Shown: piece by piece, positions 1 to 64,000 of the stretch | How the letters are laid out: the number at the start of each line of letters is the position of its first letter | Numbering within the stretch: position 1 is the first letter of the stretch | NCBI RefSeq assembly: GCF_021117345.1 | Contig: NZ_CP088261.1 | Location: 1-64,000, forward strand | Source: Microbacterium sp. cx-55 | GTDB lineage: Bacteria; Actinomycetota; Actinomycetes; Actinomycetales; Microbacteriaceae | Direction: 5' to 3' | DNA length: 64,000 bases | Translations under genes and position numbers: made by a program | The notes under the pieces: model-generated | The model's input: the letters and a program-made list of their open reading frames with translations, nothing else | Databases searched by the model: none | Told to the model about the DNA's origin: nothing

Positions 1-133
1 TTATCCACAGCTTGGGGACAACTCCGACGACACGACACACCCCCGGAACTACAGTGGAGTTTGCTCTGCGACGCCACCGTAGCTAGCGTTGCTCCGGCAC
101 TTATCCACAGGGGCTGAAGCCGAGAAGGAGACC
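1..133. promoter_or_regulatory. dnaA upstream region with DnaA boxes
   Basis: Two perfect TTATCCACA DnaA boxes are visible, at 1-9 and 101-109, the second about 25 bases before the dnaA start. A purine-rich ribosome binding site (GAGAAGGAG, 122-130) precedes the ATG. The boxes suggest autoregulation of dnaA by DnaA and may form part of the origin. The region is cut by the window edge, so rpmH, the usual upstream neighbour, is not seen. Confidence 0.7.
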
Positions 134-1543
134 ATGTCAGCGCAGGAGTCTCCCGACGTCCCCGTGTGGTCGGACGCACTACGCATCCTCTCGAAGGACG
201 ACCGCGTCTCGCCGCAGATGCACGGGTTCCTGGCCCTCGCGGTTCCGCAGGGGATCATGGCCGGCACCCTGTACCTCGACGTCCCGAACGACCTGACCGC
301 CGCCCAGCTCAACAAGCGGCTAAGGTCGGTCATCCTCGAGGCTCTCGCCCAGGCATCCACCGGCGACGAGGTCAGCGCATTCCGCGTCGTCGTGAACCCC
401 GAACTCATCGACGCCCACCTGTCTGCGCCCCTCGCCGTGCAGACGTCTCCGATCGAGACGGCGCCGGCGCCCGTAGAGGAACGTGTCGACATCGCCCCGA
501 GCGGACGCGCCGACACGCGACTGAATCCCAAATACACCTTCGACCGCTTCGTCATCGGACAGTCGAACCGCTTCGCCCACGCCGCGGCGGTCGCCGTCGC
601 AGAAGCACCGGCGAAGGCGTACAACCCGCTCTTCATCTACGGCGACTCCGGGCTCGGTAAGACGCACCTGTTACATGCGATCGGCGACTACGCGTTGACC
701 ATGTATCCGGGCATCAAGGTGCGTTACGTCTCCAGCGAAGAGTTCACGAACGACTTCATCAACTCGATCGCCAACAACCGCGGGTCGGCGTTCCAGGCCC
801 GTTACCGCGATGTCGACATCCTGCTGATCGACGACATCCAGTTCCTGCAGGGTCGCGCCGAGACCCAGGAAGCCTTCTTCCACACCTTCAACACGCTGCA
901 CGATCACGACAAACAGGTCGTGATCACGAGCGATGTGCCCCCGAAGCACCTCACCGGCTTCGAAGATCGGATGCGGAGTCGCTTCGAGTGGGGCCTGATC
1001 ACCGATGTGCAGGCGCCCGACCTCGAGACGCGCATCGCGATCCTTCGCAAGAAGGCCCAGAACGAGCGTCTCCAGATCCCCGACGAGGTGCTGGAGTACA
1101 TCGCAACGGTCGTCTCGAGCAACATCCGCGAACTCGAGGGTGCGCTCATCCGCGTCTCCGCATTCGCGAGCTTGAACCGCTCGACCCTCGACATGTCCCT
1201 CGCGCAGCAGGTGCTCCGCGACATCATCGACCAGGACGACGCCAACGTCATCTCGCCGACCGACATCATCACCGCGACCGCCCAGTACTTCAAGCTCTCC
1301 GTCGACGACCTCTACGGGTCGAGCCGGTCGCAGGCGATTGCAACGGCACGCCAGATCGCGATGTATCTGTGCCGCGAGCGCACGAACCTGTCGCTGCCGA
1401 AGATCGGCCAACTGTTCGGCAACCGTGATCACACGACCGTCATGTACGCGTACAAGAAGATCAGCGACCTCATGAAAGAGCGTCGCTCGATCTACAACCA
1501 GGTCTCCGAGATCACCACCCAGCTGGGCCGCGTCGGTCGCTGA
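134..1543 (+). CDS. dnaA: Chromosomal replication initiator protein DnaA
   Basis: A 469-residue DnaA that binds DnaA boxes at oriC and opens the origin. The N-terminal domain I and a short acidic linker are followed by the AAA+ domain, with Walker A GDSGLGKT near residues 170-177 and Walker B LLIDDIQF near 230-237. The C-terminal box-binding helix-turn-helix carries the signature [15 protein letters not shown] near 430-444. I chose ATG 134 over an in-frame TTG at 89 because GAGAAGGAG sits just before it and the upstream TTG would run through a DnaA box. The linker is short for an actinobacterium, as is usual in Microbacteriaceae. Confidence 0.98.
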
Positions 1544-1993
1544 GCCCCTCGCCGTGCCTCGCGCGGATGCGGTCGACCTCGAACCGGGGGCCGTTCGGCG
1601 CGCCGTGACGGCCCGACTTGACAGCGCCCCGGGTCGTGCCGACAATCCGCTTTACACAGTGTGGAAAACCTGTGGATAACTGTGAGCCACGCCGCCCGGA
1701 ATGTGAACTGCAGGTGGTCGACCTGTGGACAACGTTCGTGAGGGGGGTATCCGGTGAATGACACTTCGACAGCGGTTTCCTCAGGGATTCCACAACTCAC
1801 ACGCGTGTAGTTCCCGCTCGCCGACAGTCATCCACCGAGTTATCCACAGTTCCCACAGCTGTTAACAAGATGAATATCCCTTTCTCATTGAAAACCCTTC
1901 GATCACCTTTACAGCGGATCGATCGCCGGTCTTCGCGCCCCTCAACGGCGGCACTAGCATGGGAAGGCCCAGCCCGTCACCGAGGGAGCGTCC
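1544..1993. other. oriC: dnaA-dnaN intergenic origin of replication
   Basis: A 450-base gene-free gap in the usual actinobacterial oriC position. DnaA-box-like 9-mers occur on both strands: TGTGGAAAAC 1660-1669, TGTGGATAAC 1671-1680, TGTGGACAAC 1724-1733, TTCCACAAC 1788-1796 and TTATCCACA 1840-1848. An AT-rich stretch (about 1859-1895, GTTAACAAGATGAAT onward) follows the last box and is the likely unwinding element. The pattern is directly visible; the role is inferred from position and family knowledge. Confidence 0.88.
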
Positions 1994-3142
1994 GTGAAGT
2001 TCCACGTCAATCGCGATGTATTCAGCGAAGCTGTGTCCTTCGTGGTCAAGCTCCTGCCCCAGCGGAACCCGCAGCCGATCCTGGCCGGTGTTCTGATCGA
2101 GGCATCGGCCGAGGGGCTTTCGCTCTCGGCCTTCGACTACGAGGCATCCGCCCGAACGACGATCGATGCCACGGTCGACGAACCCGGCACGATCCTGGTG
2201 CACGGCCGATTGCTCTCCGACATCGCGAGCCGCCTTCCGAACGCGCCGATTCAGATAACGGTCGACGATGACGGGATTCTGCTGACCTGCGGTTCCGCGC
2301 GATTCACTCTTGCGTCCATGCCGGTGCAGGAATATCCCGCGATTCCCGAGGTCAGCGGCGAGTCCGGCCTGGTTCCGGCCGATGACTTCGCCACCGCGAT
2401 CGCTCAGGTCGCCTTCGCAGCGTCCCGAGATGACGTCACCCCGGTGCTCACGGGTGTTCAGCTCGAGGTCAGTGGCAACCAGCTCAGCCTCGTCGCCACC
2501 GACCGCTACCGCGTGGCGCTCCGCCAGATTCCGTGGGACGGCCCGGCCGTCGCCGAGGGCGAGACCACGACGGCCCTCGTGCCGGCGCGCACCCTGCAGG
2601 AGGTCGGAAAGACCTTCTCGCACGGCGAGAACATCTCGATCGCCTTCTCGGGGTCCGGAGATCGCGAGATCATCGCGTTCACCTCCGGCAACAAGACCGT
2701 CACCTCGCTGCTGATTAAGGGCAATTTCCCGCCCGTGCGCCGCTTGTTCCCCGAGCAGACCGACCACCACGCCGTGGTCAACACCGCCGAACTCGCCGAA
2801 GCCGTGCGTCGTGTGGCTCTCGTGCTCGACCGTTCCGCGCCATTGCGTTTCACGTTCGGCGCCGAGGGCGTGGCCATGGAGGCATCCGGCACCGAGCAGG
2901 CCCGCGCCTCTGAGTCGGTCGACTCGACGCTGACCGGCGAAGACGTCACGTTGGGCCTCAACCCGCAGTACCTGCTCGAGGCTCTGGCAGCCGTGCGCAG
3001 CGAGTTCACCCGCGTGACTTTCACGTCGAGCGACAACGCCAACAAGTTGAGCCCGATCCTCGTCACCCCCCAGACCTCGGTCGACAAGGGCGGCGAGGGC
3101 TCGTTCAAGTACCTGCTCCAGCCGAACCTGTTGCTCCGCTGA
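1994..3142 (+). CDS. dnaN: DNA polymerase III beta sliding clamp
   Basis: A 382-residue beta clamp that encircles DNA and tethers the replicative polymerase. Start is GTG 1994, 7 bases after a GAGGGAG-type ribosome site. The N-terminus (MKFHVNRDVFSEAVSFVVK) and the C-terminal part with SPILVTP have the expected clamp pattern of three similar domains, and the length is typical. It lies directly downstream of oriC and is followed 46 bases later by recF, so the two are probably co-transcribed. Confidence 0.98.
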   Translation: MKFHVNRDVFSEAVSFVVKLLPQRNPQPILAGVLIEASAEGLSLSAFDYEASARTTIDATVDEPGTILVHGRLLSDIASRLPNAPIQITVDDDGILLTCGSARFTLASMPVQEYPAIPEVSGESGLVPADDFATAIAQVAFAASRDDVTPVLTGVQLEVSGNQLSLVATDRYRVALRQIPWDGPAVAEGETTTALVPARTLQEVGKTFSHGENISIAFSGSGDREIIAFTSGNKTVTSLLIKGNFPPVRRLFPEQTDHHAVVNTAELAEAVRRVALVLDRSAPLRFTFGAEGVAMEASGTEQARASESVDSTLTGEDVTLGLNPQYLLEALAAVRSEFTRVTFTSSDNANKLSPILVTPQTSVDKGGEGSFKYLLQPNLLLR

Positions 3143-3188
3143 TCGATCGGGCCAGGCCGGAGTCGGCGGCCCCGGGTAGTCTGACCCG

Positions 3189-4349
3189 GTGATCGTGGAG
3201 CAGCTGAGTCTTGTCGACTTCCGCAACTACGCACACGCTGAACTCGCTCTGGCGCCGGGTGCCAACCTGCTGGTCGGCCGCAACGGTCAAGGAAAGACGA
3301 ACCTCGTCGAGGCCATCACCTACCTCGCGACTCTCGGGTCGCACCGGGTCTCGGCCGACGCCCCGCTCGTGCGTTCGGGGGCGGATGCGGCGATCGTTCG
3401 CACGCGACTCGCACACGGAGAGCGTCGTGTGATCCTCGAGATCCAGATCAACAAGCAGGGGTCGAACAAGGCGCGCGTCGGCGGCGCTCCGGTGCGCAGT
3501 TCCGAACTCCCCCGTTACGCGCAGGTCGTGCTCTTCGCTCCGGAAGACCTGCAGATCGTTCGTGGTGATCCCTCGGCCCGCCGCCGTTTCGCGGATCAGC
3601 TGCTCGTGCAGCGCGCCCCGCGCATGTCGGGGGTGCTCGGCGACTACGACCGGGTGCTCCGGCAACGCACCGCCCTGCTCAAATCGGCTCGCGCCCGCGG
3701 GCTCCGCGCCGAGGCGCTGCCGACCCTCGACGTGTGGGACGACAAGCTCATCGCGCTCGGTACCGAGATCATCGAGGCGCGGGCGCGCCTCGCTCGGGAA
3801 CTGCATCCGCCGCTGGTCGAGGCGTACGCCGCCATCGCCGGCGCCGACCACTCCCCCGAGATCGAGTGGGCGACGTCCATCGCCGGTGCCGATCCCGAAG
3901 AAGACACGGCCGCGACGACCATTGTCGCGTCCGGTGACACGGCGGAGGCCTTCCGTGCCGCGCTGACGGCGAAGCGGTCGGCCGAGATCGAGCGCGGCGT
4001 CACGCTCGTCGGACCCCACCGCGACGATCTCGTGCTCCGCATCCGCTCGCTTCCGGTGAAGGGATACGCGTCGCACGGCGAATCGTGGTCGGTCGCGTTG
4101 GGCTTGCGCCTCGCCTCCGCGCAGCTTCTTCGCGCCGAGAGCTCGCTGGGCGACCCGATCGTGATCCTCGATGACGTGTTCGCCGAGCTCGACGCCGATC
4201 GGCGGATGCGCCTTGCGACGCTGGTCGGCGACTTCCAACAGGTGATCGTGACGGCGGCGGTCGAAGCAGACGTGCCGGCCGGTCTCCGCGGCCGCACCGT
4301 ACGGATCGACGCCGGACAGATTCGGGAGGTCGACGATGACGGACGATGA
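3189..4349 (+). CDS. recF: DNA replication and repair protein RecF
   Basis: A 386-residue SMC-like ATPase that helps load RecA at single-strand gaps. Walker A GRNGQGKT is at residues 30-37, an ABC-type signature region SHGESWSVALGLRLA near 295-309, and Walker B VILDDVFAELD near 324-334. The GTG start gives the canonical N-terminus with LSLVDFRNY. The 3' end overlaps the DUF721 gene by 14 bases, showing tight coupling. Length and motif order are normal. Confidence 0.97.
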   Translation: MIVEQLSLVDFRNYAHAELALAPGANLLVGRNGQGKTNLVEAITYLATLGSHRVSADAPLVRSGADAAIVRTRLAHGERRVILEIQINKQGSNKARVGGAPVRSSELPRYAQVVLFAPEDLQIVRGDPSARRRFADQLLVQRAPRMSGVLGDYDRVLRQRTALLKSARARGLRAEALPTLDVWDDKLIALGTEIIEARARLARELHPPLVEAYAAIAGADHSPEIEWATSIAGADPEEDTAATTIVASGDTAEAFRAALTAKRSAEIERGVTLVGPHRDDLVLRIRSLPVKGYASHGESWSVALGLRLASAQLLRAESSLGDPIVILDDVFAELDADRRMRLATLVGDFQQVIVTAAVEADVPAGLRGRTVRIDAGQIREVDDDGR

Positions 4350-4821
4350 CATCCCCGAGACGATGGCGACCTACCTGCGGCTGCGTGGACTCGAACCGAC
4401 GAGCCGGAAGGGTGCGCGGCGCAAGCGTCGCCTGCCGGGAGACGACAACGCACCCTTCACCCCCGGTCGCGATCCGCACGGACTCGGCGATGTGCTCGCG
4501 AAGTGGACCAAGCAGGCCGGCTGGGATCCGCTGCTCGCGCGAGAAGATCTCGTGCTGCAGTGGCGCGACGTCGCAGGAGATGAGACCGCTCAGCACACCC
4601 GGCCGGTGGGTCTGGATGCCGGTGTTCTCACGGTGCAGTGCGACTCCACGGCCTGGGCGCAGCAGCTTCGACTCATGCGCACGCACATCGTCACGCAGAT
4701 CGCGCTGCGGTTCCCCGAAGCGGGGGTCGAGAACGTGCGCTTTGTCGGACCGGACGTCCCGTCCTGGAAATGGGGTCCCAGAGCCGTTCCAGGCCGGGGC
4801 CCTCGGGATACCTACGGATAA
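4336..4821 (+). CDS. DUF721 family protein (DciA-like helicase loader candidate)
   Basis: A 161-residue DUF721 protein. A basic, disordered N-terminal half (SRKGARRKRR near residues 23-32) leads into the conserved domain VLAKWTKQAGWDPLL, VLQWRDVAGDETAQHTRP and VQCDSTAWAQQLRLM. DUF721 members called DciA load or assist the replicative helicase DnaB in bacteria that lack DnaC, and in actinobacteria the gene sits between recF and gyrB, as here. Its start lies inside recF. The family assignment is firm; the helicase role is transferred from family knowledge. Confidence 0.9.
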   Translation: MTDDDIPETMATYLRLRGLEPTSRKGARRKRRLPGDDNAPFTPGRDPHGLGDVLAKWTKQAGWDPLLAREDLVLQWRDVAGDETAQHTRPVGLDAGVLTVQCDSTAWAQQLRLMRTHIVTQIALRFPEAGVENVRFVGPDVPSWKWGPRAVPGRGPRDTYG

Positions 4822-4897
4822 CCCACGTACGGACGTACCTCTTCGCGTTTCGTGACGCTACACGGGCGTACACGCCCCGCGATCCGAGCCGACTTGA

Positions 4898-4903
4898 TAG
4901 AAT
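4898..4903 (+). promoter_or_regulatory. Candidate -10 element of the gyrB promoter
   Basis: TAGAAT lies about 40 bases before the gyrB ATG, inside the small palindrome CTTGATAGAATCAAG. It is a good match to the actinobacterial housekeeping -10 consensus. No convincing -35 hexamer is seen, so the call rests on one element and on position. Confidence 0.4.
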
Positions 4904-4942
4904 CAAGAGGCCCCCTCTACTGAACCGGAGCGCTCGACACAT

Positions 4943-6976
4943 ATGACGTCCCCTACACCCCCCAGCGTTTCCGACAGCGAAGCGAAAAAGCGCGAACAAA
5001 GCGGTGATGAGTACGGCGCCGACAACATTCAGGTGCTGGAGGGGCTCGAGGCGGTTCGCAAGCGCCCGGGCATGTACATCGGCTCGACCGGGCCGCGCGG
5101 ACTCCATCACCTGGTCTACGAGATCGTCGACAACTCGGTCGATGAGGCCCTCGCCGGGTACTGCGACCGCATCGAGGTAACGATCCTCGCCGACGGTGCA
5201 GTGCGTGTCGTCGACAACGGCCGCGGCATCCCCGTCGACATCCACAAGGCCGAGGGAAAGTCGACCGTCGAGGTCGTGCTCACGGTTCTGCACGCCGGCG
5301 GCAAGTTCGGCGGCGGCGGATACGCGGTCTCGGGCGGACTGCACGGCGTCGGTTCCTCCGTTGTGAACGCGCTGTCCACGCGCCTCGATGTCGAGGTGCG
5401 TCGTCAGGGATCCGTCTGGCGTCAGTCGTACGCCGGGGGCGGCGTGCCGCAGGCACCGCTCGCGCAAGAAGAAGACAGCGTCGACACCGGCACGACGATC
5501 ACGTTCTGGCCCGACCCGGAGATCTTCGAGTCGGTCGAGTTCGACTACGACACCCTCCGCACCCGCTTCCAGCAGATGGCGTTCCTGAACAAGGGCCTCG
5601 CGATCTCGCTGCGCGACGAGCGCACCGAGCACTCGGTCGATGACGAGGTCGACGGCCAGCTCGTGGCCACGCAGCCGCACGACGAGTTCCTCTACGAGCG
5701 GGGCCTCGTGGACTACGTCGAGTACCTGAACCGTGTGCGCAAGTCCGAGCCGGTCAACGACCAGATCATCGACTTCGAGACCGAAGACACCGAGCGCAAG
5801 ATCGCGCTGGAGCTCGCGATGCAGTGGACGACGTCGTACACGGAGAACGTCTTCACCTACGCGAACACGATCAACACGCACGAGGGCGGTACGCACGAAG
5901 AGGGCTTCCGTGCCGCGCTGACCACGCTCGTGAACAAGTACGCGCGCGCGCAGAACATGCTCAAGGAGAAGGATGACAACCTCTCCGGCGACGATGTGCG
6001 CGAGGGGCTGACCGCGGTCATCTCGGTGAAGCTGTCGGAGCCGCAGTTCGAGGGCCAGACGAAGACCAAGCTCGGTAACACCGAGGCGAAGGCCTTCGTC
6101 CAGAAGGTCGTCGGCGATCAGCTCGGTGACTGGTTCGATCGCAACCCGCAGCAGGCGAAGAACATCGTCCGCAAGGCGATGGATGCGAACACCGCACGTC
6201 TCGCGGCCCGTAAAGCCCGCGAGACCGCGCGACGCAAGAGCGTCTTCGAGTCGGCATCCATGCCCGACAAGCTGAAGGACTGCACGAGCAAGGACGCGTC
6301 GATCAGTGAGATCTTCCTCGTCGAGGGTGACTCGGCCGGTGGCTCGGCGGTGCAGGGTCGCGACCCGCACACGCAGGCGATCCTGGCCCTTCGCGGCAAG
6401 ATCCTGAACGTCGAGCGCGCACGCCTCGACCGTGCCCTCGGCAACAACGAGGTGCAGGCCATGATCCAGGCCTTCGGAACCGGCATCGGCGAGGACTTCT
6501 CGATCGAGAAGGCGCGCTATCACAAGATCGTCCTGATGGCGGATGCCGACGTCGACGGCCAGCACATCACGACGCTTCTGCTGACTCTCCTGTTCCGCTA
6601 CATGCGCGGTCTCATCGAGGCCGGTTACGTCTACCTCGCGCAGCCGCCGCTGTACCGACTCAAGTGGTCGAACTCGCCCCACGAGTACGTCTACAGCGAT
6701 GCCGAGCGCGACGCGCTGCTCGCCGCCGGTGTCGCGGGGAACAAGCGCATCCCGAAAGACAACGGCATCCAGCGTTACAAGGGTCTCGGTGAGATGAACG
6801 CGAAGGAGCTGTGGGAGACGACGATGAACCCCGCCACCCGCACGCTTCTGCAGGTCACGATCGACGATGCGGCCGCCGCGGACGAGATCTTCTCGACCCT
6901 GATGGGCGAGGACGTCGAGTCCCGTCGCACCTTCATCCAGCGCAACGCCAAGGACGTCCGCTTCCTCGACATCTGA
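4943..6976 (+). CDS. gyrB: DNA gyrase subunit B
   Basis: A 677-residue GyrB, the ATPase half of gyrase, which introduces negative supercoils with GyrA. The GHKL ATPase domain shows the conserved segments [46 protein letters not shown] and [15 protein letters not shown]. The TOPRIM domain has EGDSAGGSA near residues 461-469 and DADVDGQHI. The tail [11 protein letters not shown] plus a conserved end is complete. The unusually hydrophilic first 25 residues are common in actinobacteria. gyrA follows after a 91-base gap that holds a large hairpin. Confidence 0.98.
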
Positions 6977-6978
6977 TA

Positions 6979-7042
6979 CTTCGTCTCGGCGCTGTGCGCC
7001 TCGTTCAGCATCCGGTCCCTGAACGAGCGAAGCGAGACGAAG
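6979..7042. repeat. Long imperfect hairpin between gyrB and gyrA
   Basis: Outer arms CTTCGTCTCG (6979-6988) and CGAGACGAAG (7033-7042) are perfectly complementary, and inner arms CTCGTTCAG (7000-7008) and CTGAACGAG (7019-7027) pair inside them. The element begins 3 bases after the gyrB stop. It could be a terminator or processing site controlling gyrA relative to gyrB, or a REP-like repeat. No T-run follows, so a classic intrinsic terminator is not obvious. Confidence 0.7.
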
Positions 7043-7067
7043 GGCCCACGGGAGAATAGACAGGTAC

Positions 7068-9620
7068 ATGACTGACGAAGAGCGCCCCAACGAGGCACCC
7101 GAGCACGACCACGGCAGGATCGACCAGGTCGACCTACAGTCGGAGATGCAGCGCAGCTACCTCGACTACGCGATGAGCGTCATCGTCGGACGCGCGCTGC
7201 CGCGCGTCGAAGACGGACTGAAGCCCGTTCACCGTCGCGTGATCTACGGCATGTACGACGGCGGATTCCGCCCCGACAAGTCGTTCTCGAAGTGCGCGCG
7301 CGTCGTCGGCGAGGTGATGGGTCAGTACCACCCGCACGGTGACTCGCCGATCTACGACGCCCTCGTGCGTCTCGTGCAGCCGTGGTCGCTGCGCTACCCG
7401 CTGGCCCTCGGTCAAGGAAACTTCGGTTCGCCGGGCAACCAGGGCGCCGCCGCCCCGCGGTACACCGAGACGAAGATGGCTCCGCTCGCGCTCGAGATGG
7501 TGCGCGACATCGAAGAGGACACCGTCGATTTCGTCGACAACTATGACGGTCAGACGCAGGAGCCGGTCGTTCTGCCGGCCCGATTCCCGAACCTGCTGGT
7601 CAACGGCTCGGTCGGCATCGCGGTCGGTATGGCCACCAACATCCCGCCGCACAACCTCCGCGAGGTGTCCGACGGTGTGCTGTGGGCCCTCGATCACCCC
7701 GAGGCCACGCACGAGGAGCTCCTCGAGGCCCTCATGCAGCGGATCAAGGGACCGGACTTTCCGACCTCCGCGCAGATCCTCGGTACCCGGGGAATCCAGG
7801 AGGCGTACCGCACGGGCCGCGGCTCGATCACGATGCGCGCCGTCGTCAACATCGAAGAGATCCAGGGCCGCACGTGCCTCGTGGTCACCGAGTTGCCGTA
7901 CCAGGTGAACCCCGACAACGTGGCGGTGAAGATCCGCGATCTCGCCCGCGACGGCAAGATCACCGGAATCGCCGACATCCGCGACGAGTCGAGCGATCGC
8001 ACGGGTCAGCGCCTGGTCGTCGTGCTCAAGCGCGACGCCGTCGCGAAGGTCGTGCTGAACAACCTGTACAAGCACACGCAGCTGCAAGACAACTTCGGCG
8101 CGAACATGCTCGCGATCGTCGACGGCGTGCCCCGCACGCTCTCGCTCGACGGGTTCGTGACGTACTGGATCGCTCACCAGATCGACGTCATCGTGCGCCG
8201 CACGGCGTACCGCCTGCGCAAAGCCGAAGAGCGCATGCACATCCTGCGCGGGTACCTCAAGGCGCTCGACGCGCTCGACGAGGTCATCGCGCTCATCCGC
8301 GCGTCGGCGACGGTCGACGACGCGCGCGGCGGACTGAAGAGACTGCTCGAGATCGATGACGTGCAGGCGGACGCGATCCTCGCGATGCAGCTGCGTCGCC
8401 TGGCGGCTCTCGAGCGCCAGAAGATCATCGACGAGGCCACCGAGCTTCAGACGCAGATCGCCGACTACCAGGACATCCTGCAGAGCCGCGAACGTCAGAA
8501 TGCGATCGTCCGTGCCGAACTCACCGAGATCGTCGCGAAGTACGGCGACGAGCGGCGCACGCAGATCCTCTTCGGTTTCGACGGCGACATGTCGGTCGAA
8601 GACCTGATTCCCGAAGAGGAAATGGTCGTCACGATCACGCGCGCCGGGTACATCAAGCGCACCCGTAGCGACAACTACCGCTCGCAGCACCGCGGCGGCA
8701 AGGGCGTCAAGGGTGCGCAGCTGCGCGCGGACGACGTCGTGGAGCACTTCTTCGTCACGACCACGCACCACTGGTTGCTGTTCTTCACGACCAAGGGCCG
8801 CGTGTACCGCGCCAAGGCGTACGAGGTGCCGGAGGCCGGCCGCGACGCGAAGGGCCAGCACGTCGCGAACCTGCTCGCCCTGCAGCCGGACGAAGAGATC
8901 GCGCAGATCCTCGACATCCGCGACTACGCGGCTGCCTCCTATCTCGTGCTGGCCACTCGCGGCGGCCTCGTGAAGAAGACGCGCCTCACCGAGTACGACA
9001 CGAACCGCCAGGGCGGCGTCATCGCGATCAAGCTGCGCGAGGACGACGAGCTCGTCAGTGCGCTGCTCGTCGACGAGACCGACGACATCCTGCTGGTCAG
9101 CCGTCACGGCATGTCGCTGCGCTTCACCGCCACCGATTCGTCGCTGCGCCCGATGGGCCGCTCGACCGAGGGCGTGAAGGGCATGTCGTTCCGCGACGTC
9201 GACAGCCTGCTGTCCGCATCCGTCGCAAGCCATGACGGCGACGTCTTCGTGGTGACCGAGGGCGGGTACGCGAAGCGCACAGATGTCGACCAGTACCGGG
9301 TGCAGAGCCGCGGCGGCCTGGGCATCAAGGTGGCCAAGTTGAACGACGATCGAGGGGTCCTCGCGGGCGCTCTGATCGTCGGTGACGACGACGAGGTCCT
9401 CGTGGTTCTTGCCAGCGGCAAGGTGGTACGCTCTGCCGTGGCCGAGGTGCCTGCCAAGGGTCGCGACACGATGGGTGTGGTCTTCGCTCGTCCCGACGAC
9501 GATGACCGGATCATCGCGATCGCTCGGAACTCCGAGCGACGACTGGCCGCAGTCATCGACGAAGCCGCGGATGCAGCGGATGCGTCCTCCCCCGTCCCCG
9601 ACGAAAGTACTGAGGCATGA
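7068..9620 (+). CDS. gyrA: DNA gyrase subunit A
   Basis: An 850-residue GyrA, the DNA breakage-reunion subunit. The winged-helix region contains the quinolone-resistance segment [14 protein letters not shown], with Ser93 and Asp97 at the positions of E. coli Ser83 and Asp87. The catalytic tyrosine lies in APRYTE, about residue 132. Six-bladed beta-propeller repeats fill the C-terminal third, with a GyrA-box-like segment RGGKGVKG near residue 545. Nothing in the quinolone segment looks like a known resistance change. The stop overlaps the next gene by 4 bases (ATGA). Confidence 0.98.
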
Positions 9621-10021
9621 GCACGGTAGCCGACAAGCTCGCCAAGAAATCGAGCAGCAAGACCAGCGCCAAGCAGGTTCGCCTTCGTCTCGTCTACGTC
9701 GACTTCTGGTCGGCCGTGAAGCTGTCGTTCCTCGCGGCGGTGTCGCTCGCGATCGTGACGGTGGTCTCGTTCTTCCTGGTCTACATGATCGTGCAGACCA
9801 CGGGCCTGATCGGCAAGGCCGACGAGTTCTTCGCTTCGTTCTCCGACGGCTCGCTCTCGCTCAGCCAGTTCGTGGGCCTGCCCCAGGTGATGGCATTCGC
9901 GGCGGTCGTCGCGATCTTGAACCTGGTCGTCATCACCGTGCTCGGTGCGGTGGTGGCCGGCATCTACAACCTCGCGGTGAAGGTGACCGGCGGACTGCTC
10001 GTCGGGTTCACCTCGAACTGA
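9617..10021 (+). CDS. DUF3566 membrane protein
   Basis: A 134-residue membrane protein of the DUF3566 family, found next to gyrA across actinobacteria (Rv0007 position in M. tuberculosis). A lysine/serine-rich cytoplasmic N-terminus (residues 1-20) precedes [17 protein letters not shown], then a first membrane segment around 33-58 and a second around 93-118. Its ATG overlaps the gyrA stop, so it is translationally coupled to gyrase. Its molecular function is not established. The assignment to the family is firm. Confidence 0.9.
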
Positions 10022-10092
10022 CCCGCGATTCGTGAAATCCCGTCGCGTCCGGTAAAGTCTTGGAGGTTGGCGGCGCGAGTCGGCAGCGATTC

Positions 10093-10166
10093 GGGGCTAT
10101 AGCTCAGTTGGTTAGAGCGCTTCACTGATAATGAAGAGGTCCCAGGTTCAAATCCTGGTAGCCCCA
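10093..10166 (+). tRNA. ileT: tRNA-Ile (GAT anticodon)
   Basis: A 74-base cloverleaf. Acceptor arms GGGGCTA and TAGCCCC pair; the D arm contains AGCTCAGTTGGTTAGAGC; the anticodon loop CTGATAA carries GAT; the T arm reads CCAGGTTCAAATCCTGG. Discriminator A at 10166 is followed by an encoded CCA (10167-10169). It forms a pair with the tRNA-Ala 12 bases downstream, as in other actinobacteria behind gyrA. Confidence 0.98.
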
Positions 10167-10178
10167 CCATCCAGCCCC

Positions 10179-10251
10179 GGGGCCTTAGCTCAGTTGGTAG
10201 AGCGCCTGCTTTGCAAGCAGGATGTCAGGAGTTCGAATCTCCTAGGCTCCA
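10179..10251 (+). tRNA. alaT: tRNA-Ala (TGC anticodon)
   Basis: A 73-base cloverleaf. Acceptor GGGGCCT pairs with AGGCTCC (one G-T wobble). The anticodon stem CCTGC/GCAGG encloses TTTGCAA with anticodon TGC, and the T arm contains AGGAGTTCGAATCTCCT. No complete CCA is encoded after the discriminator. It is probably co-transcribed with tRNA-Ile and ends at the hairpin just downstream. Confidence 0.98.
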
Positions 10252-10256
10252 CAGAT

Positions 10257-10294
10257 GCGAGAAGGACCGGCCCGTCAGGGTCGGTCCTTCTCGC
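10257..10294 (+). terminator. Hairpin terminator of the Ile-Ala tRNA transcript
   Basis: A 13-bp perfect stem, GCGAGAAGGACCG (10257-10269) with CGGTCCTTCTCGC (10282-10294), around a 12-base loop, begins 6 bases after tRNA-Ala and is followed by ATTATT. Position and stability support an intrinsic terminator; the T-run is weak. Confidence 0.8.
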
Positions 10295-10369
10295 ATTATT
10301 CGGGTTCTGTGATTGGAACCGTGAGCCTAGCGAACGGTCGATGGGCCCCCGCGCGTGTGGGTTGCGCGA

Positions 10370-11617
10370 TCAGTCGGTCTCGTCGTCGTCAAAGGCTTCG
10401 AGCACGATTTCCAGGCGCGGGCGCCGCATACCGAGACCGCCGCTGCGCTGGCCGCCTTCGCGGGCGCCCGACATCGCTCCGGGCGGCATCATCATCCGGT
10501 TGCTCGCTCCGGCTCCGGACGCAGCACTGGCGGTCGTCGAGACCGCGGCCGCGGTCGCCATTCCGGTGATTCCGGACGTGTGCATACCGGTCCCCGCGAC
10601 CGAACCCTGTCCGCCCAAGGCGGTGATCGAACCCCCGCCGCCGGCGTTGATGGACCCGGGCGTTCCCCCGGTGCCGGAGACGGTTCCTCCCGACATCGGG
10701 GCATCCGCGGTCAGATCCGCACCGATGCCGTCGATGCGGGTGACGCCGGACGGGCTGTAGTGCCAGGCATCCGCCGTCGAGTTCGCCCGAACCAGGTCGG
10801 CGTAGCCCGAGGCGCCGAGTCGCGTCGCGCCGGAGGCATCCGTGACCGTTCCGGCCGTGATCGACGCCGCCTGTGCGCTTCCGCCGAGGAGGGTCGACAT
10901 CATCGCCCCCGTGTTGCCGAAGAGCGAACGGAGCTGGCCGACGAGCCCGGTGAGGGCCTTTACCGACTTCAGCACCTGCGTGAGTGGTCGCACGACCTTG
11001 TTCACGAGCTGGTTGACCTTGGTCACGACCCGCGCGATCGCGTACCCCATCCCCAGTCCCATGGAGGCGGCCACGACCGCCATCGCTTCGATCGCCACCG
11101 AGATCACCTGCGAGATCGCCTGCTTCACGATCCCCTGCATCCTCGTGACGAGCGTCGAGGCGCTGAGAAGACCGGTCGCCGCGGATTCCGCCCACTCGCC
11201 GGATGCGGCGAGGTGCCGCGAGGTGTCTTGCGCGAACCGGATGTACGTCGTCACCGTGTCGCCCGAAAGGCCCTCGAGATCGCGGAGTCGCGATGTGAGC
11301 ACCGAGCCCGTCTCGCGCATCGTCGCGCCGGCGGACGTCCACTGCCGCGCGACCGACGCGACATTGGACTCGCTGCCGGCCAGCTGCTCGAGCCAGGTGC
11401 TGAGCGGCTTGATGTGGTTCATGACCCACCCGAGGCCGCAACTGGCGATCGTGCCGATCGGATCGCTGAGCGCCGCTCCGGCATTACCGAGCGTGTCGAG
11501 GAACGCGATCCCCCCGTCGAGCCAGTTGCCCTCGCGGACGGCGGACGACAGCGTGCGTCCGTCGTCGAGGAGCCGGCTGCCCGAGTACGGCGAGATGAAG
11601 GCGGCGCCGGTGCTCAC
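10370..11617 (-). CDS. Putative type VII secretion substrate (PPE/WXG-like, Gly-rich tail)
   Basis: A 415-residue protein without a signal peptide. Residues about 50-100 contain DPIGTIASCGLGWVMNHIKP, LSTWLEQLAGS and VASVARQW, a pattern I associate with helical N-terminal domains of actinobacterial type VII secretion substrates. A helical region with a hydrophobic stretch (IEAMAVVAASMGLGMGYAIA) follows near 190-215, and the last 120 residues are Gly/Ala/Ser-rich, ending in an acidic DDDETD. No enzyme or toxin domain is recognisable. The GTG start overlaps the upstream small gene by 4 bases. No secretion machinery (EccB/C/D) lies in this window. Confidence 0.6.
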   Translation of the reverse strand: MSTGAAFISPYSGSRLLDDGRTLSSAVREGNWLDGGIAFLDTLGNAGAALSDPIGTIASCGLGWVMNHIKPLSTWLEQLAGSESNVASVARQWTSAGATMRETGSVLTSRLRDLEGLSGDTVTTYIRFAQDTSRHLAASGEWAESAATGLLSASTLVTRMQGIVKQAISQVISVAIEAMAVVAASMGLGMGYAIARVVTKVNQLVNKVVRPLTQVLKSVKALTGLVGQLRSLFGNTGAMMSTLLGGSAQAASITAGTVTDASGATRLGASGYADLVRANSTADAWHYSPSGVTRIDGIGADLTADAPMSGGTVSGTGGTPGSINAGGGGSITALGGQGSVAGTGMHTSGITGMATAAAVSTTASAASGAGASNRMMMPPGAMSGAREGGQRSGGLGMRRPRLEIVLEAFDDDETD

Positions 11618-11934
11618 AGGCCGAGTCCGTTCTCGAGGTCACGCAGTGTCGTCACGGTGTCGTCTTCGAACTGCTCCCACTGCGCCGCGGTGCCGCGGAG
11701 CTCCCCCGCCGTCCGCAGAAGCAGCGACTCGTCGGCGCCGAGAAGCCCGGATGCGGCCGCCGACATGGCCAGACTCGGCGGCACGAGGAACGCGCACAGG
11801 ATGCCGAACGCACCGGACGCCAGGTCGCCGCCCTTCAGCACCGACAACGCGGATGTCACGTCGTTCGCCAGTGAATCCACGAACGCGGCGTGCTGGCGGA
11901 GCCGGTCGAAATCGAGGGCGATGTCTTCAGCCAT
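11614..11934 (-). CDS. Small EspC/WXG-like type VII secretion target
   Basis: A 106-residue, mostly helical protein: two long helices, with LRQHAAFVDSLANDVTSAL near residues 12-30 and LLRTAGELRGTAAQWEQFEDDTVTTL near 72-97, joined by a Gly/Ala-rich hydrophobic linker. This size and two-helix layout fit the WXG100/EspC group of small partner proteins. A good ribosome site (GGAGACC) precedes ATG 11934. It overlaps the 415-residue gene by 4 bases, so the two are likely made together, perhaps as a heterodimer. The family call is moderate because no exact WXG motif is present. Confidence 0.6.
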   Translation of the reverse strand: MAEDIALDFDRLRQHAAFVDSLANDVTSALSVLKGGDLASGAFGILCAFLVPPSLAMSAAASGLLGADESLLLRTAGELRGTAAQWEQFEDDTVTTLRDLENGLGL

Positions 11935-11954
11935 GGAGGTCTCCTGATTGGTTT

Positions 11955-12326
11955 CTATGCGGTCGGGCCCGCAGAGCGGAGTTGGCGGGTGATCGGGTCG
12001 TCGGGTCCGAGAAGCTGCTCGACGGATTCGAGGGTCGCGCGACGGGAATCAGCTTCGGCCGCGCGGATGAGGCCCAGGATCTCGTGCGACAAGCGCTGGG
12101 CGCCTCGCCCCAGTGCGGGCTCCGAGATGCGCAGCGCCGTGACGCGCCCGGTCGAGTCGACCTCGAGCCGGATATCGCGACGCGGCGAAACGGCCTCGCC
12201 GCGTACCTGCGCGAGGGCTGCTTCGAACGCGGGCATCTTCGCGGCGCGCTCCTCACTGCGGCGGGCGTCGGCCTCGACCCGGGCGAGAACCTCATCGGGG
12301 TCCGCGTACACGTCATCAAAAGACAC
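11955..12326 (-). CDS. YbaB/EbfC-like protein (EspL-type)
   Basis: A 123-residue protein with the YbaB/EbfC fold pattern: an N-terminal helix (DPDEVLARVEADARRSEER), a beta-rich middle with DIRLEVDSTGRVTALRIS, and a C-terminal helix. It starts at GTG 12326 and lies 20 bases upstream of the EspC-like gene. In mycobacteria the YbaB-like protein EspL is encoded beside ESX-1 substrates and stabilises them. By analogy this one may be a chaperone or regulator of the two downstream proteins. The fold call is from sequence; the role is inference. Confidence 0.65.
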   Translation of the reverse strand: MSFDDVYADPDEVLARVEADARRSEERAAKMPAFEAALAQVRGEAVSPRRDIRLEVDSTGRVTALRISEPALGRGAQRLSHEILGLIRAAEADSRRATLESVEQLLGPDDPITRQLRSAGPTA

Positions 12327-12365
12327 GTCGTCACCGTAAACCAGACCCGTGAACAGCGCGGAGAG

Positions 12366-12374
12366 TTATCCACA
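12366..12374 (+). promoter_or_regulatory. DnaA box in the YbaB/Nudix divergent intergenic region
   Basis: A perfect TTATCCACA sits between the divergent YbaB-like and Nudix genes, about 40 bases from each start. It could bind DnaA outside oriC and link this promoter region to the replication cycle. It could also be a chance match near the origin. Confidence 0.5.
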
Positions 12375-12406
12375 GGTCACACGGAGACGGTTATAGAGTC
12401 GCCCGC

Positions 12407-12832
12407 ATGGATCTGCGCGTCGCGGCTTATGCGGTCATCACGGATGAGGATGACCGCATCCTGCTCGCCCACTGGATGGAGGGCCGCCACAGCGCCTGGA
12501 CGCTCCCCGGCGGCGGCCTCGAAGCGGGCGAGGACCCCGAGCACGCGGCACGCCGCGAGATCCTGGAAGAGACCGGATACCGCGCGATGGTCGGACCGCT
12601 TCTCGGCATCCATTCGCGAGTGATCCCGGCGGGCCGGCGCATCGCCGAGTCCGAAGAGCCGTTGCACACGCTGCGGATCGTCTACCGGGGGCGGATCACC
12701 GGCGGCGAGCTCCGCGATGAGCTCGATGGATCGACCGACGAGGCACGGTGGTTCCCCGTGGCTGAGGTATCGGCGTTGCAGCGCGGAAAGCTCGTCGACA
12801 TCGGCCTGCGGATGGCCGGGCTGCTCGACTGA
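12407..12832 (+). CDS. Nudix hydrolase
   Basis: A 141-residue Nudix enzyme that probably hydrolyses a nucleoside-diphosphate derivative. The full Nudix box (G-x5-E-x7-REUxEExGU) is at residues 36-58, with GLEAGEDPEHAARREILEE inside it. The substrate cannot be told from sequence; the protein lacks extra domains. It is divergent from the YbaB-like gene with 80 bases between them, which hold a DnaA box. It stands alone, with the convergent YbaK gene downstream. Confidence 0.9.
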   Translation: MDLRVAAYAVITDEDDRILLAHWMEGRHSAWTLPGGGLEAGEDPEHAARREILEETGYRAMVGPLLGIHSRVIPAGRRIAESEEPLHTLRIVYRGRITGGELRDELDGSTDEARWFPVAEVSALQRGKLVDIGLRMAGLLD

Positions 12833-12850
12833 CCTCGCGGCGCGAGTGGT

Positions 12851-13336
12851 CTACGACGCGTCGGGAAGAGGCGCCGTGATGTCGGCAACCGTCGCCGACA
12901 GCGCAGCGATGAGCTCGTCTGCATCTGTGAACAGGCTGTACCCGTGGGCGCCCGCCCCCAGCGCGATGCGGCGACCCCGAATGCGCTCGTCCGCGAAAAC
13001 AGGCCACGGATGCGTGCTCCCGAGCGGCACGATCGTGCCCCGCTCGTAGCCGGTCGCTGCCAGGGCGCGGTCCGCATCCGGCATGTGGAGCTTGTTCACC
13101 CCGACCACCGCGCGAAGCTTCGGCCACGAGATCGCCCGGTCACCGGGAACCAGGGCGAAAAGGTAGCTGCCGTCGCTTCTGCTGACGACCAGCGTCTTCA
13201 CGATGTCGTCGGGCTCGAGGCCGAGAAGCGCCGCGGCTTCGGCGAGGCTGCCCGCTGCCGGGCGTTCGACGAGCTCGACGGAAAGACCGAGGGCGGATGC
13301 GGCCTGCCGCACCCGCCCCGTCGGATCTCCACTCAC
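12851..13336 (-). CDS. YbaK/EbsC family aminoacyl-tRNA deacylase-like protein
   Basis: A 161-residue single-domain protein of the YbaK/ProX family, which clears mischarged aminoacyl-tRNAs such as Cys-tRNA(Pro). The conserved pattern VKTLVVSRSDGSYLFALVPGDRAIS with K near residue 47, VNKLHMPDADRALAATGYERGTIVPLG and a final ADELIAAL is visible. The GTG start overlaps the stop of the upstream gene (GTGA). The exact tRNA substrate is not predictable. Confidence 0.88.
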   Translation of the reverse strand: MSGDPTGRVRQAASALGLSVELVERPAAGSLAEAAALLGLEPDDIVKTLVVSRSDGSYLFALVPGDRAISWPKLRAVVGVNKLHMPDADRALAATGYERGTIVPLGSTHPWPVFADERIRGRRIALGAGAHGYSLFTDADELIAALSATVADITAPLPDAS

Positions 13337-13914
13337 GCGTCAGGCGCGCGCAGCGGGTCGTCGGCGACCCAGAGCTCGTCGTCGGCGCGCAGCGTCTGCC
13401 AGGCGGCGTACAGCACGCCACCGGCGGCCACGACACCGAGGAGGATGGCGATGACGCCGCCCGCTCCGATGCCCTTCTTCTGCGGCTCGAGCGCCGACAG
13501 CTTGCCCGAGAGAGCCCGCGTCGCCTTCTTCGAGTACTTGGCGGCCTTCTTCTGGTACTTGGCCGTGTCGACCGAGATGCCCCGACCCGACGCGATGCGC
13601 GACCGCGTGTCGTTGGCGGCGTCCCACACCGACAGTGCGCCACCGACGAGCGCGCCGGCAGCCGGCACCACGTTCTCGGAGAGCACCTTGCGAGACACCT
13701 TCACGCCGCGGTCGACGTACGGAGCCGCGTAGCGGTCGTACCCGTCGTGCACGGCAGGCACGATCTGCTCGCGGTTGTAGTGGCCGATCTGTCGCCCGGC
13801 TTCGCGCGCGACGTCCGCGGCTTCACCGACGAGCACCTGCTGGGTTTCCCACACCTTCGTGGCGTGGTTCTGGAGCTTTCGAAGCTCCTTCTTCCGCTTG
13901 CGGCTGAGGCTCAC
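13333..13914 (-). CDS. Small membrane protein of unknown function
   Basis: A 193-residue protein with a very basic N-terminus (SRKRKKELRKLQ), a long amphipathic helical middle, and one hydrophobic segment around residues 150-175 (GAGGVIAILLGVVAAGGVLYAAW) followed by a short acidic tail. The layout suggests a membrane-tethered cytoplasmic protein. I do not recognise a named family; similar proteins occur in Microbacteriaceae. It overlaps the YbaK gene by 4 bases. A clear ribosome site is not obvious in front of the ATG. Confidence 0.75.
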   Translation of the reverse strand: MSLSRKRKKELRKLQNHATKVWETQQVLVGEAADVAREAGRQIGHYNREQIVPAVHDGYDRYAAPYVDRGVKVSRKVLSENVVPAAGALVGGALSVWDAANDTRSRIASGRGISVDTAKYQKKAAKYSKKATRALSGKLSALEPQKKGIGAGGVIAILLGVVAAGGVLYAAWQTLRADDELWVADDPLRAPDA

Positions 13915-14012
13915 GTGAGATCCCCCTATTCATGGGTTGTCGTCTGCTCATCCTGCCAGAGGAACCGGCCCGAGAAGGCGGGGCTTGCAGGGAACTCTGA
14001 GAGAATGTACCC

Positions 14013-14570
14013 ATGGCCCAGCACACTGCCGTTGCAACGATCCACACCAACCACGGCGATATCGTCGTCAACCTGTTCGGCGATCACGCGCCGCGCACCG
14101 TCCAGAACTTCATCGGACTCTCCGACGGGTCCCAGTCCTGGACCGACCCGGCCACCGGCAAGCCCGGTGAAGGAGCGCTCTACTCCGACGTCGTGTTCCA
14201 CCGCATCATCCCGAACTTCATGATCCAGGGCGGCGACCCGCTCGGTCAGGGCACGGGCGGACCCGGCTACAACTTCAACGACGAGATCCACCCCGAGCTC
14301 ACCTTCCAGCAGCCCTACATCCTCGCAATGGCGAACGCGGGTCTGCGCCGCAACGCGATCACGGGCAAGGCCGAGGGCACCAACGGTTCGCAGTTCTTCA
14401 TCACGACCGACCCGACCCCGTGGCTGCAGGGCAAGCACTCGATCTTCGGCGAGGTCGCGGATGACGCGTCCCGCGCCGTCGTCGACGCGATCGCCGCGGT
14501 GCCGACCGGTGCCGGCGACCGCCCGGTCGAGCCCGTCGTCATCTCCACGATCGACATCGCCACGGTCTGA
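14013..14570 (+). CDS. ppiA: Cytoplasmic peptidyl-prolyl cis-trans isomerase (cyclophilin)
   Basis: A 185-residue cyclophilin, a protein-folding prolyl isomerase. It lacks a signal peptide, so it is cytoplasmic. Conserved active-site segments are FHRIIPNFMIQGGDP near residues 66-80, GSQFFITT near 127-134 and a HSIFGEV-like segment. In M. tuberculosis the equivalent ppiA (Rv0009) holds the same place between gyrA and crgA. A second cyclophilin, a lipoprotein, is encoded at 54.7 kb. Confidence 0.96.
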   Translation: MAQHTAVATIHTNHGDIVVNLFGDHAPRTVQNFIGLSDGSQSWTDPATGKPGEGALYSDVVFHRIIPNFMIQGGDPLGQGTGGPGYNFNDEIHPELTFQQPYILAMANAGLRRNAITGKAEGTNGSQFFITTDPTPWLQGKHSIFGEVADDASRAVVDAIAAVPTGAGDRPVEPVVISTIDIATV

Positions 14571-14583
14571 TCACCCTTCATCC

Positions 14584-15459
14584 GTGACGAACCCCGGGTT
14601 CGCGGCGAACCGCGACAACTTCTGCTATCGGCATCCGGACCGGCAGAGCTTCGTGCTCTGCCAGCGCTGCCTGCGAACGATCTGCCCTGAGTGTCAGACG
14701 CAGGCGGCGGTCGGGGTCATCTGCCCCGAGTGCCTCGCGGAACAGCGTCGCGATCAGACGCCCGCGCAGAAGAAGGCGCAGCGCCGGTGGAGCCGCGGCT
14801 CGGGGTCCGTCGCCCTCTCGGGAGACAAGCCCGTCGTCACTTACGCCATCATCGGCGTAACGGCGGCCATCTACGTTCTGCAGCTCCTCGTTCCGGGGTT
14901 GCAGAGTCTGCTTGCGTTCTACGCGGGCTCGCTCTATCCACAGCTGACCGGCGGACCCTTCGAGCCGTGGCGCTTACTCACGGCGGCGCTCGTGCATTCG
15001 TCGTTCTGGCATGTCGGCCTGAACATGCTCGCGCTTCTCATGATCGGCCGGAGCCTCGAGCCCGCGCTCGGCCGCGCTCGCTTCTTCGCGCTCTACGTGA
15101 TCGGAGCGCTCGGCGGCTCCGTCGCGGTCGCCCTCATCGCACCGAACCAGTTCGTGGTCGGGGCGTCGGGCGCGATCTTCGCTCTGTTCGGGGCTTTTGT
15201 CGTGGTAGCCCGGCATCTCGGCGCGGAGATCGGCGGCATCCTGATCGTGCTCGGGATCAACCTCGTGATCGGGTTCATCCCCGGAATGGGGATCTCCTGG
15301 CAGGCCCACGTCGGTGGGCTGATCACGGGCGCCGTGATCGGACTGATCTTCGCTCGTACCCGGCAGCAGCGTCAACGCGGACTGCAGATCGGGCTGCTCG
15401 TCGCGTGGACCGTCGTGCTGATTCTGCTGCTGCTTGTGCCGCCGGTGCTGTACGGCTGA
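14584..15459 (+). CDS. Rhomboid family intramembrane serine protease with N-terminal zinc-finger-like region
   Basis: A 291-residue protein. Residues about 11-50 carry a CYRHPDRQSFVLCQRCLRTICPEC cysteine/histidine cluster typical of a B-box-like zinc finger. Six predicted membrane segments follow, with the rhomboid motifs HSSFWHVGLNML, the catalytic serine in VGASGAIFALFG, and the catalytic histidine in WQAHVGGLITG. I chose GTG 14584 because it begins the usual N-terminus of this group; the in-frame ORF extends upstream into ppiA. The substrate is unknown. Confidence 0.92.
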   Translation: MTNPGFAANRDNFCYRHPDRQSFVLCQRCLRTICPECQTQAAVGVICPECLAEQRRDQTPAQKKAQRRWSRGSGSVALSGDKPVVTYAIIGVTAAIYVLQLLVPGLQSLLAFYAGSLYPQLTGGPFEPWRLLTAALVHSSFWHVGLNMLALLMIGRSLEPALGRARFFALYVIGALGGSVAVALIAPNQFVVGASGAIFALFGAFVVVARHLGAEIGGILIVLGINLVIGFIPGMGISWQAHVGGLITGAVIGLIFARTRQQRQRGLQIGLLVAWTVVLILLLLVPPVLYG

Positions 15460-15465
15460 GTGGAG

Positions 15466-15500
15466 TTATCCACAGATTCATCCACACATGGGGATGAATC
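15466..15500. terminator. DnaA box next to a bidirectional hairpin terminator
   Basis: A perfect TTATCCACA at 15466-15474 is followed at once by a hairpin with arms GATTCATCC (15475-15483) and GGATGAATC (15492-15500). The element lies between the convergent rhomboid and crgA genes, so the hairpin could end both transcripts. There is no clear T-run. Confidence 0.6.
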
Positions 15501-15526
15501 ACACCGGTGTCATTCGGTCGGGCGGG

Positions 15527-15763
15527 TCAGCGCCAGCGCGTGGTCATCAGGAAGCCGACGAAGGCGATCCCGAAGCCGATGACGAGGTTCCATGCATCGA
15601 TACCCGGGATCGGGAACTGCATTCCGCTCAGGTAGAACACCAGCACCCAGATGAGGCCGATGATCATCAGGCCGAGCATGATGGGTTTGAACCAGACGGG
15701 ATTGGGTGCGGGCTCGCCGGACTGGGCGGGCGTGAGGTCCTCGTCGTTCTCCGGGCGTGCCAT
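15527..15763 (-). CDS. crgA: Cell division protein CrgA
   Basis: A 78-residue membrane protein matching CrgA, which interacts with the division machinery (FtsZ/PBP complexes) and helps coordinate septation in actinobacteria. An N-terminal polar tail is followed by NPVWFKPIMLGLMIIGLIWVLVFYL (first segment) and WNLVIGFGIAFVGFLMTTRWR (second segment ending in basic residues). Position between rhomboid and sortase matches the mycobacterial order. Confidence 0.93.
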   Translation of the reverse strand: MARPENDEDLTPAQSGEPAPNPVWFKPIMLGLMIIGLIWVLVFYLSGMQFPIPGIDAWNLVIGFGIAFVGFLMTTRWR

Positions 15764-15844
15764 GAGGACATCTTAACCGGAGGGTCCCTATGGATCCGTG
15801 AACGCCCGGGGCTGATCGACATACGCGACGGTTAGAATCCCGGT

Positions 15845-16654
15845 GTGACCGACCAGCCAGCCGCGACCAGCCGCCGCGACCGCCGATCGACATCGCGCCG
15901 CCCGCGCCGCCGGGTGAGTGTGATCGGTGTCATCGGCGAGCTGCTGATCACCGCGGGTGTCGTCGCTCTGCTCTACGTCTCGTGGCAGATGTGGATCGGA
16001 GACATCATCTACGGCGCCGAGCGGGCGGATGAAGCGCAGGCGCTGTCGCAGCAGTGGCAGCAGGAGTACGAGGAGCAGGCCGCGGCATCCCCGGCGCCCA
16101 CCGAGAGCTCCACGACAGAGCCCTCCTCGTCTGTGCCAACCGAGGTCGAACCGGTCGTGGCTCCGGAAGCCGCCGACGGAGAGACCTTCGGCACAATGTG
16201 GGTACCCCGATGGGGTCCGGACTACGCGATGAAGATCGCGGGAGGCACGTCCCGGGCTCGCACCCTCGATCCCATCGGCATTGGCCATTACCCGAGCACG
16301 CCCATGCCGGGAGCCGAGGGGAACGTCGCCCTCGCGGCGCACCGCACGACGTTCGGCAAACCGTTCAATCGGCTGGCGGATCTGCACGTCGGTGACGCGA
16401 TCGTCATCGAGACGCAGGACGGCTGGTACACCTACCGCTTCCGGACGCTCGAATACGTCACGCCCGATCAGATCGAGGTGACCGCGCCCGTGCCGCAGCA
16501 GCCGGGGCTCGCCGCGAACGGCCGCTACCTGACCATGACGAGCTGCAGCCCCATGTATTCGCTCGCGGAGCGCATCATCGGCTACAGCGTGTTCGATTCC
16601 TTCACGCCGCGCTCGGCGGGCGCACCGGCATCTCTCACCGAGGCGGTCACCTGA
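15845..16654 (+). CDS. Class E sortase
   Basis: A 269-residue sortase that anchors proteins to the cell wall. A basic N-terminus and a membrane segment (about residues 24-47) precede a linker rich in Ser/Thr/Glu/Pro and the sortase domain. The catalytic residues appear to be His166 in AAHRTTFG, Cys234 in TMTSCSP, and Arg243 in ERIIGY. Start is GTG 15845. The stop overlaps the next small gene (TGATG). The substrate sorting signal is not visible here. Neighbours match the actinobacterial origin block. Confidence 0.93.
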   Translation: MTDQPAATSRRDRRSTSRRPRRRVSVIGVIGELLITAGVVALLYVSWQMWIGDIIYGAERADEAQALSQQWQQEYEEQAAASPAPTESSTTEPSSSVPTEVEPVVAPEAADGETFGTMWVPRWGPDYAMKIAGGTSRARTLDPIGIGHYPSTPMPGAEGNVALAAHRTTFGKPFNRLADLHVGDAIVIETQDGWYTYRFRTLEYVTPDQIEVTAPVPQQPGLAANGRYLTMTSCSPMYSLAERIIGYSVFDSFTPRSAGAPASLTEAVT

Positions 16655-16809
16655 TGTACGCAGCGCTCTGGCGTGTTCTTCCCGGCCCGTGGTGGGTGCG
16701 GCTGTTCATCGTGCTGATTCTCGTCGCCGCGGTGCTCTACGGACTGTTCTTCTTCGTCTTCCCGTGGGCCGCCCCATTTCTCAACCCGCAAGAGGTCACC
16801 GTCGAGTGA
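16654..16809 (+). CDS. Small membrane protein (51 residues)
   Basis: A 51-residue protein. It has one hydrophobic segment (about residues 17-37), bounded by Trp/Arg-rich and Pro/Asn-rich ends. The ATG overlaps the sortase stop and the stop overlaps the GTG of the next gene (GTGA), so it lies in a tightly coupled operon. It is likely a small membrane partner of the sortase operon; function unknown. Confidence 0.7.
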   Translation: MYAALWRVLPGPWWVRLFIVLILVAAVLYGLFFFVFPWAAPFLNPQEVTVE

Positions 16810-17483
16810 GCGCGCCGGTGGCGCCGCATCCGATCCTCGTCGTCGACAACCACGACAGCTTCGTGCACACGTTGATCGGCTACTTCGAAGAGCTCGGTGC
16901 GACGGTGTCGGTGCGTGAAGCCGACGAGATCGATCCGGATGCGGCCGCGGCCGCCCTAAAGGGGTTCGCCGGTGTGGTGATCTCTCCCGGGCCGGGTGCC
17001 CCCGAGGACGCAGGCGCCTCGATTGCGGTGGTGCGGGCCGCAGCGGAGCGCGCGCTACCGCTTCTCGGTGTCTGCCTCGGCCACCAGGCGTTGGCCGTCG
17101 CCTACGGCGCGAGCGTGGCGCAGGCACCCGAACTCATGCACGGCATGACGTCGGCGGTGGAGCACGGCGGCACCGGGCTGTTCGCCGGCATCCCGTCGCC
17201 GTTCACGGGCGGGCGTTACCACTCGCTCTCGGTGCGCCCCGAGACGATCCCCGCCGATCTGGTCGTCACGGCGCGCACCGCCGAGGGCACGGTGATGGCG
17301 CTCGCGCATCGGACGCTGCCGCTCGTGGGCGTGCAGTTCCACCCCGAGAGCGTGCTGACCGAGCACGGATACCGCCTGTTGGGCGGCTGGCTCGAGTCGA
17401 CCGGGCTGACGGATGCGGCGGCCCGTGGAGCGGAGATGTCTCCGCACCGGGGGCGCGCGGCGCTCAGCCCGAGCAGTGCGTGA
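16806..17483 (+). CDS. Class I glutamine amidotransferase (anthranilate/ADC synthase component II-like)
   Basis: A 225-residue class I amidotransferase of the TrpG/PabA type, which supplies ammonia from glutamine to chorismate-using synthases. The nucleophile Cys90 in GVCLGHQAL and the His179/Glu181 pair in FHPES are present, as is the N-terminal VVDNHDSFVHTL. Start is GTG 16806, overlapping the small upstream gene. No component I gene is nearby, so whether it serves tryptophan or folate synthesis cannot be told. In M. tuberculosis the same position is named trpG. The 3' end overlaps pknB by 20 bases on the opposite strand. Confidence 0.93.
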   Translation: MSAPVAPHPILVVDNHDSFVHTLIGYFEELGATVSVREADEIDPDAAAAALKGFAGVVISPGPGAPEDAGASIAVVRAAAERALPLLGVCLGHQALAVAYGASVAQAPELMHGMTSAVEHGGTGLFAGIPSPFTGGRYHSLSVRPETIPADLVVTARTAEGTVMALAHRTLPLVGVQFHPESVLTEHGYRLLGGWLESTGLTDAAARGAEMSPHRGRAALSPSSA

Positions 17484-19170
17484 GCGTGATCTCCGACTGG
17501 ATCGGTACCTCGCCGGGCGCGAGCGACATGACCTTGACCGTGTTCGGGCTCGTCGCCGGGCACTCCGGGTCTTCTGCCTGAACGACGACGAGTCCGAGAG
17601 CTTCGATGTCGCGGGTGGCCGCGTCCAACGTGTAACCGGTGACGTCGTTGAGCACGACGCGTCCGCTCGCGACCCGCAGGTTGACGGTGGTGCCCACGGG
17701 AAGCTCGGTGCCCGCCGCGACTTCGCCGTCTGCCGTGAGTGCGGTCAAGACGATTCCGCCGGCGGTCTGCGGGTCGTTGACCGACGTGATGATGCCGACG
17801 GCGAGGCCGGAGCCGACCAGAGCGTCCCGTGCGGCCTGCTCGTTGAGCCCGGTGACCGGCGGCATCGCCGCCGTCTCCCTCCCCGTCGAGACGTAGACCG
17901 TGACGGTTTGACCCGGCTGCACCGAGGTGCCCGACGCCGGGTCGGTGCGCACGACATTTCCCTCAGCGATCTGCTCGTCCGGGACGGCCTGGCGAACAGC
18001 CACGAGGTCGTCGCCTTCGAGGACGTCGACCGCGCGTTCGTACGTCATGGTCGACACGTCCGGCACGATCCGGGCACTGTCGGGCACGTTGTCGTTCGGT
18101 CGGATGGTGAGCACCCAGAAGAGCACGGAGATCAGGAGTACCGCGAGCACCGCGACGCCCGACCAGATCCACGCGACCGGCGGGCCCGCCTGTGTGCGGC
18201 GCATCGTCGTGTCGGTGGAGAGCTGGCGCAGCGATCGCGCCGTCTCGGCGGCCTGGCGGGGGTTCGCCCCGTACAGCTCGCTCGTCAGCGCGCCGACCTT
18301 GCGCTTGCTCGGCGCCCGTCCGGTGAGCCCCTCTTCGACCGCGGCACGGAACGTCGGTGCGTCCTGGTACCGCTGGTACGGGTCCTTGGCGAGGGCGCGC
18401 AGCACCACGGCGTCGAGGCCGCGGGGGAGGTCGTCGACGATCTCGCTCGGCGGCGTCGGCGTCTCGCTGACGTGCTGGTACGCGACCGCGACCGGAGTCT
18501 CGCCGCGGAACGGCTGGCGCCCGGTCAGCATCTCGTACAGCACGACGCCGGTCGAGTAGAGGTCGGCGCGTGCGTCGACCGGTTCGCCCTTGGCCTGCTC
18601 GGGCGAGAAGTATGCGGCGGTGCCGAGGATCGTGGTGGTCTCGGCCACGGTGGAGGAGGAATCCGACACGGCGCGCGCGATACCGAAGTCCATGACCTTG
18701 ACCTGGCCGGTCGGGGTCACCATCACGTTGCCGGGCTTGATGTCGCGGTGCACGACGCCGGCGCGGTGCGAGTACTCGAGAGCCTCGAGGATGCCATCTG
18801 TGTAGCGCACGGCATCCGCGGGAGACATGGGGCCCTCGGCGATGACGTCTTTCAGCAGCGCGCCGTGCACGAGTTCCATGACGATGAACGGAACCGGATG
18901 CACCGAGCCGTCGGGCGCGGTCTCGGTGCCCTCGCCGGCGTCGAAGACGCGGACGATCGCGGGATGCGCCATCCGCGACGCCGCCTGCGCCTCCAGACGG
19001 AAGCGAGTGCGGAACGCCGCATCCTCGGCGAGTTCGCGCTTCAGGATCTTGAGGGCCACCTCGCGGCCGAGGGTGACGTCGTACCCGCGGTACACGCTGG
19101 CCATGCCGCCGCGACCGATGAGCTCATCGACCCGGTACCGGCCCGCGAGCACAGGTGGTTCATCTGACAC
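17464..19170 (-). CDS. pknB: Serine/threonine protein kinase PknB-like with three PASTA domains
   Basis: A 568-residue membrane kinase. Catalytic Lys41 lies in VALKILK, HRD at residues 141-143, DFG at 161-163, and an activation-loop TTT at 178-180 marks likely autophosphorylation sites. A membrane segment at about 332-355 leads to an extracellular part with three PASTA domains (about 367-430, 435-503 and 504-568) that bind cell-wall fragments. M. tuberculosis PknB has four, so this protein has one fewer. Its 3' end is convergent with the trpG-like gene. A hairpin separates it from pknA, unlike the ATGA-linked genes upstream. Confidence 0.95.
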   Translation of the reverse strand: MSDEPPVLAGRYRVDELIGRGGMASVYRGYDVTLGREVALKILKRELAEDAAFRTRFRLEAQAASRMAHPAIVRVFDAGEGTETAPDGSVHPVPFIVMELVHGALLKDVIAEGPMSPADAVRYTDGILEALEYSHRAGVVHRDIKPGNVMVTPTGQVKVMDFGIARAVSDSSSTVAETTTILGTAAYFSPEQAKGEPVDARADLYSTGVVLYEMLTGRQPFRGETPVAVAYQHVSETPTPPSEIVDDLPRGLDAVVLRALAKDPYQRYQDAPTFRAAVEEGLTGRAPSKRKVGALTSELYGANPRQAAETARSLRQLSTDTTMRRTQAGPPVAWIWSGVAVLAVLLISVLFWVLTIRPNDNVPDSARIVPDVSTMTYERAVDVLEGDDLVAVRQAVPDEQIAEGNVVRTDPASGTSVQPGQTVTVYVSTGRETAAMPPVTGLNEQAARDALVGSGLAVGIITSVNDPQTAGGIVLTALTADGEVAAGTELPVGTTVNLRVASGRVVLNDVTGYTLDAATRDIEALGLVVVQAEDPECPATSPNTVKVMSLAPGEVPIQSEITLTHCSG

Positions 19171-19203
19171 GGCGACTCCCTGGATGCAGCAACTATCAGC
19201 CTA

Positions 19204-19239
19204 ACCGACCCGCCCTGGCGAAACCGTGGGCGGGTCGGT
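19204..19239 (-). terminator. Hairpin between pknA and pknB
   Basis: A perfect 12-bp stem, ACCGACCCGCCC (19204-19215) with GGGCGGGTCGGT (19228-19239), lies 11 bases after the pknA stop on the minus strand. It may end most transcripts after pknA. No T-run follows, so it could be an attenuator or processing site rather than a full terminator. Confidence 0.65.
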
Positions 19240-19250
19240 CAGGCGTGGCG

Positions 19251-21026
19251 TCAGGGGGCGACGGGCGCGGTGATGCCGTTGCCGGTGCCGGTGGTGGCAC
19301 TCGGGCTCGGGCTCGCGGCGGCCTGCACCGTGGCCTGAGCCTGCGGCGACGCGTCCGAGTCCCGCGTCGTTCCGTTACCCGAGCCCGAGCAGGTGACCGT
19401 GTAGCTCACGATGAGGGCCTGGCTCGTGTTCGACCCGACCTCGAGCTCGATCGGGCGCTGGTTCGGTCCGGCCTGCGCGGTGGACTGCCCGGTGCTGGTG
19501 AAGATGCCGTTCACCGCCGTGAAGTTGTAGCTCACGACGGACCCGGTGCCCGAGGGGCAAGAGAACCCGTCCCAGTTGATCTGCACCGTGGAGCCCGGGC
19601 GCACCGTCTGCACGGTCGTTCCGTTCTCCTGGATGCGGGGCACGGTCGGTGCGCCGACGGCGGTCTGCTCGCCGTACACCGACAGGGTGACCGGGTCGCC
19701 CTTGGGCACGTTTCCGGACGGCTCGACGTCGTAGACGGTGCCCACCTGTTCGCTGGAGGACGCGGGCGTGCCGACATTGCACGTGACACTCGTGAGCCCG
19801 GCAGCCTCCGCGATCCCGCGCGCCTCGTCGCAGGTTCTGCCGACGAGTCCGAGCGTGCTGACATCGACGGTGGTGGCGCTCGGTGAGGGCGTTGCGCTCC
19901 GCGACGGGGTGGCTGCGGGCGTCGACTGGGACGTCGTCGGCGCCGGCTCCGCGCTCTGATTGCCGAACAGCGCCCACACGGTGCCGACGAGCACGATCAC
20001 GAGAAGAGCGATCAGCGCGATGAGCGGCCACGTCCAGGGGCTGCGCTTGCGCTTTTCCGGCTCGTCGGTCGTCGTCGAGTTGATCGACGTGCCCGCGGGC
20101 AGCATCTGCGTCGCGGCGGAGGTGTTGCCGACGCCGAGCAGCTGCGTCGCGTCGTCGCCGTTCAGCCCGGAGGCGACCGCGGGAACGGCAGCCGCAGCGG
20201 CGGCCACGTCACCGCGACGAAGGGCGCTGGCCGCACGGGCGACCGCGGCCGACGACGCGGGGCGCTCTTCGGGCTTCTTGGCGATCATCGCCATCACGAG
20301 GTTCTGCACCGGCTCGGCCACCGTCGGCGGCAGGGGCGGCGGCTGCTCGTTGATCTGCGCCATGGCGATCGCGACCTGCGATTCGCCCGTGAAGGGACGC
20401 TTTCCGGCGAGCGACTCGTACGCGACGATGCCCAGCGAGTAGGTGTCGGTCGCGGGGGATGCGGAATGACCCGACGCCTGTTCGGGCGAGAGGTACTGCA
20501 CCGTTCCCATGACCTGCCCGGTCGCGGTGAGCGGCACCTGGTCGGCGATGCGGGCGATGCCGAAGTCCGTGATCTTCACGCGACCATCGGGCGTGATGAG
20601 CAGGTTTCCCGGCTTGATGTCGCGGTGCACGAGACCCGCGGCGTGCGCGGCCTGCAGAGCGGATGCGGTCTGCGCCACGATGTCGAGGGTCTTGTCGGTC
20701 GACAGCGAGCCCTCGCGCTCGAGGATCGTCGAGAGGGCTTCGCCCGGAACGAGCTCCATGACGAGGAAGGCGGAGCCGTTCTCCTCGCCGTAGTCGAAGA
20801 CGCTCGCGATGCCCTCGTGGTTCACGAGAGCCGCGTGCCGGGCCTCCGCGCGGAAGCGCTCGAGGAACCCGGGGTCCCCCATGTACTCGTCCTTGAGGAT
20901 CTTGATGGCGACGGTCCGGCCGATGACGTGGTCGGTCGCCTCCCACACCTCGCCCATGCCGCCGATGGCGACCCGAGAATCCAATTCATACCGGCCACCG
21001 AAAGTCGCACCCTGCGTCGGTCTCAT
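19251..21026 (-). CDS. pknA: Serine/threonine protein kinase PknA-like with one PASTA-like domain
   Basis: A 591-residue kinase. Catalytic Lys42 in VAIKILK, HRD at residues 134-136, DFG at 154-156, and a long Ser/Thr/Ala juxtamembrane region precede a membrane segment at about 331-354. The extracellular part has a Pro/Ser/Thr stretch and one PASTA-like unit (DVSTLGLVGRTCDEARGIAE onward), then a Ser/Thr-rich tail. This layout is richer than classic mycobacterial PknA, which lacks PASTA. The start overlaps the pbpA stop by 4 bases (ATGA). Confidence 0.94.
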   Translation of the reverse strand: MRPTQGATFGGRYELDSRVAIGGMGEVWEATDHVIGRTVAIKILKDEYMGDPGFLERFRAEARHAALVNHEGIASVFDYGEENGSAFLVMELVPGEALSTILEREGSLSTDKTLDIVAQTASALQAAHAAGLVHRDIKPGNLLITPDGRVKITDFGIARIADQVPLTATGQVMGTVQYLSPEQASGHSASPATDTYSLGIVAYESLAGKRPFTGESQVAIAMAQINEQPPPLPPTVAEPVQNLVMAMIAKKPEERPASSAAVARAASALRRGDVAAAAAAVPAVASGLNGDDATQLLGVGNTSAATQMLPAGTSINSTTTDEPEKRKRSPWTWPLIALIALLVIVLVGTVWALFGNQSAEPAPTTSQSTPAATPSRSATPSPSATTVDVSTLGLVGRTCDEARGIAEAAGLTSVTCNVGTPASSSEQVGTVYDVEPSGNVPKGDPVTLSVYGEQTAVGAPTVPRIQENGTTVQTVRPGSTVQINWDGFSCPSGTGSVVSYNFTAVNGIFTSTGQSTAQAGPNQRPIELEVGSNTSQALIVSYTVTCSGSGNGTTRDSDASPQAQATVQAAASPSPSATTGTGNGITAPVAP

Positions 21027-22480
21027 CTGCCCAGCACCGCCTCCATGACCTGTTTTGCAATGGGAGCCGCGATGGAGCCACCGCTGCCCGACTGTCCTCG
21101 CCCGCCGCCGTTCTCGACGACGACCGCGACAGCGACCTGCGGATCGTCCGCGGGCGCGAACCCGGTGAACCAGAGCGAATACGGCTGTGTGTCACCGTTC
21201 TCCGCTGTACCGGTCTTACCCGCCACTTCTACTCCATCTATTCTTGCATTCGACGCCACGCCGGAACTGACGTTGGCCACCATCATGCGGTTGAGTTCTG
21301 CTGCCAGATCGGACTCGAGCGCCCGGCCGTACTCGGAATCCTCCGGTGCGCTTTGCACCGAGAGATCCGGTCCGATCACCTGATCGACCATGCGCGGGTT
21401 CATCACGACTCCGTCGTTGGCGATCCCGGCCGAGACCATCGCCATCTGCAGCGGTGTCGCGATGACCTGGCCCTGCCCGAAGCCGGTCAGGGCGGTCTGC
21501 GGTTCGTTGAGGCCCTCGGGGTAGCTCGACGCCGTCGACGTGAGGGGCATGTCGAACGTGCTGTTGAACCCGTACTTCTCCGCCTCGGCGCGGATGGCCT
21601 CATCCCCGAGCTGCACGGCGAGTTCGGCCATCGGGATGTTGCAGCTGAGTCGCAGCGCGTCGGCGATCGTGACCGTCTCGCCGTCGCCGCAGGTGCCGCC
21701 GCCGGCATTGCTGATCGACGTGCTGGTGCCGGGAAGGGTGTACGAGGCGACGTTCGGCATGGTCGAGTCGGGCGTGAACTGGCCCGACGCGAGGGCGGCC
21801 GACACGACCACGAGCTTGAAGGTCGACCCGGGAGGGTTCAGGTTGCCGGCGATCGCGCGGTTCGACAGCGGATGCAGCGCGTTGTTGTTGAGCTCGTCGT
21901 ACGACGACTGCACCGCGTTCGTGTCGTGCGCCGCGAGCAGATTCGTGTCGTAGCTCGGGCTCGTCACCATCGCGAGGATCCGGCCCGTGGACGGTTCGAT
22001 CGCGACGACCGCACCCTGCAGGTCGCCAAGGGCGTCGAAGGCCGCCTTCTGCACGTTCGCATCGAGCGAGAGCACGACGTTCGATCCCTGCGGCGATTGG
22101 CCGGTGAAGGTCTGCTCGATGCGACTGAAGAACTGGGCGCTGCCGGTGCCGCTGAGGTCCTGGTTCATCGCCTGCTCGATGCCGGTCGCCGATCCGAGTG
22201 CCGCGTTGATGTAACCGGTGACCGGTGCCCACATGGCCGCATCCGTGTACACGCGCTGCCAGCTGTAGACGTCGTTCGACGGTACCGAGGAGGCGATCGC
22301 GGTGCCGCTGGCGATGATCGAGCCGCGCTGCACCTCGTAGGAGTCGTACAGCGCGCGCTTGTTGTACCCGTTCTCGGCGAGTTCGCCGGCCTGCACGACC
22401 TGGATCCAGCTCGTCGAGCCGAAGAGCACGAGGAACATCGCGAGCATCACGAAGCTCAAGCGTCGGAGTTCTTTGGTCAT
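21023..22480 (-). CDS. pbpA: Class B penicillin-binding protein (PbpA)
   Basis: A 485-residue transpeptidase that cross-links peptidoglycan. An N-terminal membrane anchor (about residues 8-30) precedes the dimerisation domain and the catalytic domain with SxxK STFK (219-222), SxN SCN (278-280) and KTGT (421-424). All three motifs are intact. It pairs with the SEDS protein encoded just upstream (rodA), as an elongation or division glycosyltransferase-transpeptidase couple. The gene begins 1 base past the rodA stop. Confidence 0.96.
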   Translation of the reverse strand: MTKELRRLSFVMLAMFLVLFGSTSWIQVVQAGELAENGYNKRALYDSYEVQRGSIIASGTAIASSVPSNDVYSWQRVYTDAAMWAPVTGYINAALGSATGIEQAMNQDLSGTGSAQFFSRIEQTFTGQSPQGSNVVLSLDANVQKAAFDALGDLQGAVVAIEPSTGRILAMVTSPSYDTNLLAAHDTNAVQSSYDELNNNALHPLSNRAIAGNLNPPGSTFKLVVVSAALASGQFTPDSTMPNVASYTLPGTSTSISNAGGGTCGDGETVTIADALRLSCNIPMAELAVQLGDEAIRAEAEKYGFNSTFDMPLTSTASSYPEGLNEPQTALTGFGQGQVIATPLQMAMVSAGIANDGVVMNPRMVDQVIGPDLSVQSAPEDSEYGRALESDLAAELNRMMVANVSSGVASNARIDGVEVAGKTGTAENGDTQPYSLWFTGFAPADDPQVAVAVVVENGGGRGQSGSGGSIAAPIAKQVMEAVLGR

Positions 22481-22481
22481 G

Positions 22482-23863
22482 TCAGCCGATCACCACCCGG
22501 GGCTGGTTGCGGACCGCATCCGAGATCCGCAGGATCAACGCGACGATGATCCAGTTCGCCACGAGCGAGGATCCACCGGCGGCGAGGAACGGGGTCGTCA
22601 GACCCGTGAGCGGGATCACCCGGGTCACGCCGCCGACCATGATGAACACCTGCAGCGCGATCGTGAACGACAGGCCGGTCGCGAGCAGCTTGCCGAAGTC
22701 GTCTTGACCGGCGACGCCGACGCGCAGGCCGCGGCTCGTGAACACCATGTACAGGCAGAGGATCGCGAAGACGCCGATCAGCCCGAGCTCTTCGCCGAGA
22801 CTCGGGAAGATGTAGTCGCTCTGCGCGAGGGGCGTGAGCGAGGGGCGTCCCTGGCCGAGGCCGGTGCCGAGCAGACCGCCGTGCGCGAGCCCGAACACAC
22901 CCTGCACGAGCTGGAAACTGCCGCCGTCACGGTCGATGATCGCGGGGTTGAAGGCATCCAGCCAGTTGGCGAACCGCCAGCCGACGTACGTGAGCGCCTG
23001 GGATGCGGCCACCGCGCCGGCGACCGCCAGCCCGACGCCGAGGAGCACCCATCCGGTCTTGCCGGTCGCGACGTACAGCATCGCGACGAACATCCCGAAG
23101 ATGAGGGTTCCGGTACCGAGGTCGCGCTGGAGCACGATGATGCCGAGCGACACGAGCCAGACGATCAGGATCGGGCCGAGGTCGCGCGCGCGGGGCCACG
23201 TGATGCCGAGGAAGCGGGTGCCGACCGACGTGAGGCTCTCGCGGGTGCGAACGAGGTACCCGGCGAAGAAGATCGCGAGGGCGATCTTTGCGAGCTCGCC
23301 GGGCTGGAACGAGAAGAACCCGAGCGACACCCAGACATCCGCGTTCTGGTTTGTGCCGAGACCCGGAACGAACGGCAGCAGCAGCAGGGCGATGCCGATG
23401 AAGCCCGAGACGTACGTGTAGCGGAAGAGCACCCGGTAGTTGCGGAGGAACAGCACGACCGCGACGCCCGCGGCGATCGCGATGCCCGCCCAGGCCAGCT
23501 GGCGGGTGGATGCGGCATCCCACCCCACGCTGTCGATCTCGATGTCGATGCGGTAGATCATCGCGATGCCGAGCCCGGTCAGGATCGTCGCGATCGGCAC
23601 GACGAACGGGTCGGCGTCGCGGGCCACGAAGCGCAGCACGATGTGCAGCGCGAGCGCGAGCGCGGCGAGCCCGCCGCAGAAGTACAGGAAGCTCGGGTCG
23701 ATCGCGCCGAGCGCGCCGAGCTGCACGGCGGCGACGGCGGCGCCGTTCACGACGAACGCGAAGAGCAGCAGACCCAGTTCGCGGTTACGCTGCTTCTGCG
23801 GCATCCGGATGCGGCGAAGCGCCTTCATCACCGACGTGTCGGCGGAGACCTGAGGTTCGGCGG

Positions 23864-23867
<4 letters not shown>
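22482..23867 (-). CDS. rodA: SEDS glycosyltransferase RodA/FtsW
   Basis: A 461-residue polytopic membrane protein of the SEDS family, a lipid II polymerase for cell-wall growth. About ten hydrophobic segments and the motifs LLLPFVPGLGTNQNADVWVSLGFFSFQPGE (near the extracellular loop), LVLQRDLGTG-like IVLQRDLGTGTL and GQGRPSLTPLAQSDYIF are visible. The start ATG 23867 overlaps the phosphatase stop (ATGA). An in-frame ORF upstream of this start is antisense shadow in the phosphatase and is excluded. Its partner PBP is downstream. Confidence 0.96.
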
Positions 23868-25099
<1,232 letters not shown>

Positions 25100-25108
25100 G
25101 TCTCGGGG

Positions 25109-25633
25109 TCAGCCCTGCAGCTCGAATGTCGTCGCGCCGACCTTGATGGGCGCGCCGATGATGACCGGAACGGGGTTCGCGACGCGCTCGCCGTTGTGCC
25201 AGGTGCCGTTGGTCGAGTCGAGGTCCTGGATCATCCACTGGTCGCCCCACAGCATGAGGCGCGCGTGGTGGCTCGACGTGTAGTCGTCGCGAACGACGAG
25301 CCCGGATTCGCTCGAGCGTCCGATCGTGAGCGGCTCGGTGCCGAGGGGAAGTTCCAGGCCGGTCTTCGGGCCGCTCGTGATGATGATCCGCGACACGGTC
25401 TCGGTCGTGGCCTTGCCACCCTTGGCGCGTGCGACGGGGGGCTTCGAGACGGCAGCGGTCGCGGCGGCCGGCGAGGAGACGGGCGCGGGAACGGATGCGG
25501 CGACGGCCTCCGGCATCTTGCGCACGCGCACGCCGAACAGATCGGCGCGGAGCGAATAGACGACCGCGAACACGAAGAACCAGAGCAGGACGAGGAACCC
25601 GATCTGGATCAGAAGGAGGGTCAGGGGACTCAC
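25109..25633 (-). CDS. fhaB: FHA domain protein FhaB
   Basis: A 174-residue protein with an N-terminal membrane segment (LTLLLIQIGFLVLLWFFVFAVVY) and a C-terminal FHA domain that binds phosphothreonine, with IGRSSESGLVVRD, SSHHARLML and STNGTW near residues 100-155. I chose GTG 25633 over an in-frame start at 25651 because it overlaps the fhaA stop as GTGA, the spacing used throughout this operon. Expected partner of phosphorylated PknB or PBP in M. tuberculosis. Confidence 0.92.
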   Translation of the reverse strand: MSPLTLLLIQIGFLVLLWFFVFAVVYSLRADLFGVRVRKMPEAVAASVPAPVSSPAAATAAVSKPPVARAKGGKATTETVSRIIITSGPKTGLELPLGTEPLTIGRSSESGLVVRDDYTSSHHARLMLWGDQWMIQDLDSTNGTWHNGERVANPVPVIIGAPIKVGATTFELQG

Positions 25634-26382
25634 GAGTGAGATTCTCCCCATTTTTCGGCCTCACCGAGGGAGAACGCCCGGGTCGCGTCATCGTGGCGCG
25701 ACGGACGAGAGGGCCCGGAGGCCTGTGCGACGACCCGGAAGACGATGTCGGTGCGGCCGATCGTCACGGTCGCGTCGGGGGGGAGCGGGGCTTCGGAGAC
25801 CTTCGAGCCGTTGAGCTTGGTGCCATTCGTGGATCCGAGGTCGCGCACCATGGCGCGCTCGCCGTCCCACAGGATCTCGACGTGCTTGCGGCTGGTTCCC
25901 GCATCCGAGATCGTGATGTCGGCGTCGCTGCCGCGACCGATGACGGTGCGCGCGGCAGTGAGCGGATGCCGTTTGCCCTCGACGTCGACGACCGCGGTCC
26001 AGCTCACCCGGCCGGCGGCGGTGGTCGATTCGACCCGCAGTTGCCCGGTGGACAGGCGCTCGTCGCGCGCCAGCGTGATCGAGAGAGCGCCGGCGAGCGA
26101 GTAGCCCTGCGCGCGGGCGTGCTTCTGCACCAGAGTGTCGAGCTCGTCGGTCAGCGTGCGGCCGATGGCGCGCATCTTCTCCGAGTCGGTCGGCGAGAGG
26201 TAGACCGTGAACGTGTTCGGCACGAGGATGCGCTCGCGGGAGACGATCGCGGCCTTCGTGTCGAGCTCGCTGCGGAGCGCCGACGCGATGTCGACGGGCT
26301 GGATGCCGCTGCGGAAGGTCTTGGCGAACGCACCATTAACGGCGCGTTCGAGACCTTTCTCGAAGCTGTCTAGTAGTCCCAC
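25630..26382 (-). CDS. fhaA: FHA domain protein FhaA (DUF3662 plus FHA)
   Basis: A 250-residue protein. The N-terminal DUF3662 domain (about residues 1-115, GLLDSFEKGLERAVNG onward) is followed by a linker and a C-terminal FHA domain with VIGRGSDADITISDAGTSRKHVEI and STNGTKLNG near residues 165-215. The GTG at 26382 starts exactly at this N-terminus; the ORF extends upstream without support. FHA domains bind phosphothreonine, here probably on PknB targets such as the flippase MurJ. It is the first gene of the fhaA-pknA run. Confidence 0.93.
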   Translation of the reverse strand: MGLLDSFEKGLERAVNGAFAKTFRSGIQPVDIASALRSELDTKAAIVSRERILVPNTFTVYLSPTDSEKMRAIGRTLTDELDTLVQKHARAQGYSLAGALSITLARDERLSTGQLRVESTTAAGRVSWTAVVDVEGKRHPLTAARTVIGRGSDADITISDAGTSRKHVEILWDGERAMVRDLGSTNGTKLNGSKVSEAPLPPDATVTIGRTDIVFRVVAQASGPSRPSRHDDATRAFSLGEAEKWGESHS

Positions 26383-26557
26383 ACGACTCCTCAGGCAGGG
26401 CAGACGGGTCCAACCATCGTAGAGGCCCGGGGTGTGCTGCACATGGTGATGTGCTGCGAGCGGGGCGCCGACCCGGGTTTTCGCGGCCGATTCAGCCGCG
26501 ATACATCCGCCGTGATACGCTCTGGAGGTTGAATTGGCGGTTCTCGGACCGTCATTC

Positions 26558-26640
26558 GCGCGAGTGGCGGAATGGTAGACGCGCTGGCTTCAGGTGCCAG
26601 TGCCCGCAAGGGCGTGGGGGTTCGAGTCCCCCCTCGCGCA
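26558..26640 (+). tRNA. leuT: tRNA-Leu (CAG anticodon)
   Basis: An 83-base class II tRNA. Acceptor arms GCGCGAG and CTCGCGC pair; the anticodon loop TTCAGGT carries CAG; a long variable arm (about TGCCCGCAAGGGCG) marks it as Leu. The T arm contains GGGGGTTCGAGTCCCCC. Discriminator A is at 26640; CCA is not encoded. The same tRNA sits behind fhaA in M. tuberculosis. Confidence 0.98.
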
Positions 26641-26690
26641 CAGGCAGGCCCTCTCGTTTTAGAGAGTCGACATGCCGAATGTGCGATACG

Positions 26691-26721
26691 AGCCGGTCGG
26701 AGCTGAGAAGCCCGACCGGCT
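26691..26721 (+). terminator. Terminator of tRNA-Leu
   Basis: A 10-bp perfect stem AGCCGGTCGG (26691-26700) with CCGACCGGCT (26712-26721) is followed by TTCGCG, 50 bases after the tRNA. The gap 26641-26970 otherwise holds nothing convincingly coding. Confidence 0.75.
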
Positions 26722-26943
26722 TTCGCGTTCCCGGTGATACCCGCGGTGTCAGGGCACGTAGTTCCCGAAGTTCGGCTAAACCGGCCATGGTCGTCCCGGC
26801 GGCCAGCGCCTTGCCCTGATCCGACTGAGCCTCGGATTGCGCCATCCCGTACCAGACCCACGCGACGGCCAGGGTGGGATCGGACAGCACGCCCGCCACC
26901 CAGAACCCCACGCGGGGCAGTGCCGACCGCTTCGTGCGCACCG

Positions 26944-26966
26944 TGTCCGGTGCCGCAGCGGACACC
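26944..26966 (-). terminator. Hairpin behind the small secreted protein gene
   Basis: Arms GTGTCCG (26944-26950) and CGGACAC (26960-26966) form a 7-bp stem just past the stop of the 85-residue gene on the minus strand. It is a weak terminator candidate, with no T-run. Confidence 0.4.
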
Positions 26967-26970
26967 AGGC

Positions 26971-27228
26971 TCAGACGGCGCCGACCGGGCGGGCCGACGT
27001 CTGCAGCGTGTAGTGCTTCGTGAGCTGCGGATAGACCCATGTTGTCTGGCAGCGCTTGTAGATGATGTAGCCGCTCGACGCGTAGCTGTTCATCCGTGCG
27101 ACGCAGGTGTTGTAGTTGTCGAACTTGTACGAACGCGTCGCCGCGGCGTTCGCGGGTGTGGCGACGGAGAAGACCAGGACGAGGGCGGTGAGTGTGCTCG
27201 TGAGTGCAATACCGATGCGCTTGACCAT
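26971..27228 (-). CDS. Small secreted protein of unknown function
   Basis: An 85-residue protein. A typical signal peptide (MVKRIGIALTSTLTALVLVF, then SVATPANA-A with an AxA cleavage site near residue 27) leads to a mature domain of about 55 residues with two cysteines (YNTCVARM and YKRCQTTW), probably a disulfide. I do not recognise the family. I chose ATG 27228 because it begins the signal peptide; the ORF extends further without support. The gene is divergent from the 6C RNA. Confidence 0.7.
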   Translation of the reverse strand: MVKRIGIALTSTLTALVLVFSVATPANAAATRSYKFDNYNTCVARMNSYASSGYIIYKRCQTTWVYPQLTKHYTLQTSARPVGAV

Positions 27229-27343
27229 GGGTGGGAACGTAACACCGGGCTGCCCGGGCTCGCCAGCGCCGCTGTCGGATGGGGAGAACCTGGGGATTCG
27301 GTATGCAGGGCCATCCCCGGCCGTCACCATACGAAGTGGCGGG

Positions 27344-27432
27344 TAAACTCGTCCGTGCCGCTCCCCACGATTCCCCCAATCGCGGAGCGTGCCGCCCCCT
27401 CCGCTCCCCCCAGCTGGAGGGGGCATCTCTTT
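27344..27432 (+). ncRNA. 6C RNA
   Basis: Two hairpins with C-only loops, the defining feature of the actinobacterial 6C RNA. Hairpin 1 has outer arms CGCTCC (27359-27364)/GGAGCG (27384-27389) and an inner stem CGATT/AATCG (27368-27382) closing a CCCCC loop. Hairpin 2 has GCCCCCTCC/GGAGGGGGC (27394-27424) and inner GCT/AGC closing a CCCCCC loop (27406-27411), followed by ATCTCTTT. A -10-like TAAACT lies at 27344-27349, so the RNA starts near 27355. Its role in the cell is not settled. Confidence 0.85.
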
Positions 27433-27551
27433 GTGCACGTGACCACATCGCGGTGGATCTCGGTGTTCCGGTCGTAAACGCGTATCTTTCATACTCCTGA
27501 ATCAGTAGAGTGAACTGTCGCGCTCAGCGCGGCATATCCGGGGGGATCCGT

Positions 27552-27591
27552 CGACGCCCGGGCCTGAGAGCTTTGCTCGGCCCGGGCGTCG
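27552..27591. terminator. Strong hairpin between 6C RNA and cspA
   Basis: A 13-bp stem CGACGCCCGGGCC (27552-27564) with GGCCCGGGCGTCG (27579-27591) around a 14-base loop. It may end a longer 6C transcript or shield cspA from read-through. No coding gene on either strand precedes it, so its client transcript is unknown. Confidence 0.6.
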
Positions 27592-27724
27592 TATGGTTAA
27601 CGGCCCGAGTCGTGCATGCAACGTTTTCGTCACCTTCTGTCACCCTCTCGCAGGCGCGACAACACCCCGCTACGGTAAGCAGCACACCGGCGCACAGGGT
27701 GCCGGACAGCACAGAAGGCATTGC

Positions 27725-27931
27725 ATGAGCACGCAGGGTACGGTCAAGTGGTTCAACTCGGAGAAGGGCTTCGGCTTCATCGCCCCGGATGAGGGCGGCG
27801 CCGACGTCTTCGCCCACTTCAGCGCGATCGAGGGCAACGGCTACCGGTCGCTGGAAGAGAACCAGCGGGTGGAGTTCGAGGTCGAGCAGGGTCCCAAGGG
27901 TTTGCAGGCAGCGAGCATTCGGGCTCTCTGA
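27725..27931 (+). CDS. cspA: Cold-shock protein (CspA family)
   Basis: A 68-residue single-stranded nucleic-acid binding protein. RNA-binding motifs KGFGFI (residues 14-19) and VFAHF (about 28-32) are intact, with GTVKWFN at the start. A ribosome site AGAAGG precedes ATG 27725. An untranslated region of over 100 bases separates it from the hairpin at 27552-27591, which is long enough for leader control typical of csp mRNAs. A strong terminator follows. Confidence 0.96.
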
Positions 27932-27937
27932 TCTGCG

Positions 27938-27973
27938 AGAAGGGGCGGGATGCATCAGCATCCCGCCCCTTCT
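27938..27973 (+). terminator. cspA terminator
   Basis: A 16-bp perfect stem AGAAGGGGCGGGATGC (27938-27953) with GCATCCCGCCCCTTCT (27958-27973) and a 4-base loop, 6 bases after the cspA stop, followed by TCTCT. It also ends the convergent HAD gene's transcripts. Confidence 0.9.
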
Positions 27974-27991
27974 TCTCTGCGCAGACGCGGG

Positions 27992-28666
27992 TCAGTCGTC
28001 GACCAGCAGCAGCGTGCGCAGTTCGTCCACGGTGTCGACGGCGGCCTGCGCGCCCTCCGACTCGTGCGGCCAGCTGAATCCCCAGCGCACGAAGATGACG
28101 GGCACGCCCTGAGCGTTGCCGCCCTCGACATCGTGATGGCGGTCGCCGATCAACACCGGCCGTGACGTGTCGACGCCCGCGGCCTGCAGCCGCCGAAGCG
28201 CCTCGGCGACGATGTCGGCCTTCTTGGCGAGGGTCTTCTCGTCGAGCGTGGCGCCCGTGATCGTGGCGAGGTGCTCGGCGAGGCCGAAGTGCTCCATCAG
28301 CGCGACGACCTGAATCTCGGGCTTCGAGCTCGCGGTTCCCTGCGGAATACCGGCCGCCGCGATATCTGCGACGAGCTCGCCGACCCCGGGGTAGAGCTTC
28401 GCGCCGGTCGTGTAGCCGTCGGCGCGACCGAGCGTGCGGTAGAACGTGACCGCATCCATCGCACCCTCCGGCGTCATTCCGCCCTGCTCCTGGAAGGAGT
28501 CGTACAGCGGCGGACCGATCCAGTGCACGAGTTCCGGACGCGTCGGCGCGGGCTTGCCGAAGTGCTCGAGGGTGATCGACAGACGGCGCAGGATGCCGTC
28601 GGATGCGTCGACGAGCGTGCCGTCCACATCCCAGAGGATGCAGGAGAACGGGGAGCGGGCGGTCAT
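27992..28666 (-). CDS. HAD family hydrolase (phosphoglycolate phosphatase-like)
   Basis: A 224-residue HAD phosphatase. The nucleophile motif LWDVDGTLVDASDG near residues 10-23, a second motif with ASSKPE near 110-116, Lys-containing TLAKKADIV and the acidic motif VLIGDRHHDVEGG near 170-182 are present. A helical cap sits after motif 1. Substrate may be phosphoglycolate or another small phosphoester; this is not decidable from sequence. It lies 19 bases downstream of nucS on the same strand and may be co-transcribed. Confidence 0.9.
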   Translation of the reverse strand: MTARSPFSCILWDVDGTLVDASDGILRRLSITLEHFGKPAPTRPELVHWIGPPLYDSFQEQGGMTPEGAMDAVTFYRTLGRADGYTTGAKLYPGVGELVADIAAAGIPQGTASSKPEIQVVALMEHFGLAEHLATITGATLDEKTLAKKADIVAEALRRLQAAGVDTSRPVLIGDRHHDVEGGNAQGVPVIFVRWGFSWPHESEGAQAAVDTVDELRTLLLVDD

Positions 28667-28685
28667 GTCTCTACGCTAGCCGCGC

Positions 28686-29378
28686 TCAGAACAGGCGAGG
28701 AGCACCCGACTGGATGCCCTTCATGCCCTCGTAGTCGAGCGTCACGCAGCGGATGCCGCGGTCGGTCGCCAGAACGCGCGCCTGCGGCTTGATCTCTTGC
28801 GCGGCGAACACGCCCTTCACCGGCGCGAGATGAGGGTCTCGGCCGAGCAGCTCGAGATAGCGCGTCAGCTGCTCGACGCCGTCGATGTCACCGCGCCTCT
28901 TCACCTCGACGGCGATCGTGCCGCCGGCGGGATCGCGCAGCAGCAGATCGACCGGCCCGATCGCGGTGGGGAACTCGCGGCGAACGAGGGTCAGATCGTC
29001 GCCGATCACCTCGACCTGCTCGGCGAGCAGACGCTGCAGGTCGGCCTCGACGCCGTCCTTCTGGAGCCCGGGGTCGACACCGAGCTCATGCGAGGAATCG
29101 TGCAGAACCTCGTAGATCTTCACGACCAGGGCGTCACCCGTCTTGGCGTGCGTCACGCGCCACTGTTCGATGACGCCGACGCTCGCCGCATCCGGTTCGG
29201 GCTCCTCGAGAACCAGGCGGCACGGCGGGCTCATCCAGTTCAGCGGCGCGTGTTGGATGTCTCGGTGGAACGCCACCGTGCCGTCCGCCTTGATCATGAT
29301 GAGACGGGTCGCGAGGGGGAGATGTGTGTTCAGTCGACCGGAGTAGTCGACGGAGCAGCGGGCAATGATGAGGCGCAC
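28686..29378 (-). CDS. nucS: Mismatch-specific endonuclease NucS
   Basis: A 230-residue NucS/EndoMS nuclease, which cuts at mismatches and gives actinobacteria lacking MutS/MutL their mismatch repair. The N-terminal domain starts [21 protein letters not shown], and the C-terminal nuclease domain has GPVDLLLRD and [24 protein letters not shown], the expected Asp...Glu-x-Lys active site. The GTG start gives the standard N-terminus. It ends with the conserved short tail (PRLF) that binds the beta clamp. Confidence 0.96.
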
Positions 29379-29466
29379 GTACTCATTGTCTCAAGGCGCA
29401 CGTTGTGTTGTCGTCGGCGGCGGTCAACCCATCACCGGCCGTCGCTGGCGCGACACGGCACCGCGT

Positions 29467-30036
29467 TTACGCGGGCCCGCGTGCACCCCGCAGAGCGACC
29501 AGCTCGTCGAGCAGGACTGCCAGCGCCCTGTCGTGCCGATCCGTTGCGGTGAACACGCCGTCGGCGACGTGCTCCGACACCCAGGCGATCTCGACGTTCG
29601 TGCTCAGGCACCGCATGCCGAGGTTCACCATGACAGGCTGCAGGGCGACGACCGCGCGAGTGCCGCCCGAAAGTCCGCCGTAGCTCACGACTCCTACGGG
29701 TTTCCCTGACCACTCCGCATGCAGGTAGTCGATGGCGTTCTTCAGCGGCGCCGAGAAGCTGTGGTTGTACTCGGGCATCACGAAGATCATCGCGTCGGCC
29801 GCCGCCACTTGTGCGCTCCATCGCTTTGCCGGTTCGCCGATGTAGTGCCCCAGCTTCGGATGGTGCGGCTCGTCGTGCAGCGGGAGCCGCAGTTCACGCA
29901 GGTCGACGAGATCGATGTCGAACGCCTCCGCCTCCGGATTCGGCGCGTGCGCTTGGGCCGCCGCGACCACCCAGTCGCCGACGGCGCGGCCCACCCGCGT
30001 CTCGCGGATGCTCGCGACGAGCACGAGGAGGCTCAC
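29467..30036 (-). CDS. NADPH-dependent FMN reductase family protein
   Basis: A 189-residue flavodoxin-like reductase. The FMN-binding N-terminus LVASIRETRVGRAVGDW and the family signature VMPEYNHSFSAPLKNAIDYL near residues 85-104 are clear, and VSYGGLSGGTRAV follows. It is the last gene of the minus-strand catabolic operon; its GTG start overlaps the amidohydrolase stop by 4 bases. It could reduce quinone-like intermediates or supply reduced flavin. The specific substrate is unknown. Confidence 0.88.
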   Translation of the reverse strand: MSLLVLVASIRETRVGRAVGDWVVAAAQAHAPNPEAEAFDIDLVDLRELRLPLHDEPHHPKLGHYIGEPAKRWSAQVAAADAMIFVMPEYNHSFSAPLKNAIDYLHAEWSGKPVGVVSYGGLSGGTRAVVALQPVMVNLGMRCLSTNVEIAWVSEHVADGVFTATDRHDRALAVLLDELVALRGARGPA

Positions 30037-31520
30037 AGCGCCACGTCTGCCCGCTCCGACTCCTTCTGATGAGTCGAGGCATCCTTGTACTCGGTGTACG
30101 TGTAGGGGTTGTCGAGCATCTTGGCCTCGGGGGCGTCGGGGTTCATGCCCTGCGTCCAGGCAGGTTCGCCGAGTTCACTCTGCAGGTAGTCGACGGTCGA
30201 CTCGACGTCTCTCTTCACCGAGGCGAGGTCGTCGCCCAGTAGCCTGCCGTCGTACTTGGCGATCACGCCGTCGACCATCACCGTGTGCACGTCGCCACGG
30301 CCGGCTTGCAGCGCGATGTGCCCGTTCGGATTGAGGATCGGGTACATGGTCGGCGAGTGGTCGTTCTTGATGAGAACGATGTCGGCACGTTTGCCCACCT
30401 CGAGCGAACCGACCAGGTTCTGCATGCCGAGGCCCTCGGCCCCGCCCCGCGTCGCCCAGTCGACGACGTGCTCGGCGCGCAGATGCGAATGGGTGACGGT
30501 GTCGCCGTGCTCGTGGGCCTTGATGTGCTCCCATCCGCGATCCGCGCCGAGTGTCGACCGCATGGCCGAGAACAGGTCGCTCGAGAACCACACGCTGGTG
30601 TCGACCGACAGAGAGACCGGGATACCGTGCTGACGCAGGATCCACGACGGTGGATACCCCTGGCCGCAGCTCAGCTCGCTCTCCGTCGAGAGGGAGACCG
30701 ATCCGCCGGTGGCGGCGATGCGCTGGTATGAGTCGTCGCTGAGCGTGGCGGCGTGCACGTAGACCGTCTCGGGTGCCATGAACCCGTTCTCGTGCATGAG
30801 TCGGACGCCGTCGTCGTTGGTCGCCCCCCAGACCCCGGCGTGGGTCGTGACGGGCAGCCCGAGCTCGCGGGCCGCCTCGAACGCCGCGCGCTCGGGAAAC
30901 GCAGGGTCGCCGGTCACGTCGAACGCCAGCTGGAATCTCAGGTCGTCGGCGCCCGTGTTGTTCTTCGCGAGGAAGGCGAGGACGTCGGGGTCGGCGGACC
31001 ACTCCCACGGGCCGGCAAAGATGTTGCCGTAGGCGAGCACGAATCGCCCGGTGGAGGCGCGGAGGGCGTCGAGGGCGGCCTCGCCATGGTCGATGGTGCG
31101 GAGTCCGTGCGACCAGTCGACGGTCGTCGTGACACCCGCATCGATCGCGTCGAGCGCCGACAGGCGGTTGCCCGCGTGCACGTCTTCGGGGCGGAAGCTC
31201 TTGCCGTGCTCGAGGTAGTACCAGACGAAGTACTGGGTGAGGGTCCAGTCGGCGCCGTACCCGCGCATGGCGGTCTGCCACATGTGCCGGTGGGTGTCGA
31301 TCATGCCCGGCATCAGGATGCCGTCGGTCGCGTCGATCTCGAAGGTGCCGTCCGGCACGGCCAGCCGCTCGCCGATGGCTGCGACGCTGTTGCCGATGAC
31401 GAGCACATCGGAGTTGTTCAGAACCCGTCGCCGATCGTCGACCGTCACGACCGTTCCGTTTCGGAAGACGACCGGCCTGCCGTCTGTGGGCGGCTCGGGG
31501 ATCTTCGGGTTCTGCGACAT
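30033..31520 (-). CDS. Amidohydrolase (Atz/Trz-type)
   Basis: A 495-residue metal-dependent hydrolase of the Atz/Trz branch of the amidohydrolase superfamily. Metal-binding HRH lies in GMIDTHRHMWQTAMRG near residue 70, a second histidine in THAGVWGATND, and the Asp in LSVDTSVWFSSD. An N-terminal beta part (FRNGTVVTVDD) and a C-terminal SLEVGKRADIVLI flank the barrel, as in this family. ATG 31520 is chosen at the start of the domain; upstream in-frame sequence has no support. Context is a ring-cleavage operon, so the substrate is probably a heterocyclic or amino-substituted compound; that is inference. Confidence 0.85.
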   Translation of the reverse strand: MSQNPKIPEPPTDGRPVVFRNGTVVTVDDRRRVLNNSDVLVIGNSVAAIGERLAVPDGTFEIDATDGILMPGMIDTHRHMWQTAMRGYGADWTLTQYFVWYYLEHGKSFRPEDVHAGNRLSALDAIDAGVTTTVDWSHGLRTIDHGEAALDALRASTGRFVLAYGNIFAGPWEWSADPDVLAFLAKNNTGADDLRFQLAFDVTGDPAFPERAAFEAARELGLPVTTHAGVWGATNDDGVRLMHENGFMAPETVYVHAATLSDDSYQRIAATGGSVSLSTESELSCGQGYPPSWILRQHGIPVSLSVDTSVWFSSDLFSAMRSTLGADRGWEHIKAHEHGDTVTHSHLRAEHVVDWATRGGAEGLGMQNLVGSLEVGKRADIVLIKNDHSPTMYPILNPNGHIALQAGRGDVHTVMVDGVIAKYDGRLLGDDLASVKRDVESTVDYLQSELGEPAWTQGMNPDAPEAKMLDNPYTYTEYKDASTHQKESERADVAL

Positions 31521-31576
31521 GATTCGACTCCTTCGGCGATGTCTGTTCGGGACGCTGGATGGTGGTGCGGGAGGGC

Positions 31577-31951
31577 TCAGAGGGCGACCGTCGGGTAGTC
31601 CTTGCCGATCCAGTGGGCGAGCCTGACTGCGTACTCCCGCTGGAACGCCAGCGGACCGGACGCGGTCTCGTACTCGTCGTTGTAAAGGGCGATGAAGATC
31701 GTGAGCGTCAGGAAGAAGTGCGCGCCGAGCTCGAAGAGTCGCGTGTAGTCGTGCTCCACGAGCGCGCGGCGCTCCTCCTCGGTGAATGAGAGCCAGCTGG
31801 TCTTCTCGACTCGGTTCCCTGTGCCGAGCCACTGGCCGTACTCGGCCTCCCATCTCGTGACCAGGCCATCCGGATCGGCCTTGTATGCCGCCAGAAGCTC
31901 GGGGTCGCGGTCGACCTGGTACAGGAACTTGTTCACGTAGTACTTGCTCAT
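31577..31951 (-). CDS. Extradiol dioxygenase small subunit, LigA-like
   Basis: A 124-residue protein of the LigA family, the small non-catalytic subunit of class III (protocatechuate 4,5-type) extradiol dioxygenases. The helical pattern VNKFLYQVDRDPELLAAY, LVEHDYTRLFELGAHFFLTLTIF is visible. LigA covers the active-site opening of LigB. The ATG overlaps the LigB stop by 4 bases, so expression is coupled and the two should form a complex. Substrate cannot be told from this subunit. Confidence 0.85.
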   Translation of the reverse strand: MSKYYVNKFLYQVDRDPELLAAYKADPDGLVTRWEAEYGQWLGTGNRVEKTSWLSFTEEERRALVEHDYTRLFELGAHFFLTLTIFIALYNDEYETASGPLAFQREYAVRLAHWIGKDYPTVAL

Positions 31952-32808
31952 CGCGGGTCACCGCCCGGGTACCAGGTCATGTACATCTCGCGGGTGTGGA
32001 AGAGGTCGAGCTCATCGACGTAGGAGGCGGGAATGGCGCCCGCGATGCCCATCATGAGAATGAGGTCCATGAAGCCGTGCGTGGCGTTGCCCGCGCCCGC
32101 CATCGACTCGTGCGTGACATTCTCGAGGATCGCGTCGATGTCGCCGGCGGCCAGCCAATCGATCGCCTTGCGGTCGAACTCGGGGTCGGGGCCGGTCTCG
32201 CCGAACTGCCTCGGTCCTCCGAGCTCGAGCGACAGGTGCCCGCTGCCGACGGCGGCGATGCGCAGGTCGCTGGGATACTCGTCGATGATGCTGCGGATGG
32301 CCCGGCCCAACTGCCAGAAACGCTTCGGGCTGGGCAGGGGCGGGGCGAAGATGTTCGTGTAGATCGGCACGACGGGCAGATCTGCGTCCGGCCGTGTCGT
32401 GATGATCGGGCAGATGATCGAGTGGTCGAGCTTCAGTTCGTGGCTGACGGAGAAGTCGAATCCCCGGTCGAGCAGGCCCTGCAGCATGTAGCCCGAGAGT
32501 TCCTCGTGGCCGTCGAGCACGTAGGGCGGGATGCCGAACTCACGTTCCTCGTTGTAGAAGATCGCGTCGTAGGTGGGCTGCTTGCCGATGAGGAAGGCGG
32601 GGTAGTTGTCGGAGAAGAACTGGTGGAAGTGGTCGGCTCCGACCATCACGAGGATGTCGGGCTTCGCGACGGTCAGCGTCTCGCGGTAGGCCTCGACCTT
32701 GCGCTTCCATTCGTCGGCCTGGGGCATCCGGCTTTCGGGCGGCGCGGTGGTGGCCTTGAGATAGAAGGGGTGGTGCGTGGTCGCTAGAACGGCGCTCAGT
32801 TCTGCCAT
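31948..32808 (-). CDS. Extradiol dioxygenase catalytic subunit, LigB-like
   Basis: A 286-residue class III extradiol dioxygenase that cleaves catechol-type rings next to the hydroxyl pair using Fe(II). Residues that match the LigB active site are His12 (ATTHHPFY), His60 (GADHFHQFF), catalytic-type His191 (VGSGHLSLEL) and Glu234 (THESMAG). Known LigB has His12, His61, His195 and Glu242, so the spacing agrees. Upstream of LigA, unlike the usual ligA-ligB order. The ring substrate (protocatechuate, gallate, homoprotocatechuate or another) is undetermined. Confidence 0.88.
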   Translation of the reverse strand: MAELSAVLATTHHPFYLKATTAPPESRMPQADEWKRKVEAYRETLTVAKPDILVMVGADHFHQFFSDNYPAFLIGKQPTYDAIFYNEEREFGIPPYVLDGHEELSGYMLQGLLDRGFDFSVSHELKLDHSIICPIITTRPDADLPVVPIYTNIFAPPLPSPKRFWQLGRAIRSIIDEYPSDLRIAAVGSGHLSLELGGPRQFGETGPDPEFDRKAIDWLAAGDIDAILENVTHESMAGAGNATHGFMDLILMMGIAGAIPASYVDELDLFHTREMYMTWYPGGDPR

Positions 32809-32810
32809 CG

Positions 32811-33635
32811 TCAGGCTCCTTCGCCGGATGCGTCGGTTTCGCCCGATGCGGGGGCGGGTGGCACGTAGACCGCGTTCCGATCGACCGAATAGTAGACGTC
32901 GGGGCCGATCGGGCTGACCTGCTCCTCTCGGATGTGACCGAGCAACCCTGCCGTGCGGGCGAGCAGCGCGAAGCCGCGCAGCATCGTGACCGGCAGTCCG
33001 AGGTCTGCGAGGGCTGCGCCGGCGACTCCCGCGCCGTTCAGGGGCAGGTTCTTGCCGAGCACCTCGTGTTGCACCCGCCCGATGGCGGCGAACAGCCTCA
33101 GGTGCGGGCCCAGGGTGCCTTCCTTCGCGGCGATGCGCATGATCACGGGGGTGCGCGGATCGCCGTCCTTGTGCACCGGATGGCCGAGTCCGGGGATGCG
33201 CCGCTTTTCGGCCTTCGCGGACAGCAGTGCAGTGCGCGCCACCTGATCCCATTCGGCATCGCTGAAGGCCGCGGTGTCGCCAGTGAGGGACTGCACGATC
33301 GCGTCGAGGTAGAGGCCGGTGTCTTCGGTGACCCCCAGAAAGCGCGAGCCGCCGCCGAGCAGGCCGGCCGCGACGGCCCCCTGCAGCGAGTCCGGTGCGC
33401 TGTAATAGGTGAGCCGCGCGGCGATCGCGGTGGGCGTGAAGCCATGGTCCGCGAGCGACACGAGCACGGCTTCGAACACCCGACCCTCGGCCGCGGTCGG
33501 CGGTCTCTTGGCGACGAGCCAGAACGCAAGCTCGCCGAAAGTGACCTTGCCGAGAAGATCTGCGCTCAGATCCTGGCCCAGCAGTGAAATGCTCGACAGG
33601 TCGCTGGTTCCGATTCCGGTGGGGTAGTCGGTCAT
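32811..33635 (-). CDS. Citryl-CoA lyase-like protein (short citrate synthase family)
   Basis: A 274-residue member of the citrate synthase family, about 100 residues shorter than full citrate synthase. The conserved GLGHPVHKDGDPR near residues 155-167 and the second-half helices VQHEVLGKNLPLNGAGVAGAALADL are intact. Proteins of this size are annotated as citryl-CoA lyases, which split an acyl-CoA with a tertiary alcohol. Directly beside a CoA-transferase and LigAB it probably cleaves a CoA-activated ring-fission product. The stop is 2 bases before the LigB ATG. The reaction is inferred from family and context. Confidence 0.75.
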   Translation of the reverse strand: MTDYPTGIGTSDLSSISLLGQDLSADLLGKVTFGELAFWLVAKRPPTAAEGRVFEAVLVSLADHGFTPTAIAARLTYYSAPDSLQGAVAAGLLGGGSRFLGVTEDTGLYLDAIVQSLTGDTAAFSDAEWDQVARTALLSAKAEKRRIPGLGHPVHKDGDPRTPVIMRIAAKEGTLGPHLRLFAAIGRVQHEVLGKNLPLNGAGVAGAALADLGLPVTMLRGFALLARTAGLLGHIREEQVSPIGPDVYYSVDRNAVYVPPAPASGETDASGEGA

Positions 33636-34798
33636 GATCTGAGCCAGTCCTTGATCTCGGTGTCGTCGGCGCCCAACGCGGGTGGGGCACTGCGGTAGGC
33701 GGGTGGAGTGAGTGAGAAGTCGATGGGATTTCTGATCATCGGCACTGCGCTCTCTCCCTCTCCCACGAGCACCACGGGATCGAGGCCGAGGCTCTCGGCG
33801 AGGGCCACGCCTCCGTCGATGGTGTTGATCGGCCCGCAGGCGACCCCCGCCCGGGTCAACGTCTCGAACCACTCGGCGACGGATGCGGTCGCCAGGGCCT
33901 CGAGGAGCAGGGGGCGCAGCGCCTCGCGGTTGCGGTTGCGCAGTTCGGTCTTCGCGAAGCGGTGGTCGTCGGCCAGTTCTGCGAGCCCCAATGCGGTGGC
34001 GAGCTTCACGAACTGGGCGTCGTTGGCGGCGACGATGACGATCTCACCGTCGGCCGCGGCGAGCGGTTCGTAGGGGAACAGACTCGGATGCGCGTTGCCC
34101 ATGCGAAACGGAACCTGCCCGCCGGCGACGAAGGTTGAGCTGTGGTTGGCCATCGCCGAGAGCGCCGTCGACAGCAGATTCACCTCGACGTGCTGGCCCT
34201 CGCCCGTGTTGTTGCGGTGGTTCAGGGCGGCGAGGATGCCGATCGTGGCCTGCATCCCGGTCATGATGTCGAACACCGAGACGCCGCTGCGGTAGGCGGG
34301 TCCGTCGGATTCGCCGGTGAGGCTCATCAACCCGGATGCGGCCTGCACGATCAGGTCGTATCCCGGCAGCGACGCCCCGCCTTTCGAGCCGAATCCACTG
34401 ATCGACGCGTAGATGACGGCGGGATTGAGAGCCGCGACGGAGTCGTAATCGAGCCCGAACTTGCTCAGGCCGCCGGGCCGGAAGTTCTCGATCACGATGT
34501 CGGCACGCGCGGCGAGCTCTTGCGCGAGTGCGCGGTCGGCGTGGTCGCCGAAGTCGAGCACCACATCACGCTTGTTGCGGTTGATGCCGAGGAAGTAGGT
34601 GGAGACACCGTCGCGCTCGGGTGGCACCCAGTCGCGGGTCTCGTCGCCCTTGGGACTCTCCACCTTGATGACGTTGGCGCCGAGGTCGGCCATCAGCTGC
34701 GTCGCATACGGGCCGGCGAGTACGCGGGAGAAGTCGGCGACCACGAGCCCCGCTAACGGGCCGGGTCGTGGGTTCGTGTGGGGGAATGGAGTCGTCAT
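33632..34798 (-). CDS. Type III CoA-transferase (CaiB/BaiF family)
   Basis: A 388-residue family III CoA-transferase, which moves CoA between carboxylic acids. Typical segments are LAGLVVADFSRVLAGPYATQLMADLGANVIKVE near the N-terminus, KRDVVLDFG, IENFRPGGLSKFGLDYD, and the catalytic-Asp region YRSGVSVFDIMTGMQATIGILAAL. I chose ATG 34798 as start; in-frame starts exist upstream at 34807 and farther. It is the first structural gene behind the operator cluster at 34818-34842. It overlaps the next gene by 4 bases. Substrate acid unknown. Confidence 0.87.
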   Translation of the reverse strand: MTTPFPHTNPRPGPLAGLVVADFSRVLAGPYATQLMADLGANVIKVESPKGDETRDWVPPERDGVSTYFLGINRNKRDVVLDFGDHADRALAQELAARADIVIENFRPGGLSKFGLDYDSVAALNPAVIYASISGFGSKGGASLPGYDLIVQAASGLMSLTGESDGPAYRSGVSVFDIMTGMQATIGILAALNHRNNTGEGQHVEVNLLSTALSAMANHSSTFVAGGQVPFRMGNAHPSLFPYEPLAAADGEIVIVAANDAQFVKLATALGLAELADDHRFAKTELRNRNREALRPLLLEALATASVAEWFETLTRAGVACGPINTIDGGVALAESLGLDPVVLVGEGESAVPMIRNPIDFSLTPPAYRSAPPALGADDTEIKDWLRS

Positions 34799-34817
34799 CG
34801 TCACCATATCTGCATTT

Positions 34818-34842
34818 GCGGACAAACGTCCGCCATGCGGAC
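34818..34842. promoter_or_regulatory. Operator with three GCGGAC half-sites for the IclR-type regulator
   Basis: GCGGAC (34818-34823) and its inverse GTCCGC (34828-34833) form a palindrome around AAAC, and a third direct GCGGAC lies at 34837-34842. This two-palindrome-plus-direct arrangement matches the three 10-bp repeats bound by PcaU and PobR of the IclR family. It lies just in front of the CoA-transferase start and downstream of the IclR gene. The repeat is seen; binding is inferred. Confidence 0.7.
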
Positions 34843-34901
34843 ATGTGCTCAGTATGCGCCGCGAGGTGACGGTCGTCAATGGTGCAGGACGGACCTCCGG
34901 C

Positions 34902-35705
34902 TCACCGGCCGACGATCTCGCTGAACGGCCGACCCTCGAGCCTCGCCCAGTCAGCCGAGATGTGCGCAGCCGTCTCGAGAAGGGGGGCGAGGTGCCGCTC
35001 GATCAAGTCTGCTGTCGGCGTCTCTGCCGCATGCACCGTCACGTTGGCGGCTGCTCGAACCGTGCCCGATCCGTCGCGCACCGGGGCGGCGATGGAGCGC
35101 ACGCCGGGCGCGAGCTCCTCGTCGGCCAGCGCCCAGCCGCGTTCGCGCACGAGGGACAGCTCACGGTCGAGGTCGGCGCGGTCTCGGGGTGCGATGACCA
35201 CCCGCGACAGGCTGGGCTGGTCGAGGGCGAACTCGAGCGCATCCGGGGCCAGCCATGCCAGCAGCACCTTGCCCTGCGAGGTGACAACCGCGGGAAACCG
35301 AGTGCCGATCTCGACGCGCAGCGCAATGATCTTCGGCACCGCGACCCTGGCCGTGTAGACGATGTCACTGCCACTCAGTTGAGCCATCGACGACGACTCG
35401 CCGGTGAGGTGCACGAGGCCCTCGAGATGAGGCTTCGCCACCGTCCAGAGCCCCTGTGAGCTGACGAACGCGTAGCCCAGGTCGAGTACGCGGGGGGTGA
35501 GCTCGAATAGCGACGCGTCTTGGCGCACGTAGCCGAGCTCGATCAGGGTGGCGAGGAGCCGATGTGTCGTGGGCCGCGCGAGGTTCGTCTCGGCGGCGAT
35601 CTCGGCCAGCGACATGCGGGGGCGGCCGTCGGAGAACGCTCCGATGATGTCGAAGCCGCGCGCGAGGGCTTCGACGAAGTTGGAGGATTCACTGCGGCCG
35701 GCCAT
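34902..35705 (-). CDS. IclR-family transcriptional regulator (PcaR/PobR type)
   Basis: A 267-residue regulator. The N-terminal winged helix-turn-helix (about residues 20-65, ALARGFDIIGAF and SLAEIAAETNLARPTTHRLLATLIELGYV) is followed by the IclR effector domain, with TRFPAVVTSQGKVLLAWL and PGVRSIAAPVRDGSG. Sequence style recalls PcaR/PobR/PcaU regulators of aromatic degradation. It is encoded upstream of and on the same strand as the LigAB operon it probably controls. Its ligand is unknown. ATG 35705 is chosen at the domain start. Confidence 0.9.
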   Translation of the reverse strand: MAGRSESSNFVEALARGFDIIGAFSDGRPRMSLAEIAAETNLARPTTHRLLATLIELGYVRQDASLFELTPRVLDLGYAFVSSQGLWTVAKPHLEGLVHLTGESSSMAQLSGSDIVYTARVAVPKIIALRVEIGTRFPAVVTSQGKVLLAWLAPDALEFALDQPSLSRVVIAPRDRADLDRELSLVRERGWALADEELAPGVRSIAAPVRDGSGTVRAAANVTVHAAETPTADLIERHLAPLLETAAHISADWARLEGRPFSEIVGR

Positions 35706-35784
35706 GCGGTTCCTTTCGCGCGCTGTGCCGCCAGTATCGCTTACGCGGCGCGAGGCCCTTGTGGCCCGGGCGTCCCGGCCGCGC

Positions 35785-37014
35785 TCAGTGGCGCCCGGCC
35801 CCGACGTTCGCGCCGGGAAGGGGCTTCGCGGCACCCGAGGCGAAACCGGATGCGGCAACCAGCACGACGAGGATGAACAGCGTGTTCAGCAACCCGATGT
35901 GCTCGCTGACAAGGCCGAGGAGCGGGGGACCGGCGAGGAACGCGACGTAGCCGATCGTCGCCGCCGCGCTCACCCGGGCCGCGGCCCGGGCGGGATCGTC
36001 TCCGGCGGCCGACATACCGAGGGGGAACCCGAGCGACGCTCCGATTCCCCAGAGCGCCGCGCCCACGAAGACGAGCGGCAGGTTCGGCGCGAGGATGAAG
36101 AGGAGGAGCCCGGCGACCGCCGCGAGCGAGAGCACCCGGAGCACCAGAACCCGGCCGAATCGGTCGACCAGGGGCCCGCCGAACACGCGCACGACCGTCA
36201 TGCTCACCGAGAAGACCGCGAGACCGAGCGCCCCGAGCTCCTGCTGGGCCTCGTGACCCTCCACGACGCCCAGCGCCAGCCAGTCGTTCGCGCCGCCCTC
36301 GGCGAACGACATGCCGAGCATGACCACACCGAGCGCGTAGGTGCGGGGCTCCCGCCACGCCGAAAGGGCGACGCCGATGCGTTCCCGCCAGCTCGAATGC
36401 GCAGGACTCTGCGCGGAGTCGCCGGTCTCGTTCCGCTTCGGCACGTTCGCGAAGCTGACGACAGCGACCAGGGCGAGCACGACGGCGATGACGCCCAGAT
36501 GGGTGACCACGTTCCATCCGGCGCCGATGAAGACGACACCGAGCCCCGCACCCACGACCGTGCCGGCGCTGAAGAACGCGTGGAACAGGGGGAGGAGCGT
36601 GCGACTCGACTGCGCCTCGATCGCCGCGCCCTCGACGTTCATCATGACGTCAACGGATCCGTTGCCGAAGCCCCACAGCACGAGACCGGCGGTCACCAGC
36701 GGCACCGAGCCCGCCACATCCGTTCCCACACCGATCAACGCGATGCCGGTCGCGAAGACCAGGATGGCGCCGAGCATGCCGCCGCGTGCGCCGAACCTCG
36801 CCGTGATCAGCGACGAGAGCGAAAGCCCCACGATCGAGGCGATCCCGCCGATCAGGAGCATGATGCCGACCTGCACGTTGTCGATATCGAGGGTCTGCTT
36901 GATCGCGGGAACGCGCGACGCCCATGTCGCCACGCTCAGACCGCTCGCGAGGAAGATCGCGAAGATCGCCGTGCGCCATCGGACGAACTGGGAACGGGAG
37001 AGGACGAGTTCCAT
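35785..37014 (-). CDS. MFS transporter
   Basis: A 409-residue major facilitator with about twelve hydrophobic segments. The signature-like GGIASIVGLSLSSLITARFGARGG after helix 2 and RVFGGPLVDRFGRVLVLRVLSL mid-protein fit the family. The ATG 37014 begins a normal N-terminus; a huge in-frame ORF extends upstream but is antisense to the LacI gene. It is divergent from a LacI-type regulator with a palindrome between them. Substrate is not predictable, but sugars or sugar-derived compounds would suit the regulator. Confidence 0.88.
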   Translation of the reverse strand: MELVLSRSQFVRWRTAIFAIFLASGLSVATWASRVPAIKQTLDIDNVQVGIMLLIGGIASIVGLSLSSLITARFGARGGMLGAILVFATGIALIGVGTDVAGSVPLVTAGLVLWGFGNGSVDVMMNVEGAAIEAQSSRTLLPLFHAFFSAGTVVGAGLGVVFIGAGWNVVTHLGVIAVVLALVAVVSFANVPKRNETGDSAQSPAHSSWRERIGVALSAWREPRTYALGVVMLGMSFAEGGANDWLALGVVEGHEAQQELGALGLAVFSVSMTVVRVFGGPLVDRFGRVLVLRVLSLAAVAGLLLFILAPNLPLVFVGAALWGIGASLGFPLGMSAAGDDPARAAARVSAAATIGYVAFLAGPPLLGLVSEHIGLLNTLFILVVLVAASGFASGAAKPLPGANVGAGRH

Positions 37015-37027
37015 GTCGTCAGCGTAC

Positions 37028-37039
37028 CGAATCGATTCG
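37028..37039. promoter_or_regulatory. Palindromic LacI-type operator
   Basis: CGAATCGATTCG is a perfect 12-base palindrome with a central CG, the hallmark of LacI-family operators. It lies 14 bases before the MFS start and 35 bases before the LacI start, so binding could repress both. The palindrome is seen; the regulator assignment is inferred from adjacency. Confidence 0.7.
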
Positions 37040-37074
37040 ATGACCATGACCGCGTCGGTTACCATCGGAGCACC

Positions 37075-38148
37075 ATGAACGCGCGTCGGGCAACGATCGC
37101 GGACGTCGCCCGGGTCGCCGGTGTCGCCGCCTCGACGGCGTCCGTCGTGTTCAGCGGCAAGACGCCGGTGTCGGAATCGACGCGGCAGCGCGTGCTCTCC
37201 GCCGCAGAAAACCTGGGGTACACCGGCCCCGACCCCCGGGCCGCATCGCTTCGACGCGGGCGCTCGGGCATCGTCGGCGTCGTCATGGGTGATCGCCTGC
37301 GCACCGCGTTCCGCGACCCGGTGACGACCGTCATGCTCGACGGCCTGGCCGAGGGAGTCGCCGCCCAGGGCGCGGGCCTGCTGCTGCTGCGCGAGGATGC
37401 CGAAGGCGGCGGTCCGAGCCTGCGGACGGCGCCCGCCGACGCCTTCGTGCTGGTCGGCTGCAACGGTCGCATGCGCGAGTCGCTCGACGCGATCCGCGGT
37501 CGCGGCATCCCGGTGGTCGTCATCGAGGGGGATGCGGGCGAGGGTGTGCCGCAGATCCTGCTCGACAACCGCGAGGCACAGGCCGAGATCGCCCGGCACG
37601 TGCGCGATCTCGGGCACGAGGACGTCGTGGTCGTCTCGCTCGCGGTGGCGGCCGCATCCGCACCCGGCTGGGTCGATCCGGACGCGCCGATCACCGTCGA
37701 CGTCACGGCCGATCGCCTCCGGGGCGCGCGCGATGTGTTCCCGGATGCCCGGGTGTACTCCGCGAGCCGCAGCTCGATCGACGACGGCTACGCGGCCGCC
37801 GTCGCGGTACTCGCCACCCCCGGTGCGCGGCCGACGGCGATCCTCGCGCAGAGCGATCTGATCGCCGCGGGTGTCATTCGGGCGGTGCAGGATGCGGGAC
37901 TCGTGGTGCCCGACGACATCAGCGTGACGGGGTTCGACGGGGTGTGGGTCGATGGGGTCGCGCCCCTCGAACTGACCACGATGGTGCAGCCGGCGGCCGA
38001 CAAAGGACGGGCAGCCGGGGCCGCGATCTCGGCGATGCTCGCGGGCGAGCCGCCGGCCACCGTGCACCTGTCTTCTACGTTCCGCGCGGGTAATACCATC
38101 GGCGCCGTCAAGAATCCGACGGCGCCCGAGGGGCTCATCGCCCCGTAG
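37075..38148 (+). CDS. LacI-family transcriptional regulator
   Basis: A 357-residue regulator. The N-terminal helix-turn-helix (TIADVARVAGVAASTASVVFSGK, about residues 7-30) is followed by a hinge helix and a periplasmic-binding-like effector domain, with DISVTGFDGVWVDG near residue 280. ATG 37075 begins the motif; a much longer upstream ORF is antisense to the MFS gene. Likely autoregulates and represses the divergent MFS gene. Ligand unknown. Its stop codon overlaps a -10-like TAGAAT (38146-38151) possibly serving mrpA. Confidence 0.93.
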   Translation: MNARRATIADVARVAGVAASTASVVFSGKTPVSESTRQRVLSAAENLGYTGPDPRAASLRRGRSGIVGVVMGDRLRTAFRDPVTTVMLDGLAEGVAAQGAGLLLLREDAEGGGPSLRTAPADAFVLVGCNGRMRESLDAIRGRGIPVVVIEGDAGEGVPQILLDNREAQAEIARHVRDLGHEDVVVVSLAVAAASAPGWVDPDAPITVDVTADRLRGARDVFPDARVYSASRSSIDDGYAAAVAVLATPGARPTAILAQSDLIAAGVIRAVQDAGLVVPDDISVTGFDGVWVDGVAPLELTTMVQPAADKGRAAGAAISAMLAGEPPATVHLSSTFRAGNTIGAVKNPTAPEGLIAP

Positions 38149-38151
38149 AAT
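38146..38151 (+). promoter_or_regulatory. Candidate -10 element of the mrp operon promoter
   Basis: TAGAAT overlaps the LacI stop codon and lies 70 bases before the mrpA ATG. A perfect 9-bp inverted repeat GGCGCCGTC/GACGGCGCC (38101-38126) just upstream could terminate LacI transcripts. The -35 region is not convincing. Confidence 0.35.
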
Positions 38152-38220
38152 GGCTGCAGACACCCCGATCGCCTGAGTCCTCCCGTCACTGCGGAGGCCG
38201 ACGACCCCGAGGAGGCCGCA

Positions 38221-41124
38221 ATGCTGGTGCTTCTCGCTGCGTTCGCCCTGGTGCCTCTTCTTCTTCCGCTGCTCGTTCGCCGCATCGGACCCCGCGCGTT
38301 CTACGTCGCCGCCGTCCTTCCGGCGATCGCGTTCGTCGACACGCTCTGGCGCACGCCCGATGTGCTCAGCGGCCGCATTCCGTTCGAGTCATACGACTGG
38401 ATTCCTCGGCTCGGCATCGCTCTGTCGATGCGGATGGACCTGCTCGGCTGGGCGCTGACCCTCGTCGTCACCGGTGTCGGCGCGCTCGTCATGCTCTACT
38501 GCCGCTGGTACTTCCAGGGCAAGACGAACGGGCTCGCCCAGTTCTCGTCGGTGCTGCTCGCATTCGCCGGCGCGATGTACGGGCTCGTCCTCACCGACGA
38601 CCTCGTCGTGCTCGTGATGTTCTGGGAGATCACGAGCATCCTGTCGTACCTGCTCATCGGCTACTACAACGCCCGCGGCGCGAGCCGGAGGGCTGCCCTC
38701 CAGGCGCTTCTGGTCACCACGCTCGGCGGACTCGTGATGCTGATCGGCGTCGTGCTGCTGGTCGTCGAGGCCGGCACCTCGAGCATGTCGGCGATCCTCG
38801 CAGCGGCCCCGACCGGCCCCGTCGTCAACGCGGCGCTCGTGCTGCTGCTCGTCGGCGCGCTCAGCAAGTCCGCGATCTTCCCGTTCCACTTCTGGCTCCC
38901 CGGCGCCATGGCCGCGCCGACCCCGGTCAGTGCGTATCTGCACGCCGCCGCGATGGTGAAGGCCGGCATCTACCTGATCGCCCGCTTCGCCCCCATCTAC
39001 GCGATCGCCGAGCCGTGGCGCCCGATCGTCGTCTCGCTCGGTGTGTTCACGATGCTGCTCGGCGGCATCCAGGCGCTCCGCGAGAGCGACCTGAAGCGCA
39101 TCCTGGCGTTCGGCACGGTCAGCCAGCTCGGCTTCCTGACGGTGGTGCTCGGCTTCGGCACTCGCGAGGCAGCGCTCGGCGGAATCGCGCTCCTGCTCAG
39201 CCACGCCCTCTTCAAGTCGGCGCTCTTCCTCGTCGTCGGCGTGATCGACCGGCAACTCTCGACACGTGACATCTCCGAGCTGTCGGGGGTGGGCAGACAA
39301 GCCCCGACGCTCGCCGTCGTGTCGATCATCGCGGTGTGTTCGATGGCCGGCGTCGCACCCACGATCGGTTTCGTCGCGAAGGAGTCGATCCTCGCGGCAT
39401 TCCTCGACGACGGTTCGCCCTGGGCGCTCGTCGCGCTCATCGGCGTGCTGATCGGGTCGGCGCTCACGGCGGCCTACGGCATCCGGTTCGTCTGGGGTGC
39501 GTTCTGGACGAAGAAGGATGCGGATGGCGCGCCCCGGGCCCGCACCGAGTGGCCCGACCCGCCGGTCGGCTTCCTCGCCTCGCCCCTGATTCTCGCGGCG
39601 CTCACGCTCGGCGCAGGGCTCGCCGCCGGGCCGCTCGACACCGCGTTCTCGCTCTACGCCGACACGGCACCGGCCGCCGGCGAGTACACGACCCACCTGG
39701 CGCTCTGGCACGGCTGGGAGCCGGCGCTCTTCCTCTCGTTGGGAACGCTCGCGGCGGGGGCGCTGATCTTCTGGCTGGCGCTCCGCCTGAAGTTCGCGAC
39801 GCACCGCCGTGTGCTGCCGTTCACGGCTCCCGACGCCTACAACGCCACGCTCCGCGGGATCGCGTGGCTGTCGGTGAAGGTCACCGGTTTCACCCAGCGC
39901 GGCTCGCTTCCCGTCTACGTCGGCACGATCTTCGTCGTCTTCGTCGCGGCGCAGGGAACCGCGCTGCTCGCCGGATCGGACTGGCGCGTCGCGCTCGAGA
40001 TCTGGCAGTCGCCGACCCAGCTCTTCGTCGCCCCCGTGATGATCATCGCCGGCCTCATCGCCGTCCGTGCGCGAAAGCGCTACAGCGGAGTGGTGCTCGT
40101 GTCGGTGACCGGCCTCGGCATGGTCGTGCTCTTCGCCACGAGCGGTGCCCCCGACCTCGCGCTCACGCAGATCCTGGTCGAGACGGTCACGCTGGTCGCC
40201 TTCGCGCTCGTGCTGCGCCGCATCCCGGCCCGGATGGGTGACCACAACGCATCCGTCGCCCCCGTCGCCCGCGCGGTGCTGGCCGGCGCCGTCGGCCTCA
40301 CGATGGCCTTCATCGCGCTCGTCGCGACGGGTGCGCGTCAGGCCCTGCCGATCTCGCTGCAGTTCCCCGAGCTGGCGTACGACCTCGGCCACGGCCGCAA
40401 CGTCGTCAACGTCGCCCTCGTCGACCTGCGTGGCTGGGACACGATGGGCGAGCTCTCGGTGCTGATCCTCGCCGCGACGGGCGTCGCCTCGCTCGTGTTC
40501 GTGACGCACCGCGCCGACACGCTCTCGGATCTCACGAGTCCGCTCGACCGACTGCCGCGCCGTCGGCCGCTGCTCGAGACCGAAGACGGCCTGCGCCCGC
40601 AGAACTCCGGTGCCACCGGGCGCCGCGCGTGGCTCGTCGGGGGGCCTAAGGTGCGCGCCGAGGACCGATCGATCCTGCTCGAGGTCGTCGTGCGGATCCT
40701 GTTCCACACGATCATCATCGTGTCGCTGTACGTGCTGCTGGCGGGACACAACCTGCCCGGCGGCGGTTTCGCCGGGGGCCTCATCGCGGGCATGGCGCTC
40801 GTGATGCGTTACGTCGCCGGCGGACGCTACGAACTCGGCGCCGCCGCACCGACGGATGCGGGCCGCCTGCTCGGCGCCGGAATGCTGATCGCCGTGGGCA
40901 CCGCCGTCGTGCCGCTGTTCTTCGGGGCCGCGCCGCTGACGAGCACGTTCTTCGAGCTCGACATCCCCGTGCTCGGCCACATCGAGTTCGTGACCTCGAC
41001 GATCTTCGACATCGGTGTGTACCTCGTCGTGATCGGTCTCGTGCTCGACGTGCTCCGGAGCCTCGGTGCCGAGGTCGACCGCCAGACGCAGGAGCTGCGC
41101 GAGCGGACGGGGACGGTGCGATGA
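38221..41124 (+). CDS. mrpA: Na+/H+ antiporter subunit A, MrpA (with fused MrpB-like C-terminus)
   Basis: A 967-residue polytopic subunit of the Mrp multi-subunit cation/proton antiporter. The first 500 residues are NuoL-like, with the segments PVSAYLHAAAMVKAGIYLIARF and LLSHALFKSALFLVVGVIDR. The C-terminal 200 residues, after a loop near 800, contain VVVRILFHTIIIVSLYVLLAGHNLPGGGFAGGLIAGMALVMRYV, the MnhB-type domain, so MrpB is fused here. It acts in the plasma membrane in sodium and pH homeostasis. The stop overlaps mrpC by 4 bases. Confidence 0.95.
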   Translation: MLVLLAAFALVPLLLPLLVRRIGPRAFYVAAVLPAIAFVDTLWRTPDVLSGRIPFESYDWIPRLGIALSMRMDLLGWALTLVVTGVGALVMLYCRWYFQGKTNGLAQFSSVLLAFAGAMYGLVLTDDLVVLVMFWEITSILSYLLIGYYNARGASRRAALQALLVTTLGGLVMLIGVVLLVVEAGTSSMSAILAAAPTGPVVNAALVLLLVGALSKSAIFPFHFWLPGAMAAPTPVSAYLHAAAMVKAGIYLIARFAPIYAIAEPWRPIVVSLGVFTMLLGGIQALRESDLKRILAFGTVSQLGFLTVVLGFGTREAALGGIALLLSHALFKSALFLVVGVIDRQLSTRDISELSGVGRQAPTLAVVSIIAVCSMAGVAPTIGFVAKESILAAFLDDGSPWALVALIGVLIGSALTAAYGIRFVWGAFWTKKDADGAPRARTEWPDPPVGFLASPLILAALTLGAGLAAGPLDTAFSLYADTAPAAGEYTTHLALWHGWEPALFLSLGTLAAGALIFWLALRLKFATHRRVLPFTAPDAYNATLRGIAWLSVKVTGFTQRGSLPVYVGTIFVVFVAAQGTALLAGSDWRVALEIWQSPTQLFVAPVMIIAGLIAVRARKRYSGVVLVSVTGLGMVVLFATSGAPDLALTQILVETVTLVAFALVLRRIPARMGDHNASVAPVARAVLAGAVGLTMAFIALVATGARQALPISLQFPELAYDLGHGRNVVNVALVDLRGWDTMGELSVLILAATGVASLVFVTHRADTLSDLTSPLDRLPRRRPLLETEDGLRPQNSGATGRRAWLVGGPKVRAEDRSILLEVVVRILFHTIIIVSLYVLLAGHNLPGGGFAGGLIAGMALVMRYVAGGRYELGAAAPTDAGRLLGAGMLIAVGTAVVPLFFGAAPLTSTFFELDIPVLGHIEFVTSTIFDIGVYLVVIGLVLDVLRSLGAEVDRQTQELRERTGTVR

Positions 41125-41717
41125 ACGTCTCCCTTGTGCTCATCGTCATCATGGCGGTGCTCTTCTCCTGCGGCGTCTACGCCATGCTCGAGCGCAGCCT
41201 CACGCGCGTGCTCATCGGATTCATGCTGCTCGGCAACGCGGCCAACCTGCTGCTGCTGATCGTGATGGGGGCGCCGGGCCAGGCTCCCTTCTACAGCGAG
41301 GGCACCGACTCGAGCGAGTACTCCGACCCGCTGCCGCAGGCGCTCACGCTGACCGCGATCGTGATCACGTTCGCGGTGTCTGCCTTCCTCCTCGCGCTGA
41401 TCTACCGCTCGTGGCAGCTCGGTCAGGCCGACACGGTCGAGGACGACGCCGTCGACGTGGCGCTGCGTGTGCGGACCGGCGACGACGACGAAGGAATGGA
41501 CCAGGCGATCGACGACGAGGACGACGACGCGACGACCGACTTCGTGGATGCGGCGAGCACGCCCATCACCGTGCTCGGAAGCCGCGACGTGCCCGGGCTC
41601 CGCGACGACGCCCCCACGGATCGCGGCGACGCGCGCCGCACGCCACGCCCGGAGGGCGGGACCGACCTCGGCACCCTCGCCCCGCCGCCTTCCCCCACTG
41701 ACGGAGACGACCGATGA
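41121..41717 (+). CDS. mrpC: Na+/H+ antiporter subunit C, MrpC
   Basis: A 198-residue NuoK-like subunit. Three hydrophobic segments fill residues 1-90 (NVSLVLIVIMAVLFSCGVYAMLERSLTRVLIGFMLLGNAANLLLL, then ALTLTAIVITFAVSAFLLAL), matching MrpC. A roughly 100-residue acidic, Asp/Thr-rich cytoplasmic tail follows, with long Asp runs (DDEDDDATTDF). The tail is unusual: MrpC proteins are normally about 115 residues. Overlaps of 4 bases join it to mrpA and mrpD. Confidence 0.93.
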   Translation: MNVSLVLIVIMAVLFSCGVYAMLERSLTRVLIGFMLLGNAANLLLLIVMGAPGQAPFYSEGTDSSEYSDPLPQALTLTAIVITFAVSAFLLALIYRSWQLGQADTVEDDAVDVALRVRTGDDDEGMDQAIDDEDDDATTDFVDAASTPITVLGSRDVPGLRDDAPTDRGDARRTPRPEGGTDLGTLAPPPSPTDGDDR

Positions 41718-43285
41718 GCGCCCTCGTCCCGCTGCTGGTGACGCTTCCGCTGATCGGCGCAGCCTTCACGCTCGTCTTCGGCCGCCGCCGCCGCATCCAG
41801 GTCGCCGTGTCGATCACCACGCTGACGACCGTCATGATCATCGCGGCCGTGCTGCTGGTGGTCGTCGACTCCGGTACGCCGCTCGCCGTCGCGGTCGGCG
41901 GATGGCCCATCCCCTTCGGCATCGTGCTCTACGTCGACCGGCTCGCTGCTCTTCTCGTGCTCGTCTCGAGCGTCGTGCTCCTGGCGGTGCTGCTCTTCTC
42001 CGTCGGGCAGGGCGCGGCGGATGGCGACGACGAGACCCCGGTCTCGATCTTCCACCCCTCGTACCTGATTCTGTCGGCCGGCATCTTCAACGCCTTCATC
42101 GCGGGCGACCTGTTCAACCTCTACGTCGGGTTCGAGATCCTGCTCGTGGCCTCCTACGTGTTGATCACGCTCGGCGGCACCGAATCTCGCATCCGCGCCG
42201 GTGTCGTCTACATCGTCGTCTCACTGGTGTCGTCGATCCTTTTCCTCGCGGCCATAGCCATGATCTACGGCGCGCTCGGCACGGTGAACATGGCCCAGAT
42301 CGCCGAGCGGATGGTGGAGCTTCCGCAGGACGTGCAACTCGTGCTGCACCTCATGCTGCTGCTGGCATTCAGCATCAAGGCGGCCGTCTTCCCGCTGTCG
42401 TTCTGGCTGCCCGACTCGTACCCGACCGCTCCGGCACCGGTCACGGCGGTGTTCGCGGGCCTACTGACCAAGGTCGGCGTGTACGCCATGATCCGCACCG
42501 AGACGCAGCTGTTCGCCGACAGCAACGTGAACACTCTGCTGCTGATCGTCGCGCTCGCGACCATGATCGTCGGTGTGCTCGGCGCTGTTGCGCAGGCCGA
42601 GATGAAGCGCATCCTGTCGTTCACGCTCGTGAGCCACGTGGGTTACATGGTGTTCGGTCTCGCGATCGCGACGCCCGCGGCTATCGGGGCGACGATCTAC
42701 TACATGGTCCACCACATCGTGGTGCAGACGACGCTGTTCCTCGCGGTCGGTCTGATCGAACGCCGCGCGGGCACCACGTCGATCCTGAAGCTGCGGGGTC
42801 TCATGAAAGCGGCGCCGGTGATCGCGGTGCTGTACTTCATTCCGGCCGTGAACCTCGGCGGGCTGCCGCCGTTCTCCGGCTTCATCGGCAAGTACGCGCT
42901 GTTCGACGCCGCCGCCGAGGTGGGCACGCCCCTCATGATCGTGCTGATCGTCGGCGGTATCGTCACCTCGCTGCTGACCCTGTACGCCCTGATGCGGTCG
43001 TGGAACCTCGGGTTCTGGCGCGAGGCAGGGCATGACGAGCCCGAGGTCGAGGCGCGCGTCGAGTACCTCGGCGACGCTCCCGCCGCCGGCATCCAGACCG
43101 AGCGCCGCGTCATCCCGCGCGTGATGACCGCCGCGACCGCTGGAATGGTCGCGGTGACGGTCGCGCTCACGATCTTCGCCGGACCGCTCTACGACTACTG
43201 CGCGCGCATCGGCGACGCCCTGCTGCAGCCCGTTCAGCTCGTGCAGGTCGATGACGGGGCCGCCATCACGGGAGCGGACTCGTGA
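41714..43285 (+). CDS. mrpD: Na+/H+ antiporter subunit D, MrpD
   Basis: A 523-residue NuoN/NuoL-like proton-translocating subunit, with about fourteen hydrophobic segments. Characteristic stretches are DLFNLYVGFEILLVASYVLI, LAFSIKAAVFPLSFWLPDSYPTAPAPVTAVFAGLLTKVGVYAMIRTE and LVSHVGYMVFGLAIAT. Conserved Lys and Glu in membrane helices support proton transport. It sits between C and E in the standard order A-C-D-E-F-G and overlaps both by 4 bases. Confidence 0.95.
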   Translation: MSALVPLLVTLPLIGAAFTLVFGRRRRIQVAVSITTLTTVMIIAAVLLVVVDSGTPLAVAVGGWPIPFGIVLYVDRLAALLVLVSSVVLLAVLLFSVGQGAADGDDETPVSIFHPSYLILSAGIFNAFIAGDLFNLYVGFEILLVASYVLITLGGTESRIRAGVVYIVVSLVSSILFLAAIAMIYGALGTVNMAQIAERMVELPQDVQLVLHLMLLLAFSIKAAVFPLSFWLPDSYPTAPAPVTAVFAGLLTKVGVYAMIRTETQLFADSNVNTLLLIVALATMIVGVLGAVAQAEMKRILSFTLVSHVGYMVFGLAIATPAAIGATIYYMVHHIVVQTTLFLAVGLIERRAGTTSILKLRGLMKAAPVIAVLYFIPAVNLGGLPPFSGFIGKYALFDAAAEVGTPLMIVLIVGGIVTSLLTLYALMRSWNLGFWREAGHDEPEVEARVEYLGDAPAAGIQTERRVIPRVMTAATAGMVAVTVALTIFAGPLYDYCARIGDALLQPVQLVQVDDGAAITGADS

Positions 43286-43842
43286 GCCCGGCCGGCAAGA
43301 AGAGCCTGATCGCGCAGATCTGGCGGCAGCTGCCGTTCTTCATCTGGCTGATCGCCCTGTGGATGCTGCTCTGGGGCCAGTTCACCGTCGTGGCGTTCCT
43401 CACCGGGCTGATCGCCGCGATCCTCGTCACGCGGGTGTTCCGACTGCCGCCCGTGGAGCTGTCCGGCCGCGTGCACTTCGGGCACCTCTTCGTCTTCATC
43501 GCGACGTTCGTCGTCGCTTTGGTGCGCGGCTCGCTGCTCGTCGCGTGGCAGGTCGTGAATCCGCGGCGGTACCCGGGAACGGCGATCATCGCGGTTCCCC
43601 TCCGGATCGACGACGACCTGATCCTCGCCCACACCGCGGTGACCGCGTCGCTGATCCCCGGCTCGCTCATCATCGACATCGACCGCGATCAGCGCATCCT
43701 TTACCTGCACGTGATCGGCGTCGACTCCGACGACGACGTCGAGGCGCAGCGGCGGAGCGTGCAGCTCTGGGAGCGACGCATCGTCCGAGCTCTGGGTTCG
43801 CGCGCGCAGGTCGCCGCCATCCGGCAGGAGGAGAACGCGTGA
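43282..43842 (+). CDS. mrpE: Na+/H+ antiporter subunit E, MrpE
   Basis: A 186-residue membrane subunit. Two or three N-terminal hydrophobic segments (LPFFIWLIALWMLLWGQFTVVAFLTGLIAAILVTRVF, LFVFIATFVVALVRGSLLVAW) precede a cytoplasmic domain with LILAHTAVTASLIPGSLIIDIDRDQRILYLHVIG, the MrpE signature. It is needed for Mrp complex assembly or transport. Starts at GTG 43282. Overlaps D and F by 4 bases each. Confidence 0.93.
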   Translation: MSPAGKKSLIAQIWRQLPFFIWLIALWMLLWGQFTVVAFLTGLIAAILVTRVFRLPPVELSGRVHFGHLFVFIATFVVALVRGSLLVAWQVVNPRRYPGTAIIAVPLRIDDDLILAHTAVTASLIPGSLIIDIDRDQRILYLHVIGVDSDDDVEAQRRSVQLWERRIVRALGSRAQVAAIRQEENA

Positions 43843-44108
43843 GCGTCGTGCTGATCCTCATCTACGTCATCTTCGCGGTCGCCGCGATCCTCACGATGTG
43901 GCGCATCGTCCGCGGTCCGTCGATTCTCGACCGCGCCATCGCCTCCGACGTGCTGCTCACCGAGCTCATGTGCGTGCTCGGCGCGGAGATGGCCATCAAC
44001 CAGCACACCCGCACTCTGCCGGTGCTGCTCATCATCGCCGCGGTCGGGGTGTTCGGGTCGATCTCGATCGCCCGTTTCGTGGCGCGACGCGACGGGACGA
44101 ACCAATGA
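43839..44108 (+). CDS. mrpF: Na+/H+ antiporter subunit F, MrpF
   Basis: An 89-residue three-segment membrane protein with the MrpF pattern: VVLILIYVIFAVAAILTMWRIVRGPSILDRAIASDVLL and LPVLLIIAAVGVFGSISIARFVARR. The arginine and GPSILDRA stretch between segments 1 and 2 is typical. GTG 43839 overlaps the mrpE stop; the stop overlaps mrpG. Reported in other bacteria as linked to Na+ or cholate efflux. Confidence 0.93.
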   Translation: MSVVLILIYVIFAVAAILTMWRIVRGPSILDRAIASDVLLTELMCVLGAEMAINQHTRTLPVLLIIAAVGVFGSISIARFVARRDGTNQ

Positions 44109-44521
44109 ACCTCGTGGCGCGGATGGTGAGCACGCAGATCGTGACGGATGCCGCCGAGTCGACGTGGAACGCGATCTTCGACACCGTGTCGGTCGTGCTG
44201 ATCCTGATCGGTGCGCTGCTCTGCCTTACCGCGGCGCTCGGCCTGCTGCGGTTCCACGACGTGCCCACGCGGCTGCACGCGGCCACGAAGCCGCAGGTGC
44301 TCGGCCTCATCCTGATCGCACTCGCGATCGCCCTGTCGGTCCGGTCGTGGGCCGCGATCGCGTTCCTCGTGCCGATCGTGCTCATCCAGCTCGCGACCGC
44401 GCCCCTCTCGGCGCACATGGTCGGACGCCAGTCGTACCGCAACGGCACGGTCGACGAAGCCGGACTGTACGTCGACGAGCTCGCGGAGTCGCGCGAGACA
44501 CCCCCCGCATCCGGCGGCTGA
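44105..44521 (+). CDS. mrpG: Na+/H+ antiporter subunit G, MrpG
   Basis: A 138-residue MrpG. Three hydrophobic segments with the signature LIGALLCLTAALGLLRFHDVPTRLHAATKPQVLGLILIALAIA are clear. A C-terminal acidic tail follows, longer than usual. It is the last gene of the operon; no obvious terminator follows before the dispersed repeat at 44574-44636. Confidence 0.93.
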   Translation: MNLVARMVSTQIVTDAAESTWNAIFDTVSVVLILIGALLCLTAALGLLRFHDVPTRLHAATKPQVLGLILIALAIALSVRSWAAIAFLVPIVLIQLATAPLSAHMVGRQSYRNGTVDEAGLYVDELAESRETPPASGG

Positions 44522-44573
44522 CCCGGGGGTTTTCGCTGCGGCATGGGTGCGTGCTGCTGGCCTGATGCTGTCG

Positions 44574-44636
44574 CGCGCTAGTTTCCTGCTCCCGCGCTTC
44601 AGATCTGTGGCGCGCGAGCAGGAAAGTGGCGCGCGG
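44574..44636. repeat. Dispersed palindromic element, copy 1
   Basis: A roughly 63-base imperfect palindrome with arms TTTCCTGCTC (44582-44591) and GAGCAGGAAA (44616-44625). Most bases match the element at 59103-59165 in reverse orientation, about 50 of 60 by eye. It lies between mrpG and the convergent transglycosylase gene, where it could act as a terminator. In translation the region gives Arg/Ser-rich nonsense, so it is not coding. Confidence 0.75.
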
Positions 44637-44707
44637 GCGGAGGGGTGGCAGCGAGACGGGGATACAAGACGGGGAAGCGACCGCGGGACGGCCCGGCCGC
44701 GAGCATC

Positions 44708-45490
44708 TCAGTACCAGTTCGTCGCTTGCGAGTGCGACCACGCGCCGCACGGCGTGCCGTAGGCGCGCGAGATGTAGTCGAGGCCCCACGAGATCTGCGT
44801 CGCCGCGACCGTCTGCCAGTCGCTGCCGGCGGAGGCCATCTTGGAGCCGGGGAGCGCCTGCGGGATTCCCGTCGCGCCGCTCGGGTTGTAGGCCTGGTAG
44901 TTCCAGCCGGACTCCTTCTGCCACAGCGAGTTCAGGCACTGGAACTGTCCGTCGCCCCAGCCGTAGCGGTCGGCGGCCATCTGTCGCGCGGTCGCGCGGG
45001 CGCCATCCGGGGTGTTGGCCTGCGCGAGCGCATCGGCGGCCTGCTGTGCCGCCTTGGCAGCCGCGGCGGCGGCACGCGCGGCGGCAGCGTCGTACGCGTT
45101 CCGCTCCTCGGCGACCGCGGCGGTCTCCGCGCGAAGCGCCGTGAGGGATGCGGTGGCGCCCGCGACGCTCAGCGATTGCGGATCCGCGAGGCGGTCGATG
45201 CGTCCCTGCAGATCGGTGACATCGACTTTGCCCGCGGCGGATGCCAGCGTCGTGCGCGCGATCGTGAGGAAGAACTGGGCGTCGAGGTCGACGGCGCGGG
45301 GGGCGGCCGCATCCGCATCCACCACCGGCTGCGGGGTCGCGCGGTCGGAGACGGAGAGAGCGGCGACACTCTTCGCCGCGGTCGGGACGGCGGCGGCCGC
45401 GGCCATCGGGACGGCGAGCGAAACGCCCAGCGCGACGGCGGCAGCGGTCACGGTGACGCGGATGAGGAAACGGCGAGAACGTACGGGCAC
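44708..45490 (-). CDS. Secreted transglycosylase-like cell-wall protein
   Basis: A 260-residue exported protein. A signal peptide (RFLIRVTVTAAAVALGVSLAVPMAAAAA) is followed by an Ala/Asp-rich coiled-coil-like region and a C-terminal domain of about 75 residues with LNSLWQKESGWNYQAYNPSGATGIPQALPGSKMASAG. The ESGW...NPSGATGIPQALPG motif and the putative catalytic glutamate (QKESGW) match the soluble lytic transglycosylase fold seen in resuscitation-promoting and related cell-wall enzymes. It probably cleaves peptidoglycan for remodelling. A long structured leader lies upstream. Confidence 0.85.
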   Translation of the reverse strand: MPVRSRRFLIRVTVTAAAVALGVSLAVPMAAAAAVPTAAKSVAALSVSDRATPQPVVDADAAAPRAVDLDAQFFLTIARTTLASAAGKVDVTDLQGRIDRLADPQSLSVAGATASLTALRAETAAVAEERNAYDAAAARAAAAAAKAAQQAADALAQANTPDGARATARQMAADRYGWGDGQFQCLNSLWQKESGWNYQAYNPSGATGIPQALPGSKMASAGSDWQTVAATQISWGLDYISRAYGTPCGAWSHSQATNWY

Positions 45491-45640
45491 GGGACTCCAG
45501 GGGTCGGGCTTCCCTGCCCGCGCCGCCGCACAAGGTGCGGGCGAGCCGGGCAGGCTGAACCCGAACGGGCACCACGAAAGCGGGTGCCTCGGGAGCCCGC
45601 GTGGGGGCTGCAGCCGGGTGTTCGGGGATGCGCGCCTCCC
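45491..45640 (-). promoter_or_regulatory. Long structured 5' leader of the transglycosylase gene (possible riboswitch)
   Basis: About 150 bases before the start, on the minus strand, hold nested hairpins: GGCACC/GGTGCC, CCCGTTCGGG, CCTGCCCG/CGGGCAGG enclosing CCGCAC/GTGCGG, then a 3' segment GCCCGACCCC. Actinobacterial genes for secreted wall-lytic enzymes often carry c-di-AMP (ydaO) riboswitch leaders, and the layout recalls one. I cannot match the ydaO consensus with certainty, so the identity is a candidate only. Confidence 0.45.
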
Positions 45641-45759
45641 TCGGGACGGGAGGTGCGCGACTCGGACACGGTAGGCGGGCCACCTGGGCGAAGCGTCAGA
45701 AAACCCTGATCATCGCCCGAACGGGCGGCGTGGGCGACCGGCCGATCGGGCCGTGCTCG

Positions 45760-46125
45760 TCAGTCGGAGGCGACGATGTCGTCGGCGTTGTCGGCGATCC
45801 ACTCGAGCAGCGGCAGCATCCGTTCCATGAGTTCGCGGCCGCGATCGGTGAGCCGGTACTCGACGTGCGGGGGCACGGACGGGAACGACTCGCGCGCCAC
45901 GACCCCGTCGGCGACCAGAGTCCGCAGCGTCGAGGCGAGCATCTTCTCGCTGATGCCGTCGACCTCGCGGCGCAGCTCGCCCCACCGGCGTGTGCCCTCG
46001 GACAGCGCCGAGAGGATCAGGACGCCCCAGCGGCTCATCACGTGGTCGAGCACCGTGCGCGTGGGGCACGCGGCCGCAAAAGATCCCGGATGCTGCTGCT
46101 GGATTCCCGCATAACTGACCGCCAT
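45760..46125 (-). CDS. HxlR-family transcriptional regulator
   Basis: A 121-residue winged helix-turn-helix regulator of the HxlR type. A cysteine in CPTRTVLDHVMSRWGVLILSAL near residue 20 is the redox-type cysteine of QorR/HxlR members, followed by GELRREVDGISEKMLASTLRTLVADGVV and PPHVEYRLTDRG. It is divergent from an NmrA/QorB gene. A 23-base inverted repeat abuts the start. It probably senses oxidative or quinone stress and represses the neighbour; the ligand is inferred. Confidence 0.9.
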   Translation of the reverse strand: MAVSYAGIQQQHPGSFAAACPTRTVLDHVMSRWGVLILSALSEGTRRWGELRREVDGISEKMLASTLRTLVADGVVARESFPSVPPHVEYRLTDRGRELMERMLPLLEWIADNADDIVASD

Positions 46126-46129
46126 GTCA

Positions 46130-46152
46130 GTACCTTACCGAAAGGTGGGTAC
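46130..46152. promoter_or_regulatory. HxlR operator
   Basis: GTACCTTACC, a 4-base spacer, then AAGGTGGGTAC form an imperfect inverted repeat from 46130 to 46152, directly in front of the HxlR start. HxlR regulators bind GTAC-flanked palindromes of this form. It overlaps promoters for both the regulator and the NmrA gene. Confidence 0.65.
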
Positions 46153-46219
46153 CCCGAGGGCGGAATGTATCGACTCGTCCGATCGCTGACCTGGACGTCA
46201 CCGTCGAAAGGACACACTC

Positions 46220-47068
46220 ATGACCATTCTCGTCACCGGAGCCAGCGGCCACCTCGGCCACCTCGTCGTCGAGCGTTTGCTCGCCCGCGGAGCCGCCGCA
46301 TCCGACATCGTCGCCGGCGCCCGCACTCCCGCGAAGATCGCCGACCTCGCCGATCTCGGCGTGCGCGTCGTCGAACTCGACTACGACCGTCCCGACACCA
46401 TCACCGCCGCTCTCGAGGGCGTCGACCGCGTGCTGCTCGTCTCGGGCTCCGAGGTCGGTAAGCGTGCGGCGCAGCACCAGGCCGTGATCGATGCCGCATC
46501 CGGCGTCGAGCAGTTCGTGTACACGAGCCTGTACCACGCGACCGAGAGCACGCTTCCGCTCGCCGGCGAGCACATTGAGACCGAGAAGGCGATCGCCGCG
46601 TCGGGCCTGCCGGCCGTGCTGCTGCGCAACAACTGGTACACCGAGAACTACGCCGCCGATGTGGCGCGCTCGGCCGAGAGCGGCGAGCTCGTCGCCAGCG
46701 TCGGCGACGGTCGCATCTCGAGCGCGAGCCGCGTGGACTTCGCGGACGCGGCCGCTGTCGTGCTGCTCGGCGAGGGGCACGTCGGACAGACCTACGAGCT
46801 CGCGGGTGACGTGGCGTGGACGTTCGACGAGCTCGCTGCCGCGGCTTCCGAAGTGACCGGCCGCGAGGTCGCCTACCGCCGCCTGAACACCGAGGCGCAC
46901 GCGGCCCTTCTCGAGTCGTTCGGCCTCGACGCCGGCACCGTCGGCTTCGTCACCGCGCTCGACGCCGGCATCGCACAGGGCGGTCTCGAAGCCACCGAGC
47001 GCACTCTGTCGGAGCTCATCGGTCGCCCGACGACTCCCCTGGTCGAGGGCCTGCGCTCCTCGCTCTGA
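46220..47068 (+). CDS. NmrA-like NAD(P)-binding protein (QorB type quinone oxidoreductase)
   Basis: A 282-residue NAD(P)-binding Rossmann protein. The N-terminal MTILVTGASGHLGHLVVERLL dinucleotide motif and VEQFVYTSLYHATES, LRNNWYTENYA are typical of the NmrA/QorB group. Such proteins reduce quinones or act as redox sensors. Divergence from an HxlR regulator matches the QorR-QorB/QorA pairs known in other bacteria. Ribosome site GGA lies 8 bases before the ATG. Substrate is inferred only. Confidence 0.88.
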   Translation: MTILVTGASGHLGHLVVERLLARGAAASDIVAGARTPAKIADLADLGVRVVELDYDRPDTITAALEGVDRVLLVSGSEVGKRAAQHQAVIDAASGVEQFVYTSLYHATESTLPLAGEHIETEKAIAASGLPAVLLRNNWYTENYAADVARSAESGELVASVGDGRISSASRVDFADAAAVVLLGEGHVGQTYELAGDVAWTFDELAAAASEVTGREVAYRRLNTEAHAALLESFGLDAGTVGFVTALDAGIAQGGLEATERTLSELIGRPTTPLVEGLRSSL

Positions 47069-47130
47069 CCCCCGGACTCGGCCCCGCGCGATGCGCTGAA
47101 CCCGACAGACGACGCGCGCGGCCGGGCACA

Positions 47131-47175
47131 ACGGCGGATGCGGATGGCGATACCCGATCGCCCCGCATCCGCCGT
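47131..47175. terminator. Strong hairpin terminator behind the NmrA gene
   Basis: Perfect 13-bp arms ACGGCGGATGCGG (47131-47143) and CCGCATCCGCCGT (47163-47175) with a 19-base loop, between the NmrA gene and the convergent YhgE gene. It includes the frequent GGATGCGG octamer. It probably ends both transcripts. The rest of 47069-47265 is very GC-rich and holds nothing else I can support. Confidence 0.75.
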
Positions 47176-47265
47176 GGTGTTTCCGCGCCCGCGCCGCGCC
47201 GGCTCCCCCCGCGCCGCGCCGGGCGCGATGCCGCGCCGCTCCGCCCCGCGCCACGGGTCCTCGCC

Positions 47266-49122
47266 TCAGCCGATCAGGCTGGGCGCGAGGTCGCGGAGGG
47301 TGCGGTGGTGGGTCATCCGGGTGACGCCGATCGCGGCGAACGCCAGGGCGCCCAGCATCCACGCCATGAGCACGAAGATGTCGCCGCCGATGCGGCTGAT
47401 ATCGCCGCCGTACATGAGTTGGCGCATCGCGTCGACGACGAACCCCATCGGCAGCACGTGGTGGAGGTTTGTCAACGGCACGGGCAGCGTCTGCCAGGGG
47501 AAAGTGCCGCCGGCCGTCACGAGTTGCAGCACCATCAGAACCAGTCCGAGGAACTGACCGACCGACCCGAGCCAGACGTTCAGCGCGAGAATGATCGCCG
47601 CGTAGGTGAGAGAGGCGAGCACCATGATGCCGAGCGTCGCCAGCGGGTTCGCGAACGTGAAACCGAGCGTGACGGCGAGGATGCCGAACAGTGCGATCAT
47701 CTGGACGCCGCCGAGGAGTCCCGGGGTCAGCCATCCGGCGAGCGTGATCCGGATGGGGGAGTGGAGTGCCGTGATCGCGCGACGCGAGATCGGCTTCACG
47801 ATAAGGAACAGCGCGTAGATGCCGATCCATCCGGCCAGCGACGCGAAGAACGGGGCGAGCCCTGCGCCGTAGTCGGCGGCCGCCGCGACCTTGCTCGACT
47901 CGATCTGCACGGGGTCGGAGATCGTCGAGGCCTGGTCGGTGCGGAGCGTCTCGTCGGAGTCGGGGATCTGCGCCACCCCGTCCGTCAGGCCGTCGCGGAG
48001 GGTGCCCGCTCCGTCGTCGAGCTGGCTGAGCCCGGACGCCAGCGTGCCCGTGCCGTCGCGGAGCTGCGCGGCACCGGATGCGGCCGACTCGGCACCGCTC
48101 GCGACCTGGGCGGCGCCATCCGCCACCTGCGCGGCACCGGAGGCCACCTGCGCGGCACCCGACGCGAGCTGATCCACCCGCGCAACGGCTCCCTGCACGG
48201 TGCCGTTGGCGGACTGGATGCGGCTGGCGAGCGGGTCGAGGCGCGCGAGCACCGCGGCGATCTCGTCGGGAGTGAGTCCCTGCGCCGCCATCTCGTCGGA
48301 CAACGCCGTGCGGATCTCGGGCAGCGCATCGGCCGCGGACTGCGCGGCCGCTCCCGCTCGATCCGCGTAGCCATCGAGGGTCGCCGTGCCGGCGGCCACC
48401 TGCTGCGCGCCGGAAGACACCTGCGCGGCGCCGGAAGACACCGATCCCGCGCCCGACGCGAGGGTCGCCGTCCCGTCGGCGAGCTGGGTTGCTCCCGCGC
48501 CGAGGGTGTTCGCGCCGTCGAGCGCGGTGTGCGTGCCGTCGGCGAGGGTGGCCGCGCCGTCGGCGGCGGTCACGAGATTGCCGCGGATGTCGGAGATCGC
48601 GGTCAGCAGCTGCAACGCCGCCTGATCGCCGACCAGTGTGGCGACGGAGGAGCGGATCTTCTCGATCGCCTGCGAGCCGATCGTCGAGGCGAGGTAGTTG
48701 TTCGCATCGTTCGTGGCGAGCGACAGGGTGGCCTGGCGCGGACTCGTGCCCGACGCCGACGCGAGCGCGTCGGAGAAGTCGGTGGGGATCGTGACCGTGA
48801 AGTCGACCGCACCGTGCGCGAGGGCATCGGCCGCACCGGATGCCGACATCCGCTGCCAGTCGAATGCGCCGTCCTCGACGAGCTTGTCGGCGACCTGGTC
48901 GCCGTAGTTCGTGACGGTGCCATCGGTGGCGGTCTCGCCCTCGTCGGCCACGACCAGCGCGACCGGAACCTGGTCGAGGCGACCGTATGGATCCTGGTTC
49001 GCCCACAGGTAGAGGCCGCCGTAGAGCACGGGCACACACATCAGCGCGATGAGGGCGATGACCGACATGCGGGTCGAGGTGAGCCGTCGCAGCTCGGCGA
49101 CGATCATGGCGGGGATCTTCAT
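47266..49122 (-). CDS. YhgE/Pip-like membrane protein (ABC-2 type permease)
   Basis: A 618-residue membrane protein of the YhgE/Pip family. One N-terminal membrane segment is followed by a long extracellular coil region of degenerate Ala/Ser/Gly heptads (QVASGAAQVADGAAQ type, about residues 180-400), then a C-terminal cluster of six membrane segments. This layout is known from phage-infection and secretion-associated proteins. It overlaps the degenerate ABC ATPase by 4 bases, so the two likely form one transporter. Repeated AQ/GA units and the coiled coil may project through the wall. Confidence 0.85.
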   Translation of the reverse strand: MKIPAMIVAELRRLTSTRMSVIALIALMCVPVLYGGLYLWANQDPYGRLDQVPVALVVADEGETATDGTVTNYGDQVADKLVEDGAFDWQRMSASGAADALAHGAVDFTVTIPTDFSDALASASGTSPRQATLSLATNDANNYLASTIGSQAIEKIRSSVATLVGDQAALQLLTAISDIRGNLVTAADGAATLADGTHTALDGANTLGAGATQLADGTATLASGAGSVSSGAAQVSSGAQQVAAGTATLDGYADRAGAAAQSAADALPEIRTALSDEMAAQGLTPDEIAAVLARLDPLASRIQSANGTVQGAVARVDQLASGAAQVASGAAQVADGAAQVASGAESAASGAAQLRDGTGTLASGLSQLDDGAGTLRDGLTDGVAQIPDSDETLRTDQASTISDPVQIESSKVAAAADYGAGLAPFFASLAGWIGIYALFLIVKPISRRAITALHSPIRITLAGWLTPGLLGGVQMIALFGILAVTLGFTFANPLATLGIMVLASLTYAAIILALNVWLGSVGQFLGLVLMVLQLVTAGGTFPWQTLPVPLTNLHHVLPMGFVVDAMRQLMYGGDISRIGGDIFVLMAWMLGALAFAAIGVTRMTHHRTLRDLAPSLIG

Positions 49123-49892
49123 CGCGCGTCTTCCGGGAGGTCGGGGGTGAGGGGGGATGCGGCGGGGTCCGTGGGCTCGGGCTCGCTCGCGTCTGCGGGG
49201 GTGGCGGCGGGGTCTGTGCCGGCGGAGTCCGCATCGTCGGCGTTTGTGTTCGTGACGGCGGGGTCGTCTTCGTCGGTGGGAGTGTCGTGGCTCGCGCGGT
49301 CTGCGCGTCCGTCGAGGACGGTGGCGGATGCTTCGCCCGCGATCACGAGCATCGCGAGCCCGCGCCCGGCGAACTCCTCGGCGAGCGACCACCACGAATG
49401 CGGGTCACCACCGTGACGGTCGGGGGACACCAGCACGATGCCCTCGACGCCGCGGCGGAGCACGGTGAGTTCGAGCAGCATCCGGAGCCGGTCACCCGGG
49501 GCGATATCGGCGATCGGCACCCGCGAGCGGCCGCCGAAGCCGTTCTCGTGCAGCCACGCGCTCGCCGCGAGCGGGCCGGCGGGGCGCCCGGCGAACATCA
49601 GCTCCTCGGAGATGACGGTGAAAACGGTGACGTTGGACGCCGGATCGGAGACCCCGGGGGCGTCGACGAGGGCGACGCGGCGGCGGATCGCACCCGCATC
49701 CGCGCGGCCGTCGATCGTGACGGTTCCGGTGTCGGGGTGCATGCGACCGCTGGCGATCAGCCCCAGGACCGTCGGCCGCTGTTCGGTCTCGGCCGTGACG
49801 AGTCGCGCCTCGCCGGTGCGATAGGTGAGCGAGGTCTCGGGGAGCGCCTCGCTGCGGCGCCCCTTGGAGACGCCGGTGGCCACGATCTGCAT
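49119..49892 (-). CDS. Degenerate ABC-transporter ATPase-like protein
   Basis: A 257-residue protein with an ABC-ATPase outline: LGLIASGRMHPDTGTVTIDG resembles the strand after Walker A, and VEGIVLVSPDR occupies the Walker B position. But the Walker A lysine (GxGKST) is replaced by ETEQRPT, no LSGGQ is present (IAPGDRLRM instead), and Walker B lacks its Asp-Glu. It therefore probably cannot hydrolyse ATP. A 60-residue acidic Asp/Pro/Glu/Thr C-terminal tail follows. It is coupled to YhgE and to a TetR regulator. The first in-frame ATG is farther upstream, but 49892 (TGATG overlap with the TetR gene) fits. Confidence 0.75.
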   Translation of the reverse strand: MQIVATGVSKGRRSEALPETSLTYRTGEARLVTAETEQRPTVLGLIASGRMHPDTGTVTIDGRADAGAIRRRVALVDAPGVSDPASNVTVFTVISEELMFAGRPAGPLAASAWLHENGFGGRSRVPIADIAPGDRLRMLLELTVLRRGVEGIVLVSPDRHGGDPHSWWSLAEEFAGRGLAMLVIAGEASATVLDGRADRASHDTPTDEDDPAVTNTNADDADSAGTDPAATPADASEPEPTDPAASPLTPDLPEDAR

Positions 49893-50518
49893 CAGACTCC
49901 CTCGGTCAGCAGCGACGGATGCGCCGACATCAGCGCGTCGGCTTCGCGCCACGACAGCCCGACGGTGCCGAGCACGGTGCGAACGGCGAGAGAGCTCGCT
50001 TCGCCGGACGACGCATCGAGGCGGGCGACGACCATGCGCGCGATCTCTTCGACCAGGCGCGCGAGGGTCGGTGCGGAGATGTCGGTGCGGAGCGTGCCCG
50101 CATCCTGCCCCTCCCGCACCAGGTGCACGAGGCGGCGGCGGAGCGGCGCGAGGGCGGCCGCGGTGTGTTCGACGTGGGCATCGTCCAGCGCGAGGGCGGC
50201 CGCGACCTGCACGTGGGATGCCTCGCTCCAGAGCCGCGCCGTGAGCTGTGCGAGGGCGAGGGGAACATCGTCGCCGACGTCGACCTGCTCGGCGATCGCG
50301 TTGAAGCGGTCGGCGCCCGTGCTGACGAGTTCGCGCACGAGCGCGTCGCGGTCGGTGAAGTGCCCGTACACGGCGCGGCGGGTGAGGCCCGCCGCGCGGG
50401 CGATCGCATCGAGCGACGCGTGCGGATCGCGCGCGAGAAGAGTCTGAGCGGCCTCGACGAGCGCGGCGCGGTTGAGCGTCGCGTCCCGGCGGGTGGCGCG
50501 TTCGGTGACGGTGGTCAT
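49892..50518 (-). CDS. TetR-family transcriptional regulator
   Basis: A 208-residue repressor. The N-terminal helix-turn-helix LNRAALVEAAQTLLARDPHASLDAIARAAGLTRRAVYGHFTDRDALVREL (about residues 15-60) is typical. The rest is a helical ligand domain. It heads the TetR-ABC-YhgE operon: its stop overlaps the ATPase start (TGATG). A palindrome at 50540-50555 lies just upstream. A -10-like TACACT six bases before the ATG suggests a leaderless transcript. Probably autorepressor; ligand unknown. Confidence 0.92.
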   Translation of the reverse strand: MTTVTERATRRDATLNRAALVEAAQTLLARDPHASLDAIARAAGLTRRAVYGHFTDRDALVRELVSTGADRFNAIAEQVDVGDDVPLALAQLTARLWSEASHVQVAAALALDDAHVEHTAAALAPLRRRLVHLVREGQDAGTLRTDISAPTLARLVEEIARMVVARLDASSGEASSLAVRTVLGTVGLSWREADALMSAHPSLLTEGV

Positions 50519-50539
50519 CCGGCTAGTGTACGCCGAACT

Positions 50540-50555
50540 TGCACAGTCGTGTGCA
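50540..50555. promoter_or_regulatory. TetR-type operator
   Basis: TGCACAGTCGTGTGCA is a palindrome with 6-base arms TGCACA/TGTGCA and spacer GTCG, 22 bases in front of the TetR start. It covers the likely -35 region. Binding by the adjacent TetR protein is inferred. Confidence 0.65.
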
Positions 50556-50653
50556 CTTTGTAGGGGTGCGGGGTGGGGTGGCGGCGGCTGCGTTCGTGCG
50601 GCGGCTGCGGGTGGGTGGCCTGGTCGCGCCGAGTGCCCCGGGCCGCGCCGCGG

Positions 50654-53042
<2,389 letters not shown>

Positions 53043-53080
53043 TGCCCCATCCGGCCGATCGTGGCGAGGACGGATGCTGA

Positions 53081-53881
53081 TCAGTCGCGGCCGTCGAACA
53101 GCAGTCGGTGCAGGAGGCCCGCGGCGAGACCGCCGACGATCGGGAACATGATGAACACCCACAGCTGCCCGAAGGGTTCGGAGCCGCCGAAAATCGCGGC
53201 CGCGATCGACCGCGCGGGGTTCACCGACGTGTTGTCGATCGGGATCGAGATCAGGTGGATGAGGGTGAGTGTCAGGCCTATCACGAGCCCCGCGAATCCG
53301 GTGCCGCGGGTGCGGTGGGTGACACCCAGGATGATGAGGACGAACACGGCGGTCAGCACGATCTCCGCGATGATCGCGGCGCCGATCCCGAATCCGCCCG
53401 GCGAGAGCTCGCCGTATCCGTTGCTGGCGAACCCGCCCTCGGTGGCCGCGCTCAACCAGGGAGCGTTGCCAGCCGCACCGATCGCGACGATCGTCGACGT
53501 CGCGAGCACGCCGCCGACCAGTTGGGAGGCGATGTAGCCGGGAGTCGTCGCCCACGAGATCCGGCCGGCCGCGGCGAGTCCGAGGGTGACGGCGGGGTTG
53601 AAGTGTCCGCCCGAGATCGGGCCCCACGCGTACGCCCCCGCGACAACGGTGAGTCCGAACGCCAGCGAGACCCCGACGAACCCGATCCCGAGGGACGTGC
53701 CGTTGGCGCTGGAGCCGAAGTCGGCGGCGAACAGGGCCGCCCCGACGCCACCGAGCACGAGGACGTACGTGCCGAGGAGCTCGGCGAGCCAGGTCGCGGT
53801 GCGCGTCGGCCCGGCCGCGGGAGGAGTGTGATCGAGCGCGGTCGCCGCGATCTTCGGTTCCGGATGCGGATCGGTGCTCAT
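53081..53881 (-). CDS. aqpZ: Aquaporin Z-like channel
   Basis: A 266-residue major intrinsic protein with six hydrophobic segments. Both NPA motifs are present: HFNPAVTL (NPA at 95-97) and SVNPARS (NPA at 221-223, Arg224 of the selectivity filter). It probably conducts water; glycerol cannot be excluded. A 30-residue polar, Pro-rich N-terminus precedes the first segment. ATG 53881 is chosen; the ORF continues upstream without support. Confidence 0.94.
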   Translation of the reverse strand: MSTDPHPEPKIAATALDHTPPAAGPTRTATWLAELLGTYVLVLGGVGAALFAADFGSSANGTSLGIGFVGVSLAFGLTVVAGAYAWGPISGGHFNPAVTLGLAAAGRISWATTPGYIASQLVGGVLATSTIVAIGAAGNAPWLSAATEGGFASNGYGELSPGGFGIGAAIIAEIVLTAVFVLIILGVTHRTRGTGFAGLVIGLTLTLIHLISIPIDNTSVNPARSIAAAIFGGSEPFGQLWVFIMFPIVGGLAAGLLHRLLFDGRD

Positions 53882-54106
53882 GGGACACTCCTTCGTTAGC
53901 CCAGGATGACGAAGGCTCCTGCCCACGAATCTCGTCGTGGTGAGCGAACGCCGTTGTTGGTCCGCACGCTATCGCCTGGTGTCGGTACGGTCCAGGACCG
54001 GCGCGTCGCGCGTCCGTGCGTGACAGCGCTAATCGGGGTGGTGGGGGGGCGAGAGGCGGGTGGGTGGCTGGATGGCGGTCGCGTGGCCGAGCCTCTGCTG
54101 TCAGGT

Positions 54107-54168
54107 GAGGGCGATCAGCCGAGATGAGGATGAATCGTCCGCGAACCCCCTCGTCTCGACGGATGATC
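54107..54168. repeat. 62-bp repeat, copy a
   Basis: A 62-base element starting GAGGGCGATCAGCCGAGATG and ending ACGGATGATC. It is identical to 54309-54370 except for one base. It is a relative of the array core at 52.2-53.0 kb, with CGAGATGAGG and a Gly-to-Thr altered inverse arm. Confidence 0.85.
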
Positions 54169-54210
54169 GGTGGCTCGGTGGCTCGGTGGCTCGGTGGCTC
54201 GGTGGCTCGG
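54167..54210. repeat. 8-bp tandem repeat (TCGGTGGC)
   Basis: Five and a half perfect copies of TCGGTGGC in a row directly follow repeat copy a. Such short tandem repeats change length by slippage. Confidence 0.9.
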
Positions 54211-54308
54211 AGCGGGCGGGAGTGGGGGGCGCGGCATTGGGCGCGGGGGTGACGGGCGGTCCGGCGGGAAGCTGGCTGGCGGTCGCGGCCGGGCCCCAGT
54301 GGCCAGAC

Positions 54309-54370
54309 GAGGGCGATCAGCCGAGATGAGGATGAATCGTCCGCGAATCCCCTCGTCTCGACGGATGATC
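54309..54370. repeat. 62-bp repeat, copy b
   Basis: Second copy of the 62-base element, 202 bases downstream of copy a, with 61 of 62 positions the same by eye. Near-identity suggests a recent duplication or conversion. Confidence 0.85.
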
Positions 54371-54450
54371 CTCGGCTCGAGCGCTCGGTGGCTCGGGCGG
54401 CTCGGGGCACGGGTCGGCGGCCCGGCGGGGACGACCGCGGATGTACCCGC

Positions 54451-54668
54451 GCGTGAATCCACGCCCGAGCGCGAACCCCGCCCGAGCGCGAACCCACGCC
54501 CGAGCGCGAACCCCGCCCGAGAGCGAACCCGTGCCCGAGCGCGAACCCCGCCCGAGCGCGAACCTCGCCCGAGCGCGAACCCGTGCCCGAGCGCAAACCC
54601 ACTCCGCGCGCGAACCCGCGCCCCAGCGGCCGCGCCGAGCGCGAACCCGCGCCCCGAGCGCCAGCGCC
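54451..54668. repeat. 17-18-bp direct repeat (about 11 units)
   Basis: About eleven contiguous units of the form GCGCGAACCCxCGCCCGA, alternating 17 and 18 bases, run up to the lipoprotein-cyclophilin stop. Because unit length varies around 17.5, no frame stays open through it, so it is not a coding repeat. No spacers separate the units. Confidence 0.85.
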
Positions 54669-54674
54669 GGGCTG

Positions 54675-55325
54675 TCAGCCGATGGTCACGCTGGTGATGG
54701 TGACGGGCGTTACCGGCGGGCCGTCGGGCTCTCCGCCCTCGGCTCCCGCGGCCGCGATCTCTTGCACGACGGCGAGGCCATCCGCATCCATCGTTCCGAA
54801 AACGGTGTACGACGACGGCAACTGGCTGTCTTCGTACACGAGGAAGAACTGGGAGCCGTTGGTGTTCGCGCCGGCGTTCGCCATCGCGACCGTGCCGGCC
54901 GGGTAGGTCTCGCTGCCGTCGAGCTCGTCGGCGAATCGGTATCCGGGTCCGCCCATTCCGGTCGCGCTCGGGTCGCCGCACTGCAGCACGTAGATGCCCT
55001 CGGTCGTGAGGCGGTGGCAGGTGGTGTCGCTGAAGTAGTCCTGGTTCGCGAGCGACACGAAGCTGCCGACGGTGCACGGGGTGCGGTCGGCGTCGAGCGT
55101 GAGGGGAATGTCGCCGGCGCTCGTCTGCAGCGTCGCCGACACCGTTCCGCTCTGCGCGGGTTCGGCCGGCGGCTCGTCGACGTCGCGGGCGGCCGTGCCG
55201 CCGGAGGTGTACTCGCAGGTGCCGGATGCGGCGGGCGCATCGGTCGCGGGAGCACTCGGCGCGCACGCGCTGAGAAGCACGAGGGCGAGCGCGGCAAAAG
55301 GAGCGGCAAGCAGACGGGAGCGCAT
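54675..55325 (-). CDS. Lipoprotein peptidyl-prolyl cis-trans isomerase
   Basis: A 216-residue secreted cyclophilin. A lipobox LLSAC with Cys21 ends the signal peptide, so the mature protein is membrane-anchored outside the cell. Conserved cyclophilin segments appear: CHRLTTEGIYVLQCGDP and GSQFFLVYEDSQLP near 150-163. Some active-site residues differ from the cytoplasmic ppiA at 14 kb. It probably folds secreted or wall proteins. The stop abuts the 17-18-bp repeat run. Confidence 0.92.
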   Translation of the reverse strand: MRSRLLAAPFAALALVLLSACAPSAPATDAPAASGTCEYTSGGTAARDVDEPPAEPAQSGTVSATLQTSAGDIPLTLDADRTPCTVGSFVSLANQDYFSDTTCHRLTTEGIYVLQCGDPSATGMGGPGYRFADELDGSETYPAGTVAMANAGANTNGSQFFLVYEDSQLPSSYTVFGTMDADGLAVVQEIAAAGAEGGEPDGPPVTPVTITSVTIG

Positions 55326-55399
55326 GGAATCAGCGTAACGACCGGCACGGGGAGGGTCGACTCGCGGCCGATGCGCTGCGGCATCCGTACCCCCAGGGC

Positions 55400-55473
55400 G
55401 GATTCGTTCTGCCGGAGAAACCCGCCTGACAGGACGGATGCGGCGGATCCCTCCTGTGGGACAGATATCTCCT
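55400..55473. repeat. Roughly 75-bp dispersed element, copy A
   Basis: Between the cyclophilin and SDR genes. It contains GGAGAAACC, GACAGGACGGATGCGG and GGACAGATATCTCCTG. It shares most of its bases with the element at 57835-57912 and is related to that at 56249-56335. Confidence 0.7.
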
Positions 55474-55523
55474 GAAGCGGGGCGCTCGGGACCACGCTCG
55501 CGGCCAGCCTTGCTGCGCGACGG

Positions 55524-56189
55524 TCAGAAGCGCGCGGAGAACCCGCCGTCGGTGTGGAGGAGTTGCCCGGACACCCAGCGGCCCTCGTTCGAGACCAGGA
55601 ACGACACGACCGCGGCGATGTCGCGTGGGGTACCGAGTCGCCCGAGGGGGTGAGCGGGGATGAGATGTTCGCGAAGGTCCCCGTCCATCCAGCCGGTGTC
55701 GATCGGGCCGGGGTTCACGGTGTTCGCCGAGATCCCCCGCGGGCCGAGCTCGCGTGCGGCCGAGATCACGATGCGATCGAGCGCCCCCTTGGAGGCGCCG
55801 TACGGCAGGTTGCCGGTGGTGTGATCGCTGGTGAATGCCACGATGGCGCCGCCATCCGCGGGAACCCGACGAGCGAAAGCGGCGATCAGTAGGAGGCTGG
55901 CGCGTGCGTTGACGGCGACGTGCGCGTCGAAGCTTGCCGCTGTCGTGTCGAGGATGCCGCTTTCCACATCGTGCGCGTGGCTGAGGATGAGCGCGGTCAC
56001 CGGTCCGTGCTCGCGGTGCACGGCGTCGATGAGGTCATCCGGGCCGGTGGGCGTCGAAAGGTCGCACGGATAGTCGGCATCCGCGAGATCGCTCGTGAGG
56101 ACGTGCCAGCCGTCGGCGCGAAGACGCGGAACGACACCCGCCGCGATGCTGTTGGCCCGGCCGGCGCCGGTGATCAGGGCGAGAGGCAT
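55524..56189 (-). CDS. SDR-family oxidoreductase
   Basis: A 221-residue short-chain dehydrogenase. The N-terminal ALITGAGRANSIAAGVV cofactor loop, a Ser121/Tyr130/Lys134 triad in FTSDHTTGNLPYGASKG, and ANTVNPGPIDTGWM are all present. The protein lacks an obvious cofactor-specificity residue call. Substrate is unknown. A gap with dispersed elements lies on each side. ATG 56189 begins the motif. Confidence 0.9.
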   Translation of the reverse strand: MPLALITGAGRANSIAAGVVPRLRADGWHVLTSDLADADYPCDLSTPTGPDDLIDAVHREHGPVTALILSHAHDVESGILDTTAASFDAHVAVNARASLLLIAAFARRVPADGGAIVAFTSDHTTGNLPYGASKGALDRIVISAARELGPRGISANTVNPGPIDTGWMDGDLREHLIPAHPLGRLGTPRDIAAVVSFLVSNEGRWVSGQLLHTDGGFSARF

Positions 56190-56248
56190 ACCGCGACCCT
56201 ACCGAGGCGACGCGGGAGCTCGGATGCGGCGGCGGTGGCGCACCGCAT

Positions 56249-56335
56249 CCGTTGGGCAGGAGATATCCCTTCCACAGGACCGATTCGGTGGATTTCCCCT
56301 ACCCGGCGGATTTCTCCTGTGCAGGCGACATTTCT
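56249..56335. repeat. Dispersed element, copy C
   Basis: Between the SDR and EamA genes. GGCAGGAGATATCCC and GGATTTCTCCTGTG form a rough inverted pair, and the segments recall the elements at 55400-55473 and 57835-57912. More diverged than those two. Confidence 0.6.
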
Positions 56336-56355
56336 TCCAGCGGGAGCCCACCGGC

Positions 56356-57228
56356 TCACGGGACGCGCGCAGTGCGCCCCGAACTCGCGATGACCGCGCC
56401 GATGGAGATCAGGACGAGTGCGACGCCGGCGGCCTGGGTCCAGGTGAGGGTCTCGTGGGCGAGGGTGACGCCGATGGCGAGCGCGACGAGTGGGCTGAGA
56501 AGGCCGAGGAACGCGGGGATGCGGGTGGGCAGCGCCGCGAGTCCGCGGAACCAGAGCAGGTAGGCGAGCGCGGTGCCGATCAACGTCAGATACAGGTACC
56601 CCGCGATGTTGACGGGTGTGGGGGCAACGCTCGGGAGGGGTTCGAACACCGCGGTCAGCGCCGCGAGGACGAGTCCGCCCGCCAACAGCTGCCACGCGGT
56701 GAGGGCCACGGCCGGCTGATCGACCGACCAACGTTTGGTGAGCACCACGCCCGCCGACATCGACACCGCGCCGAGGAGCGCGGCGGTGATTCCGATCGGG
56801 TCGAGTCCGGATGCGGACTGCAGCACGATCAGCGCCACGCCCGTGACTCCGCCCGCGCCCGCGGCGATCACCGCCCCGCTGAGTCGCTCGGCGAGCAGTC
56901 GCGACGCCAGCAGGGCGACGAGCAGCGGTTGGATGCCGCCGACCACAGCCGCGACACCGCCGGGAAGCCGGTCTGCCGCGACGAAGAGGAGGGCGAAGAA
57001 GGCGCCGATGTTGAGCACCCCGAGGACCGCCGAGCGCCACCACCACTGGCCGCGGGGAAGTCGGCGCGCAATCAGCAGCAGAACCAGGCCTGCCGGAAGA
57101 GCGCGAATCGTCGCCGTCAGCAGCGGGTGGCCGCCGATCAGGAAGGTAGTGGAGGTGAAGTACGTCGTTCCCCACAGCATCGGGGCGAGTGCGGTGGCCA
57201 GGATCACCGTGAGTCGATTGCTAAGCAC
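56356..57228 (-). CDS. EamA-family drug/metabolite exporter
   Basis: A 290-residue ten-segment membrane protein of the DMT superfamily. Two EamA repeats are seen: residues about 10-135 (MLWGTTYFTSTTFL, LLFVAADRLPGGVAAVVGGIQPLLVALLASRLLAE) and 150-280 (PLVALAIGVTLAHETLTWTQAAGVALVLISI). It may export a metabolite or toxic compound. The start GTG 57228 overlaps a MarR-type palindrome (57220-57233), so the message is probably leaderless or starts inside the operator. Divergent from a MarR regulator. Confidence 0.9.
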   Translation of the reverse strand: MLSNRLTVILATALAPMLWGTTYFTSTTFLIGGHPLLTATIRALPAGLVLLLIARRLPRGQWWWRSAVLGVLNIGAFFALLFVAADRLPGGVAAVVGGIQPLLVALLASRLLAERLSGAVIAAGAGGVTGVALIVLQSASGLDPIGITAALLGAVSMSAGVVLTKRWSVDQPAVALTAWQLLAGGLVLAALTAVFEPLPSVAPTPVNIAGYLYLTLIGTALAYLLWFRGLAALPTRIPAFLGLLSPLVALAIGVTLAHETLTWTQAAGVALVLISIGAVIASSGRTARVP

Positions 57229-57280
57229 TTAGCGAATATACCTCAGCGCTTAGCAATATGGCTCAGCGCTTAGCGATAGC
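57220..57280. promoter_or_regulatory. MarR operators: three TTAGC-type sites
   Basis: GCTAAGCACTTAGC (57220-57233) is a perfect palindrome. CAGCGCTTAGC recurs at 57244-57254 and 57264-57274 as related sites. They fill the divergent promoter between EamA and MarR genes and overlap the EamA start. MarR repressors bind such palindromes, so this is a strong candidate for the adjacent MarR protein. Confidence 0.75.
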
Positions 57281-57288
57281 GTGGAGGT

Positions 57289-57768
57289 ATGGATCACGTC
57301 GACCGCATCCTGTCGCAGTGGAATGCCGAGAAGCCCGGTCTCGACGTGTCGCCGATGGCGGTCATCGGACGCTTAGCCCGCACGGCGGCGGTGGTGGAGA
57401 ACAGGCTGGCGGCGACGTTCGATCGCCATGGGATCGACGCCGGCACCTTCGATGTGCTCGCCACGCTGCTCCGCCAGGGCCCTCCCTACGAGATCACCCC
57501 CGCCGCGCTTGCCGCCGAGAGCATGGTCACGTCGAGCGCGGTGGCCCAGAGGTTGAATCGCCTGGAGTCGCGGGGATTCATCGCGCGCGCGGCCAACCCC
57601 GATGACGGTCGCGGGAAGCTCGTCCGACTCACCGACGACGGCCGCCGCCTCGTCGATGAGGTGCTGCCCGAGCATCTCGCGGCGGAGGAAGAACTCCTCG
57701 CTGACCTTTCGCCCGACGACCGCGTGCGGCTCGCCGAGTTGCTCGCCCGGCTACTTCCCGGGGACTAG
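57289..57768 (+). CDS. MarR-family transcriptional regulator
   Basis: A 159-residue winged-helix regulator. The central DNA-binding part MVTSSAVAQRLNRLESRGFIARAANPDDGRGKLVRLTDDG near residues 80-120 is typical, with the wing NPDDGR. Long N- and C-terminal helices make the dimer domain. A ribosome site GTGGAGG precedes ATG 57289. It is divergent from an EamA exporter and shares the three operator sites. It probably represses the exporter until a ligand releases it. Confidence 0.93.
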   Translation: MDHVDRILSQWNAEKPGLDVSPMAVIGRLARTAAVVENRLAATFDRHGIDAGTFDVLATLLRQGPPYEITPAALAAESMVTSSAVAQRLNRLESRGFIARAANPDDGRGKLVRLTDDGRRLVDEVLPEHLAAEEELLADLSPDDRVRLAELLARLLPGD

Positions 57769-57834
57769 GCCTTTGTGCGCGCGGATGGGGGAGTTGCCTG
57801 CTCGGCTTCTGTCCGGGGGCCTCCGCGCACCGCA

Positions 57835-57912
57835 TCCGCTCCGCAGGAGAAATCCCCCGGACAGGACGGATGCGGCGAGATTCTCCTTTGGGAGCGATAT
57901 TTCCTGCGTTCG
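57835..57912. repeat. Roughly 75-bp dispersed element, copy B
   Basis: Between the MarR and OppF-like genes. GCAGGAGAAATCC, GGACAGGACGGATGCGGCGAG and GATATTTCCTGCG closely resemble copy A. Part of a 527-base gap (57769-58295) that also holds an array-core relative (about 58030-58110), GGATGCGG runs (58113-58155) and two copies of a 19-base unit (58216-58234 and 58236-58254). Confidence 0.7.
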
Positions 57913-58029
57913 CGGCGTCTTCCGCCGGGGTCGAGAGCCGACGCCGGCCCGCGCGGCGCGAGGGAGGCTGTATGCGCGGCATTCCGCATCCGCGGCCCTG
58001 TCTGCTCGCAGCGCCCGGCGTCACCGTCG

Positions 58030-58110
58030 TCGAGACGAGGACGATCGGCCGAGCGGAGGGCATCTCGGGCGCGAAAGCCCTCATCTCGAGCGATCATCCT
58101 CATCTCAGCG
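58030..58110. repeat. Relative of the 52-kb array core
   Basis: GAGACGAGGACGATCGGCCG, CCTCATCTCG and CATCCTCATCTC appear in the order and spacing of the array core at 52.2-53.0 kb. A third site of the same family within 6 kb. Confidence 0.65.
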
Positions 58111-58295
58111 ATGCGGATGCGGATGCACGGGGCGGGATGCGGGATGCGGGATGCGGAAGCACGGTGGGTGCGGGAGGAGCACGCACGGAGCGGATGCGGG
58201 ACGCGCACGCACGGGGCGGATGCGCAGGCGCGGGGGCGGATGCGCAGGCGCGGGTGCGGATGCCACCCCGGCACTCCCCGCGCCGCGCCGCCGGG

Positions 58296-59081
58296 TCAGC
58301 GCGGCAGGCGGGGTACCGCGGCGACGAGCGCGCGGGCGTAGTCCGTGTCGGGATGCGACAGGATGCGGCGGGTCGGACCCTGCTCCACCACGCGACCGCC
58401 CTGCAGCACGACCGTGTGGTCGCAGACGGCGGCGACGGCGCCGAGATCGTGCGAGACCATGACGAGGGCGAGACCCTGCTCACGGCGGAGGCGCGCGAGC
58501 AGGTCGATGACCTGCACCCGGGTGGTCACATCCAGTGCGCTGACCGGCTCGTCGGCCAGCAGCACGCGCGGCCGTGACACGATGGCGCGCGCGATCGCGA
58601 TCCGCTGGCGCTGACCGCCGGAGAACTCGTGCGGATAGCGCGTGAGCACGTCGGCGTCGAGACCGACCGAGGTCACCGCCTCGACCGCGCGCTCCCGCGC
58701 GTCGTCACTCCGGGCGAGGCCGAGCGACTGCAGCGGCTCGGTCACGATGCGGTCGATGCGCTGGCGCGGATCGAGCGAGGAATACGGGTCCTGGAACACC
58801 GGCTGCACGCTCGCGCGGAACCGGCGCATCAGCCGGCGATCCCGCCGATCGAGCGGCGCCCCGTCGAAGCGCACCTCACCGGCGCGCGGCGACGACAGGC
58901 CCAGCATGAGCGCGAGAATCGTGGACTTGCCGGCACCCGATTCGCCCACGAGCCCCACGGCGTCGCCCTCGGAAACCGCAAGCGAGACGCCCTCGAGCAC
59001 CGCCCGCGAGCCGTACGAGAATCCCGCCCCGCGCAGCTCCAGCACCGGCCCTGCACCCGTCCCCTCGCGAGCCTCGCTCAC
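58296..59081 (-). CDS. Peptide ABC transporter ATP-binding protein (OppF/DppF type)
   Basis: A 261-residue ATPase. Walker A GESGAGKST near residues 46-54, signature SGGQRQRIAIARAI near 155-168 and Walker B VLLADEPVSALD near 175-186 are all intact. It powers uptake with DppBC and DppD. It starts at GTG 59081, 127 bases after the DppD stop. That gap holds the dispersed palindromic element copy 2, so this last operon gene is separated from the others. Confidence 0.92.
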   Translation of the reverse strand: MSEAREGTGAGPVLELRGAGFSYGSRAVLEGVSLAVSEGDAVGLVGESGAGKSTILALMLGLSSPRAGEVRFDGAPLDRRDRRLMRRFRASVQPVFQDPYSSLDPRQRIDRIVTEPLQSLGLARSDDARERAVEAVTSVGLDADVLTRYPHEFSGGQRQRIAIARAIVSRPRVLLADEPVSALDVTTRVQVIDLLARLRREQGLALVMVSHDLGAVAAVCDHTVVLQGGRVVEQGPTRRILSHPDTDYARALVAAVPRLPR

Positions 59082-59102
59082 GACCTCACCTCTCCGCCCG
59101 GA

Positions 59103-59165
59103 GCGCGCCAGATTCCTGTTCGCGCGCCACCGATCGGAAGCGCGGGAGCAGAAAAGTGGCGCGCG
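59103..59165. repeat. Dispersed palindromic element, copy 2
   Basis: A 63-base element matching 44574-44636 in reverse orientation at most positions, and itself palindromic (ATTCCTGTTCGCGCGCC with GCGCGGGAGCAG). It interrupts the peptide ABC operon between the DppD and OppF/DppF genes. In an mRNA it would fold into a strong hairpin that could attenuate or protect the transcript. Confidence 0.75.
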
Positions 59166-59208
59166 GCACGTATCACGGGCACGCTACGGCGGAGGGATCG
59201 AGGACGGC

Positions 59209-60003
59209 TCACGCAGCGCCGTCCGCATCCAGCGCCGAGTCGAGGGCCCGGGCGCTCGCTACGAGCGCGGCTGTGTACGGATGCTGCGGCGTCCGCAGCA
59301 CCCGATCGACCGGGCCCTCCTCGACCACCGCACCGTGGCGCAGCACGACGATGCGCTCCGTCATGCGCGAGACGACCGCGAGGTCGTGGCTGATGAACAG
59401 CAGGGCCATGCCGCGCTCGGCGACGAGCCGCTCGAGCAGCGCGAGCACGCCGTCCTGCACCGTCACGTCGAGCGCGGTCGTCGGTTCGTCGGCGATCAGC
59501 AGCCTCGGCCGGGCGGCGAGGGCGATCGCGATCGCGACGCGCTGGCGCTGCCCACCGGAGAGCTCGTGCGGGTACGCGCGGGCGATGCGAGGATCCTCGA
59601 GCGCCACCTCCGCGAACGCGGCAGCGACGGCGTCTCGGAGCGCAGACCCTCGCAGTCCGAGGTGTCGCCGCAGCGGCTCGGCGACCTGGCGGCCGACGCG
59701 CATCAGCGGATCGAGCGCGGTCAACGGCTCCTGGAAGACGATCTGCGCGACGGGTCCGCGAAGCGGCAGCAGCGACTTCTCGGCCGCGCCGACCACCTCG
59801 TGCCCGTCGAGTTCGATGGACCCGGATGCGGTCAGCCCGCGCGCGAGCAGACCCGTCAGCGCCAGCGACGTCACGGATTTGCCCGACCCGGACTCGCCGA
59901 TGATGCCGACGCGCTCGCCGGCGGCCACCGCGAAGGAGACGTCGCGGACGAGCCGGGTCTCTCCCGCTCGCACCGAGAGTTCCGATACCTGCAGCAGAGT
60001 CAT
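59209..60003 (-). CDS. Peptide ABC transporter ATP-binding protein (DppD type)
   Basis: A 264-residue ATPase of the oligopeptide/dipeptide type. Walker A GESGSGKS at residues 36-43, signature SGGQRQRVAIAIAL near 145-158 and Walker B LLIADEPTTALD near 165-176 are intact. It starts at ATG 60003, overlapping the DppC stop by 4 bases. Together with the separate downstream ATPase it forms the heterodimeric motor. The substrate is set by the lipoprotein at 61983. Confidence 0.94.
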   Translation of the reverse strand: MTLLQVSELSVRAGETRLVRDVSFAVAAGERVGIIGESGSGKSVTSLALTGLLARGLTASGSIELDGHEVVGAAEKSLLPLRGPVAQIVFQEPLTALDPLMRVGRQVAEPLRRHLGLRGSALRDAVAAAFAEVALEDPRIARAYPHELSGGQRQRVAIAIALAARPRLLIADEPTTALDVTVQDGVLALLERLVAERGMALLFISHDLAVVSRMTERIVVLRHGAVVEEGPVDRVLRTPQHPYTAALVASARALDSALDADGAA

Positions 60004-60959
60004 CGCGACCTCCGTCTCGTCGGGTCGGCGAATTCGCGCAGGCCGTCGGCGAGGAAGTTGACCCCGAGCACGAGGGCGACGATCGCGATGCCGGGCGCGA
60101 TCGCGCCGACCGGCGCGACGAGCACCGTGCCCTGCGCCTCTTGCAGCATCCGTCCCCAGGAGGCGTTCGGCGGCGGGGCGCCGAGGCCGAGGTACGACAG
60201 GCTCGCCTCGGCGAGCACCGCGATACCGAACTGGAGAGCGAGGCTCACGAGCAGGGTGGGCGCGATGTTGGGCAGCACGTGGCGGACGATGATGCCCGCG
60301 GTGCCCGTGCCGCTCGTGCGCGCGGCGGTCACGAACTGCTCCTGCAGCACGCGACGGGCGAGGATGCGGGTGAGCCGGGCGACGACGGCCGACATCGCGA
60401 GTCCGATCGCGAGGATCGCCGACCACAGCGAGGCGCCCTGCACGGCGACGACGAGCATCGCCAGCAGCAGCACGGGGAACGCGATGACCACATCGAGCGC
60501 AGCCGACAGGGTGTCGTCGATCCAGGGCCGAGCGAAGGCGGCCGCGAGCCCGAGGAGCGTGCCGAGGACGGCCGCGAGCAGCACGGAACCGGCGCCGACG
60601 GCCAGAGCGATGCGCGCACCGACCATGAGCTGCGACAGCAGATCGCGGCCGAGCCGGTCGGTGCCGAGGAGGTGGGCCGGATTCGGACTCTCCAGGCGGC
60701 CGCCGCTCGTATCGGACAGCGGATACGGCAGCCAGACGAGCGAGACGAGCGCCACGAGCACGACGATGCCGGTGAGGATCAGCCCGATGACCAGCGTCGG
60801 GTGTCCGCCGCGACGGCGCCGCACACCCGCATCGCGCCGCCCAACCGCATCCGGCCGCCCACCCGCACCCAGACCCGCATCCGGCCCCACACCCGCACCC
60901 ACCCCAACCCCCAGCCCGACAGCGCCCGACACCGGAGCGCCCGACTCGCCCGCGCTCAT
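60000..60959 (-). CDS. Peptide ABC transporter permease (DppC type)
   Basis: A 319-residue permease. After an unusual N-terminal tail of about 50 residues rich in Gly, Ala, Val, Pro and Arg (repetitive GVG/AGV, coded by tandem GCATCCGGCC-like repeats), six hydrophobic segments contain LLGTDRLGRDLLSQLMVGARIAL and the transmission motif EASLSYLGLGAPPPNASWG. The tail is not normal for DppC and looks like a low-complexity expansion. The start ATG 60959 overlaps the DppB stop by 4 bases. Confidence 0.92.
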   Translation of the reverse strand: MSAGESGAPVSGAVGLGVGVGAGVGPDAGLGAGGRPDAVGRRDAGVRRRRGGHPTLVIGLILTGIVVLVALVSLVWLPYPLSDTSGGRLESPNPAHLLGTDRLGRDLLSQLMVGARIALAVGAGSVLLAAVLGTLLGLAAAFARPWIDDTLSAALDVVIAFPVLLLAMLVVAVQGASLWSAILAIGLAMSAVVARLTRILARRVLQEQFVTAARTSGTGTAGIIVRHVLPNIAPTLLVSLALQFGIAVLAEASLSYLGLGAPPPNASWGRMLQEAQGTVLVAPVGAIAPGIAIVALVLGVNFLADGLREFADPTRRRSR

Positions 60960-61918
60960 CGGTTCCCCGAGACGCTGGTGCGCAGGCGCGGGTCGACGAG
61001 GCGCTGCACGACGTCGGCGGCGAAACCGACGAGCAGCACGAACAGGGTGCTCACCACCAGCACGCCCTGGATGTTCGCGTAGTCGTGCTGCTGAATGCCC
61101 GTGAGCAGCATGCTGCCGAGGCCCGGCAGGGTGAAGACGCTCTCCACGACGACGGCTCCGAGCAGGGCGGTGGACAGCTCGATGCCGAGGATCGCGATGA
61201 CCGGCACCGCGCCGTTTCGCACGCCGTGCCGGAGCAGTGCCTCCGGCAGAGCCGCACCGCCCGCGCGGGCCGTCCGCAGATAGTCGCTGCCGAGCACATC
61301 GAGTGTCGCCGAGCGCACGTAGCGGCTCAGCGACGCACTCATGACGATCGCGATCGTGATGACCGCCAGAGTGAGCGAGCGGAGGGCGTCGGCCGGGTCC
61401 TCCCAGTCGTCGCGCGGAAATCCTCCCGAGGGGAGGAGCCCGAGCTGCAGGGCGAAGATCCATACGAGGATGACGCCGACCCAGAACACCGGAACGGCGA
61501 CGCCGAGCTGTGCGAAACCGCTCAACACGATGCCGTACCAGCGATCGGACTTCACGGCGGCGACGATGCCGACGGCGAGCGAGACGATGAGCGCGAGCGC
61601 GAAGGCGAGCAGGGTGAGCGGCAGGGTGACCACCAGGCGGGCCGCGATCTCGGCGCCGACGGGCCGCGAGCTGATGTACGAATCGCCCAGGTCGAAGCTC
61701 AGCAGCTGCCCCGCCCACGTCGCGAACTGCTGCAGCAGCGGCTGGTCGGAGCCGACCTGCGCGCGTGCCGCGGCGATCTGCTCGGGCGTTGCGTCGATCG
61801 ACAGGAGCGCGTTCGCGGGATCCCCCGGAAGCAGCCTCAGGAGCACGAAGATGACCACCATGGCGACCACGAGCGACACCGCGAGGAACGCGAGCCGGCG
61901 GAGCAGGTAGGGGAGCAT
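60956..61918 (-). CDS. Peptide ABC transporter permease (DppB type)
   Basis: A 320-residue permease with six hydrophobic segments. The first segment RLAFLAVSLVVAMVVIFVLLRLLPGDPANALL and the motif LVTLPLTLLAFALALIVSLAVGIVAAV are typical of DppB. ATG 61918 begins the family's usual N-terminus (MLPYLLRR); an in-frame upstream start is not supported. Forms the channel with DppC. A hairpin precedes the gene in the operon. Confidence 0.94.
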   Translation of the reverse strand: MLPYLLRRLAFLAVSLVVAMVVIFVLLRLLPGDPANALLSIDATPEQIAAARAQVGSDQPLLQQFATWAGQLLSFDLGDSYISSRPVGAEIAARLVVTLPLTLLAFALALIVSLAVGIVAAVKSDRWYGIVLSGFAQLGVAVPVFWVGVILVWIFALQLGLLPSGGFPRDDWEDPADALRSLTLAVITIAIVMSASLSRYVRSATLDVLGSDYLRTARAGGAALPEALLRHGVRNGAVPVIAILGIELSTALLGAVVVESVFTLPGLGSMLLTGIQQHDYANIQGVLVVSTLFVLLVGFAADVVQRLVDPRLRTSVSGNR

Positions 61919-61940
61919 GGGATCCAGTGGGGTTACATGG

Positions 61941-61975
61941 CGGATGCCGGGAACGACCTGCGTTCCCGGCATCCG
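61941..61975 (-). terminator. Attenuator hairpin behind the binding-protein gene
   Basis: A perfect 14-bp stem CGGATGCCGGGAAC (61941-61954) with GTTCCCGGCATCCG (61962-61975) and a 7-base loop lies between the binding-protein stop and DppB. It probably keeps lipoprotein expression above that of the permeases, as in other peptide operons. No T-run is present. Confidence 0.8.
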
Positions 61976-61982
61976 TCTGCTG

Positions 61983-63485
61983 TCAGGACTTGACGATGTC
62001 GTAAGCGAAGAACTGCGAGTTCAGTCCGTTCACCGGGTATCCGCTGACGTCGCTGGAGGCGACGACGATCTGCGGGTAAAGGTACAGCCACACGCTCGCT
62101 GCGTCCTGTGCGATCTGCTCGTTGACCTGACGCAGCAGAGTGGTCTGCTCATCCGTGGTCGTGGCCTGCTCGGCCTCGGACACCCACTGCTGCACGTCGG
62201 CGTTGTCGTAGCCCCAGTAGAAGTCCGGGTTTCCGTACCAGACCACGTCGCGGTCGTTCACGTGCTCCTGCAGGGTCGCGGTGAAGTCGCGGTCCTTGAA
62301 GACCTTCGTGTACCACTCGTCGGCGCTGATCGTGTTGATCTCGACCGTGATGCCGACCTCGGCCAGCTGCGACTGCAGGAACTCCGCGACGGCCGGATGC
62401 GGGTCGTAGCTCGGGGTGTCGAGCGTGAAGGTGAAGCCGTCCGGGTAGCCCGCCTCGGTCAGCTGCTGACGCGCCAGGTCGAGGTCGTACGGGTTCACGG
62501 AGGTGAGATCCTCGTACCAGGGGTCGGTCGGGGGACCCATCGAGCCGATCAGGGTGCCGTAGTCGCCCCAGATCGAGGTGAGGAGCTTCTCGGTGTCGAT
62601 CGCCGAGTAGACGGCCTTGCGCACCAGCGCGTTGTCGAACGGGGCGATGCGGTCGTTGAACGCGAGCAGCTCCTTCGTGGTCGACGTGCCCTCGCTCACG
62701 ACGTAGTCGTCGCTGCCGTCGAACTGCGCGAGCGAATCCGGGCTCTGCACGCTCGTGATGAGGTCGATCTCGCCGGTGAGGAGCGCGTTGTCCTCCGCGG
62801 TCGCGTCGGTGAAGTACGTGAACACGACCTCGGCGTTCTTGGCCTGCTCGCCCCAGTAGTCGTCCCAGCGGGTGAGCGTCAGGGTGCTGCCCTGGCGCCA
62901 CTCGTCGAGCGTGTACGGTCCGGTGCCGTCCTCGGTCTGCGTGAGGTCGCCGGCCTCGGAGTTCACGATCCAGATGTAGCTGAGGTTGTAGAGGAACGAG
63001 ATCGAGCGCTGTGACAGGGTGAACACGACGGTCTGGTCGTCGGGGGTCGCGATGTCGCTGATGACGCCGAAGCTCGACTTGCGCGCCGACTGGGAGTCTT
63101 CGGCCGTCACGGCCTCGACGCTCGCCTTCACGTCGGCGGAGGTGAGTGCCTTGCCGGAGTGGAAGGTGACGTCGTCGCGCAGCGTGATCGTGTAGGTGAG
63201 ACCGTCTTCGCTGGTCTCCTCGCTGGCGGCGAGCAGGGGCTCGACCTCGCCGTCATCGGTCAGCTTATAGAGGCCTTCGTAGACGTTGCCGTTGAACGCC
63301 TCGGTGACACCTTGGCCGCCGCCCTGGGTGTTGCTCAGGTTCTGGGGCTCGTACAGCGAGCCGATGGCGATCGTGGCGTCGGCACCGGCATCGCCGGAAT
63401 CGGACGAACCGGAACCCGCGGCGCAGCCCGACAGCACGAGGGCTGCGGCGACTGCCGCGGACGCGGCTACGAGGGATCTCTTCAT
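61983..63485 (-). CDS. Peptide ABC transporter substrate-binding lipoprotein
   Basis: A 500-residue solute-binding protein of the SBP_bac_5 type. A lipobox LVLSGC with Cys21 ends the signal peptide, followed by a Ser/Gly/Asp-rich linker. The domain contains VTEAFNGNVYEGLYKLTD, the YTITLRDDVTFHSGKALTSADV signature, and PAVAEFLQSQLAEVGITVEI. It captures an unknown peptide or similar ligand for DppBC. The ATG is 34 bases past the stop of the upstream DUF1684 gene. This is the first visible gene of the ABC set. Confidence 0.94.
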   Translation of the reverse strand: MKRSLVAASAAVAAALVLSGCAAGSGSSDSGDAGADATIAIGSLYEPQNLSNTQGGGQGVTEAFNGNVYEGLYKLTDDGEVEPLLAASEETSEDGLTYTITLRDDVTFHSGKALTSADVKASVEAVTAEDSQSARKSSFGVISDIATPDDQTVVFTLSQRSISFLYNLSYIWIVNSEAGDLTQTEDGTGPYTLDEWRQGSTLTLTRWDDYWGEQAKNAEVVFTYFTDATAEDNALLTGEIDLITSVQSPDSLAQFDGSDDYVVSEGTSTTKELLAFNDRIAPFDNALVRKAVYSAIDTEKLLTSIWGDYGTLIGSMGPPTDPWYEDLTSVNPYDLDLARQQLTEAGYPDGFTFTLDTPSYDPHPAVAEFLQSQLAEVGITVEINTISADEWYTKVFKDRDFTATLQEHVNDRDVVWYGNPDFYWGYDNADVQQWVSEAEQATTTDEQTTLLRQVNEQIAQDAASVWLYLYPQIVVASSDVSGYPVNGLNSQFFAYDIVKS

Positions 63486-63518
63486 GAGGGGTACTCCAGG
63501 GTGCGGTGGATGCGGCGC

Positions 63519-64000
63519 TCAGGCCGCGTAGATGTCGAAGCCGTCGTTGAACACGACGTTCTTCTCCCCGGCACGGATCGGCAGCGGGAACCGATTCGAG
63601 ACGGGAGGCAGGGGGCAGTTGTACTGCGCCGAGAACCCGCAGGGCGGGACGAAGGCGCGGTTGAAGTCGAGGATGACGGTGCCGGGCTCGTTCGGATCGG
63701 CATCCGCGGTGCGCTGCACGAACAGGAAGCGGCCCGACCCGTAGGTCTCGGTGCCGTTCGTCTCGTCGCCGAACACGAGGAGCAGGGTGCCGCCGTCGTC
63801 GAAGGCCGACAGCGAGTACTCCCGGCCGTCGAGAGTGAAGAGGATGTCTCCGGGAACGACGAGATCCCGCGTGCCGCCGTTGTCGCGGATGTGCTCGAAG
63901 GGAACGGTGCGGTCTCCGGCGACCGGCACGAACTGCGCCTCGATGACCCACGCGGGGTCGTACTCGTACACGTCGATGCGCTCGAACGCCCGGATCGCGG
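63519..64000 (-). CDS. DUF1684 domain protein (partial; 5' end beyond the window)
   Basis: The visible 160 residues end a DUF1684 protein. Conserved segments are AGDRTVPFEHIRDNGGTRDL, ETYGSGRFLFVQ, ILDFNRAFVPPCGFSAQYNCPLPPVSNRFPLPIRAGEK, with the two cysteines in PPCGFSAQYNC. The frame stays open to base 64000, so the start lies outside. DUF1684 function is not well established. It is on the same strand as the ABC operon, 33 bases before the binding protein, and is probably co-transcribed. Confidence 0.85.
   Translation of the reverse strand, partial: AIRAFERIDVYEYDPAWVIEAQFVPVAGDRTVPFEHIRDNGGTRDLVVPGDILFTLDGREYSLSAFDDGGTLLLVFGDETNGTETYGSGRFLFVQRTADADPNEPGTVILDFNRAFVPPCGFSAQYNCPLPPVSNRFPLPIRAGEKNVVFNDGFDIYAA

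Follow-up and report, generated by a model that had tools for sequence, protein, structure and literature searches.

Gene arrangement of the operon

We delineated a ring-cleavage operon at positions 29467-35705 on the minus strand of the window, by which we mean the whole analysed stretch of 64,000 nucleotides from Microbacterium sp. cx-55 (NZ_CP088261.1). Read along the minus strand, it encodes an IclR regulator, a type III CoA-transferase, a short citrate-synthase-fold protein (called lyase-like below), LigB, LigA, an Atz/Trz-like amidohydrolase and an FMN reductase. The genes and families described here in an earlier note made from the letters alone are borne out by profile matches together with a recheck of start and stop codons.

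The first gene (34902..35705, minus strand, as are all following features) encodes an IclR-family, PcaR/PobR-like regulator (TIGR02431, 246 bits, below the cut-off of 285). The type III (CaiB/BaiF) CoA-transferase (33632..34807) is full-length, covering positions 1-365 of the 366 in PF02515 with 387 bits. It is the only whole-profile PF02515 match in the genome; one other match covers about half. The Asp of the FDIMTG/ADAITG motif variants, presumably the catalytic residue in type III transferases, is conserved. The short citrate-synthase-family protein (32811..33635) matches PF00285 with 74.5 bits and NF004868, named citryl-CoA lyase, with 271 bits (cut-off 193). The catalytic subunit of a LigB-type class III extradiol dioxygenase (31948..32808; PF02900, 96 bits) and a LigA-type small subunit (31577..31951; PF07746, 25.0 bits, just under the cut-off of 25.3) follow. 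The last two genes encode the Atz/Trz-like amidohydrolase (30033..31520; PF01979, 93 bits; PRK08204, 370 bits with a cut-off of 391) and an NAD(P)H-dependent FMN reductase family protein (FMN_red, 29467..30036; PF03358, 121 bits). The earlier description as a 4-base-overlapping operon holds at three junctions only (transferase/lyase-like, LigB/LigA and amidohydrolase/FMN reductase), whereas the lyase-like gene and LigB are separated by 2 bases and LigA and the amidohydrolase gene by 56 bases.

Just upstream of the transferase gene lies a putative IclR operator, the palindrome TCCGCATGGCGGA (34829-34841), with a direct half-site TCCGC beside it (34818-34822), so that the whole candidate site spans 34818..34841. 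TCCGN5CGGA occurs at most 200 bases from the start of the transferase reading frame in 24 of 44 actinobacterial loci, compared with an expectation of ~0.037 per locus calculated from its density over the same loci.

LigB shows the LigB fold and is paired with a separate LigA subunit, as in LigAB-type enzymes, and its predicted structure is closest to gallate dioxygenase DesB. The active site is unusual. The window protein carries His191 within GSGHLS and Leu194 at the position of the canonical His195, which we take to be the acid/base residue; all 76 LigB proteins share this Leu and have an invariant His three residues earlier. Two iron-ligand positions are His in 76/76 (H12 and H60), and the third, where the model is weak, is occupied by D (68), E (5), N (2) or V (1). 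Because of the departures at the His195 and third ligand positions, even ring cleavage is a predicted activity. A structural reading of the iron site was dropped, with pLDDT <50 at residues 58-99, 120-142, 153-156 and 195-204.

Linkage and assembly across genomes

We collected 75 loci, chosen by LigB alone, some of which end at contig ends, and counted neighbors within 5 kb by BLASTP with floors of 90 bits (lyase-like protein, transferase), 100 bits (amidohydrolase, IclR) or 40 bits (LigA, FMN reductase). LigA accompanies LigB in all 75; four of these loci (L032, L044, L049 and L075) are alphaproteobacterial, yet are tallied in the "actino" rows for LigB and LigA. Both the transferase and the lyase-like gene are present in 71. 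Among 396 genomes drawn across the phylum, the lyase-like gene adjoins LigB in eight of the nine LigB carriers, the genome analysed here included. This linkage rules out chance neighbors: the operon is real, and the coupling of LigBA with the lyase-like protein and the transferase is not accidental. LigBA stands without either partner in the other four loci, one of which (L032) lies 2.9 kb from a contig end. Searching three of the four corresponding genomes for the lyase-like protein gave no match at E 1e-10 in two and only a 32% relative in the third, so LigBA may also work without these partners.

The remaining genes are less constant. An IclR gene was found in 63 of the 75 loci and an FMN reductase in 25. 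Some relatives add a 2-hydroxybiphenyl-3-monooxygenase-like hydroxylase; a search without positive control found no close homolog of the Rhodococcus hydroxylase in the window's genome at E 1e-20. Some also add a hydrolase; among solved structures it is nearest to 2,6-dihydroxypseudooxynicotine hydrolase and Ayg1, enzymes that catalyze C-C hydrolysis of aryl ketones. Counted as BLASTP clusters (hydroxylase, C-C-hydrolase-like, DoxX, Aconitase_C and CocE), each with one to three members backed by a profile test or an annotation, this hydrolase occurs in five loci and a lone Aconitase_C small-subunit gene near the operon in seven.

An Atz/Trz-like amidohydrolase gene lies within 5 kb in 55 of the 75 loci and is missing there in 20, which rules it out as an essential step. 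The window protein has the metal-ligand motifs (HxH, His, His, Asp) in the form of THRH, TTHAG, YVHA and SVD. In none of 56 aligned copies is the HxxE position occupied by the Glu that we take to be the proton-relay residue marking Atz/Trz deaminases (V 35, T 12, P 5, Q 3, S 1). Given this distribution and the replaced Glu, the amino- or hetero-substituted starting compound suggested by the earlier note is unproven. A KpiC-like ring opening by the amidohydrolase was considered and set aside, the comparison being limited to the description of KpiC in PMC7356986.

Comparing actinobacterial with alphaproteobacterial operons, we found LigB to be ~83% identical, but the lyase-like proteins (38% identity) and transferases (33%) to belong to different lineages. 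A single origin of the operon lyase-like proteins was rejected with 72 copies (p-AU 0.000885) and again with L109 added (p-AU 0.00588), in a tree from a quick search with long branches that was flagged by its own checks. By BLASTP, the alphaproteobacterial operon transferase of L073 scores 401 bits against that of Paraburkholderia L080, which has no LigB nearby, and 176 bits against that of the window. In Niveispirillum (L109), the lyase-like protein and the transferase occur within 5 kb of a third, 30%-identical LigB. Nearly identical LigB next to different lineages of its partners means that the pairing was probably assembled more than once.

Residues of the citrate-synthase-fold protein

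The lyase-like protein has the citrate-synthase C-terminal fold, and its fold and two His motifs match those of citryl-CoA lyase (6hxp). In contrast to 6hxp and the ATP-citrate lyase module, the Asp of the NVD motif is exchanged for Ala or Ser, and GHR has become GHP or, in two copies, GHH, and a further His stands at +3. In the window protein these changes are Ala202 at the catalytic Asp position and His155 in GHPVH. By alignment, the Asp is replaced in 72/72 operon copies (Ala 45, Ser 27), while the two catalytic His, in the DHG and GH motifs, and the added His occur in all 72; an alignment of the same kind retains the Asp in each of four citrate synthases and in seven members of the family. 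A neighboring transferase gene was found for 12 of 19 Asp-less family copies and for none of seven Asp-bearing ones; the Asp reading among matches in the 396 genomes leaves out G108:C69, G258:C6, G161:C7 and G123:C67, which are over or near the cut-off.

In family members without LigB, genes for CoA ligase, CoA-transferase, acyl-CoA dehydrogenase or hydratase adjoin in 10 of 11 annotated contexts. The eleventh (L079) has an annotated CoA ester lyase, to which BLASTP adds an unannotated, split transferase-like frame. Pairs of lyase-like protein and transferase also exist without LigB in view, which means that ring cleavage is not their only context. VceA, the vanilloyl acetic acid enzyme, was dropped as a described relative of the lyase-like protein, since the accessible parts of PMC11837543 and PMC9618137 leave the fold of VceA unnamed.

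The earlier note had proposed that a citrate-like product of ring cleavage receives CoA and is then cut by the lyase, here taken as ordinary citryl-CoA-lyase chemistry. Such a tertiary alcohol, for instance hydrated 4-oxalomesaconate, would suit the matching fold and His motifs, and the Aconitase_C gene near some operons could be read in the same direction. We presume that D1026 of human ATP-citrate lyase is the same Asp as the one replaced in the operon copies. The exchange D1026A abolished acetyl-CoA formation by the human enzyme, for which its authors favor an allosteric reading (portions of PMC10115795). With the Asp missing in every operon copy, a citryl-CoA-type split is doubtful, and the conserved core of the operon loci contains no hydratase; we regard this chemistry as unlikely. 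The part of the proposal that stands is a CoA-dependent lower route built on LigBA, which the conserved linkage and the apparent repeated assembly support.

Proposed route and relation to known systems

In the explanation that we consider the best, with its chances about evenly balanced, LigBA would cleave a catechol- or pyrogallol-type ring that oxidises easily, and an oxo-dicarboxylic acid would result. CoA would then be loaded onto this fission product by the type III transferase, and the citrate-synthase-fold enzyme would cleave the thioester; the products would be an oxo-acid and an acyl-CoA, for which acetyl-CoA is the likeliest candidate. Owing to the loss of the Asp, a hydrolytic (retro-Claisen) split of a beta-oxo-acyl-CoA is preferred over a retro-aldol of the citryl-CoA type, and the new His of GHPxH is a candidate base for it. 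As a worked example, a 1,2,3,5-tetrahydroxybenzene-type ring could yield 2,4-dioxoadipate, its 6-CoA ester and then acetyl-CoA plus oxaloacetate, with no extra enzyme required. The fuller claim, namely a CoA-dependent extradiol lower route that came together two or more times on the same LigBA and in which the Asp-less fold performs a new retro-Claisen hydrolysis to acetyl-CoA and an oxo-acid, is more tentative, and we place it clearly below an even chance.

The earlier note had also stated that LigC, LigI, LigJ and LigK are absent. Profile searches for LigC/I/J/K or GalB/C/D genes found none in the window operon, but the statement fails for the genome. Clustered at C1:3074297-3076828 are genes for a 4-oxalomesaconate tautomerase (NF033377, 445.5 bits against a cut-off of 440) and a LigK-type 4-carboxy-4-hydroxy-2-oxoadipate aldolase (NF006731, 289 bits against 179), along with a PIG-L gene, so that LigK/GalC-, GalD- and GalB-like genes exist outside the operon. 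LigBA might form 4-oxalomesaconate as in gallate degradation, to be finished by this cluster, and the transferase and lyase-like protein would then have another target, for instance a side chain; the predicted nearness of LigB to DesB would fit. However, the cluster carries a VOC-family gene of its own together with two GCV_T-domain genes, whereas the operon in the window comes with a separate regulator and a possible operator, and LigBA is linked to the lyase-like and transferase genes in nearly all loci. We find this division of labor improbable. The circumstance named in the earlier note as speaking against its proposal, LigI/J/K homologs elsewhere completing the route, is only half realised: aldolase and tautomerase exist, but at a distance of ~0.23 Mb from the operon (counted across the contig ends, on the premise of a circular contig) and beside a VOC-family gene. 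The pcaHG/pobA-type genes elsewhere in the genome represent a likely protocatechuate route and, together with the lack of Lig/Gal lower genes inside the operon, rule out an ordinary protocatechuate 4,5 operon. With protocatechuate and 4-oxalomesaconate routes located elsewhere, the operon probably serves another substrate.

That substrate might be a hydroxypyridine-type ring from which the amidohydrolase strips the nitrogen before or after LigBA, leaving a nitrogen-free acid to the transferase and lyase-like protein. The frequent amidohydrolase gene and the 2,6-dihydroxypseudooxynicotine-hydrolase-like neighbor would agree with this, as would Rhizobium PydA, a LigB-family protein annotated for 3,4-dihydroxypyridine (in sections of PMC7356986); the loci devoid of the amidohydrolase, its replaced Glu and a PcaR/PobR-like regulator, as in aromatic-acid regulation, argue against it and make it a doubtful alternative. 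That the citrate-synthase-fold protein cleaves no C-C bond and instead assists the transferase, by binding CoA or allosterically, would explain the Asp loss and has a parallel in ATP-citrate lyase, whose citrate-synthase-homology module is argued to act allosterically (portions of PMC10115795), but is very improbable with all three His retained in every operon copy and with relatives that adjoin CoA ligases where no transferase is annotated.

Among papers listed by searches of open-access PMC full text, judged by titles and starts of abstracts and with subscription papers mostly outside, none describes the gene combination of the operon, and no paper was listed for an extradiol dioxygenase with a citryl-CoA lyase. 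The linkage of LigBA to the transferase and the Asp-less lyase-like protein in most relatives suggests an undescribed way to finish aromatic breakdown. If the preferred CoA-dependent route is true, it spans actinobacteria (Microbacteriaceae, Micrococcaceae, Rhodococcus and others) as well as rhizobia and their kin; the database name citryl-CoA lyase (NF004868) is borne by many proteins without the residue it implies, which, should the retro-Claisen reading hold, have another activity; and four genes offer a test system for the function of a citrate-synthase fold without its catalytic Asp.

The operon shares features with several known systems. The 4-hydroxypyridine (Arthrobacter sp. IN13, kpi) and mimosine (PydA) catabolic systems have flavin hydroxylase, hydrolase and amidohydrolase-family genes in common with it, and PydA belongs to the LigB family like the operon LigB; in strain IN13, however, the ring opener KpiC is itself of the amidohydrolase family, and the term CoA is absent from the main text (PMC7356986). 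The protocatechuate 4,5- and gallate pathways (LigAB/DesB; LigC/LigI/LigJ/LigK or GalA-D) share the fold and pairing of LigB and LigA, but their downstream Lig/Gal genes are missing from the operon and a separate set lies elsewhere in the genome. Among named kin, the transferase is nearest to the succinate-(hydroxymethyl)glutarate type: it shares the type III family and the conserved motif Asp with SUGCT (succinate-glutarate/succinate-HMG CoA-transferase, NF052585), although its 335 bits fall well short of the 750 set as the equivalog cut-off.

The lower beta-ketoadipate pathway consists of the PcaIJ CoA-transferase and the PcaF thiolase. The proposed route would resemble it in ring cleavage, transfer of CoA onto an oxo-acid and a C-C split to an acyl-CoA, and the operon also has an IclR-type (PcaR/PobR-like) regulator. 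It differs in its ring opener, which is the extradiol LigBA and not an intradiol dioxygenase, and in having a CaiB/BaiF transferase where the known pathway has PcaIJ and a citrate-synthase-fold protein where that pathway has a thiolase. By this analogy, CoA loading and splitting of the fission product would perhaps be to extradiol cleavage what the lower beta-ketoadipate pathway is to intradiol cleavage; if so, extradiol aromatic degradation gains a CoA-linked finishing branch comparable to it.

The operon and its genome

The genome of Microbacterium sp. cx-55 is a single contig of 3.27 Mb, of which the window is C1:1-64000, and the operon comprises seven genes, all on the minus strand. An IclR regulator gene (34902-35705) is followed by genes for a type III CoA-transferase (33632-34807), a short citrate-synthase-family protein annotated as citryl-CoA lyase (CCL; 32811-33635), the class III extradiol dioxygenase subunits LigB (31948-32808) and LigA (31577-31951), an amidohydrolase (30033-31520) and an FMN reductase (29467-30036). 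The IclR gene is immediately preceded, likewise on the minus strand, by an MFS-transporter-like reading frame (35785-36976, start approximate). Genome-wide, LigB is the sole match to PF02900 (E-value 0.001), PF00285 matches the CCL and two full-length citrate synthases, and only the operon transferase covers the type III transferase profile whole. The operon's nearest relatives, in Agreia, share 98% LigB identity and an identical gene order; the operon is tight in one Agreia locus (L002), and the IclR gene lies ~2.6 kb upstream in another (L003).

A palindrome with a third half-site upstream of the transferase gene (34818-34841) is a candidate operator. Of 44 actinobacterial loci, 24 have the motif TCCGN5CGGA close to where the transferase begins; the motif density across the same loci predicts 0.037 per locus.

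Linkage and probable repeated assembly

We compared 75 loci, 69 from a LigB-only genome scan of Actinobacteria and Alphaproteobacteria plus six plasmid loci with LigB identity of at least 60%, taken as a part of such plasmid matches. Within 5 kb of LigB, LigA was present in all 75, CCL and transferase together in 71, the IclR gene in 63, the amidohydrolase in 55 and the FMN reductase in 25. The four loci lacking CCL and transferase (L032, L044, L049, L075) are all alphaproteobacterial, and L032 begins 2.9 kb from a contig end. No CCL was detected in two of three searched genomes of CCL-less loci (E-value 1e-10); the third held a 32% relative. A separate sample of 396 genomes from across the phylum contained nine that encode this LigB (E-value 1e-60 or better, this genome counted) and 24 that encode a CCL over the NF004868 cut-off, the two adjoining in eight of the nine (exception: G183).

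Two Rhizobium plasmids (L075, L112) carry a 69-72% identical LigB with no annotated lyase or transferase nearby, in the vicinity of alpha/beta hydrolase and cytochrome P450 genes and, in L075, an FAA hydrolase gene; here the same dioxygenase may belong to a different pathway.

LigB is ~83% identical between the two phyla; the alphaproteobacterial CCL and transferase are 38% and 33% identical to those of the window. In a quick tree of 89 CCLs, the actinobacterial operon copies form one clade, and the alphaproteobacterial ones are intermixed with CCLs from other settings, among them those of L080 and L108, whose surroundings yielded no LigB. A single-clade constraint on the 72 operon copies was rejected (p-AU 0.000885), also with L109 added (p-AU 0.00588). 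In this Niveispirillum plasmid locus (L109:2752-7696), the IclR, transferase and CCL genes stand together with a LigB that shares only 30% identity with that of the window; this is a third pairing, of another dioxygenase lineage with the same CCL-transferase module. The tree, whose own checks flag long branches, makes a good if not final case that the operon CCLs have separate origins. The transferase scores agree on repeated assembly: that of an alphaproteobacterial operon (L073) gives 401 bits against the L080 transferase and 176 bits against the window's. The amidohydrolases likewise divide into different motif groups. The joining of different members of the same two families to one dioxygenase is expected if the product of LigBA is the compound that is loaded with CoA and split.

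A putative route and its substrates

Gene content and linkage are established, as are the fold of the CCL and the loss of its catalytic Asp. LigBA would open a polyhydroxylated ring, the transferase would place CoA on the fission product and the CCL would cleave the thioester. Since the core lacks a hydratase or lactonase, the fission product should be cleavable as formed, and a beta-oxo acid would fit. For instance, cleavage of a 1,2,3,5-tetrahydroxybenzene-type ring would yield 2,4-dioxoadipate, whose 6-CoA ester and water would give acetyl-CoA and oxaloacetate; the loss of the base would make sense given the adjacent acidic 1,3-dicarbonyl carbon. We consider the chances of the general load-and-split reading evenly balanced, and this particular ring an unlikely substrate. 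CCL and transferase are also paired where no LigB is in view, so the module serves more than one kind of substrate, which counts against the reading.

According to BLASTP clusters, some relatives carry a flavin hydroxylase (seven loci), a C-C-hydrolase-like protein nearest to 2,6-dihydroxypseudooxynicotine hydrolase and Ayg1 (five), CocE-type hydrolases (five), DoxX (13), a lone Aconitase_C gene (aconitase/LeuD-type small subunit; seven: L017, L026, L029, L042, L065, L068, L072) and Liv-type or TRAP transporters. These genes suggest that polyhydroxylated aryl ketones or esters may be channelled into one ring-cleavage substrate. The operon on Aminobacter sp. MSH1 plasmid pUSP2 (L071:8965-9990) also includes genes for a CocE hydrolase and a protein of the uroporphyrinogen-decarboxylase family.

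Elsewhere, the genome holds pobA and pcaHG-type genes (C1:3025476-3029688) and a cluster (C1:3069852-3079232) encoding two GCV_T-domain proteins, PIG-L, CHA aldolase, OMA tautomerase, a VOC-family protein and Meth_synt_2. The GCV_T proteins resemble tetrahydrofolate-dependent O-demethylases, and the cluster probably serves methoxylated aromatic acid catabolism. The earlier note had set its CoA-dependent route against LigI, LigJ and LigK homologues elsewhere completing the pathway; the aldolase, tautomerase and PIG-L partly bear out that alternative, but their cluster looks self-contained.

Relation to known systems

NF004868, the family named citryl-CoA lyase, has further members that lack the catalytic Asp (L114-L132, and plasmid copies in L078-L086). 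Most of the plasmid copies lie next to genes for CoA ligases, acyl-CoA dehydrogenases or CoA-transferases. These proteins probably form a family that is misnamed and has a different activity. In a genome of the same genus that lacks this LigB, a relative of the lyase does have the Asp (GHRWH, NVDG; G343:C1:59977-60672). We found no description of the LigBA-CCL-transferase combination in searches of open-access PMC full text. Nearest by logic is the beta-ketoadipate route, consisting of PcaIJ plus PcaF, but its enzymes belong to other families.
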